From a virus: DNA of 24,697 nucleotides. The position numbers were made by a program, and so were the translations under genes. Within the stretch, counting starts at the first letter, position 1, and every line of letters begins with the position of its first letter. The notes beneath the pieces were generated by a model. It was not told the DNA's origin and did not search any database. It saw nothing but the letters and a program-made list of their open reading frames with translations. The stretch spans positions 1-24,697 of the IMG/VR virus record IMGVR_UViG_3300047409_000038. The stretch is one strand, 5' to 3'. Shown here piece by piece: positions 1-24,697 of the stretch.

Positions 1-1057
1 GGTATCGGGTCAAATGCTCCTCGACTGGGGCATGAGCGAAGAAGAGGTGCCCGATCCGGCGAAAAACTACCCGGTCGAGGTGTGGCTGATCGGCCCCTAC
101 GTCATCAAAGCGCTGCTGAATTACCACCCGCTGGGGCAAAAACCATACTTTAAGGCGAGTTATGAGGACGTTCCGGGCCTATTTTGGGGAAATTCGGTTT
201 GCGACCTCGTAAGAGACTGTCAGGACATGTGTAATTCGGTCGGAAGAGCCATCGCGAACAACGCTGGCATCGCTTCCGGCCCTCAAGTAGGGGTCAATTC
301 CGACCGGATGCCGCCCGGTGAGGACATTGAGCAGATGTATCCATGGAAAATATGGCAATTCACGTCCGATCCGATGGGTTCGACCGCCGATGCCATCACT
401 TTCTTCCAGCCGAACCTCAATGTGGCCGAATTGATGGCCGTTTTCGAGAAATTCGCGATTTTGGCTGACGAATACTCGTCGATTCCCCGCTACATGACCG
501 GCGACTCGCCCACGGGGGGCGCAGGACGCACCGCTTCCGGTATGTCGATGCTCATGACGAACGCGAACAAGTCGATGAAGCAGGTGGTGAGCAACATCGA
601 CAACAGCGTCATCACGCCGCTGTTAAACCGCCTGTATTTTTACAACATGAAGTACGGCGAGGACGATTCGCTCAAGGGCGACGTGCAGATCGTGGCCAAG
701 GGGGCCATTGGCGTGGTCGCCAAGGAGTCGGCGCAGGTGCGGCGCAACGAGTTCCTCAACACCGTCGGCGCGAACCCGGTATTCACGCAGGTGGTCGGCG
801 TCGACGGCATCGCAGCGATCCTGCGCGAGGCTGCAAAGAACCTCGACATGGACCCCGACCAGATCGTACCGCCACAGTTCAAAGTCAAGCTCGCGCAGCA
901 ACTTTTGCAGGCGCAGCAGGGTGGCGCGCCACCCATGGCGGGACCGGGCGGCGTACCGCCGCAGGGCGGATCACCGCCAGCACCTGTGCAGAACGGGCAG
1001 ATGTTGCAGGACGGCGCGCCGATTTCCGACAACTTCGCTCCACAAAAGGCAGCATGA
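1..1057 (+). CDS. Portal protein, C-terminal part (5' end outside window)
   Basis: The portal forms the dodecameric ring at the capsid vertex through which DNA is packaged and ejected. The reading frame is already open at base 2 (codons V-S-G-Q before the first ATG at 14), so the gene starts upstream and the ATG at 14 is internal. About 351 residues are visible. The stretch YMTGDSPTGGAGRTASGMS followed by a long helix (MLMTNANKSMKQVV) and VITPLLNRLYFYN matches the conserved C-terminal half of podovirus portals of the P22/N4-like superfamily, as I remember it. The last 50 or so residues are a Gln/Pro/Gly-rich tail, typical of disordered portal ends inside the capsid. Coat and scaffold genes downstream support the call. 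The terminase gene would be expected just upstream. Confidence 0.88.
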   Translation, partial: VSGQMLLDWGMSEEEVPDPAKNYPVEVWLIGPYVIKALLNYHPLGQKPYFKASYEDVPGLFWGNSVCDLVRDCQDMCNSVGRAIANNAGIASGPQVGVNSDRMPPGEDIEQMYPWKIWQFTSDPMGSTADAITFFQPNLNVAELMAVFEKFAILADEYSSIPRYMTGDSPTGGAGRTASGMSMLMTNANKSMKQVVSNIDNSVITPLLNRLYFYNMKYGEDDSLKGDVQIVAKGAIGVVAKESAQVRRNEFLNTVGANPVFTQVVGVDGIAAILREAAKNLDMDPDQIVPPQFKVKLAQQLLQAQQGGAPPMAGPGGVPPQGGSPPAPVQNGQMLQDGAPISDNFAPQKAA

Positions 1058-1063
1058 GTACAC

Positions 1064-1079
1064 AGCTTGTTGACAAGCT
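1064..1079 (+). other. Short hairpin after the portal gene
   Basis: AGCTTGT (1064-1070) and ACAAGCT (1073-1079) are perfect inverted copies separated by TG, seven bases after the portal stop. No T-run follows, so this is not a standard intrinsic terminator. It may stabilise or punctuate the mRNA, or be chance. Confidence 0.35.
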
Positions 1080-1123
1080 CTAGTGGTCCGCAGTACAACG
1101 CGACAAGTCACAGGAGAACACAC

Positions 1124-1366
1124 ATGGAACGAGGATTTCCCGGTAACCCCAGTCCTGTAGGCAAGCCATCCATCACCAAGCGGCTTACCGCGACTTCATG
1201 CGGCACGCTGCCCATCCACACGGGACACGGCAAGGAGATTGGGCCGACCCAAGCGGAGCGCAGCTTCACCGGTAAGGGTCACAAGAGCGGTGCAACAAGC
1301 AAGGGTGGTTTGACCATTCACACGGGGCATGGCACGGAATACGGCCAGACGAGCAGCCGTGGCTAA
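1124..1366 (+). CDS. Small virion-region protein with duplicated IHTGHG motif
   Basis: This encodes an 80-residue protein of unknown function. I chose the ATG at 1124 because AGGAG lies a few bases upstream (1112-1116); the longer frame from 1067 has no ribosome site. The protein is rich in Gly, Thr, His and Lys and lacks a hydrophobic core, so it may be largely extended. It contains an imperfect internal duplication: IHTGHGKEIGPT at residues 31-42 and IHTGHGTEYGQT at 65-76. It lies between portal and scaffold with the other small genes and overlaps the next gene by 8 bases. I do not recognise a family; a packaged or head-associated small protein is only a guess from position. Confidence 0.7.
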   Translation: MERGFPGNPSPVGKPSITKRLTATSCGTLPIHTGHGKEIGPTQAERSFTGKGHKSGATSKGGLTIHTGHGTEYGQTSSRG

Positions 1367-1526
1367 GGTCAACCCATTCGCCAAGTTGAAAGCCAAGGCG
1401 AAAGCCAAGCCGATGCCGCGCGAAGGTTCGGCGGCGGAAGAGCGCATGGATCGGATGCAGGGCGTGAAGCCCAAAGCAAATCCGTTCGCCAAGGGCAAGC
1501 CGTTCGCCAAGGGCGGCAAGACGTAG
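1359..1526 (+). CDS. Small Lys-rich protein with NPFAK repeats (GTG start)
   Basis: This encodes a 55-residue, very basic protein. The start is placed at GTG 1359 because the resulting N-terminus (V/M-A-K-V-N-P-F-A-K) aligns with that of the next gene (M-A-K-A-N-P-F-A-K). An ATG at 1329 would add ten residues that lie inside the previous gene. NPFAK occurs twice, PFAK a third time, and the C-terminus is PFAKGGKT. The GTG overlaps the previous stop by 8 bases, suggesting coupled translation; no clear SD sequence is seen. The function is unknown. The charge would suit DNA or RNA contact, or binding to acidic virion surfaces, but nothing in the sequence proves that. Confidence 0.68.
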   Translation: MAKVNPFAKLKAKAKAKPMPREGSAAEERMDRMQGVKPKANPFAKGKPFAKGGKT

Positions 1527-1528
1527 CC

Positions 1529-1672
1529 ATGGCCAAAGCCAATCCATTCGCGAAGCAAGTGCCGAAGAGGGTGCGGGCGGGTAGACCGCCGAGACGCCCA
1601 CCGATGGCACTACCCCCGGTGGGCACCGTGCCCGCAGGACCGGGATTCAAGCGCGGCGGCAAGGTCAAGTAG
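1529..1672 (+). CDS. 47-residue basic protein, paralogue of the preceding gene
   Basis: The ATG at 1529 lies two bases after the previous stop. The N-terminus MAKANPFAKQ copies that of the preceding gene (VAKVNPFAKL), and the C-terminus FKRGGKVK shares the GGK ending of its neighbours. The middle is Arg/Pro-rich (GRPPRRPPMALPP). The frame stays open with normal G/C-rich third positions to TAG at 1670-1672. Motif sharing, tight spacing and same-strand placement are the evidence that this very short frame is a real gene. It probably arose by duplication with its neighbour. The function is unknown. Confidence 0.62.
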   Translation: MAKANPFAKQVPKRVRAGRPPRRPPMALPPVGTVPAGPGFKRGGKVK

Positions 1673-1673
1673 C

Positions 1674-1919
1674 ATGGCCAAGGTAACGGTCAAGCGGCGG
1701 CGGTACGCCGAGGGCGGCAAGGTGGAACCGAAGCCGGAGCCGAAACCGGAACCGCCGAAGAAGCCTGCTCCGGCACCTCTTGGCGGTTTGGGATTGGGTG
1801 ATGTGATGCGGCGGCGGCAGGCCCGGATGGATGCGATGGAGCGTGGGGAAGCAGACCCCGGTCAGCAAGGTGGGGAAACGCGGCTCGCACGCGGCGGCAA
1901 AGTTCGCAAGAAGAAGTGA
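1674..1919 (+). CDS. Small Lys/Arg-rich protein with two GGKV motifs
   Basis: This encodes an 81-residue protein starting one base after the previous stop. It has a basic N-terminus (MAKVTVKRRRYAEGGKV), a run of Lys-Pro-Glu repeats at about residues 18-30 (KPEPKPEPPKKPAPAP), a Gly-rich hinge (LGGLGLG), an Arg-rich helix (DVMRRRQARMDAMERGE) and a basic end, ARGGKVRKKK. A-x-GGKV appears at both ends, and the same motif type recurs in the neighbouring small genes and in the ejection-type protein at 14677-16278. The stop overlaps the next start (GTGA). The family is unknown to me. The KPEP segment looks like a disordered spacer. Confidence 0.72.
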   Translation: MAKVTVKRRRYAEGGKVEPKPEPKPEPPKKPAPAPLGGLGLGDVMRRRQARMDAMERGEADPGQQGGETRLARGGKVRKKK

Positions 1920-2122
1920 AAGTTGATTCCAAGCAGCTTGAAGCACTGAAACGCGTAGTACGGTCCCCCGATGGCCGGGTTCTGCAAAGCGTTCTCGCAG
2001 CGGAACATCAGGTCATCATGAGGAACCTGACGCTAGTGTCGATAGAGAATGTGCAACGCCTACAAGGCCGCGCCGTACTACTCGACGAGTTGTTGAAGTT
2101 GCTCGACCCTGAAGCAGAGTAA
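1916..2122 (+). CDS. Hypothetical small helical phage protein (GTG start)
   Basis: This encodes a 68-residue, mostly helical protein (KQLEALKRVVRSPDGRVLQSVL, then a heptad-like region ending LLDELLKLLD). It begins with GTG at 1916 in a GTGA overlap with the previous stop, so translation is probably coupled. Unlike its four upstream neighbours it is not Lys-rich and lacks the GGK motif, so it is probably a different kind of protein. It ends just before the scaffold gene. I do not recognise a named family; a small oligomeric helical bundle is likely from the sequence. An inverted repeat overlaps its stop codon. Confidence 0.7.
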   Translation: MKVDSKQLEALKRVVRSPDGRVLQSVLAAEHQVIMRNLTLVSIENVQRLQGRAVLLDELLKLLDPEAE

Positions 2123-2145
2123 GCCGAAGCATTGCGGGCTTACTC
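2117..2145 (+). other. 9-bp inverted repeat across a stop codon, before the scaffold gene
   Basis: GAGTAAGCC (2117-2125) pairs perfectly with GGCTTACTC (2137-2145) around an 11-base loop. The left arm contains the TAA stop of the previous gene. C-rich rather than T-rich sequence follows, so a classical intrinsic terminator is not supported. An RNA-processing or stabilising hairpin between the small-gene block and the head genes is plausible. Confidence 0.5.
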
Positions 2146-2188
2146 CCCCACAGCCCAAGCCCCTTGACCGGGAAGGCGAGAAACGACG

Positions 2189-3154
2189 ATGGCATTGCCT
2201 AAAGTGGTTCAGCAGCAGATTGAAGATGTTGCGGCGTACGACAAAGCAATGGAGGAAGCGAACAACGCACAGCCTCTCGCGCCCGAAAGTCAACAGCCCG
2301 CATCTCAACAAGCTCCTGCGGAAGTTCAACCACCGCTAAGCGTTGCCCCGGCACCAGCCACGCCCCCGGTAGAGCCGAGGCGCGACGATGGTCAGTGGGA
2401 GCAGAAGTACCGCACCCTCCAAGGCATGTTTGCTCGCGAGACGCAGTCTCTTCGCGATGCACTACGCCAAGCCAACGAGCGCATCGACACGTTGCAGACG
2501 AAGCCTGCAACGCCGCCCGAACCCAAGGCGCGTCTGGTAACCGAGAAGGATTCGGAAGCCTTCGGTGCTGATCTGGTCGACATGGCGCGGCGCGTGGCCC
2601 GAGAAGAATTCGGCGAACGCGAGGAAGCGTACATCAAGCAGATTGGCACGCTGACGGCTCAACTGACGCAGCAGGTAGGAGAGGTCCGCGAGACGCAACA
2701 CGCGTCCAGCAGGGACTCGTTCTTCGGGAATCTCGCCGCAGCGTTTCCGAACTGGGAAGCGGTGCAGGCAACCGAGGCTTGCCAGAAATGGCTAGGCTCG
2801 AAAGTACCGGGAGCGAATTTTCTCTGGAACGATGTTCTCGTGGATGCAGCGGAGAAGCTGGATGCAGCGCGCGCCATCGAAGTGTTCACGGCATACGCGC
2901 AGACGCAACCCCGAGCACCGCAGCCCGCACCCGTTCCGGCAGGCCGTAGGTCTGAGCTTTCTCGTCAGGTGACACCCGCGAAGTCTGGTGGACCGGCAAC
3001 CGTGCCGGGCGAAAAGCGCACGTACACGGCCAAGGAATACGAGGCCGAGTCGATGCAGATCGTCCGACTCATGAAGGCTGGTCGGCATGACGAAGCGACC
3101 CAAATCGAAAATGAACTGAACGCCGCACTGCTGGAGGGCCGTCTGAAGCCCTGA
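2189..3154 (+). CDS. Probable capsid scaffolding protein
   Basis: Scaffolding proteins guide coat subunits into a procapsid and then leave or are degraded. This 321-residue protein sits just upstream of the coat gene, where scaffolds normally lie. It begins MALPKVVQQQIEDVAAYDKA, then has a Gln/Pro/Ala-rich disordered region (residues about 28-66), a coiled-coil stretch (about 68-105, containing KYRTLQGMFARETQSLRDAL), further Gln-rich helices, a Pro-rich linker (PRAPQPAPVPAG), and a final charged helix (EAESMQIVRLMKAGRHDEAT) of the sort that binds coat in other scaffolds. A purine-rich ribosome site (GGAAGGCGAG, 2171-2180) precedes the ATG. The call rests on position plus coiled-coil composition, not on a diagnostic motif. 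Confidence 0.78.
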   Translation: MALPKVVQQQIEDVAAYDKAMEEANNAQPLAPESQQPASQQAPAEVQPPLSVAPAPATPPVEPRRDDGQWEQKYRTLQGMFARETQSLRDALRQANERIDTLQTKPATPPEPKARLVTEKDSEAFGADLVDMARRVAREEFGEREEAYIKQIGTLTAQLTQQVGEVRETQHASSRDSFFGNLAAAFPNWEAVQATEACQKWLGSKVPGANFLWNDVLVDAAEKLDAARAIEVFTAYAQTQPRAPQPAPVPAGRRSELSRQVTPAKSGGPATVPGEKRTYTAKEYEAESMQIVRLMKAGRHDEATQIENELNAALLEGRLKP

Positions 3155-3184
3155 CAGGGGCGGCTCCACAAGGAGCAGACGGCT

Positions 3185-3784
3185 ATGGCTGGAACCAGTT
3201 TTCCTCAAGGACGCGGCGGCTCCAATGTCGCAGTAATGGCAGTTGGCACGGAACGCGAAGGCGCTCCGGTACTCGGCTCCGACGTGTGTGTTGTCCACAC
3301 TGCGGAAGGTGAAGACTCGGTGCAGCTTCCTGTTGCACACGTCGGCGGTTCGCCGATCACCGTGATCTCGGTGCCCAACCCCGACGGTACGCCGCCTGCG
3401 GCGCACGGGCATGTCTGGCCAGCGGAGAATGGCCGGATTCAAGGCGAAGGGATCGACGAGTCCTGCGATCTCCAACCCATGGTAGTGACCACGTTCATTC
3501 CTGTTTCGGATACGGACTGGGCGGTGAATCTCAGCGCTGCTCCAGCGGCGTCGGGGGATGCACTCGCCGTACGCACTCCTGAAATGGAAGCGGAAGCTGC
3601 CAAGGCGCGCTGTATCGCCAAGGCCGACGCTGCCGCAGCGAAGGCGAAGGCCGAGGCCGAGGCCAAGGAGAAGGCCGAAGCGGACGCCAAAGCAAGGGCC
3701 GAAGCCGAGAAGGACGAAGCGGACGCCGAAGCTCGCTACAAGGCAGGCGGGAAGAAGCGCCACGCCGCTGCCGCCGAAGCCTAA
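3185..3784 (+). CDS. Head-region protein with Ala/Glu/Lys-rich C-terminal tail; possible capsid decoration protein
   Basis: This encodes a 199-residue protein with AAGGAG (3170-3175) nine bases before the ATG. Residues 1-130 look like a small beta-rich globular domain (MAGTSFPQGRGGSNVAVMAV at the start, SPITVISVPNPDG and PMVVTTFIPVSDTDWAVNLS later). Residues 132-199 are a TolA-like Ala/Lys/Glu helix (KAKAEAEAKEKAEADAKARA) ending in a basic AGGKKRH segment. Placement between scaffold and major capsid protein suggests a head role such as a cement or decoration protein, which is inference. The low-complexity tail is encoded by near-repeated GCC-GAG/AAG codons and may vary in length between relatives. 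Confidence 0.7.
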   Translation: MAGTSFPQGRGGSNVAVMAVGTEREGAPVLGSDVCVVHTAEGEDSVQLPVAHVGGSPITVISVPNPDGTPPAAHGHVWPAENGRIQGEGIDESCDLQPMVVTTFIPVSDTDWAVNLSAAPAASGDALAVRTPEMEAEAAKARCIAKADAAAAKAKAEAEAKEKAEADAKARAEAEKDEADAEARYKAGGKKRHAAAAEA

Positions 3785-3815
3785 CCGCCCGCTCGCCCCG
3801 CACAGGAGATAGTCA

Positions 3816-4790
3816 ATGGCAACCATCACCGCAGCACCGGTCTATCCGGTAGCATCACCGTTCACCACCACGCCGTCGTACTCGGGTACCTTCATTCCGT
3901 CGGTCTGGTCGAGCAAGCTCAACGTCAAGTTCTACGCAGCTACGACGTTTGGCGACGTATCGAACACCAACTGGGAAGGTGAGATCAAGTCGATGGGCGA
4001 CAAGGTCATCATCAACAACATCCCGTCGATCACGATCAGCCCGTACACCGTCGGCACCAGCCTGACGTACGAAGCGCCGACGCCGAGCGTCATCGAGCTT
4101 CAGGTTGACAAGGGCTACTACTTCGGCGTGAACGTCAGCGATGTGCTGGAGTACCAAGCCCAGCCGAACCTGATGGACATGTTCACCACCGACGCGGCGA
4201 ATCAGATGAAGATTCAGGTCGACCGCGAGTGCCTGCAAGCCGTCGTCACGGGCGCGGACCCTGCCAACGTCGGGGCGACTGCCGGGAAGATTTCGCTGGC
4301 GTACAACATGGGTGTCGACGCCACGCCGGTTGTGTTGACGGGTGCGAACATCCTCGCGCAGATCACCGCGATGGCGTCGATCCTCGACGAGCAGAACGTG
4401 CCCGAGTCGGATCGCTTCCTGATCTTCACGCCGTTCGAGCGCAACCTGCTCATGTCGTCCAACCTCGCGCAAGCCCAGTGGATGGGGGACGCGTCGTCTA
4501 TCGTCCGCAACGGCAAGATCGGGCGCATCGACCGCTTCGATGTGTACGTGTCGAACCTGTTGCCCGCTGCTGCGACGAACAAGGACTACTTCGGCGGCGC
4601 GAACACCAGCGCCAAGCGGCATGTGATGTACGCGGGCCACAAGTCAGCGTGGACCTTCGCGTCGCAGATCAACAAGGTCGAGAGCATCCCGAATCCCTCC
4701 GATTTCGGGCAGCTTATCCGTGGCCTCGTGGTCTACGGGCGCAAGGTGGTCAAGCCCGAAGGAATGGTCGTCTGCCAAGTTGCGGGCTAG
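3816..4790 (+). CDS. Major capsid (coat) protein
   Basis: This 324-residue protein builds the icosahedral shell and very probably has the HK97 fold. It lacks a signal peptide or membrane segment, begins MATITAAPVYPVASPFTTTP, and contains the coat-like series WEGEIKSMGDKVIINNIPS, TYEAPTPSVIELQVDKGYYF (residues about 87-106) and, near the end, KSAWTFASQINKVESIPNPS, which matches coat proteins of P22-like and related podoviruses as I recall them. AGGAGA (3804-3809) lies six bases before the ATG, one of the strongest ribosome sites here, as expected for the most abundant virion protein. Scaffold lies upstream and neck genes downstream. Third-position G/C bias is very high. Confidence 0.92.
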   Translation: MATITAAPVYPVASPFTTTPSYSGTFIPSVWSSKLNVKFYAATTFGDVSNTNWEGEIKSMGDKVIINNIPSITISPYTVGTSLTYEAPTPSVIELQVDKGYYFGVNVSDVLEYQAQPNLMDMFTTDAANQMKIQVDRECLQAVVTGADPANVGATAGKISLAYNMGVDATPVVLTGANILAQITAMASILDEQNVPESDRFLIFTPFERNLLMSSNLAQAQWMGDASSIVRNGKIGRIDRFDVYVSNLLPAAATNKDYFGGANTSAKRHVMYAGHKSAWTFASQINKVESIPNPSDFGQLIRGLVVYGRKVVKPEGMVVCQVAG

Positions 4791-4804
4791 TACACTAGGC
4801 ATCT

Positions 4805-4828
4805 CCCCTCTCCTGTGTGGGGGAGGGG
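4805..4828 (+). terminator. GC-rich hairpin after the coat gene (possible attenuator)
   Basis: CCCCTCTCC (4805-4813) can pair with the G-rich run 4820-4828 (one G-T pair) around a 6-base loop, 14 bases after the coat stop. No T-run follows, so it is not a canonical terminator. A partial block or RNA-stabilising role that keeps coat levels above neck protein levels is a reasonable inference. Confidence 0.4.
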
Positions 4829-4835
4829 GAACCGC

Positions 4836-4850
4836 ATCTTCGGAGAAGAT
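4836..4850 (+). promoter_or_regulatory. Hairpin enclosing the SD of the next gene
   Basis: ATCTTC (4836-4841) and GAAGAT (4845-4850) are perfect inverted copies around GGA. The right arm and loop make up the purine-rich ribosome site GGAGAAG and abut the ATG at 4851. When folded, the stem would hide the ribosome site, so translation of the neck gene may be damped. Confidence 0.45.
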
Positions 4851-5522
4851 ATGTCGACGATTACCGCCGGGGCTTTGATCGACCGCACTGCGATCATCCT
4901 GCAAGACACGACCAGTATCCGGTGGCCGCGTATCGAGTTGCTGGGCTGGCTGAATGATGGCGAGCGCGAGATCGTTCTGCACAAGCCCAACGCGTACATC
5001 AAGAATGTTCCTACGTCGCTGACGAGTGGCTCTAAGCAGGCACTGCCGCTCGATGGCGTCTCGCTGATCGACGTTCCGCGTAATGTGGGTGGAGCGGCAA
5101 TCCGGGTGGTGTCGCGGGAGATTCTCGACGCGCAGACACCCAACTGGCACATAACGTCGCCAGCCGTCGCCATCAAGCACTACGTCTATAGTCCGCTCGA
5201 CCCCAAGACGTTCTACGTCTACCCGCCGTCGTCAGGTGGCAGCAGCGTGGACCTCGTTTACGCTGCTTCGCCCACGGACATCGTGGAGGGGGCGACGATT
5301 CTGGTGGACGACGTGTACGCGACGGCGCTCATCAACTACATGCTGTACCGGGCGTACAGCAAGGACGCGGAGTACGCAGCAAACGCTGCACAAGCGACTG
5401 CGTTCTACGGTCAGTTCATGACGCTGCTTGGCGCAAAGGTCACGGCGGAAACGGTGACGGCTCCTGCGCAGGCACTCAGCGTTGGCGGGTTCAACCCGAA
5501 CATCCCTGCCACGCAGAAGTAA
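4851..5522 (+). CDS. Neck/head-tail connector protein, DUF6682-like
   Basis: This encodes a 223-residue protein. The start is set at ATG 4851 (MSTITAGALIDRTAIILQDT); an in-frame GTG at 4815 would begin inside the hairpin region and add unlikely residues. The N-terminal pattern, two helices with RWPRIELLGWLNDGEREIVL, matches a phage family I know as DUF6682, found next to coat genes in podoviruses. The rest is a beta-rich region (KTFYVYPPSSGGSSVDLVYA) followed by helices (VYATALINYMLYRAYSKDAE) typical of gp6/gp11-type adaptor proteins that sit under the portal. It ends in a one-base TAATG overlap with the next gene, so the two are translationally coupled and probably act together at the neck. 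Confidence 0.75.
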   Translation: MSTITAGALIDRTAIILQDTTSIRWPRIELLGWLNDGEREIVLHKPNAYIKNVPTSLTSGSKQALPLDGVSLIDVPRNVGGAAIRVVSREILDAQTPNWHITSPAVAIKHYVYSPLDPKTFYVYPPSSGGSSVDLVYAASPTDIVEGATILVDDVYATALINYMLYRAYSKDAEYAANAAQATAFYGQFMTLLGAKVTAETVTAPAQALSVGGFNPNIPATQK

Positions 5523-6166
5523 TGGCCAACGTCGACTACTCGGCTTTCTTCCCCTACCTGATTCCACTCGTCCCGCACGTAGCGGACCCGGTAGCGGAAC
5601 AGGCTGTCCGCAGCGCCTGTATCGAGTTCTGCAAGGAGTCGCTGATCTGGCAGGCTTCGATAGACCCCATCTCGTCGCAGCAGGGCGAGGCGGTGTACGA
5701 ACTCGACGTGCCGACCAACGCGAATCTCGCCCACGTCGTGGACCTGTATTACAACGGCTCGCGCCTGTGGAAGAAGTCGATCTCCGAGATCGCGTCGCAC
5801 TTCACGCGTGACTGGATGCAGATGGAGGGTACGCCGACCGTGTTCACCATGCTGAACCCCAACGAGGTCACGCTGGTGATGAAGCCCGACAAGTCGGTGA
5901 CCGACGCGCTGACCGGGATTCTCGCGTTCACGCCGCTGCGCAAGTCCACGCAGATCATCGACTACATCCTCGAAGAGTATGCGGAAGAGATCGCACACGG
6001 CGCGGCATCGCGGCTGATGGCGATCCCGAATCAGCAGTGGAGCGAGCCAAAGGCAGCGATGGTGTATCGCAAGCAGTTCCTGTCCGACTGCGCCAACGCC
6101 CGCGCCCATGTGAATCAAGGGCAGGTGCGCGCGCCGATCTCAGTCCACCTGCGCAGGTTCTGGTGA
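5522..6166 (+). CDS. Probable head-tail adaptor / tail tubular protein A-like
   Basis: This encodes a 214-residue protein starting inside the stop of the previous gene. It opens with two helices (MANVDYSAFFPYLIPLVPHV, then EQAVRSACIEFCKESLIWQ), continues with beta segments (AVYELDVPTNANLAHVVDLY, VTLVMKPDKS) and ends with helices that include EEYAEEIAHGAASRLMAIPN. This layout and length fit the adaptor ring family that includes T7 gp11 and related connector proteins. The neighbouring coat and DUF6682-like genes support a neck role. The exact family is not certain. Only a weak purine run precedes the ATG, so coupling to the upstream gene probably drives translation. Confidence 0.7.
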   Translation: MANVDYSAFFPYLIPLVPHVADPVAEQAVRSACIEFCKESLIWQASIDPISSQQGEAVYELDVPTNANLAHVVDLYYNGSRLWKKSISEIASHFTRDWMQMEGTPTVFTMLNPNEVTLVMKPDKSVTDALTGILAFTPLRKSTQIIDYILEEYAEEIAHGAASRLMAIPNQQWSEPKAAMVYRKQFLSDCANARAHVNQGQVRAPISVHLRRFW

Positions 6167-6167
6167 C

Positions 6168-6494
6168 ATGGCCGACAAGATCAAACTCGTTGCCAGCGAC
6201 AACCGTCCGTACATCGTGATGACGTTGATGAACCCGGAAGACGTGCCAGTGAACATCACCGACGCCACCATCGTCGTGTACTTCCGGCAGGCAGGCGCGA
6301 CGGACCTACTCGCTACCCTGCCCTGCACCATCAACGATCCGATGGCCGGTGTCTGCTACTTCAATTTCCCCGACGATACGCTGAAGGATTTGCTGGGCGC
6401 GTACGAGGGCGAGATCGAGATTACATTTTCCAACGGAGACAAGCAGACCGTGTACGATCTGCTCAAGTTCCAAGTCCGCAGTCAAGTCGGTTAA
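6168..6494 (+). CDS. BppU-like N-terminal domain protein
   Basis: This 108-residue single-domain protein begins one base after the previous stop. Its pattern resembles the BppU N-terminal domain of baseplate upper proteins: KLVASDNRPYIVMTLMN, then PVNITDATIVVYFRQAGATD, the GVCYFNFPDDTLKDLLGAYE turn and a last strand EITFSNGDKQTVYDLLKFQV. In other phages this Ig-like fold attaches receptor-binding parts to the tail tip. Here it stands alone and probably forms a small adaptor for the tail or fibre complex. The family match is from memory of the pattern. Confidence 0.65.
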   Translation: MADKIKLVASDNRPYIVMTLMNPEDVPVNITDATIVVYFRQAGATDLLATLPCTINDPMAGVCYFNFPDDTLKDLLGAYEGEIEITFSNGDKQTVYDLLKFQVRSQVG

Positions 6495-6509
6495 TACGAG
6501 GAGCCTTAC

Positions 6510-6911
6510 ATGGGAATCCAACTTGGTCAGACAGTACGTAACAACCGGCTCGACCAAATCGAGTCCACCATCGGTACCAGCGCGAAGCTCGTACTGTTTG
6601 CGGGTGCAGTTCCTGCGAATTGTGCGGCTGCGGACCCGGCAACCGTGCTCGCTACGCTCAACCTGCCCAGCGACTGGATGAACAGTGCGTCGAACGGTAC
6701 CAAAGCGCTGGCGGGGACGTGGACCGGCCAAGCGAATGCTGGTGGCGTCGCCATCTCGTTCCGCATCAAGGACAGCAGTGGTCTAACGACTCATATCCAA
6801 GGTGTGGTGGGCACGGCAGCGCCTGCGGACCTGATTCTCGACAACAACCAGTTGGCGAACTTGCAGACGATCAACGTCACGGTGTTCACTCTCACGGATG
6901 GAAACGCGTAA
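6510..6911 (+). CDS. Conserved prophage virion-region protein of unknown function
   Basis: This encodes a 133-residue protein with GAGGAG (6498-6503) six bases before the ATG. It closely follows a pattern common in proteobacterial prophages: a start of the form QLGQTVRNNRLDQIESTIGT, a middle with PANCAAADPATVLATLNLPS, and a final TVFTLTDGNA. The composition is beta-rich with no signal peptide. Relatives usually lie among tail or neck genes and are thought to be structural, but I know of no assigned role. It overlaps the next gene by one base (TAATG). Confidence 0.68.
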   Translation: MGIQLGQTVRNNRLDQIESTIGTSAKLVLFAGAVPANCAAADPATVLATLNLPSDWMNSASNGTKALAGTWTGQANAGGVAISFRIKDSSGLTTHIQGVVGTAAPADLILDNNQLANLQTINVTVFTLTDGNA

Positions 6912-7096
6912 TGAACGTCGCCCAGAAAGTGGTGCTGATGAAGACCAACCTCAACTCGGTGATCGACCACGACGACGCCGACGAGAAAGAGGTGCAGGCA
7001 GCGGTCGATGAGTTGAAGAAACACATTGACAAGCAATGGACGGCGGCGAAGGAACGGCGCAAGGTAAAGGCGGCAGCGAAAGCGTTGCCACGCTGA
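6911..7096 (+). CDS. Small charged helical protein, unknown
   Basis: This encodes a 61-residue protein starting at ATG 6911 in a TAATG overlap with the previous stop. The sequence is helical and highly charged: an N-terminal MNVAQKVVLMKTNLNSVID, an acidic turn DHDDADEKEVQAAVDEL, and a basic C-terminal helix WTAAKERRKVKAAAKALPR. The acidic-then-basic layout suggests a small oligomeric or chaperone-like protein, but no family is recognised. It is the last gene before the largest intergenic gap in the window. Confidence 0.62.
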   Translation: MNVAQKVVLMKTNLNSVIDHDDADEKEVQAAVDELKKHIDKQWTAAKERRKVKAAAKALPR

Positions 7097-7244
7097 AGGA
7101 AAGCTACAGCATTACCGAAGATTAACCTCCCTCCTACGCCGAGGGTGCGCACTCCTGTCCATTGCGCGGCCCGACTCCTAACGTGCCATCTAAACTCTCG
7201 GCTTCTTTTTCCGTGCCTCTCGCCAACATGGCGGCGTATTAATC
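7097..7244 (+). other. 148-bp intergenic gap
   Basis: This is the longest non-coding stretch here. It is pyrimidine-rich (for example CCTCCCTCCTACGCC) and holds a weak bulged stem (GGGTGCGC around 7144-7151 with GCGCGGCCC) and a T-run TTCTTTTTCC at about 7203-7212 that does not directly follow the stem. I see no convincing -35/-10 pair. A four-codon frame (ATG at 7228, stop TAA) ends two bases before the ATG at 7245. A late promoter or processing site could lie here, but the sequence does not show one clearly. Confidence 0.4.
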
Positions 7245-9737
7245 ATGGCACAAGCAATACGCGACATAACCTTCGCCTCGGCTAATGGGACGAGCGCGCC
7301 GCTTGTCATTGCCACACCTGCGGGCACGGTCGACGGCGACGTGCTGGTGTTCAGCGGACTCATCGAGGGTTCCTCAAAGACATTCGGAACATTGGCAGGC
7401 TGGACGCTGCTGCACAGCGTCGCGACCACCTTCGGGTTGCGTCACCAGACGTTTTACAAGCTCGCGTCCGGCGAGCCAGCCAGCTATTCATGGATAGCCA
7501 GCGGCGGCGGCACGGTTGCAACCGCTGGCGTCATGGCTGCTATCTCCGGCGCTCTGGCGACGGTTGACGCCGAGGCAGTCGTTACCGACGCCACCACCGA
7601 CGGCGTTGCTACTGGTCCCGACATTACCACAACAGTAGCGGATGAAATGCTGTTGTGGTTGGTCAGTGCCCAACCACCCGGCGTCATCACCAAGCCTGCC
7701 AATCTGACGCAGGAGAAAAAAGGCAATAGCAACGGCGGGTACGGGGTCAATTGTTCTGCTGGTATTTTTCCTGTTGCCGGTGTCACCAGCGCGCCGTGGC
7801 GTAATGGAACTCTCCCGAACGCACGCTGTGTGATTTCGCTCGTCGCGATGCGTTCGGCAGCGGTGGCTCCAGCTACTGGCACGCTTACCCAGACACTCGG
7901 TGATTGTGTTGTAACCAGCACAGCGATTGCACTATCAACCGGCGCACTTACCCAGACGCTTGGTAACTGCACTTTAACCAGCACAGTAGCTGTACCGATA
8001 GTAGGCGCACTCAGCACCACACTGGCCAACGTCGCCGTAACAGGCGTTGGTGAAGTCTGGCGTCTCGCCCAGCTTACTGCAACGCTGGATAGCACTATTG
8101 GATCAGGTGCAGGCACTGTTGCTGTAGTTGCTGTGCTCACCACGACGCTTGGTGCTGCAACGCTCACCGGCGTTGCTCGTGCGCTCGCGCAGGGTCAGGT
8201 TGCGAAGACGCTGGACGATGCAACGCTTTCCGGTGTTGCGAGTTTGGCTGTTCACGCTACGCTGGCCCAGACGCTTGCTAATGCTCCATTGTTCAGTGCT
8301 GCTCAAGCAGTAGTCACTGCGACAGCCACCAACACGCTCGCACCGTTGACAACAACGTCGGCGGCGTCGGCTCTCGCTGTCGGCGCGCTGACGCAAGAGC
8401 TTGGTACCGTCACTCTTGTAGGAATTGGTGCGCAGCCCGGCGCGGGTCATCTAAGCGTCACGCTGGATGATGTAACAGTCGACGGTGCTGGGTCTATCTT
8501 CATCACTGCTCGCTTCAATAATTTCCTTGGCAACGTAACTGCTGCGAGTGCGGCGACAGTTCCTGCTACTGCTGTACTTACGCAGATACTCGACTCCACT
8601 GTAGGTGCGGGGCTTGGCGCGCAAGTCAACACCTACACGCTTACCCAGACGCTTCAGGATGTGACGTTGTTCGCCGGTGGCACCGCGCACAACGTGGATG
8701 GCGCTGCGTACGGCTTGCTGTACGAGAGGCTCGATCCGGTGACGCTCACCTCGGCGTCCACGGTCATTGCGCGCGGTACGCTCGACCAGACCCTCGACAG
8801 CATTGTCATTACGGATGTCATACGCGCCCTTGTAGCGGCTAAGGGCGTACTTAGCTTTGATCCGGTGACGATTGAGGCTGCGGCCATTGCTGTCGCCGGA
8901 GGTACGCTCAACGTAACACTTGATGACAGCCCGCTCCTTGGCAGAGCAGCGCTCGTTCACACAGGCACGCTGGATGCGACGCTGGAAGATGCGTCGGCTG
9001 CGGGTAATGGCGGCATAGTTGCAAAGGGTACTGCGACGTCGACGCTCGGCAATGTGACCGTGGAGGTTGCGACACACGGTTATGTTGGCGTAGTGGGTGG
9101 GCTGACATCGACCCTCGGTGAAGTCACTCTTGATGGCAGCACCATCGCATTCACTGGCGGGCGTGCCAATGTCACACTGGAGAATCTAGGCCGTGATCTG
9201 CAAGGCGGCGTTGACGCAGTCGCTGGGCTTGTCGCAGTACTTGAAGATGCCCCCCTCATTGGCATCGGCACGGCTCCGTACAAAGCCACGCTCACTCAGA
9301 CACTGGATGATCTCACCGGCTCCGGGGCGGCTTCGGTTAGCGCATCTGGCACGCTGACGCAGACGCTGGCGGATGCGACGTTCGTGTCCATAGGAAGTGC
9401 TCCTGCCAGTGGGGTCGCCAGCAGCGTACTCGGTGGCCTCAGTCTGGCGGCAAGCGGGGGAGTGATTGCCAGTGGCAGACACACCACGCAGCTTGATGAC
9501 GTCACGGGTCAGGCGGTTGGCAACGCCATTGCTACTGCAACTCTCACTGCAACATTCGATGACTTGCAGCTTACCGAATCGTTCGGAGTGCATGTCAGGC
9601 GCACGCCGGTTCTGCACGCGTTCATATCCGTGAATTACGTGGTTGCGTACGTCAAGGTTGACGTGATTCACGCCGAGGTTAAGACTGGAGTGATTTCGGT
9701 AATCACCGTGGTCGAGGACGAGAAGAAGGTGGCGTAG
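7245..9737 (+). CDS. Large repeat-built virion protein (27 x 21-residue repeats)
   Basis: This encodes an 830-residue protein. Residues 1-210 form a beta-rich domain of a type seen in phage structural and lectin-like proteins (DGDVLVFSGLIEGSSKTFGT, later AGVMAAISGALATVDAEAVV). Residues 211-784 are about 27 tandem repeats of 21 residues with consensus xGTLTQTLDDVTLTGxGxxx. Residues 785-830 are a hydrophobic beta-type cap (FISVNYVVAYVKVDVIHAEV). A 21-residue period with alternating hydrophobics suits a beta-solenoid or stacked beta rod, so an elongated virion appendage or fibre is likely; that is inference. The ATG at 7245 has no good SD sequence. Third codon positions are visibly richer in A/T than in the capsid genes, hinting at separate origin or different expression. 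No enzyme motif is seen. Confidence 0.72.
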   Translation: MAQAIRDITFASANGTSAPLVIATPAGTVDGDVLVFSGLIEGSSKTFGTLAGWTLLHSVATTFGLRHQTFYKLASGEPASYSWIASGGGTVATAGVMAAISGALATVDAEAVVTDATTDGVATGPDITTTVADEMLLWLVSAQPPGVITKPANLTQEKKGNSNGGYGVNCSAGIFPVAGVTSAPWRNGTLPNARCVISLVAMRSAAVAPATGTLTQTLGDCVVTSTAIALSTGALTQTLGNCTLTSTVAVPIVGALSTTLANVAVTGVGEVWRLAQLTATLDSTIGSGAGTVAVVAVLTTTLGAATLTGVARALAQGQVAKTLDDATLSGVASLAVHATLAQTLANAPLFSAAQAVVTATATNTLAPLTTTSAASALAVGALTQELGTVTLVGIGAQPGAGHLSVTLDDVTVDGAGSIFITARFNNFLGNVTAASAATVPATAVLTQILDSTVGAGLGAQVNTYTLTQTLQDVTLFAGGTAHNVDGAAYGLLYERLDPVTLTSASTVIARGTLDQTLDSIVITDVIRALVAAKGVLSFDPVTIEAAAIAVAGGTLNVTLDDSPLLGRAALVHTGTLDATLEDASAAGNGGIVAKGTATSTLGNVTVEVATHGYVGVVGGLTSTLGEVTLDGSTIAFTGGRANVTLENLGRDLQGGVDAVAGLVAVLEDAPLIGIGTAPYKATLTQTLDDLTGSGAASVSASGTLTQTLADATFVSIGSAPASGVASSVLGGLSLAASGGVIASGRHTTQLDDVTGQAVGNAIATATLTATFDDLQLTESFGVHVRRTPVLHAFISVNYVVAYVKVDVIHAEVKTGVISVITVVEDEKKVA
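7875..9596 (+). repeat. Tandem 63-bp coding repeat array (27 units)
   Basis: The protein repeats every 21 residues from residue 211 to 784: units such as TGTLTQTLGDCVV, TGALTQTLGNCTL, RGTLDQTLDSIVI, KATLTQTLDDLTG and SGTLTQTLADATF line up in register. Most units are exactly 21 residues; four units (13, 14, 20 and 21) carry 1-3 extra residues. The DNA units are well diverged, so the array is old or under selection rather than recently amplified. Confidence 0.85.
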
Positions 9738-11708
9738 ATGACTGCCGTATCCATCAAGGATTTTTCGGGAATGCTTCCCCGCGTCCCGCCCCACCTGTTG
9801 CCGGATAACGGCGCAGCGTTCGCGTCGAACTGCGATTTCAGCCGTACCGTGCTTACTCCGCTGAGAGGCGGGCTGGAAGTTCTCGCCACGGGCGGCACGG
9901 TGCGCAGCATGTACACAGTCGACGGAATCTACTGGTACACATGGTCTAGTGAACTGGTTGCGTACAAGTCGCCCGTCATTGGCGAAATTTACAACCGCAT
10001 GTACTACATCGAGAACGGCGTGTTCAAGGTGTCACCCTCGCCGGAACCGTCGTCGTCGCTGCCTTCGGGTTCATTGAGTGGCCCACCGAATCCGGGGCTG
10101 ACGTGGAACGTAGGTGTTCCCAACCCTAACAATGCGCCTGTGCTCACGCTCATAGATCGCACCACACTTGCGGACTATCCGGCAGCGAGTATTGCGTTCA
10201 GTACGTGGTACTCGGATGGTGCAGCGAACTTCGGAGTGACAACAGTACAGGCGACGGCTGTGTCTGGGTGGAAGCGTTACTCCCTCACTCCACCTCCGAA
10301 ACCGGCTGACGCTCCCGAAGGAGCGGTGCTCGTTGTGCAGGCTACTGCGACTGAGAACAACAAGCAGTTGTTCCAGATGAACACGGCTACCAATTCGGTA
10401 TCTCCGGCGACAACGTCGGCGCTGCCCGGTGGTATTGCCATGACGCTCGAAGCAGGAGACGGTGGTCTTTACTACGTCAACTTCGCGTGGGGTGTCGTCG
10501 AGACGCGCGCATACATCTTCACTGAAGTGAACACATGGGATGAGGAGTCCGGTCCTTCTCCTGTGTCGCTCATATCCCCCACGTATTTGCAGGACGTGCA
10601 GGTGGTGATGCTGCACCCTCCGTTCGTTGGGTACAGGCCGTTCAAGCAGGCCAACATCTACCGTACCTATGGCGGCTCGCAGTACATCAAGGCTGGAAAC
10701 ACAACTACCTTGGTGCTGTATTTCCTCGACTCTGCTCGTACCGTGCAGTCGGCAACCGGCACGGCATTGCCGTCGTTGTCGTGGGTGCCACCAGTGACCG
10801 GAATGTATGGCCTCGTGCTCGCGCCCAACGGCTGGTTCGCCGCGTTCAAGGACAACATGCTGTACATGAGCGAGCCGTACAGGCCGCACTCATGGCAGTA
10901 CTCGATGACGTTCGCCAAGTCGATCACGGGCATCTGCGTGGGGTCGCAGGTGATCGTGGTGACGACACGCGAGGCGACTTACATCGTGACCGGCCCGCAT
11001 CCGGCGTCGGTGACTTCCATGACGGTGCCGATTCCGGTGGGTGGCATCTCGCATCGCAGCATGTGCGCCGTCGAAGGTGGCATCGCGTTTCTGTCGAACG
11101 ACGGCATCGTCGTGGTCGAAGGAAGCCAAGCGTCACTGGATGTGAACCAGCGCTACTTCACGCGTGAGACATGGCGCAACATGTTTCCTAGGGAGGTGCT
11201 GGAGCTAATGACGCTGGCTTACCACGACGGCGTCGTTGTTGCTGTGCCTTACGATATGCCGTCTAACAACATAGTGACTGGCTTCCTGCTGGAGTTGGAT
11301 GAAGCCAAGGGGGCGATGACACGCTACGACCGCGTCCATACTGCGTTGATGCGCTTACCGGTGCTCGACACGCTGTACTACGCCGAGAATAGCCGCGTTT
11401 ACCGTTTTCGTGAAGATGTTCAGGTGAGTGCCTATTGGTCCAGCAGACAGTTCATCTCGCCCAGATACGTCAAGCTCGGCATTGGCTTCGCCCGCATGTC
11501 GGGGTCAGGTTCGATCACGGTTATGCTGATTGCAGACGATGCACTTATCCATACGCAAATGCTCAACCCTGCCGACCGGACGAAGTATTTTCGCCTGCCG
11601 CCGCATCCCGGCGCGCTGAAGTGGCAGATCAACATCTCGGTAGATGGGTCAGCCACGTTGCTCGACATCGCGTTCGCGCAGTCACCGGATGAGTTGAAGG
11701 ACATCTGA
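9738..11708 (+). CDS. Probable tail nozzle/hub protein
   Basis: This encodes a 656-residue protein. The opening MTAVSIKDFSGMLPRVPPHL plus PDNGAAFASNCDF and a following LTPLRGG matches a family of about 600-700 residues in podoviruses that carries out the tail-tube-end job (T7 gp12-like nozzle, probably beta-propeller). Repeated beta motifs such as MYGLVLAPNGWFAAFKDNML, ITGICVGSQVIVVTTREATY and GGIAFLSNDGIVVVEGSQAS fit propeller blades. A region around residues 130-215 (DRTTLADYPAASIAFSTWYS and on) may be an inserted domain. The start lies directly after the previous stop (TAGATG) with AAGAAGG upstream; the end overlaps the next gene (TGATG). It probably closes the tail and contacts the fibres encoded next. 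Confidence 0.7.
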   Translation: MTAVSIKDFSGMLPRVPPHLLPDNGAAFASNCDFSRTVLTPLRGGLEVLATGGTVRSMYTVDGIYWYTWSSELVAYKSPVIGEIYNRMYYIENGVFKVSPSPEPSSSLPSGSLSGPPNPGLTWNVGVPNPNNAPVLTLIDRTTLADYPAASIAFSTWYSDGAANFGVTTVQATAVSGWKRYSLTPPPKPADAPEGAVLVVQATATENNKQLFQMNTATNSVSPATTSALPGGIAMTLEAGDGGLYYVNFAWGVVETRAYIFTEVNTWDEESGPSPVSLISPTYLQDVQVVMLHPPFVGYRPFKQANIYRTYGGSQYIKAGNTTTLVLYFLDSARTVQSATGTALPSLSWVPPVTGMYGLVLAPNGWFAAFKDNMLYMSEPYRPHSWQYSMTFAKSITGICVGSQVIVVTTREATYIVTGPHPASVTSMTVPIPVGGISHRSMCAVEGGIAFLSNDGIVVVEGSQASLDVNQRYFTRETWRNMFPREVLELMTLAYHDGVVVAVPYDMPSNNIVTGFLLELDEAKGAMTRYDRVHTALMRLPVLDTLYYAENSRVYRFREDVQVSAYWSSRQFISPRYVKLGIGFARMSGSGSITVMLIADDALIHTQMLNPADRTKYFRLPPHPGALKWQINISVDGSATLLDIAFAQSPDELKDI

Positions 11709-13921
11709 TGCCTGATGACTATCTGAATCGCAAGGTCAACACCCTCGCACCTACGGATGGCATACAAGACCCGCAGACGCGGGCCTTCTGCGACTCGCTC
11801 GCCAACGTCTGGCAATTGCGCAATGGCAACACGGGCTTTGACGACACGCAGCGTTTCATCACGAAGCAGGAGTGGGACTTAATTGCGAAGAATCCCAATA
11901 TCCGTGCGCTCGCGGGTATCGGGCAACCCGGTTCATCGACTCTCGAACCGGGGCCGGGCGGCGGTGGGGGCGGTGGCGGTACTCCCCCGCCCGCAGTACC
12001 TCCGTGGATTCAGAATCTGGTGGACTTCCTCGCGTCGGGTATCACGCTGATCGACTTCACGGAAGTTCGTCGGACCAGCAACATACTGTATGCGAATTAC
12101 TTTGCGCTGACGAGCGAGATGCGCAATGAACTCAACAACATCAACACAATTATTTCAGGTCTTCAGAACGACATTACCCAGATCAACACGATCACCCACG
12201 ATTCTACGTCGGCCAGCGCGCAGACGTTGTGGGCGTTGAAGGAGACGGTGAACGACCCGGTCACCGGCCTGCCCGCCGCCACTGCTGCAATCATTGAGAT
12301 CAACAACGTAACGGTTACTTCGACATCGGCTAATGCCAAGGCGACTGCTGCCATGGTTGCCACGGTGAACGACCCGGTCACAGGCAACATAGCGAATACG
12401 GCTGCGATCATTCAGATCAACACTGTATCGGCTACGTCGACTTCGGCCAATGCGAAGCAGCTTGCTGGGCTTACTGCGCAGACCAACGATCCGGTTACTG
12501 GTCTGCCGAGAGCGACCGCCGACATTGCGGCGATCAACAACGTATCGACTACTTCGAGTTCGGCCAATGCTCGCAAAGTCGCCGGTATGTCTGCACAGGT
12601 TGATGGCAATCTGGCGCTGATTAACGAGATCAACAACGTCAGTGCTAACTCGTCTTCTGCCAGCGCGCAGAAGCTGACCGGAGTGATTGCGTACTCCGGC
12701 CTCAAGGCGAGGACGTTTTCGCAGCCACCACCCGCGCCGTCCAGCAACTCAAGCTACACGCTTGTCATTGGTGACCTTTGGATAAACACCGCCAACGGCA
12801 ACCAATTGCTGCGCTGGAACGGCACTGCATGGGTAGATGCCGCCGACGCACGCATCTCCAGTGTTTCGGCAGGCATCACTACTGAGTCAAATGCGCGTAC
12901 GTCAAGCGATTCGGCACTGGCCAAGCAACTCAATTTGTTTTGGGCAGAAGTCGGTAGCAGCCAAGCGCTTGTTGTTGACGGGACTACGGTTACTGCCAAC
13001 CCCAATGCAGGTTCGGCAACTAAGTTCCTGCAAGTGCAGACGGCGCTCAAAGACCCCAACACGGGTCAAGTCGTCGCAGCAGCGAGCCGACAGGACTTCA
13101 CCACTTACGTCAGCCTGAATGAAGGCCGCGCAACTTCTTCGTATGTGTTGAAGGTGCAAGCGGAGTCAGGTGGCGTCAAAGCCATCACCGGCATGACTCT
13201 CTTCTCCGAGGTAGTGCCGGGACAAGGACCGAAGAGCGCTGTTGTTTTCTACGCTGACACCTTCGCTGTATATCACTCAACCACTGGGCTGGTGCCACCG
13301 TTTGCGGTTTCGGGCGGCTTGGTGCGGATGAACATCGCCTACATCTCGGATCGCATCCAGTCTGACTCTTGGATTCCGAAAACCTACGGCTGGATCATCC
13401 GGCAGGACGGCAGCGCGGAGTTCAACGGCGCTGTTCTTTTCGGCAAGATATATTCGGGGTCGACGCTGCTCGACCGTGACTCAGGACAAGTCCTGCCCAG
13501 TGTTGCAACGGGTGCATGGGGTGCAGATAGCATCACCGGTACTGGCATTCAGACTTCAGCGAATGTCACGTTCTATGGCCCTAGCCTGCACGCTTCTGCA
13601 CCTACTACGCATCGCATCCGGCAGGGAGACAGCATCGGTATCGACATCCCGACTACAGTGATATTCGTGGGCATTGCCGATCACTACATTTCAATTTGGC
13701 GCAGATTGAACGGTCAGGCGTGGCAGCGGTTGAACACGACCATTGAGCCAACACCCGACTACGGTGCCCTGACGTGCGCGTGGGTAGGCACAACTCCCTG
13801 TGCGATCAATTCCAAGTGGGAATTTGGCGTGTCCCCCACCAACTCTCTTGAGCTACCGCTCAATCCCGCCAAGGTCGACATTCGCGCTTTTAGCCTGCTC
13901 GTCACCATGGCGAACATCTAG
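11708..13921 (+). CDS. Tail fibre / tip attachment protein, lambda J C-terminal (DUF1983) type
   Basis: This encodes a 737-residue host-binding protein. Residues 1-80 form an N-terminal attachment domain (MPDDYLNRKVNTLAPTDGIQ), followed by a Gly8/Pro linker (about 84-98). A helical stalk holds three 39-residue repeats that start with DPVTG at residues 183, 222 and 261. A GDLWINTANGNQLLRWNGTA module (from residue 355) is common in tail proteins. The next part has lambda-J/DUF1983 features: VVFYADTFAVYHSTTGLVPP, SGGLVRMNIAYISDRIQSDS and GWIIRQDGSAEFNGAVLF (around 561-578). The last 150 or so residues are the likely receptor-binding tip. The start overlaps the previous stop and AAGGA lies six bases upstream. 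Presence of this siphovirus-type fibre beside a nozzle protein suggests modular exchange. Confidence 0.82.
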   Translation: MPDDYLNRKVNTLAPTDGIQDPQTRAFCDSLANVWQLRNGNTGFDDTQRFITKQEWDLIAKNPNIRALAGIGQPGSSTLEPGPGGGGGGGGTPPPAVPPWIQNLVDFLASGITLIDFTEVRRTSNILYANYFALTSEMRNELNNINTIISGLQNDITQINTITHDSTSASAQTLWALKETVNDPVTGLPAATAAIIEINNVTVTSTSANAKATAAMVATVNDPVTGNIANTAAIIQINTVSATSTSANAKQLAGLTAQTNDPVTGLPRATADIAAINNVSTTSSSANARKVAGMSAQVDGNLALINEINNVSANSSSASAQKLTGVIAYSGLKARTFSQPPPAPSSNSSYTLVIGDLWINTANGNQLLRWNGTAWVDAADARISSVSAGITTESNARTSSDSALAKQLNLFWAEVGSSQALVVDGTTVTANPNAGSATKFLQVQTALKDPNTGQVVAAASRQDFTTYVSLNEGRATSSYVLKVQAESGGVKAITGMTLFSEVVPGQGPKSAVVFYADTFAVYHSTTGLVPPFAVSGGLVRMNIAYISDRIQSDSWIPKTYGWIIRQDGSAEFNGAVLFGKIYSGSTLLDRDSGQVLPSVATGAWGADSITGTGIQTSANVTFYGPSLHASAPTTHRIRQGDSIGIDIPTTVIFVGIADHYISIWRRLNGQAWQRLNTTIEPTPDYGALTCAWVGTTPCAINSKWEFGVSPTNSLELPLNPAKVDIRAFSLLVTMANI
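12254..12604 (+). repeat. Three 117-bp (39-residue) stalk repeats in the fibre gene
   Basis: Units begin at 12254, 12371 and 12488. Each has the plan DPVTG, a helical segment AxIxxINxVxxTSxSANAK, then a second helix. Degenerate copies flank the array (HDSTSASAQTLW before, ANSSSASAQKLTG after). The regular spacing fits a trimeric coiled-coil or mixed stalk whose length could change by unit gain or loss. Confidence 0.78.
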
Positions 13922-13923
13922 CC

Positions 13924-14244
13924 ATGCCTTTCTACATCTATGTCAAGCCCGATGGTTTTCCCGACATCACGGACTATGAACTGAACTTGGAGTTGTTTCC
14001 GGGTTATCGCTACCTCGGGGTCAATGCGGAGAAGCCTGACTTTGGCAACAAGAAGTACGTCAACGGCATGTGGGTGTGGGGTGGCAGTGAGCCGGAATAT
14101 CTCAGTCAGCGAGCGCAGGCGTATCCCAACGTCGGGGCGCTGGTGCTCGCGCTGTGGCAGGCGATGGACGCGGGCGTCCTGCCCAAGGTCGAGGGGTTCT
14201 ACGACAAGATCAAGGAAGTGAACGACCGCTTCCCCCCAATATGA
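13924..14244 (+). CDS. Fibre-associated small protein (tail assembly type)
   Basis: This encodes a 106-residue protein. The N-terminal half is beta-rich (MPFYIYVKPDGFPDITDYEL). The C-terminal half has the pattern QAYPNVGALVLALWQAMDAG, then FYDKIKEVNDRFPP, which recurs in small phage proteins encoded next to tail fibres, often labelled tail fibre assembly or hypothetical. Placement right after the fibre gene supports a chaperone or accessory role, not a proven one. Its TGA overlaps the next start (ATGA). Confidence 0.62.
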   Translation: MPFYIYVKPDGFPDITDYELNLELFPGYRYLGVNAEKPDFGNKKYVNGMWVWGGSEPEYLSQRAQAYPNVGALVLALWQAMDAGVLPKVEGFYDKIKEVNDRFPPI

Positions 14245-14693
14245 GCCAAACTGCTACCATGCCGACGCTACGCCTTGTACCTCAAGCCGAAGTCGCCGCG
14301 CGTTGGGTTGAGTTTCGCACCATGCTGGACAGAGCCATCCAGCATGCGCGGGGAGAACTCGAAGTCGACGACATTCTTTCCGGCGTGCTGGTCGGTGCTA
14401 TCGGTGTGCTGGCGCAGGAAGAAGGGGACACGTTGGAGTTGCTGTTCGCCTTTGAAGTCATCAACTACCCACGGCAGTCGGTGTTCAACATCATTGCTAT
14501 GGCGGGCAAGAACTTCGCCGGTCTTCCGTCCTGCTGGGACTTGATCGACAAACTCGCCACCAATATGGAAGCGTCCGTCGTGCGGTGCTATGTGCGCCCT
14601 GCGGTCGCCCGCCGTATCAAGCGGTTATTCCCCGACACGCAGCAAGCGTACGTCGTCATGGAGCGGGAGGTGCATCATGCGGGTCTTCACTAG
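14241..14693 (+). CDS. GNAT-fold-like phage protein
   Basis: This encodes a 150-residue protein starting at ATG 14241 (MSQTATMPTLRLVPQAEVAA), overlapping the previous stop by four bases; the ATG at 14259 is a possible alternative. The plan (basic first strand TLRLVPQ, helix, TLELLFAFEVINYPRQSVFNI, then CWDLIDKLATNMEASVVRCY and a final strand with VVMEREVHH) matches small podovirus proteins with an acetyltransferase-like fold that sit before the internal virion protein genes. A clear acetyl-CoA binding R/Q-x-x-G-x-G/A loop is not visible, so enzymatic activity is doubtful and a structural role is as likely. Its 3' end overlaps the next gene by 17 bases. Confidence 0.6.
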   Translation: MSQTATMPTLRLVPQAEVAARWVEFRTMLDRAIQHARGELEVDDILSGVLVGAIGVLAQEEGDTLELLFAFEVINYPRQSVFNIIAMAGKNFAGLPSCWDLIDKLATNMEASVVRCYVRPAVARRIKRLFPDTQQAYVVMEREVHHAGLH

Positions 14694-16278
14694 AGTCGTA
14701 TACGAATGGCGCGGCGACGAACTCGTTCAGACCGAAGCTGAGAGCTACGAGTACGACGGCCCGGTCGATCTCGCCAAGGGCGGCGGCAGCGCGCCGCAAA
14801 ACTACGCCAACCTCGACCGGCTGTACGGCATCCAAGCCGATCAAGCCGAATTCCTCGGGAACACCTTCAAGGGCACGGTCGCTCCTGCGTACAAGAGTTG
14901 GCTGGGCGAGGCGCAGGACTACGGCTCGCAGGCCAATCAGGAACAGGCAGCGCAGCGGGCGGGCAAGTCTGCCAGCGGTGCCATTAGCCAGCAGCAGCAG
15001 GCGCTGGAGGGGAACATGGCCTCGTACGGCCTCAACCCCGGCGATGCGCGCTGGCAGCAGGGCGTGCGCGAGATGGGCATTCAGGGTGCTGCGCAGCAGG
15101 CCGCTGCCGAGACGACGGCGCGCGACAGCATCCGCGACAAGGGTTTCGCCCGGACGCAGGACGCTATCGGCATGGGGATGGGCACGCCGACGCAGGCTTC
15201 GCAGGCTGCGAACTCCGCTGCCAACGCCGCTACTTCCAGCCTGACCGCGCAGAACCAAGCGCAGCAACAGCAGGCCAACTCGGTCGGCAACATCGTGCGC
15301 GCCGGGACGAATATCTGGGGCGCGTACAACGACTACGACAAGGGCAAAGCGGATGGTGGGATGGTAGAGAAGCGCGGCATCCTGCGGCTCAAAGGCGGCG
15401 GATATGTGCAGCGCCTCGCGAAGGGTGGTTTCGCAGGTGGGGGTGGTGGCGGTGGCTTCATGTCCACGCCACAGGTCGCCGCGCCGCCGCCCATGCGTCC
15501 CCCGCCCCCGCCAAGCGGCGCGGAGCAGGCGGGTGCCGCCGCCGCAACCCCAATGGGTATGCAGGCGATGAAGTACGGCGTCGGCAAGGCGGCGGAAGCG
15601 GGTGGGCAGGCGGCTGGGTCGCCGGGGGCACAGGCGTTCGGTCGCGGGCTGCAACTTTCACCCGCTGATGCGCGGGCGGGGCAGGCGGGGTACGAAGCCA
15701 GCGCCAAGGTCGCGGCAGAGAATGCGGTGGACAAGGCGATGGGTACGCCGGGGTATGCCGGTGCGAAAACGGCTGCTGACTCCGAGAGCGCGCTCGCGTC
15801 CGCGCAGGTGGGTGCCGGTCAGGACGCGGCAGCGCTGGAAGCCGCGCAGGCAGGGGCAACGACTGCTGCTGACGCCGAAACCGCCCTCGCTTCCGCGCAG
15901 GCTGCTGAAGCTGCCGCCGCTGCCGACGCTGCTGCGACGGCTGGAACCGTGGGTGGACTGGAAGCGGCGGGTGCTGGCATGGGCGCGGCGGCGGCGCTGG
16001 GCACGGCAGTCCCGGTGGTCGGCGCGGGCCTCGCGCTGTACGGCATCGGCAACGCGGCGGGGTGGTGGGCGGATGGCGGCGAGGTCAATCCCGGCTCGCA
16101 GGGGCAGACCGGCGAGGTCGATGGCCCCGGTGGACCCAAGGATGACGAGGTGATGGCGGCGCTCTCTGACGGCGAGTTCGTCATGCCGGTGGGGGCGGTC
16201 AAGTTCTTCGGCATCGACCGGCTGGAGAAGATGCGCCAGAAGGGTCTGGAGCACGAGAAGCAATTGGGGATCGCATGA
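14677..16278 (+). CDS. Probable internal virion (ejection) protein with Gly motif tail
   Basis: This encodes a 533-residue protein. GGGAGG (14665-14670) is six bases from the ATG at 14677, which sets the start inside the previous gene. Residues 1-215 are Gln/Ala-rich helices (SGAISQQQQALEGNMASYGL), as in T7 gp14-type ejection proteins. Residues about 225-275 carry GG motifs (ADGGMVEKRG, LKGGGYVQRLAKGGFAGGGG). An Ala-rich helical repeat follows (ALASAQ twice). A hydrophobic segment near 445-465 (GTAVPVVGAGLALYGIG) could enter a membrane. The C-terminal motif GEVDGPGGPKDDEVMAALSD then GEFVMP (residues about 479-504) recurs in phage tape measure and internal proteins. With the next two large genes it fits a three-protein ejection set. 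Confidence 0.72.
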   Translation: MRVFTRVVYEWRGDELVQTEAESYEYDGPVDLAKGGGSAPQNYANLDRLYGIQADQAEFLGNTFKGTVAPAYKSWLGEAQDYGSQANQEQAAQRAGKSASGAISQQQQALEGNMASYGLNPGDARWQQGVREMGIQGAAQQAAAETTARDSIRDKGFARTQDAIGMGMGTPTQASQAANSAANAATSSLTAQNQAQQQQANSVGNIVRAGTNIWGAYNDYDKGKADGGMVEKRGILRLKGGGYVQRLAKGGFAGGGGGGGFMSTPQVAAPPPMRPPPPPSGAEQAGAAAATPMGMQAMKYGVGKAAEAGGQAAGSPGAQAFGRGLQLSPADARAGQAGYEASAKVAAENAVDKAMGTPGYAGAKTAADSESALASAQVGAGQDAAALEAAQAGATTAADAETALASAQAAEAAAAADAAATAGTVGGLEAAGAGMGAAAALGTAVPVVGAGLALYGIGNAAGWWADGGEVNPGSQGQTGEVDGPGGPKDDEVMAALSDGEFVMPVGAVKFFGIDRLEKMRQKGLEHEKQLGIA

Positions 16279-16502
16279 ACCTCGCGGGCTTCGCGGAAAG
16301 CATCGGTGGCGAGTTCGTCGCCGGGTGCCTGCTCGCCACGGTCAACGGCAAACGCCAGTACCTGTACCGCGACGGGCAGTTCACGCTGGTAGGGCGTCCG
16401 CTGTATCTCGCGTGGGAAAACGAACCTCGCGAGGCAATTGCCACACCGGAATCTGAAACTCCGCGCAAGCTCCACAGGGGTGGGAGGAATAGACATGGCT
16501 GA
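16275..16502 (+). CDS. Small hypothetical protein between ejection genes
   Basis: This encodes a 75-residue protein starting in an ATGA overlap with the previous stop and preceded by GGGGA. The start MNLAGFAESIGGEFVAGCLL and the middle VNGKRQYLYRDGQFTLVGRP look like a small folded alpha/beta domain. The tail is Arg/His-rich (RKLHRGGRNRHG) and its DNA also carries the GGGAGG ribosome site of the next gene, so the tail sequence may be partly dictated by that signal. No family is recognised. Coupling on both sides suggests it is made together with the ejection proteins. Confidence 0.6.
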   Translation: MNLAGFAESIGGEFVAGCLLATVNGKRQYLYRDGQFTLVGRPLYLAWENEPREAIATPESETPRKLHRGGRNRHG

Positions 16503-17982
16503 CTGGCTCAACATCGCGGGCGGTGCAAGCAAAGGCTACGTCGAGGGTGACCAAGACAACCAGCGTCGGCAGGAATTTCAGGCGTTGCAAAACCAACGCA
16601 AGCGCGTCGAGAAGCAGCAGAAGCTGGACGATGAGCTTACGGCGCAACTCAAGAAGGTGCGCCCTGAAGGTACCTACCAAGACGTGGAGCGCACGGGAGC
16701 GCCTGCGGACGCCACGGAAGCTGCGCCGGATTTCATGGGGCCGGGGTCTGGTGGACCCACGAAGAAAGTTGTTCGTACCGCAGCGGATGTCGCGCGTGAG
16801 CGAGGGGCTATTTACGGTGGCAGCGGGCGGCTGCAAGACATGCAAGCTGCTGCTACACAGCAGACGCTGGCGTACCAAGCCGAGCAACAGGCTGAGCAAC
16901 AGAAACAACGGCAGGTATGGGACACAGTCAGGCGGGCCGATGCTTTGAACAGTGCGGGTAACTCCGCAGCCGCATTACGTTTGATCCAGCAGGGCTACCA
17001 CGATCATGTGCCCGATGGACACGAGATTGTGGTCGAGGAGCGTAACGGCGTTCAACACTCGGGCGTCGCGGGACCGGATGGCCGGTACATCACGCCGCCG
17101 CAACCGGTTACGCAACAATCGGTGCAGGCGATGATCGACCAAGGGTACAAGATGCTTACGCCGGAGACGTACGCCAAGTCGCAGGAGTTGGGTATCCAGA
17201 AGACGACCGCAGGCGCGCATGTCACAACAGCGCAAGCTGCTGCGGATAACGCGGCCACAGCCAAAGCCAAGATGATCTACGAAACGACCGGCGACTACGC
17301 AGCGGCTGAACTTGCCTACAAGAAATCTATGGCGGCGCAAGGTTTCGCGCATGCCAACTACTTCAACGCAGCGTCTAACAAAGAGAAGCAAACGCCAGCG
17401 CAGAAGGCGCAGGATTTGATCGACACCTATATGCCAATCGTCAAGGCGTCGAACCCCGGCATAAGCGATGCACAGGCGCGTTTGCAGGCAGCGCGCATGG
17501 TTGCTCCGCACGACGCGACGATGAAGAAGATGAACGACGTGCAGAGTACGGCGTTCAAAAAGCTCACTGTAATGGAGGATTCAGGTGCGTTTGAGGGTAA
17601 GGGTGGTCGTGAAAAACGTGATGCGTTCATCAGTCAGTATGGACTCGAAGACTTTGTGTCTGTCGATCCGCTGACGCAGAAAATAGTGGCGGCGATGGGT
17701 GCTGGTCCGGGGGGTACTGGTCCGGGGGCAGCACCGGTAGCGCCTACTGCGGCTGGGGTGACTGCTGGACCGCCTACCTCTGATACAGCAGCGGAACAGC
17801 GGCTCAGCGAGGCCGAGGCTGCACTTCGGAAATTCGGCGTTCGTCAGAAACGAGACAACCCCGCAGGATATTCTTCAGCACTCAAACATCTTAGTGATGC
17901 GAAAGCAGAACTCGACGCGCTGAACGCCAAGTACGCCACTACGCAACCGACAGGGGCCGCGTTTACTTCTGCGCGCCCGTAA
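16495..17982 (+). CDS. Probable internal virion (ejection) protein, second of three
   Basis: This encodes a 495-residue protein. The ATG at 16495 follows GGGAGG (16482-16487) by seven bases; an earlier in-frame start at 16438 is rejected. The N-terminus MADWLNIAGGASKGYVEGDQ is followed by a long charged coiled coil (residues about 20-55), Gln-rich helices, a small domain with PDGHEIVVEERNGVQHSGVA (about 166-200), and further Ala/Lys-rich helices. A Gly/Pro/Thr-rich linker (about 402-430) separates a last helix pair. The composition and place between two other large Ala/Gln-rich proteins fit the T7 gp15 position in an ejection set. It overlaps the previous gene by 8 bases. No catalytic motif is seen. 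Confidence 0.66.
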   Translation: MADWLNIAGGASKGYVEGDQDNQRRQEFQALQNQRKRVEKQQKLDDELTAQLKKVRPEGTYQDVERTGAPADATEAAPDFMGPGSGGPTKKVVRTAADVARERGAIYGGSGRLQDMQAAATQQTLAYQAEQQAEQQKQRQVWDTVRRADALNSAGNSAAALRLIQQGYHDHVPDGHEIVVEERNGVQHSGVAGPDGRYITPPQPVTQQSVQAMIDQGYKMLTPETYAKSQELGIQKTTAGAHVTTAQAAADNAATAKAKMIYETTGDYAAAELAYKKSMAAQGFAHANYFNAASNKEKQTPAQKAQDLIDTYMPIVKASNPGISDAQARLQAARMVAPHDATMKKMNDVQSTAFKKLTVMEDSGAFEGKGGREKRDAFISQYGLEDFVSVDPLTQKIVAAMGAGPGGTGPGAAPVAPTAAGVTAGPPTSDTAAEQRLSEAEAALRKFGVRQKRDNPAGYSSALKHLSDAKAELDALNAKYATTQPTGAAFTSARP

Positions 17983-17987
17983 GTACC

Positions 17988-20900
17988 ATGGCTTTCGACA
18001 GTCTCCGTACCAAAATCCCGTGGATGAAGGATTTGTCCGACGACGAGATTTTGCTAAAGACGTCGGCAGCTACGGGCATGGACCCGAAGGAGATTGCCGA
18101 CTATTACGGGTACGACGCGCCCTCGTCGATGATGGGCAAGGAGTTGTCGGCTGGGTGGGAGAATTACAAGGCGGGCATGGGCCACATCGGTTCAGCGATG
18201 GGCATCCCCGGCGCGGCGGAATGGACTGCGAAAAAGAAAGCCAAGGCGGAAGCGCTGCAATCTCTGTCCACGGCCCCGCACTCGTTCGAGGAGATGAAGT
18301 TCGGCGACCCCGAGAAGGGAGCGCTGCCGTATGTCGGGCAACTCTTTGCAAGCTCAGCCCCGTACATGGCCGAAGCGGCGGGCTACACGCTCGCTGACGT
18401 GGCGACGGGTGGCGCGCTGACGCCTGCGATCCTCGCTCGCTACGCCCCCGCTGCTGCACGGCTTGGCGTCACCGTGCCCGAGTTCCTTGGCGGGCAGGGG
18501 GTCAGGGCCGGTGCCACGTTCGCCGAGCGGCGCGCTGCGCTCGCGGCGGCGGAAGAATCAGCCCCCGCCTTGGCCCGCACGGCCATGATCCCGGCAGTGA
18601 CCTACCCGTCCTCGCTGGGCGACGTGCTGGGCAACCAGCAGGAAGAGGCGGGTAAGTACAACCTGCCACGCGCGATGGCCGCAGCGTTGCCGTACTCGGC
18701 GCTTAACATCCTCGGGCTGGAGGGTGCGGTCACCAAGGGCGCACTCCCTCGGCTGGGCATCAAGAGTCTGGAAAAGAACATGGCGGGCCGCGCCGCGTCG
18801 GGTGTGCTCGCCACAGGTGCGTCGGAAGCGGTCAACGAGACTGGGCAGGAAGTGATGAACCAGTGGGGGCGGATGGGTGTGAATCCCAACGCCACGTTCA
18901 CTGATCCCGGTGCGCTTGAGCGGTACAAGGAGTCGGCCATCGGCGGCGCGATCCTCGGTGGCCTTCCCGGCTCACTGCATGCCTTTGGCGGTCATCGTGG
19001 ACCGCTCGACACCAAGCAACCTGCTGACCTGACCAAGCGCCTGCCCGACCAAGATTACGCGGAGCAGTTCGGGTCGCACTTCGCACCCGAGGGGTTGGGT
19101 CTGCGCACGCCGGAGGAACACGCGGCCTACACGCAGAAGCAGGCCGAAGACGACCTCATGGCACGGCTCAATCCGGGCGCTGCGCCTGCCGCGCCTGTGT
19201 ATGGGACCGATGCCGTCGGCGAGATGGAACGTGCGGCTGGGGTCGCTCCCGGTACCTTTGCGCCGGTCCCTGCTGCTGCCAAGGTCAAGCCCAAGGCCGC
19301 AGCCGACGCCGCCACGACTGCTGCCGCCCCTGCCACCGCTGCTGCGACGGTCGACCCGGTGCTCCAGCAGGTCGAAGCCACGCGGGCAGAAATTCTCGAC
19401 GCGCACGCGCGGTTGTTCCCCGAGAAGCACGCAGCGCGAGCGGACAGACCCTACCTGACCCATCAGGAGCTTGTCCGGTGGACAGGCAACCCGAAGACGG
19501 TGGATGAGGCCGTCGCCACGCTCAAGTCGAAAATTGTTGGTGCGCTTACGCAGCCGGGCAAGGGCAAGATGGCCCGGAGAGCCAACGCGGAGGACATGCT
19601 CCGGCTGCACGACGAGCTTCTCGGCCTGCCGGAAGATCAGCGCCTGTCGCTGGATGACTGGGAAGCCAACCTCAAGGCCGAGAGCGCGCTCGCCGCTGCC
19701 AAGGTCGGGGATGCAGGCAAGTTGCCCGGTGCAGTCACGACGGTTGAGCCAAAGACGCTTGAACAGGAAGCTGCGTTGGCGAAACTCCGTGAGCGGGTGG
19801 CGGCAGGCGAAGCACCGTTTATCGACTACGAAACTCAGGGGGATGGTTCCATCACTGTCTACGCCAAGGGGATCGGGTCGGTTGACAGCAAGTGGAAGGT
19901 CAAGCTCGACCTGACACCAGAAGAACAAAGGGCGGCGAAGAAAGCTATCGCGCTGGATAACCTCGCCGAAACAGCGGAAGAGAAAGCTGAAGCGAAGCAA
20001 GCAATGCAGGATGCGGTTGGGGCTGCGGCTGCGCGGCATGCGGGTGTCGCTCCTACTGCAACCGCCGCACCGACGTCCACCGCACCTGTGCCGGGGGTGT
20101 GGCACGTCGTAGAACGCATGGGGAAGTTCTACATAGGCAACGCCAGCAAAGATGGCAGAAGCAGGGAGGAGCAGGGAGACTTCCCCACACGTCAGGCAGC
20201 GCAGGCATGGGCAGATAAACTCAACGCTGACATAACGCCGAAGGGTGCCACCACTACCGAAGTGGAAACCCCGCCTGCGGCACCGGCAACTCCCACCGAG
20301 GAAGAGCGCGTCGCGAAGCGGGAGCAGCTTACTACCGCCATCAGGGGTGGCTTGACCGACAAGGAGTGGGAAGCGCTCCGGCTCACACGCGGCAAGGAGG
20401 AGAACCTCGCGGGGGGCGTGGAGAAGACCGCCGAGGAGTTGGCGAAGGAGCAGGCGGCAGACGAGACGGCAGCGTACCGGACGGAAGACGACGAGGGCGA
20501 TGGCGGGGGAGCGCCCGAGGAACAGCGCGCCGATACGATACGCGGCACCGCTGCCAAGCTGGGTCTTGCGCCATCGACGTTCCAAGGTGTGCTGAAACGG
20601 GCGCAGGAAAAGGTCGCGGCCCTCGCCGCCCAACATGGAATTACCGAGGACGACGCCAACGAACTGCTGGGCTTGCAGTCGAGCTACGACGTTGCGGCGG
20701 TCGACTTCGCATCTACGGGCTACTCGGGAAAGGAGCGGGTTGCCACAGTTGACGACCGCCCGGAGTTGACGGGAGAGGCGTACGACACGACGCATGGCGA
20801 AGCGGAAGCCGCAGCCACCGAAGGCGAGGGTGAAGGTGAAGAAGTCGCCGTCGAAGGCAAGAAGAAAGAGGTGCAGCCCGAGAACAAGTGGGTCGACGCG

Positions 20901-23900
20901 CAGGGCCAGTCCATCTCGCACGCTGACGTGCAGGATGCGGCGGAAGATTACGGTAACCACGAGATGGGGTACGCGGCAGGCGATCCTGCGTGGGGGCAGT
21001 TGTCACCCAAGCTCCAGCTACAGTGGGTCCGTGGTTACCTCGCGGCACACACCATGTACCCGAAGACGAAGCAGGCACCGGAGCGGCGCAAGTTCACCGA
21101 CGTCGTGCGTACGGCCATGGCGGAAGAACAGGAGCAACCCAATGAAGCAGACACCGATACAGCAGGCGCTGACGAAGGGGCAGGCGCAGACCGTCAAGCA
21201 GAAGAAGGCGCAGATGACGCCGGAAGAACTGAAGGCGGCGAACAAGAAGTGGGCGGCGTTTCAGGAACAGATGAGAAAGCAGATACGGGACGAGTACCAC
21301 CTGCCGCAACCGAAGGTGAAAAGCCTGCCGACGCTGAAAAAGCTGGGGGAGGAACCGAAACCGCCCCAGTCGTAAAGCGCAAGCGGAAGGTCGCCGGGGG
21401 CAAGGCGGAAGCCGTATCCACGCCCGAGCCGGAACCGGAGATACCCGAGACGACGGGCGAGCGTGCGCTGCGCAAGTGGAACGAAGCCAAGGCCATCGCG
21501 CCGGAGCTTGGCAACTGGGGCGACCTGTCGCATCAGGCACGGAAAATATTCACCGCTGCGGAGGAGAAGGACCAGAAGCTCGCCGATGCGATGAAGCTGA
21601 AACAGGAGGAAGGGAAGCTCCGCGATCAGCACGGCAACATCGTGACGCCGCGTGATGACACGAAAAAAGAAGAGAAGCCTGCCAAGAAGCCGACGAACAA
21701 CTTCGAGCGGGCGAAGCAGATGGAAGCACTCGCCGACGAGAACGATGCGAAGGGCAGGCCCGTAGTCGCACGGCTGCTGCGCGAACGCGCTGCGGAAATC
21801 CGTACGGAACCCGAACCCGAGGAAGGCGCGCCCAAGGAGCCGCCAGCCGAAGGTGGCAACATGCTGAGTGCCATCCGGGCTGAACCGGGCGTGGACATGG
21901 TACGGATGGCGAAGCTGTTGGGGCCGCAACTCTATGGCAATCTCAACGACATCGGCCCCGTCACCATCAAGGAGTTGTTCCAGAACGCATTCGACGCCAT
22001 CAAGGATGCGATCAAGCTGGGCAACCAAAGAAGTGGCGAGATTTCAGTCAGCCTTGACGAGAACGCACGCACGATCACGTTGACCGACGACGGCGCTGGC
22101 ATGACGCCGGAGATCATCAACAAGGCGTTCCTGACGCTGGCCGGGACGAAGAAGGAAACCGACCGCTCATCGGGTGGCCTCGGCATTGCCAAGATGCTGT
22201 TCCTGTTTGGCAACGAATCGCTGTCGCTGAAGACGGTGCGCAACGGTGTCGAAAGCACGCTGAATACGTCCGGTACCCAGTTGATGGAGTCGTTTTCCGA
22301 TCCGACGAAAGCACCGGACATCCATACAAAGAAAACCACCGACCCATCGGGCACGACGATAACAGTCAAGGTGCCCAAGACTTTCTATAACGAGGCGACC
22401 GACACCACCGACGAGATCAAGTTTCCTCCTCGGTATCGGGCCAGAGAAATACTGGAATCAAGTCCGCTGTTTGAGCCAATCAGTGTCAAGCTTAACGGGG
22501 ATTTGATAGACATTGGCAACAACTTCCCCGCAGATGAGTGGACGGTGCTGGCCGTGCCGAAGTTCGCATGGGGCAAGGTCCGTGTGTTGGTGAAGCCGAT
22601 GGAATATCCGGGCTTTGAGAACGTGACCATGCTGTCGAACGGCATCGTTCAGTTCTATGCCAAGATTGGCAAAGAACCCGGTGATCCGTTTTCTGCTCCA
22701 GCGCCCTACAAGTTCTTTTTCAACATCGAGCCGGATGTAAAAGCCGACGCCCCGAACTACCCGATTGCGCTCAACCGGAAAGGGTTCTCGCGTTCCGCCG
22801 AGAGTGACTTCAAGACGTTGCTGAACTACCTCGCCGCCATGTACGCCAACACGGTGAGCGAGCAAAGTTCGCAGTCGTTTGGGGCGCTATCGCTATTTTC
22901 GGAGGATGGCAAAACTGAAAAAGAAGTCGACCTCAACGTACCCAAGGCGGCAGCGGGCACTACGCTGAACATCAACAAGGGCGACAAGGTCGAGTTGCGC
23001 GATGGACGGATGTACGTCAACAACCGGGCGATGCCGGAGTTGACGAAGGAAGACCTGAAAGCAATGAAGCACGACCCCGGACAATTCCGGGTCAGTCAGG
23101 ACTTGATCGACCCCAACAAGTTGATCGTCCACGACAACGTGCTGCTCAATGACAAGCCCTATCTGGACGAGGCGCGGGCTGCACTCGGGGAAGACGCAGT
23201 CAACGGTTATCTGCTTGGCTTCGCCCGTGCGTTCAAGCGCATACGCGATGCTGCGGTGAAACTAGGCGGTGCGAAGTATGCCGACCTCGGCAGCGTGCCG
23301 GTCGGGGTAAGCATCGACACCAAGTATTACGGCGTCAACACCGTGGTTCCGTTCAAAGCCATGATGTTGAATCCAACTGTGTTCAAGAGCGACAACATCG
23401 ACGACATGCCGATAGCGTTCGCTGGCACCATGGTCCATGAAATAGCGCACCACCCCGAGCGCAATCACAGCGAGACAGGGTTCATCCCCGAGGTGCAGCG
23501 GATGCTTGTTACCTTGTCGCTGTCGGACGATGTGCAACGGGCAGTGATGGACCTGCAACTCATCGCCAAGGATTATGGTCACGTATTCGATTATTTCGTC
23601 AAGGAGTCGAACAGTGGAAATCTCAAGAATCGTGGCATCCGCTTGGAAGGTGGGGAAGAACGCGTCGGGGGCGAAGGCGATGCTGGAGGGACTGCTGGGA
23701 CCAGCGGAAACCGAGGGAATGCGGAAGACAGCACCGGACTACGTCAATCTACTGGAGCGAGCAATCAAAACCGCGCCCAAGGCCAAGGACGCACAGGAGC
23801 ACCTGCGGCTAATGCGGGAAGGACGCTAGGAGCGGGACAGAGTTTCGCGTCGCGCAAACACCTGAGCAAAGTCCACGAGTTTGCACAAAGGCATGGCCTT

Positions 23901-24697
23901 GGGTTCATGATTACCGAGGACATCGCCGACCTCGCCGCTGCGAATGGCTTGGGGGAAGTGCGCGACTACGTCGAAGCCACCAAGCAGCGGGAAGGCGCGC
24001 GCCGGGAGTTCGAGGCTCCGGTAGCCAAGATCGCCGAGTTGTACGACCAACTGCCGGAACGCGAGCGCGGCACGGGCGCTGGCAGCGTCAACAAGTTCTT
24101 GCACGACGCGACTACCACTGGCAGTACCACTGGCATCAACGCGCTGTCGGCGACGGGGCAGCAACTGGTCAAGGCTGTGTTCCAGCATGGCAAGGACGTA
24201 CTCGCGCTCAAGAAGAAACTCATCGAGGACGAGGTCGGCGGGGAGTACAGCAAGCGCATCGCCCAAGAAACGGACGCTGCCAAGAAAGCCGAACTGGTCA
24301 AGGAGCGTGACCTAGTCCTGAGAAAGTTCAGCAAGCTGTGGACGAAGGGTCCGTCGGATACCTACGCGCCGCTCAAGCGGTTCGGCGACTATGTAGTGTC
24401 GGCCAAGTCCAAGGAGTATGTGCAGCATGAGGAGGGCAAGACCGACGCGGACAGGAAGTGGATCAGCGCCAACGAGTCAGACCCGGCTCACGTCCAGATG
24501 CACTTCGCCGACACCATGGCCGAGGCCGAGGCACTGGAAGCGCAGATCAAGCAGCAGTACGACTTCAAGGGTGGCAAGACCTACGCCGCCGCGCGCGAGG
24601 CCGACATCCACAACAGCCGCGACCTGTTCCGTGCCTTCCCGGTATTGCAGACGCGGCTCGAAGCCGAGTACCCGATGCTCGACGGCAAGCCATCGCC
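17988..24697 (+). CDS. Giant polyvalent/ejection protein with GHKL ATPase and zinc metallopeptidase (3' end outside window)
   Basis: The frame from ATG 17988 has no stop to the window end: at least 2,236 codons. It follows two ejection-type genes, so it is probably packaged and injected with the DNA. Residues 1-330 are Ala/Gly-rich with hydrophobic helices and could form a channel. About 340-700 is Ala/Pro linker and charged helices. A small beta-beta-alpha unit begins at W705. A GHKL ATPase lies at about 1310-1480: N box E1329, N1333, D1336; G1 box DDGAGM (1367-1372); G2 box SSGGLGIAK (1394-1402). After a middle region comes a zincin: H1817-E-I-A-H1821-H-P-E-R-N-H1827. YAPLKRFGDYVV from 2126 resembles regions of other giant phage proteins. 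No lytic transglycosylase motif is seen. The ATG has no clear SD sequence, suggesting low expression. Two small genes are nested in its +1 frame. Confidence 0.85.
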   Translation, partial: MAFDSLRTKIPWMKDLSDDEILLKTSAATGMDPKEIADYYGYDAPSSMMGKELSAGWENYKAGMGHIGSAMGIPGAAEWTAKKKAKAEALQSLSTAPHSFEEMKFGDPEKGALPYVGQLFASSAPYMAEAAGYTLADVATGGALTPAILARYAPAAARLGVTVPEFLGGQGVRAGATFAERRAALAAAEESAPALARTAMIPAVTYPSSLGDVLGNQQEEAGKYNLPRAMAAALPYSALNILGLEGAVTKGALPRLGIKSLEKNMAGRAASGVLATGASEAVNETGQEVMNQWGRMGVNPNATFTDPGALERYKESAIGGAILGGLPGSLHAFGGHRGPLDTKQPADLTKRLPDQDYAEQFGSHFAPEGLGLRTPEEHAAYTQKQAEDDLMARLNPGAAPAAPVYGTDAVGEMERAAGVAPGTFAPVPAAAKVKPKAAADAATTAAAPATAAATVDPVLQQVEATRAEILDAHARLFPEKHAARADRPYLTHQELVRWTGNPKTVDEAVATLKSKIVGALTQPGKGKMARRANAEDMLRLHDELLGLPEDQRLSLDDWEANLKAESALAAAKVGDAGKLPGAVTTVEPKTLEQEAALAKLRERVAAGEAPFIDYETQGDGSITVYAKGIGSVDSKWKVKLDLTPEEQRAAKKAIALDNLAETAEEKAEAKQAMQDAVGAAAARHAGVAPTATAAPTSTAPVPGVWHVVERMGKFYIGNASKDGRSREEQGDFPTRQAAQAWADKLNADITPKGATTTEVETPPAAPATPTEEERVAKREQLTTAIRGGLTDKEWEALRLTRGKEENLAGGVEKTAEELAKEQAADETAAYRTEDDEGDGGGAPEEQRADTIRGTAAKLGLAPSTFQGVLKRAQEKVAALAAQHGITEDDANELLGLQSSYDVAAVDFASTGYSGKERVATVDDRPELTGEAYDTTHGEAEAAATEGEGEGEEVAVEGKKKEVQPENKWVDAQGQSISHADVQDAAEDYGNHEMGYAAGDPAWGQLSPKLQLQWVRGYLAAHTMYPKTKQAPERRKFTDVVRTAMAEEQEQPNEADTDTAGADEGAGADRQAEEGADDAGRTEGGEQEVGGVSGTDEKADTGRVPPAATEGEKPADAEKAGGGTETAPVVKRKRKVAGGKAEAVSTPEPEPEIPETTGERALRKWNEAKAIAPELGNWGDLSHQARKIFTAAEEKDQKLADAMKLKQEEGKLRDQHGNIVTPRDDTKKEEKPAKKPTNNFERAKQMEALADENDAKGRPVVARLLRERAAEIRTEPEPEEGAPKEPPAEGGNMLSAIRAEPGVDMVRMAKLLGPQLYGNLNDIGPVTIKELFQNAFDAIKDAIKLGNQRSGEISVSLDENARTITLTDDGAGMTPEIINKAFLTLAGTKKETDRSSGGLGIAKMLFLFGNESLSLKTVRNGVESTLNTSGTQLMESFSDPTKAPDIHTKKTTDPSGTTITVKVPKTFYNEATDTTDEIKFPPRYRAREILESSPLFEPISVKLNGDLIDIGNNFPADEWTVLAVPKFAWGKVRVLVKPMEYPGFENVTMLSNGIVQFYAKIGKEPGDPFSAPAPYKFFFNIEPDVKADAPNYPIALNRKGFSRSAESDFKTLLNYLAAMYANTVSEQSSQSFGALSLFSEDGKTEKEVDLNVPKAAAGTTLNINKGDKVELRDGRMYVNNRAMPELTKEDLKAMKHDPGQFRVSQDLIDPNKLIVHDNVLLNDKPYLDEARAALGEDAVNGYLLGFARAFKRIRDAAVKLGGAKYADLGSVPVGVSIDTKYYGVNTVVPFKAMMLNPTVFKSDNIDDMPIAFAGTMVHEIAHHPERNHSETGFIPEVQRMLVTLSLSDDVQRAVMDLQLIAKDYGHVFDYFVKESNSGNLKNRGIRLEGGEERVGGEGDAGGTAGTSGNRGNAEDSTGLRQSTGASNQNRAQGQGRTGAPAANAGRTLGAGQSFASRKHLSKVHEFAQRHGLGFMITEDIADLAAANGLGEVRDYVEATKQREGARREFEAPVAKIAELYDQLPERERGTGAGSVNKFLHDATTTGSTTGINALSATGQQLVKAVFQHGKDVLALKKKLIEDEVGGEYSKRIAQETDAAKKAELVKERDLVLRKFSKLWTKGPSDTYAPLKRFGDYVVSAKSKEYVQHEEGKTDADRKWISANESDPAHVQMHFADTMAEAEALEAQIKQQYDFKGGKTYAAAREADIHNSRDLFRAFPVLQTRLEAEYPMLDGKPS
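21130..21134 (+). promoter_or_regulatory. Ribosome site of nested gene 21142-21375
   Basis: AGGAG lies seven bases before ATG 21142, inside the giant gene. This ideal spacing is the main evidence for the start of the nested gene; the giant gene's own start has no comparable signal. Confidence 0.6.
21142..21375 (+). CDS. Small Lys/Gln-rich gene nested in the +1 frame of the giant gene
   Basis: This encodes a 77-residue protein (MKQTPIQQALTKGQAQTVKQ at the start, helical KKWAAFQEQMRKQIRDEYHL in the middle, Pro/Lys-rich end). AGGAG is seven bases before the ATG. By hand count about 64 of 77 codons end in G or C in this frame, against about 27 of 78 in the giant frame over the same bases, so the genome's codon bias follows the nested frame. 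In the giant frame the stretch (residues about 1052-1129) is low-complexity Gly/Ala/Glu/Asp linker. The frame upstream of 21142 is Arg/Ser-rich and looks non-coding. The function is unknown; a small basic helical partner of the giant protein or of nucleic acid is possible. Confidence 0.62.
   Translation: MKQTPIQQALTKGQAQTVKQKKAQMTPEELKAANKKWAAFQEQMRKQIRDEYHLPQPKVKSLPTLKKLGEEPKPPQS
23601..23606 (+). promoter_or_regulatory. Ribosome site of nested gene 23614-23829
   Basis: AAGGAG lies seven bases before GTG 23614. The hexamer and its spacing decide this start over the ATG at 23575, which has only AAGGA two bases away. Confidence 0.6.
23614..23829 (+). CDS. Second small gene nested in the +1 frame of the giant gene (GTG start)
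   Basis: This encodes a 71-residue protein, helical and mildly basic: V/MEISRIVASAWKVGKNASG, then AKAMLEGLLGPAETEGMRKT and a final DAQEHLRLMREGR. AAGGAG precedes the GTG by seven bases. By hand count about 50 of 71 codons end in G or C in this frame, against about 33 of 72 in the giant frame. The overlapped giant-frame residues (about 1876-1948) are Gly/Asn/Gln/Ser-rich linker just after the metallopeptidase motif. It has the same relative frame (+1) as the nested gene 2.2 kb upstream, but I see no clear similarity between the two proteins. The function is unknown. A chance frame remains possible, though less likely given the start signal and codon bias. Confidence 0.6.
   Translation: MEISRIVASAWKVGKNASGAKAMLEGLLGPAETEGMRKTAPDYVNLLERAIKTAPKAKDAQEHLRLMREGR

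Follow-up and report, generated by a model that had tools for sequence, protein, structure and literature searches.

GHKL proteins that carry a transducer domain dimerise and close upon ATP binding, behaviour well documented for MORC, Hsp90, GyrB and Topo VI-B, and many GHKL clamps act on DNA. A review of jumbo phages treats rIIA, topoisomerase GHKL proteins and SprT-like proteases as separate proteins. The protease Wss1 is DNA-activated and clears chromatin-bound proteins together with the ATPase Cdc48 (PMC4559962). The polyvalent proteins of phages are multi-thousand-residue mosaics that close the virion gene block; zincins are their commonest domain, and in the 12 known polyvalent MPTase clades a Glu from the following helix serves as third zinc ligand (Iyer 2017, PMC5512222). 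In the podovirus JC1, a giant protein ending in LPD38 was detected in virions by 51 unique peptides; this DarB-like protein of the Bcep22/JC1 podoviruses carries a HepA-type helicase, LPD3 and LPD38 (PMC9144972).

Here we describe a giant protein encoded in an IMG/VR virus record (IMGVR_UViG_3300047409_000038), the whole analysed stretch of which, 24,697 nucleotides, is referred to as the window. By its domains and its place we assign it to the polyvalent proteins of phages (Iyer 2017): like those described, it is a multi-thousand-residue mosaic that closes a virion gene block and contains a zincin. It carries a module of about 600 residues, recognised from AlphaFold models and homologues, in which a GHKL ATPase with its transducer domain is followed by the zincin. 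This module is absent from the main text of that paper, as is the GHKL domain itself, and the JC1 giant does not have it.

The giant gene and its neighbourhood

The giant gene (Table 1) starts with ATG five nucleotides past the end of the upstream gene and continues without internal stop codons until it runs off the contig end, as an earlier note on this DNA had read it. The sequence motifs named in that note were all found at the residues given, the zinc motif lying 418 residues past GIAK. A sequencing error hiding a frameshift or stop, which the note had raised against its own reading, is unlikely because the 56 complete homologues, 1,895–5,219 residues long, are each encoded in a single frame. 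The upstream portal, capsid, internal virion and tail-tip genes lie on the same strand, which bears out the placing of a polyvalent-type giant beside virion genes. The further proposal that two ejection-type genes directly precede the giant stands for the 562-aa protein, which matches a virion structural PHROG and resembles a protein encoded two genes ahead of the giant of Rhizobium phage RHph_TM3_14A. The 514-aa gene is ejection-type by position only; it gave no family match and no homologue among the upstream genes of the relatives. In many relatives, the giant is preceded by a gene whose family matches phrog_4287, a DNA ejection protein. Homologues of the first 500 residues of the giant were sought among the N-termini of its relatives and none were detectable, and a scan for promoters and terminators gave nothing informative. 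The tail-tip-like gene (11708–13921) contains five direct repeats at 12179–12660, mostly spaced 117 nt (39 codons) apart.

Table 1. Features of the window and their coordinates.
Feature	Position	Strand	Remarks
Portal/head-tail connector, 5' end cut	2..1057	+	SU10_portal Pfam, phrog_332
Major head protein	3816..4790	+	phrog_267, E 8e-60
Virion protein (phrog_511 internal virion protein)	9738..11708	+	E 5e-85
Virion structural/tape-measure-like 562-aa protein	14590..16278	+	phrog_8003, E 4e-16
Upstream 514-aa gene	16438..17982	+	5 nt before giant; ejection-type by position only
Giant polyvalent-type protein	17988..24695	+	At least 2,236 aa; 3' end past contig
N-terminal region, aa 1-1280	17988..21827	+	Without recognised domain
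GHKL ATPase + transducer domain, aa 1301-1630	21888..22877	+	Pfam HATPase_c; AlphaFold; VIA structural matches
N box E1329-x3-N1333-x2-D1336	21972..21995	+	Unvarying across 34 sequences
G1 box DDGAGM, aa 1367-1372	22086..22103	+	Module D87, G89, G91, M92 invariant (34 modules)
G2 box SSGGLGIAK, aa 1394-1402	22167..22193	+	Module G116, G119, A121, K122 invariant (34 modules)
Arg1597, transducer domain (module R317)	22776..22778	+	Invariant in 34 modules
Wss1/YgjP-like zincin domain, ~aa 1700-1900	23085..23690	+	AlphaFold, structural matches, Pfam of homologues
Zinc motif HEIAHHPERNH (HExxHx5H), aa 1817-1827	23436..23468	+	H118, E119, H122, H128 invariant in 66 sequences

The GHKL ATPase and transducer half

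The window protein has the features that identify a GHKL ATPase, namely the N, G1 and G2 boxes together with a curated Pfam score, HATPase_c matching residues 1327–1464 with E 8e-8 and 33.2 bits, above its cut-off of 26.4. E1329 of the N box is presumably the catalytic Glu and N1333 the Mg-binding Asn, as in ATP-hydrolysing GHKL proteins, and by comparison with Hsp90, MutL and GyrB we take Arg1597 to be a candidate gamma-phosphate contact. A histidine kinase reading was ruled out by the hydrolytic Glu in the N box and the transducer domain behind it; a PADLOC match to REase_II (E 5e-4) spans the GHKL core only.

An AlphaFold model built from the module alignment reached a pLDDT of 84.7. Residues 21–350 of this model matched closed Hsp90 with Z 21.2 over 281 residues at 3.4 Å (VIA), nearly tied with Topo VI-B (Z 20.5) and GyrB (Z 20.0). 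Since the structural matches span ATPase and transducer together, we group this half with the ATP-clamp proteins (Hsp90, Topo VI-B, GyrB, MORC). The earlier note had suggested that the GHKL fold could remodel host proteins in an Hsp90-like way for cleavage by the protease; the predicted structure gives Hsp90 no clear lead, Topo VI-B and GyrB being within about one Z unit of it. Sequence profiles are led by Hsp90 (TRAP1, E 2e-7), and the Hsp90 model matches all 34 modules; the window protein does not reach the NCBIfam cut-offs for the Hsp90 family proper (32 bits vs 455) or DNA topoisomerase VI subunit B (21.5 bits vs 274). The module thus has the three boxes and the transducer fold in common with Hsp90/HtpG, Topo VI-B, GyrB, MORC and MutL, whereas a zincin takes the place of their usual C-terminal parts.

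The Wss1-like zincin half

A Pfam search with the window's own zincin gave no match at E 0.05, WLM included, whereas YgjP-like matched 53 and WLM 48 of 66 homologous zincins (best WLM E 5e-6). Modelled alone, the domain had a pLDDT of 92, and its three best structural matches in VIA-align were all Wss1 (Z 8.8, 8.6 and 8.4), followed by BepA (Z 6.4). The Wss1 entries superposed with an rmsd of 2.5–3.1 over 100–110 residues, a Z of 8–9 being modest. The top PDB profile match was likewise Wss1p (E 0.014, weak taken alone), and Foldseek with the zincin alone returned nothing significant, Wss1 included; the match to Wss1 comes from VIA-align and the profiles. As the predicted structure, the PDB profile and the Pfam matches of the homologues concur, the description of this domain as Wss1-like is well supported, the window's own copy being one without a Pfam WLM match.

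The HExxHx5H motif, its GTMxHELxH context and the predicted fold are common to the module zincin, Wss1/WLM, YgjP and the minigluzincins, and the module differs from Wss1/WLM in the fusion to GHKL. YgjP and minigluzincins carry the same motif, and a Wss1-like fold is no proof of a Wss1-like substrate. The alignment indicates that the third zinc ligand is likely the invariant His of HExxHx5H, which would differ from the Glu of the known polyvalent MPTase clades. We also considered a metzincin reading of the motif; it gave weak profile matches only, the Gly of HExxHxxGxxH is missing, and Wss1 is ahead structurally. In two relatives (L038, 5970–14651; L015, 8588–15709) a second HExxH lies 180–245 residues past the first, possibly marking a second metallopeptidase domain.

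The module as one conserved unit

The claim that one GHKL and one zincin domain are joined in a single protein, put forward for checking by profile and structure searches, was confirmed by Pfam HATPase_c, homologues and structure prediction, and the pairing extends far beyond the window. An initial search with the module gave four relatives at 41–62% identity, a scan seeded with GHKL peptides gave 43 loci, and a scan seeded with one peptide per half gave 141 matches, of which 80 were kept. Once duplicates were collapsed, we counted 76 distinct modules in IMG/VR. A zincin was present in every parsed locus of the GHKL-seeded scan with a contig long enough (one locus, L014, was added later to the zincin set), and its recovery was independent of the search because the two seed peptides both came from the GHKL half. 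Reciprocally, the zincin-seeded scan found GHKL in the same frame in 79 of 80 loci, the exception being a contig start. All motifs were present in 71 of 73 distinct testable modules, one exception being a contig start and the other a variant of the G1 pattern used. The distance from the N box to HExxH was 487–650 residues (median 533). Because the pairing is seen from both seed directions, GHKL and zincin form one unit.

Among 34 full modules, the N-box E/N/D, G1 D/G/G/M, G2 glycines, transducer Arg and zinc-site H/E/H/H are all invariant. Such invariance of both motif sets, with the zinc motif kept in 66 zincins, is more than chance. The median pairwise dN/dS of 0.13 (34 pairs) points to purifying selection, and in whole-length alignments of the giants almost all invariant columns fall inside the module. 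Taken together, the invariant catalytic residues, the low dN/dS and the focus of conservation on the module suggest that both domains have probably been kept as working enzymes. The two halves are joined by residues ~380–400 of the module model, where pLDDT is ~60, and coupling between them is therefore not visible in the model.

A full relative was sought in 50,697 phage records, 72,556 plasmids and 84,980 prokaryote genomes, and none was found. Two matches labelled 'Listeria phage' proved to be 1.5-kb unannotated records covering part of the GHKL core. Two scans of prokaryote genomes for cellular or prophage copies, which reach only relatives sharing short peptides, gave 305 and 216 peptide matches and no relative, and more distant cellular versions may exist. 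The viral protein A0A516L4L2 (UniProt, in BFVD) matches the whole module (TM 0.91, 40% identity); as it carries the same pair of folds, the pairing is already in databases, and we found no description of it. Literature searches of open-licence journal papers for GHKL with polyvalent proteins or metallopeptidases retrieved the jumbo-phage review alone and no described pairing, and nothing relevant for WLM and phage. The earlier note had suggested that the pairing could be an under-described counter-defence or host-takeover module and had named many well-described relatives as what would speak against it; relatives are indeed many, but none was found described. The GHKL-zincin pairing is real, conserved and recurrent in dozens of uncultivated phages, and it is apparently undescribed.

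An apparent carrier with changing cargo

The nearest isolate by capsid is RHph_TM3_14A (43% MCP identity), in which the window's portal and capsid genes and several further virion genes have homologues. At the corresponding place, this phage encodes a giant of 2,307 aa that includes an inorganic pyrophosphatase domain, and the giant thus looks like a shared carrier in which the cargo is swapped. The complete homologues often contain LPD38, LPD39, LPD22, ART (ART-PolyVal) or ddrB-ParB, and in single cases NUDIX or GP88; in the incomplete window protein we found neither LPDs nor other signature domains. Several domains of unrelated activity occur in one large chain, GHKL and zincin in the window and ART, ddrB-ParB, NUDIX and LPDs in the homologues. 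Homologues of the window's virion genes were not detectable within the sequence flanking the giants of its relatives, so either the module has passed from one phage lineage to another or these genes are too diverged to be recognised. The LPD38-ending JC1 giant, the one found in virions, occupies the place corresponding to the window's giant, and by this analogy the latter is probably carried inside phage particles.

Some of the homologous giants are very large (L109, 5702–21334, 5,211 aa; L018, 2–16669, at least 5,556 aa; L008, 5343–18074, 4,244 aa). One has a NUDIX domain as extra effector cargo between zincin and LPD38 (L002, 6215–16384; aa 2039–2149, E 1e-15), and another a GP88 domain immediately ahead of the GHKL module (L003, 1–9918; aa 217–448). 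Behind the giant, two relatives share an opposite-strand gene of 951 aa (L042, 15620–18472; L010, 15352–18204; both on the minus strand). The L042 product matches a hypothetical protein from Pseudomonas phage Rollin (29%) and a 'putative integrase' of RHph_TM3_14A (25%); Rollin itself encodes an LPD39 giant, which its annotation calls an OppA transporter protein. An acetyltransferase gene lies two places ahead of the giant in L017 (3657–4100), and acyl- or acetyltransferase genes also occur shortly ahead of the giants of RHph_TM3_14A and JC1.

Discussion

Our preferred reading, held tentatively and with somewhat less than even confidence, is that the giant is a polyvalent protein with an ATP-switched protease, packaged and ejected with the genome, and most likely cutting DNA-bound proteins. 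After late synthesis and packaging, the protein would leave the virion together with the phage genome and act once ATP is available in the host. ATP binding would close the GHKL clamp, as a dimer like Hsp90, Topo VI-B and MORC. The substrate held by the clamp would then be cut by the Wss1-like zincin, which lies behind the transducer in the same chain. The fusion of clamp and protease in one chain suggests such ATP-gated cutting of a held, plausibly DNA-bound substrate. DNA activates Wss1, which cleaves proteins bound or crosslinked to DNA, and DNA is also what many GHKL clamps act on; the likeliest substrates would for this reason be proteins sitting on the phage DNA as it enters or on the host chromosome, such as nucleases, other defence proteins or the transcription machinery. 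We regard as rather unlikely the bolder version in which an ATP-clamp-gated, genome-injected Wss1-type protease clears DNA of host proteins as infection begins, among them defence nucleases, silencers, RNA polymerase and covalent DNA-protein complexes.

The main rival, itself doubtful, is that the giant polypeptide is the zincin's own substrate and is cut, ahead of packaging or once ejected, to free its domains, with GHKL as an ATP sensor that lets cutting start only in the host cytoplasm, or as a built-in chaperone refolding the ejected chain. Self-processing is a proposed role for metallopeptidases in polyvalent proteins, and P1 DdrB is processed ahead of packaging (PMC5512222); activated Wss1 also cleaves itself (PMC4559962). 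The module mostly lies mid-protein, with variable N- and C-terminal cargo on either side, as this explanation would have it, but in one relative (L004) it occupies aa 45–637 at the extreme N-terminus and leaves little upstream to release. Other polyvalent metallopeptidases, moreover, manage without GHKL.

It is unlikely that the chain simply holds two independent effectors, an rIIA-like counter-defence GHKL and an unrelated protease. Polyvalent proteins are mosaics by definition, and phage rIIA is the nearest named viral fold to the GHKL half, in matches limited to that half (TM ~0.35 of the module); weak RIIA PHROG matches occur in at most 6 of 34 modules. The obligate pairing speaks against independence: contig ends allowed for, the pair is inseparable in the 73 testable modules and the 80 zincin-seeded loci, and the spacing is held at 487–650 residues while other domains differ between giants. 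Very improbable, finally, is a degenerate structural remnant without enzymatic role, given a dN/dS of ~0.13 and catalytic residues of both domains that stay invariant across highly diverged sequences.

In the GHKL-zincin module, an ATPase and a protease, both apparently intact as enzymes and obligately paired, join the arsenal of phage giants; nearly all members of the family seen to date come from uncultivated phages. Wss1-like proteases are best known from eukaryotic DNA-protein crosslink repair, and one is now placed in a protein that is likely injected by a phage. The compact module of ~600 residues, with obvious residues to mutate (the N-box Glu and the HExxH Glu), is well suited to asking whether ATP gates proteolysis in what is apparently a tool for the start of infection.

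Follow-up and report, generated by a model that had tools for sequence, protein, structure and literature searches.

A giant gene at the end of a virus fragment from environmental DNA contains a small open reading frame (ORF) in its +1 frame, which raises the question of whether this frame encodes a protein of its own or is a by-product of the sequence in which it is embedded. The window (the whole stretch of DNA that was analyzed, 24,697 nucleotides) is treated here as part of the genome of a large double-stranded DNA phage. Its major capsid protein is related to that of Rhizobium phage RHph_TM3_14A (43%) and, more distantly, to those of HMO-2011-type podoviruses. The giant ORF is the last gene seen of a virion-structure block, and the genes adjoining it have matches in families of portal/connector, major head, and internal virion proteins; its modular product is probably virion-associated. 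This protein combines a GHKL/HATPase domain with a visible HEIAH (HExxH) motif, yet no peptidase profile matched. Elsewhere in the window, positions 1067 to 1366 lie between the portal-like gene and the one that follows it and hold a putative coding frame with an internally repeated HTGHG-type peptide.

The evidence presented below suggests that positions 21142 to 21375 are an authentic gene for a small protein, which lies entirely within the giant gene in its +1 frame and is internally initiated, with both frames in use (probability about 0.88; Table 1). The encoded protein is MKQTPIQQALTKGQAQTVKQKKAQMTPEELKAANKKWAAFQEQMRKQIRDEYHLPQPKVKSLPTLKKLGEEPKPPQS. The sequence-only reading of this DNA had proposed that a real small gene is overprinted on low-complexity linker sequence, and a relative in a second genome, the Shine-Dalgarno (SD) sequence, and codon usage all bear this out. 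Likewise, the 77-codon ORF and its well-spaced AGGAG were located as described. The ORF lies entirely inside another ORF, in a different frame, with both frames open, which is the arrangement expected of overprinting.

Table 1. Positions of the nested genes, their start signals, and the surrounding features of the giant genes (window coordinates unless a record is named)
Feature	Position	Strand	Remarks
Nested gene 1	21142..21375	+	77 aa plus stop; ATG start; +1 to host ORF; net charge +9
SD sequence AGGAG of nested gene 1	21130..21134	+	7-nt spacer to ATG; AAGGAG at equal spacing in G004
Host-frame linker over nested gene 1	21141..21374	+	72% Gly/Ala/Asp/Val/Glu; low complexity
Nested gene 2	23614..23829	+	71 aa; starts with GTG; +1 to host; 65% identity with nested ORF L003:11760-11969
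SD sequence AAGGAG of nested gene 2	23601..23606	+	7-nt spacer to GTG
Host giant ORF	17988..24695	+	at least 2236 aa; continues past window end; modular
HATPase_c domain of host protein	21966..22379	+	residues 1327-1464; Pfam PF02518, E 8e-8; in module flanked by nested genes 1 and 2
C-terminal module of host protein	23856..24674	+	residues 1957-2229; begins just past nested gene 2; common to most related giant proteins
MPFKSKAQ small protein, +1 nested in giant structural-protein genes	L104:3001-3129 (elemoC); L105:1501-1632 (MW202828)		

Codon usage differed strongly between the two frames. The fraction of G- or C-ending codons (GC3) over nested gene 1 was 0.82 when read in the nested frame and 0.35 when read in that of the host, in close agreement with the 83% and 35% counted earlier by hand, while the host gene as a whole had a GC3 of about 73%. 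Outside the nested zone, host GC3 was about 0.73 to 0.75, and the dip tracked the borders of the nested ORF. When host codons were resampled synonymously, the expected GC3 was 0.67 ± 0.053 with a minimum of 0.46, and none of 20,000 resamplings was as low as observed, so that the earlier claim of a codon bias favoring the nested frame is upheld. The +1 frame remained open in 72.5% of these resamplings, and the openness of the ORF, which by itself was not significant, is therefore no evidence for a gene. The +1 frame is in fact already open upstream of the ATG, to position 20770.

The start region has features of a translation initiation site. The 45 nt around the start were among the 0.3% least structured of the giant gene (minimum free energy of −1.0 versus a mean of about −11 kcal/mol), and those around the start of nested gene 2 were among the 0.8% least structured. 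The start region of the copy in the relative G004 was not unusually unstructured, with 13 to 14% of positions equally open. Six of the eight nested starts examined were preceded by at least 5 SD bases (sought 4 to 11 nt before the start), compared with 77 of 1,769 (4.4%) other ATG or GTG codons inside these giant genes. The SD sequence and unstructured start are consistent with, but not proof of, internal initiation, in which translation would begin at the gene's own AGGAG/ATG on the mRNA of the giant gene.

G004 (IMG/VR 3300046517_001381), a virus whose capsid protein is 83% identical to that of the window and whose giant gene has its N-terminal part in common with it, encodes the nested protein at 61 to 63% identity (E 8.5e-24) within its own 2,666-codon giant ORF. 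The +1 offset, the linker location, and the 7-nt SD spacing are all as in the window (AGGAG-7-ATG in the window, AAGGAG-7-ATG in G004), and the host frame is open. Conservation sets in at the ATG, and the +1 frame just upstream diverges. A comparison of homologues in both frames had been suggested as a check, with disruption of the +1 frame, or conservation in the giant frame only, named as grounds for doubt; G004 keeps the +1 frame open, and conservation is not limited to the giant frame. G004 was the only relative with this protein in searches of viral contigs, named phages, and GTDB genomes and in a pattern search, the named phages and GTDB genomes yielding no homologue. The first viral-contig match (L002) was rejected, as it corresponds to the beginning of a capsid-like protein in which MTPEELKA recurs by chance, and the pattern RDEYHLPxxK otherwise matched only unrelated ORFs.

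Divergence between the two genomes was reduced over the nested zone. In a frame-free DNA alignment, 5 of 26 host fourfold-degenerate sites differed in this zone, compared with 51% of 351 elsewhere in the gene pair; as fourfold divergence is likewise low in the C-terminal module (about 0.18 to 0.29), this test alone is of moderate weight. The divergence was also simulated. With selection on the host frame only (omega_host of 0.1 to 0.3), 0 of 400 runs at each setting had as few nested changes as observed, and with neither frame selected, few changes coincided with the absence of a stop codon at a probability of 0.02. Simulations in which both frames were constrained fit the observed data. For this pair of sequences, rejection of the host-only model and the fit of dual constraint point to selection acting on the nested product.

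The host frame is likewise under selection across this zone. Fourfold-degenerate codons of the nested frame ended in G in 28 of 32 cases (88%) in the window and 44 of 59 in G004, compared with 38% gene-wide (p of about 1e-8 each), and the Gly/Ala/Asp/Val/Glu content of the host frame was higher than the nested protein alone would predict (P 5e-5), which together argue that both frames are used. When the reading of NNG codons is shifted back by one base, each codon takes the form GNN, a form that includes no stop and specifies only Val, Ala, Asp, Glu, or Gly. Because the third bases of the nested frame are mostly G, the host frame stays open as a linker rich in these five residues. The nested frame would thus set its own codon positions 1 and 2, and its G third bases would give the host an acidic, flexible, stop-free linker between modules. 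Codon usage further suggests that the nested frame is the older of the two and the linker a derived reading. Stronger constraint on the small gene than on its host, as proposed earlier, was not shown here: because both frames diverged equally from G004 (23 of 62 amino acids in each), no asymmetry can be claimed for nested gene 1, and the preference for G-ending fourfold codons shows that the host constrains the nested frame.

Three other explanations of the +1 frame were weighed, each of which we consider very improbable. An untranslated by-product of host amino acid composition, in which Gly, Glu, Ala, and Asp codons place G at host position 1 and hence at the ends of +1 codons, agrees with the GNN-rich linker and with the openness expected from resampling. 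It accounts for the high nested GC3 but not for the collapse of host GC3 to 0.35, and it leaves the SD sequence, the unstructured start, and the conserved G004 protein without a cause. Furthermore, other long +1 ORFs of the giant gene (19201 to 19458 and 19471 to 19914) show no host anomaly.

Programmed frameshifting out of the host frame, producing a truncated giant protein with a +1 tail, would benefit from the frame being open well upstream of the ATG. However, the upstream +1 frame is unlike that of G004, and the strong SD sequence at equal spacing in both genomes points to initiation; the chance that frameshifting is correct is accordingly slight. No more plausible is a dead relic, i.e., a small gene that once lay between two genes and now serves merely as a linker of the giant protein. 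The older codon usage of the nested frame and the position of both nested genes at module borders would agree with such a history, but the frame, start, and SD sequence have been kept in two diverged genomes, and the host-only model was rejected. An expressed gene overprinted on the linker is the reading that we favor.

The product of nested gene 1 is probably a small, basic, helical protein made along with the giant protein. Helices are predicted at residues 5 to 12, 18 to 24, and 27 to 52, followed by a Pro-rich tail, in a structure model of low confidence (pLDDT 69, pTM 0.34). The protein had no family match in Pfam, PHROG, NCBIfam, or PDB, and a weak similarity to complexin/synaphin (E 0.05 to 0.5) was dismissed as a resemblance between charged helices. 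Judged by position, its most likely role is that of a late accessory made with the giant virion-associated protein, perhaps for assembly or ejection, although the odds for this are well below even; a host-directed factor is also conceivable.

Nested gene 2 is situated at the end of a module in common with L003 (residues 1295 to 1960 align), and its counterpart L003:11760-11969 is nested at the equivalent place in another giant gene. Between the two, 28, 25, and 10 changes fell at successive host codon positions, with 24 amino acid differences in the nested frame versus 40 in the host frame. Here, the nested frame clearly dominates and evolves as coding sequence, with the host frame nearly free, so the proposed stronger constraint on the small gene does hold for nested gene 2. 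In the simulation of linker composition, the host excess was not significant for this gene (P 0.17). In L004, a +1 ORF (L004:11691-11969) occupies the position of nested gene 2, and its C-terminal half may resemble it; a profile search gave no support for homology. The L003 giant gene also has a second deep dip in host codon usage (L003:15755-16054), which lacks a matching +1 ORF.

Similar arrangements were observed in other giant genes, in related as well as unrelated phages. Among 29 scanned ORFs of 700 codons or more, +1 nested ORFs with a host codon-bias dip occurred ten times and +2 nested ORFs never; part of the ten are of low complexity and doubtful. Antisense ORFs flagged in nested zones seemed to be shadows of the +1 frame and were set aside. 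Nested gene 1 is flanked by the N-terminal part and the HATPase module, so that both nested genes of the window are at module borders, and the candidates in L079, L080, and L083 are likewise just upstream of the C-terminal module common to relatives. The strongest codon-usage reversal among the giants scanned was that of a 66-amino-acid +1 ORF, L081:4814-5014 (host −0.31, nested +0.32), which had no relative among the other records searched. Along with it, the best additional case was a nested ORF in L085 (MPFKSKAQAKKLF...), which matches phrog_1375 (E 3.8e-4), a profile that nested genes 1 and 2 do not match.

Flavobacterium phage elemoC and related isolates carry a relative of the L085 ORF (tblastn E 0.05, 50% identity over 40 residues), placed +1 within their 3,694-codon "structural protein" gene, and MW202828 has it as well. 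This MPFKSKAQ gene was annotated in none of the Flavobacterium phage records examined; its carriers include the elemovirus phages of Flavobacterium sp. BAL314, which have been isolated on a host. Between elemoC and MW202828, the changes at successive nested codon positions numbered 7, 6, and 17, and this distribution gives the nested frame a coding signature. About 400 nt upstream, elemoviruses carry a ten-codon second start (MPFKSKKLMK, L104:2605), perhaps a decayed copy.

Small genes nested in another frame of a phage gene are familiar from Rz/Rz1-type spanins. Nested protein 1 differs in that its 77 residues include no Cys and hence no Rz1-type lipobox, and in that its host gene is giant and modular. 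Overprinted viral gene pairs have likewise been described in which a same-strand nested gene and its host differ in codon usage and one product is of low complexity, and such a difference is a criterion for recognizing the novel reading (PMC8227390). In contrast to those pairs, which are from compact viruses, it is the nested frame that is genome-like here, so that the linker of the big gene would be the novel reading, and the virus is a large double-stranded DNA phage. The hepadnavirus envelope ORF also overlies, in another frame, a flexible spacer between modules of the polymerase gene (PMC8227390, PMC9093120, PMC5604429), and a short gene once located between two module genes has been proposed as a model (PMC8227390). 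However, hepadnaviruses are unrelated, and several unrelated small +1 genes occupy linkers of the giant gene family studied here. The host gene itself resembles those of polyvalent proteins in being huge and modular, with an HExxH-type motif, and in adjoining virion genes (Iyer et al. 2017, PMC5512222); the main text of that paper does not mention overlapping genes or alternative frames, its "nested" referring to a protein fold. The literature searched, of which coverage was incomplete, contained no description of giant phage genes that recurrently harbor small genes out of frame. Overprinting itself is known, and what seems undescribed is a variant in which the linkers of modular giant phage genes repeatedly accommodate unrelated small genes.

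We tentatively propose, at somewhat less than even odds, that giant modular phage genes recurrently house unrelated out-of-frame small genes in their intermodule linkers. These linkers would be shifted readings of older stand-alone genes captured when neighboring genes fused, G-ending codons would keep the reading stop-free and flexible, and the small genes would travel with the modules. As annotation normally assigns one frame to each stretch of DNA, nested genes of this kind are overlooked, and a recurrent class of phage proteins is probably absent from gene catalogues. A dip in host codon usage offers a simple genome-wide detector of nested genes in GC-rich phages. Should the pattern prove general, small late proteins would form a class concealed in the largest phage genes, and low-complexity linkers in giant virion proteins would in some cases exist because they are the out-of-frame reading of another gene.

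Follow-up and report, generated by a model that had tools for sequence, protein, structure and literature searches.

A small gene very probably overprinted on the predicted linker of a giant phage gene and conserved in its relatives

The window, by which we mean the whole stretch of DNA analysed here, is a virus record of 24,697 bases (IMGVR_UViG_3300047409_000038). Its head genes match PHROG families of portal or adaptor, major head and internal virion proteins, and its major head protein shares 43% identity with its counterpart in Rhizobium phage RHph_TM3_14A and about 31% with those of Roseobacter and Pelagibacter phages. The ORF list places a giant gene at positions 17988 to 24697 of the plus strand, which codes for at least 2236 residues and runs off the end of the window; complete relatives of its product measure about 2500 to 3400 residues. 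Two features of the giant protein stand out on the same strand: a HATPase_c domain at 21966-22379 (PF02518, Pfam profile match with an E-value of 1.7e-8) and, at 23436-23450, the HExxH motif (HEIAH) of a metallopeptidase-like domain, recognised from the sequence and an alignment. Residues H152, E153 and H156 of this motif are invariant in a 24-row alignment. AlphaFold2 modelled the HExxH domain with confidence (giant frame of window positions 22983 to 24035, 24 rows), and a Foldseek search of the PDB for a zincin fold returned nothing at E ≤ 0.001; archaemetzincin and other zincins came up only at E > 1.

The nested ORF lies downstream of the motif, at 23614-23829 of the plus strand, and is delineated by the ORF itself, family similarity, a profile and a predicted fold. 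It starts with GTG, ends with TAG (23827-23829), codes for 71 residues free of internal stops and is fully contained in the giant ORF, with respect to which it is in the +1 frame. The Shine-Dalgarno (SD) sequence AAGGAG at 23601-23606 (+), a motif also enriched in the relatives (see below), is separated from the GTG by a 7-base spacer, exactly as the initial annotation had read it. A longer start in the same frame, ATG 23575 (84 residues), was rejected; the SD sequence and the family similarity belong to GTG 23614. The initial annotation had also ascribed to this frame a protein-like composition and a better third-position G/C bias than the giant frame has there, and both observations stand. 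The G+C content at codon positions 1, 2 and 3 is 0.66, 0.46 and 0.70 in the nested frame, nearly the same as in the whole giant gene (0.65, 0.46 and 0.73), compared to 0.69, 0.65 and 0.46 in the giant frame over the overlap. Its description of the giant frame as a Gly/Asn/Gln/Ser-rich linker was likewise borne out, as Gly, Asn, Gln, Ser and Ala make up 61% of the overlap, with 18 glycines in 71 residues, and the segment is predicted to be disordered (see below). A frame of the nested length remained open in 31% of the recodings of the window's giant protein with its own synonymous codons (P = 0.31; range 0.02-0.59 over 14 sequences). The ORF alone therefore proves nothing, and its openness was dropped as evidence in favour of conservation tests.

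Relatives of the nested ORF were found from either frame. A scan with the window's HExxH region as query gave five contigs, all five with a nested ORF that starts with ATG and shares 51-56% identity with that of the window. The nested alignment A1 gave the same five contigs and L007 (67% identity). The giant-frame alignment A2 gave the five contigs again together with L018, L019/L020 and L021/L022, and a +1 ORF is in place in all of these additions. The nested alignment of L018/L019 led to 23 contigs, every one of which (23/23) has the ORF inside the giant gene and in the same frame. The profiles of the window's group (group A) and of group B cross-match nested ORFs weakly (E-values of 0.002 to 0.07), and no other ORF was matched in the loci examined at that point.

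The largest collection came from A10, a giant-frame alignment of the HExxH region; the patterns searched for lie upstream of the overlap, into which the last six codons of the alignment itself extend. Scanning viral contigs with A10 yielded 72 loci, and a +1 ORF is in place in 72 of 72. Profile B, built from nested proteins, matches the ORF in this slot at E ≤ 0.0023 in all of these loci except L121 (71/72). Since 22 of the 72 contigs were already among those whose sequences built profile B, the independent count is that of the other 50, in which the nested profile matches 49. We also built a leave-group-out profile from 58 proteins that comprised neither the window's group A nor the L021 group. 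Among 3,648 six-frame ORFs, this profile found the window ORF at an E-value of 3.8e-9 and all seven group-A ORFs, and nothing else at E < 0.5. Recognisable members thus occur in 79 contigs: 71 of the 72 A10 loci, L044 and the seven group-A contigs, the window included. The initial annotation had made its nested gene depend on conservation of the frame in relatives, and the frame is found conserved by position (72/72) and by profile (71/72).

A few loci depart from this pattern. The slot ORF of L021, L022, L048 and L049 went undetected by the leave-group-out profile and obtained an hhalign probability of 1.8%; as far as sequence comparison reaches, it is a positional counterpart only. At L021:8305-8526, L048:3545-3766 and L121:3302-3607, the slot holds a +1 ORF of similar length without detectable relation to the family, which would reflect either extreme divergence or the replacement of one nested gene by another. 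In L001 (5329-5634), L002 (8365-8670), L003 (1571-1876) and L004 (8365-8670), a low-complexity tail extends the nested protein to 101 residues, compared to the 69 to 78 residues at which it ends in L005, L007 and the window. In L115 (3335-3762), the giant ORF stops at 3762, soon after the nested stop at 3610, and is succeeded by a new ORF in a different frame; this locus represents either a split giant gene or a sequencing error, and the nested gene is kept in it nonetheless.

We then compared the two frames over the same bases. Synonymous divergence of the giant gene, taken at columns of the giant codon alignment with identical residues, falls over the overlap to a ratio of 0.01-0.27 among the 7 sequences of group A and of 0.13-0.30 among the 19 of group B, the median being about 1.03, and in both groups the overlap holds the lowest synonymous divergence of the whole giant alignment. 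The dN/dS values of the nested and giant frames over the overlap were 0.35 and 0.54, 0.33 and 1.97, 0.29 and 1.68, 0.29 and 0.79, and 0.12 and 0.53 in five groups; the order is reversed in the outgroup L021/L048 (two sequences; nested 0.47, giant 0.34). Within the overlap, substitutions are fastest at nested position 3, which is giant position 1, in six of six groups (two of which have overlapping members), whereas on both flanks they are fastest at giant position 3 (6/6 groups). All 67 distinct proteins are free of stops over their first 66 nested codons, and in every one of these 67 sequences the other alternative frame is closed. Similarity between nested proteins exceeded that obtained by synonymous recoding of the giant proteins with z scores of 15 to 23 within groups and 6 to 11 between groups A and B (11 pairs overall). 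Taken together, the substitutions indicate that the nested frame is under purifying selection and that the giant frame is relaxed over the overlap. The overprinted small gene that the initial annotation placed after the metallopeptidase domain is therefore supported by comparison, with a conserved frame, nested dN/dS values of 0.12-0.35 in the five groups, a synonymous minimum and a switch of periodicity. Although synonymous constraint by itself would be compatible with an RNA or DNA element or with a constraint of the giant protein's own, such an origin of the conservation is hardly credible given that the substitution periodicity follows the nested codons, that the giant frame is relaxed over the overlap, that the recoding controls are exceeded by z scores of 6 to 23 and that Rfam has no match at E ≤ 0.1 for window positions 23000 to 24200.

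The start signals of the nested ORF are kept in the relatives as well. The 67 distinct proteins start with ATG (46), GTG (20) or TTG (1); L119, with no start codon in the search range, and L121 were left out of the 67, and these counts are partly conditioned, as a start codon was required when choosing the start in the newer loci. For the starts fixed by alignment alone, an SD 4-mer precedes 25 of 28, compared to 10.5 expected from recoding of the giant frame, and the full AAGGAG precedes 12 of 28, compared to 2.5 expected. The figure for the larger set (60/67 compared to 29.7 expected) is biased because the newer-locus starts were picked partly by their SD sequence, which leaves 25/28 as the clean figure. 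The last upstream in-frame stop is found at a median of 5 codons before the nested start in the 67 sequences, and 22 codons before it in the window. We infer that the SD and start signals, together with the upstream stops, argue for internal initiation and against a frameshifted fusion. A +1 ribosomal frameshift from the giant frame, which would yield a truncated giant protein with a helical tail, fits the +1 position of the nested frame, but the upstream stops leave scarcely any room to shift in most of the 67 sequences and the SD and start codons are enriched or kept, making this reading very improbable.

Internal translation from the SD/GTG signal would yield a product with a pI of 9.8 and a mass of 7.8 kDa, predicted to be all-helical. 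AlphaFold2 (26 rows) modelled the window's nested protein as an all-helical bundle with a mean pLDDT of 91.5 and a pTM of 0.77, with helices at residues 3-14, 17-33, 36-39, 41-56 and 60-69. The linker of the giant frame coincides with the nested gene (23646-23855, +). It corresponds to residues 222-291 of the model of window positions 22983 to 24035, all of which lie below a pLDDT of 50, and each ten-residue block lies below 40, with block means of 28 to 39. According to these models, the same DNA codes for a folded protein in one frame and for a disordered linker in the other. The linker would tolerate the nested gene because it needs no defined sequence, and the pair is a clean natural example of the way in which one DNA can accommodate two codings. 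A fold search with the nested model found nothing at E ≤ 0.001 in the PDB (Foldseek) or BFVD. A second look at the structural matches placed the colicin D immunity protein at the top (1tfk_B, Z = 4.9; 1v74_B, Z = 4.6), below the level that separates helical bundles.

Sequence searches did not connect the nested protein to anything known. The search for free-standing phage homologues that the initial annotation had proposed was carried out on named phages, prokaryote genomes and 40 whole contigs, and returned none. In named phages, tblastn with the nested proteins of the window, L027, L102 and L098 gave no significant match, and two records of Streptomyces phage Lannister (E = 0.6 against the window protein) were judged to be chance. 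No match was found in two scans of prokaryote genomes, nor in a viral scan with the window protein alone, in which the exact peptide patterns were too specific. Of 40 whole contigs, 38 are hit by the nested profile A12 a single time, within the giant gene; the two contigs without a match are those of the outgroup L049 and of L121. The window's nested protein matched 0 families of Pfam and PHROGs. When 26 members were scanned up to an E-value of 1, the best hits were scattered, at 0.0015 for Pfam (Fe_dep_repress, 4/26) and 0.0055 for PHROGs (2/26). A sequence search of the PDB returned a single row (E = 0.39) and no significant relative.

Named phages were also searched with the giant gene. For the part of it that precedes the nested gene, tblastn returned four weak records, all on or just before the HATPase part, the HExxH regions of L027 and L098 gave no match, and DNA-level searches for relatives of the host gene gave none. 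In Rhizobium phage RHph_TM3_14A, Roseobacter phage CRP-13 and Pelagibacter phage HTVC033P, which have a related capsid protein, A12 and A6 were unmatched, an empty answer that is uninformative alone. Searches of open-licence papers by title and abstract opening returned none that describes a gene nested within a giant phage gene of this kind.

On the strength of the comparative evidence, the nested ORF is very probably a genuine, unannotated protein-coding gene that is overprinted in the giant phage gene and internally translated. Ribosomes would initiate internally at the SD/GTG signal on the mRNA of the giant gene, so that a compact, soluble, helical protein of 71 residues would be made alongside the giant protein. 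As to its function, our first guess, which is tentative and weakly inferred, is that it is an accessory to the giant protein, translated from one and the same message. Bound to the giant protein, it could keep the HExxH region or the linker competent for assembly or ejection inside the producing cell. This guess is prompted by the position of the gene immediately behind the HExxH domain and by our never having found a copy outside the host gene. The co-occurrence of the two genes comes partly from physical linkage and therefore argues only weakly that they function jointly.

A narrower version of this role would be that of an inhibitor or immunity-like partner of the putative-peptidase HExxH domain, protecting the producing cell until packaging. 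The gene is encoded directly behind that domain in 72 of 72 loci, the colicin D immunity protein at the top of the structural comparison may be kept as a weak lead, and intragenic antitoxins exist in Rpn systems (PMC10327210). However, Z scores below 5 are insignificant for a small helical bundle and Foldseek returned nothing at E ≤ 0.001, and we regard inhibition as unlikely. Alternatively, the small protein may be real but independent of the giant protein, acting for instance late in host takeover or in counter-defence, with the linker serving as mere coding space. Its product is predicted to be compact, soluble and folded, small phage proteins often act on hosts (PMC11323111), and physical linkage alone can explain the co-occurrence. 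The absence of any copy outside the giant gene in our searches would be odd for a mobile, independent function, and we hold an independent role to be possible though somewhat doubtful.

A further alternative leaves the coding status of the nested frame untouched and reverses its history: a free-standing small gene would have lain between two genes, and the giant ORF would have been read through it in the other frame, making the linker the newcomer. In the window and L007, codon use in the nested frame is more genome-like than in the giant frame, the giant-frame dN/dS over the overlap rises to 1.68-1.97 and the giant ORF of L115 stops at 3762, just past the nested gene, with a new ORF behind it. 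Across 67 sequences, however, codon use favours neither frame (higher for the nested frame in 31/67), and a relative with a free-standing copy was not found. We consider a late arrival of the linker conceivable, without leaning towards it.

The nested gene has a parallel in the same giant gene. A second synonymous minimum, of 0.24-0.38, was observed in group B at columns 1065-1105 of the giant alignment, and it corresponds to another +1 ORF of about 55 to 59 codons. This ORF is present in 17 of the 17 group-B giants that cover the place; two of the 19 end short of it, and no start codon was identified in L029 and L034. Supported by the synonymous minimum and a profile, the second nested family occupies an earlier linker of the giant gene, for instance at L027:4365-4538, L018:1766-1939 and L023:3837-4007 (all +1 frame), and is unrelated to the first. 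Its profile also matches L021/L022, L001, L002 and L004; the matches in L001 (3148-3378) and L021 (5560-5841) are given as stop-to-stop frames in the +1 frame. The window and L007 have no match to the second-family profile and contain other +1 ORFs in that linker. Window positions 21142-21375, in the linker before the HATPase domain, hold a +1 ORF of 77 residues that starts with an ATG preceded by CAGGAG and is perhaps the first nested gene of the initial annotation. The second-family profile does not match it, and neither L007 nor L001 yielded a conserved counterpart.

With the two families together, it seems probable that hidden genes have a permanent place in the linkers of giant phage proteins. 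Two or more families, unrelated to each other and deeply conserved, would then live only there, out of frame within one giant gene, as co-evolving products of one message, across a large uncultured lineage and missed by standard annotation. This points to a searchable annotation gap in phages, namely out-of-frame ORFs over the disordered linkers of giant genes. To our knowledge, out-of-frame nested genes of tailed phages have rarely been supported by sequence to this depth.

Overprinted phage genes that lie on the same strand as their host gene and out of its frame are known, embedded lysis genes being an example; a case in single-stranded RNA phages is the subject of PMC7693330. There, as here, a small gene is fully contained in a longer one that is read in a different frame, has start signals of its own and is missed by annotation. 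Unlike embedded lysis genes, the gene described here is predicted to code for a soluble helical bundle and resides in a giant gene of a tailed phage, on a predicted disordered linker between domains; it also differs from them and from known families in that its product has no detected sequence relation to any known family.

The host gene has likenesses of its own. Polyvalent proteins with zincin-like MPTase domains have been described (Iyer et al. 2017, PMC5512222), and the giant gene is like theirs in that its product is a very large phage protein of several domains whose HExxH motif is invariant, here along with a HATPase_c domain. This likeness concerns the host gene and not the nested gene, it comes without a Foldseek match to a zincin fold at E ≤ 0.001, and the word "overlapping" is absent from that paper. 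The N4 virion RNA polymerase gp50, a giant virion protein of 3,500 residues from a short-tailed phage, also carries an HExxH motif (PMC12633501). Its gene shows no nested counterpart: the +1 ORF spanning the HExxH motif ends at codon 2247, no +1 ORF of at least 50 residues follows until codon 3057, and the profiles A, B and nonAC have no significant match. In N4, encapsidation of the virion RNA polymerase reportedly requires the region that carries the MPTase domain (PMC5512222), so that packaging is a sensible place to look for the role of the nested protein.

Follow-up and report, generated by a model that had tools for sequence, protein, structure and literature searches.

A small gene, ORF2, lies nested in the +1 frame of a giant phage protein gene in the window (the whole stretch analysed here, a 24.7 kb linear IMG/VR virus record), and it is an ancient overlapping gene, firmly tied to the module of GHKL ATPase and zincin metallopeptidase that the giant protein carries. 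Comparison of the sequences shows the overlap, its +1 phase, a fixed distance to the zincin, an internal ribosome-binding site, selection chiefly on the small frame and the transfer of gene and module together. The best explanation, which we hold to be probable, is that ORF2 is a separately translated helical protein acting as the dedicated partner of the ATPase-protease module.

The capsid gene of the window is kin to capsid genes from several tailed phages. The giant gene (17988–24695; plus strand, as are its parts given below) sits at the 3′ end, where its open frame runs off the contig, with 2236 aa visible of a protein of at least this length. As a very large multidomain ORF with a zincin metallopeptidase, it has the make-up of a phage large polyvalent protein. 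The LPD/PolyVal signature domains are absent from its visible part, the C-terminus lying past the contig end; the giants of its relatives reach 4889 aa and bear LPD38/LPD39 and ART-PolyVal domains, such signatures being present in L004, L005, L013, L017, L018 and L076.

In the frame of the giant, a 36-member alignment and AF2/Foldseek define a conserved module (21867–23654) composed of a GHKL ATPase (about 21966–22379), an Hsp90/GyrB-type transducer region and a zincin. Pfam places HATPase_c at giant aa 1327–1464 (E 8e-08), and the domain was found in 36/36 module members, in which N40, D43, D74, G76, G78, G103, G106 and K109 are invariant; the N-box Asn/Asp, the G1 motif DxGxG and the G2 glycines, as in the GHKL superfamily, are all in place. 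Downstream, the motif HEIAHHPERNH (23436–23468) combines HExxH with a third His as metal ligand, which by its sequence marks the domain as a putative zincin metallopeptidase; H524, E525 and H528 are invariant, and H534 is kept in at least 90% of the 36 members. The AF2 model of the module (pLDDT 87) has TRAP1/Hsp90 as its best Foldseek match (E 3.4e-12) and consists of a GHKL ATPase and a transducer like those of TRAP1/Hsp90, GyrB, MutL and MORC, followed by the zincin. Comparison with T4 rIIA gave weak PHROGs matches, through the ATPase domain alone (E 0.097–0.3). A profile search of viral contigs recovered the module at 48 loci, within giant ORFs. No GHKL-zincin fusion within a phage giant was found among 50,697 phage records, cultured phages gave zero matches to the module, and a search of genome contigs returned generic GHKL proteins only.

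An earlier note on this DNA had proposed that two nested +1-frame genes bracket the module, and a codon-usage scan based on the remaining genes of the phage confirmed that both exist. Frame 0 leads throughout the giant and flips to +1 only at 21142–21375 (ORF1) and 23614–23829 (ORF2). The score (+1 minus frame 0) is +0.49 for ORF1 (z 7.3) and +0.23 for ORF2 (z 6.2), compared to −1.20 ± 0.23 in the rest of the giant (maximum −0.67, 187 windows) and to a maximum of −0.27 in the other genes (404 windows). Both nested ORFs are real coding sequence. Elsewhere in the window, a +2-frame codon-usage signal was observed at 14547–14693, where ORF 14590–16278 begins; it is probably either an unlisted small gene or a sign that this ORF truly starts later.

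In the window, ORF2 (23614–23829, 71 aa) starts 178 nt downstream of the HExxH codon, at a GTG preceded by the Shine-Dalgarno sequence AAGGAG (23601–23606) 7 nt ahead; the alternative start at ATG 23575 is less likely, because the relatives start at the residue that aligns with GTG 23614. Among the 20 new loci of the search with ORF2 only, which form an unbiased set, a Shine-Dalgarno-like 4-mer was present at the right distance in 20/20, versus a background of 9%. In most of the independently found relatives a +1-frame stop lies 15 nt before the ORF2 start, and in some others the distance is 0–9 nt. These sites, together with the close upstream stop, indicate that ORF2 is internally initiated rather than reached by frameshifting. 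It might be argued that a programmed +1 frameshift after the zincin cuts the giant short and gives it another C-terminus, from ORF2, since the +1 frame of ORF2 directly follows the domain boundary; however, such a shift would need to fall nearly on the ORF2 start codon, there is a +1 stop close upstream of it, and the start codon and Shine-Dalgarno sequence are conserved, which makes this reading very improbable.

A +1 ORF in the identical place was found in 43 zincin-bearing loci, and also in the remote loci L047 and L050; it was seen in every relative whose contig spans the spot. These nested ORFs align as one ORF2 family of environmental phages, present on no fewer than 60 viral contigs, which are related, so that the locus counts given here are not counts of independent events. 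The proteins of the relatives are 66–141 aa long depending on the start chosen (median 76), and mostly end 360–480 nt past HExxH. When leave-one-out profiles were built from sequences less than 50% identical to the test locus, ORF2 ranked top among the 111–383 six-frame ORFs of each contig in 39/40 loci, with E ≤ 1e-6 in 37/40; the median score was 50.5 bits for the nested frame versus 24.8 for the giant frame, the nested frame being higher in 36/40. This profile-level homology spans AT- and GC-rich phages. Moreover, the search with the ORF2 protein only returned 29 loci, 22 of them on contigs new to the analysis, and in 29/29 the ORF was fully nested, in the +1 frame, 181–193 nt after HExxH and within a giant with the GHKL motif.

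The pattern of substitutions bears the mark of two coding frames. At giant codon positions 1, 2 and 3, the values are 0.59, 0.54 and 0.49 in the overlap versus 0.46, 0.34 and 0.68 in the module, that is, the wobble base of the giant is the slowest site in the overlap and the fastest in the module. A wobble-suppression scan of the whole giant, to which the location was not supplied, recovered ORF2 in 15/16 close pairs. Mean identity over all pairs is 0.29 for ORF2 versus 0.31 for the giant frame, and many close pairs favour ORF2. Both frames are conserved as coding, with the nested one under selection, as in an overlapping gene pair. The length of the ORF is by itself weak evidence at this GC content: in synonymous shuffles of the giant, a +1 ORF of at least 60 aa persisted in the slot at a mean of 16/40 loci, versus 39/40 observed. 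An artefact, with the long +1 frame simply forced by the low-complexity linker composition of the giant, has the result of the shuffles in its favour, but against it stand the 39 observed loci, the profile homology, the wobble suppression, the Shine-Dalgarno sites and the codon-usage flip, and we regard it as scarcely credible; that ORF2 is a real gene is practically certain.

Searches of Pfam, PHROGs, NCBIfam and PADLOC with the ORF2 profile gave no consistent match. Standard gene callers as a rule reject long ORFs nested on the same strand, which explains the absence of the family from Pfam, PHROGs and NCBIfam. Against the PDB, ORF2 had weak matches only, for example to designed TPR proteins, and none of the known inhibitor families matches it. 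Two weak matches in a Streptomyces phage, obtained in the search of cultured phages (E 0.6), were disregarded.

The AF2 model of ORF2 is a compact helical bundle (pLDDT 93.4, pTM 0.79, values to be read knowing that AF2 often assigns high confidence to short helical proteins), and the fold search retrieved generic bundles only, at no significance, a result that says nothing on fold novelty. Over its first dozen codons, ORF2 shares nucleotides with the end of the zincin domain, a conserved tail that reads NLxxRGxR in many giants, and beyond them the giant side of the overlap (23649–23829) is, by its residue composition over the relatives, a low-complexity linker: on average, 89% of its residues are disorder-promoting and 11% hydrophobic, compared to 33% hydrophobic in the preceding stretch and 29% in the ORF2 protein. 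A disordered giant frame facing an ORF2 predicted to be folded suggests that the nested frame folds, while the giant frame serves as a linker. The proposal that the small genes double as linkers of the giant protein is supported.

The flanks of the module were compared between relatives: similarity was found in 6/300 pairs upstream and in 37/325 downstream, and in 325/325 for the module itself; in L010 the module opens its ORF. As module and ORF2 stay together while the flanks change, the mobile unit consists of the GHKL domain, the transducer, the zincin and ORF2, and on the sequence comparisons it moves between otherwise unrelated polyvalent giants. What surrounds it differs from one giant to another. 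In L004 (9972–14384) the giant past ORF2 bears a NUDIX domain (E 4.5e-16) and LPD38; in L010 (9972–16244) the downstream region has a VbhA-antitoxin-like stretch (Pfam PF18495, E 0.001, below the cut-off), possibly with a Fic partner; in L033 (9769–10196 and 10166–13231) the giant is split, the first ORF stopping 50 aa past ORF2 and the remainder forming a separate overlapping ORF.

ORF1 does not belong to this unit. Its likeliest start is ATG 21142, with AGGAG (21130–21134) 7 nt upstream as Shine-Dalgarno sequence, and it ends at 21375, encoding a basic orphan protein of 77 aa; a longer frame opens at 20794, and its codon usage is not coding-like ahead of 21142. No homologue was detected in viral contigs or in relatives, a scan with the stretch of the giant around ORF1 found zero relatives, and cultured phages gave no match. 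The scan with the single protein turned up only L068, where the match is to the N-terminal end of a capsid-like gene that is not nested; this was rejected as a coincidence (direct phmmer E 0.043). In the closest relatives, L004, L005 and L006 (62, 57 and 51% module identity to the window), the giants have at the place of ORF1 a sequence entirely different from that of the window. ORF1 is thus a real, lineage-specific nested gene outside the module and ORF2.

These results revise the earlier note, which had seen in 21130–23829 a single cassette of about 2.7 kb with a nested gene close to either side of the module. The closeness applies to ORF2, 178 nt after HExxH, and not to ORF1, whose stop is about 490 nt upstream of the conserved module. 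A mobile cassette exists, made of the module and ORF2. The larger block, joining ORF1, module and ORF2, has in its favour that both ORFs are in the +1 frame with coding-type codon usage in the window, but ORF1 is missing from all relatives and these keep the module with a different upstream linker, an outcome that the note itself had named as counting against its proposal and that holds here on the ORF1 side, so that we consider a cassette of this extent highly unlikely. The suggestion that the small genes are left over from an earlier arrangement is improbable in the case of ORF2, since selection acts on it and a ribosome-binding site precedes it; among the roles of regulator, inhibitor or partner that had been put forward for it, we favour that of partner.

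That ORF2 might be a real gene with a function unrelated to the module, for instance in the virion, in regulation or in host takeover, trapped beside the zincin merely by the overlap, has to be considered in the light of what else is nested in such giants. A second +1 family, here named U and unrelated to ORF2, occurs at about 17 loci, ahead of the module. It was first exposed by the wobble scan in the L018 group and then followed with a profile built from 5 members; its proteins (57–65 aa) share the pattern ...LPeeLqkLs..DW..L..LLe.L..EK..S.vH, lie at a variable distance (345–1884 nt) ahead of the GHKL motif, have in most cases AAGGAG, GGAGG or similar 5–7 nt upstream of the start, and have no counterpart in Pfam or PHROGs. 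Members are found at L018:6373–6546, L021:6193–6366, L035:6367–6540, L045:1766–1939, L007:3184–3381, L015:7372–7563, L012:6355–6528, L031:5550–5726, L048:7018–7203, L026:6382–6573, L027:6559–6753 and L044:6583–6777. A weak copy was observed at L076:5914–6189, nested in the +1 frame of a 2004-aa giant with LPD38 and a zincin-like HExxH, without the GHKL module. Codon-usage flips also revealed homologous nested +1 ORFs at L013:4822–5100 and L034:1–198, the former being the strongest flip across loci and lying immediately upstream of a different zincin-like domain (GHEVLGH), and a nested +1 ORF at L006:14266–14445, with GAGG ahead of its ATG, within a glycine-arginine-rich linker preceding another HEILHH domain.

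Taken together, family U and the nested ORFs of L013/L034 and L006 suggest that nested genes are recurrent in these giants, and their linkers may simply tolerate overprinting, as an unrelated function of ORF2 would have it. By contrast, ORF2 never occurred without the module in the 29/29 loci of the ORF2-only search, and the pair persists though both flanks change. An unrelated function is thus rather unlikely, and that the function of ORF2 is tied to the module is likely. A general rule, by which the linkers of enzyme modules in giant injected phage proteins harbour antidote or partner genes in another frame, is a tentative proposal that we consider possible, yet doubtful. If it were true, recombination could not part module from partner, the partner would be made in the producer cell outside the delivered polypeptide, and ORF2, family U, ORF1 and the nested ORFs of L013 and L006 would be different families of hidden partners.

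As for the way in which a dedicated partner could act, ribosomes would initiate on ORF2 inside the mRNA of the giant, yielding free ORF2 protein, which would bind the module; most likely it would hold back the ATP-driven protease, or keep it in its proper fold, inside the producer until packaging or injection of the giant. If the giant is delivered alone, the partner would be left behind, because the giant polypeptide excludes the ORF2 sequence, and the activity would be released. Polyvalent proteins are thought to be delivered along with the DNA and possibly to be self-processed by their own zincins (Iyer et al. 2017, PMC5512222), and a partner made in the producer outside the giant chain would fit such a holding or inhibiting role. 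That ORF2 is an inhibitor or an assembly chaperone, rather than an activator or something else, has in our view about an even chance. An activator or obligate subunit of the ATPase-protease, co-chaperone-like or a substrate adaptor, would suit the resemblance of the ATPase part to Hsp90/TRAP1. Hsp90s operate with small co-factors, and the gene overlap would also secure co-production; however, a subunit required after injection would need separate packaging, and we regard an activating role as fairly unlikely. A dedicated partner of the module, as proposed above, makes ORF2 a ready candidate for the study of an otherwise unstudied Hsp90-like ATPase-protease, and offers a testable case of polyvalent proteins whose linkers hide control genes.

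Several known systems share features with this arrangement. The large polyvalent proteins of phages (Iyer et al. 2017, PMC5512222) are, like that of the window, giant multidomain proteins with a zincin metallopeptidase; the main text of that study mentions neither GHKL/Hsp90 ATPases nor overlap, and the nested genes described here are an added layer. The N-terminal two thirds of the module have the predicted fold of Hsp90/TRAP1, GyrB, MutL and MORC, that is a GHKL ATPase with a transducer, but differ from these in being joined to a zincin inside a giant phage protein. In the Rpn intragenic antitoxins (PMC10327210) a small protein is likewise translated within a long gene, and the small product blocks the long one; the Rpn small proteins, however, share frame and C-terminal sequence with the long protein, whereas at every locus ORF2 uses the +1 frame. 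The phage-derived metzincin and TIMP-like inhibitor pair of Listeria (PMC8235301) similarly sets a metalloprotease gene beside that of a small putative inhibitor, but these are separate genes with a secreted protease, and they have no known link of sequence or fold to the pair described here. Finally, overprinted viral genes (reviewed in PMC8227390) lie, like ORF2, inside a longer gene but in another frame. Unlike those cases, the overlapping pair described here travels as a single cassette between unrelated giant genes and is conserved across very divergent phages, and the disordered frame is that of the long gene, whereas the nested frame is predicted to fold.
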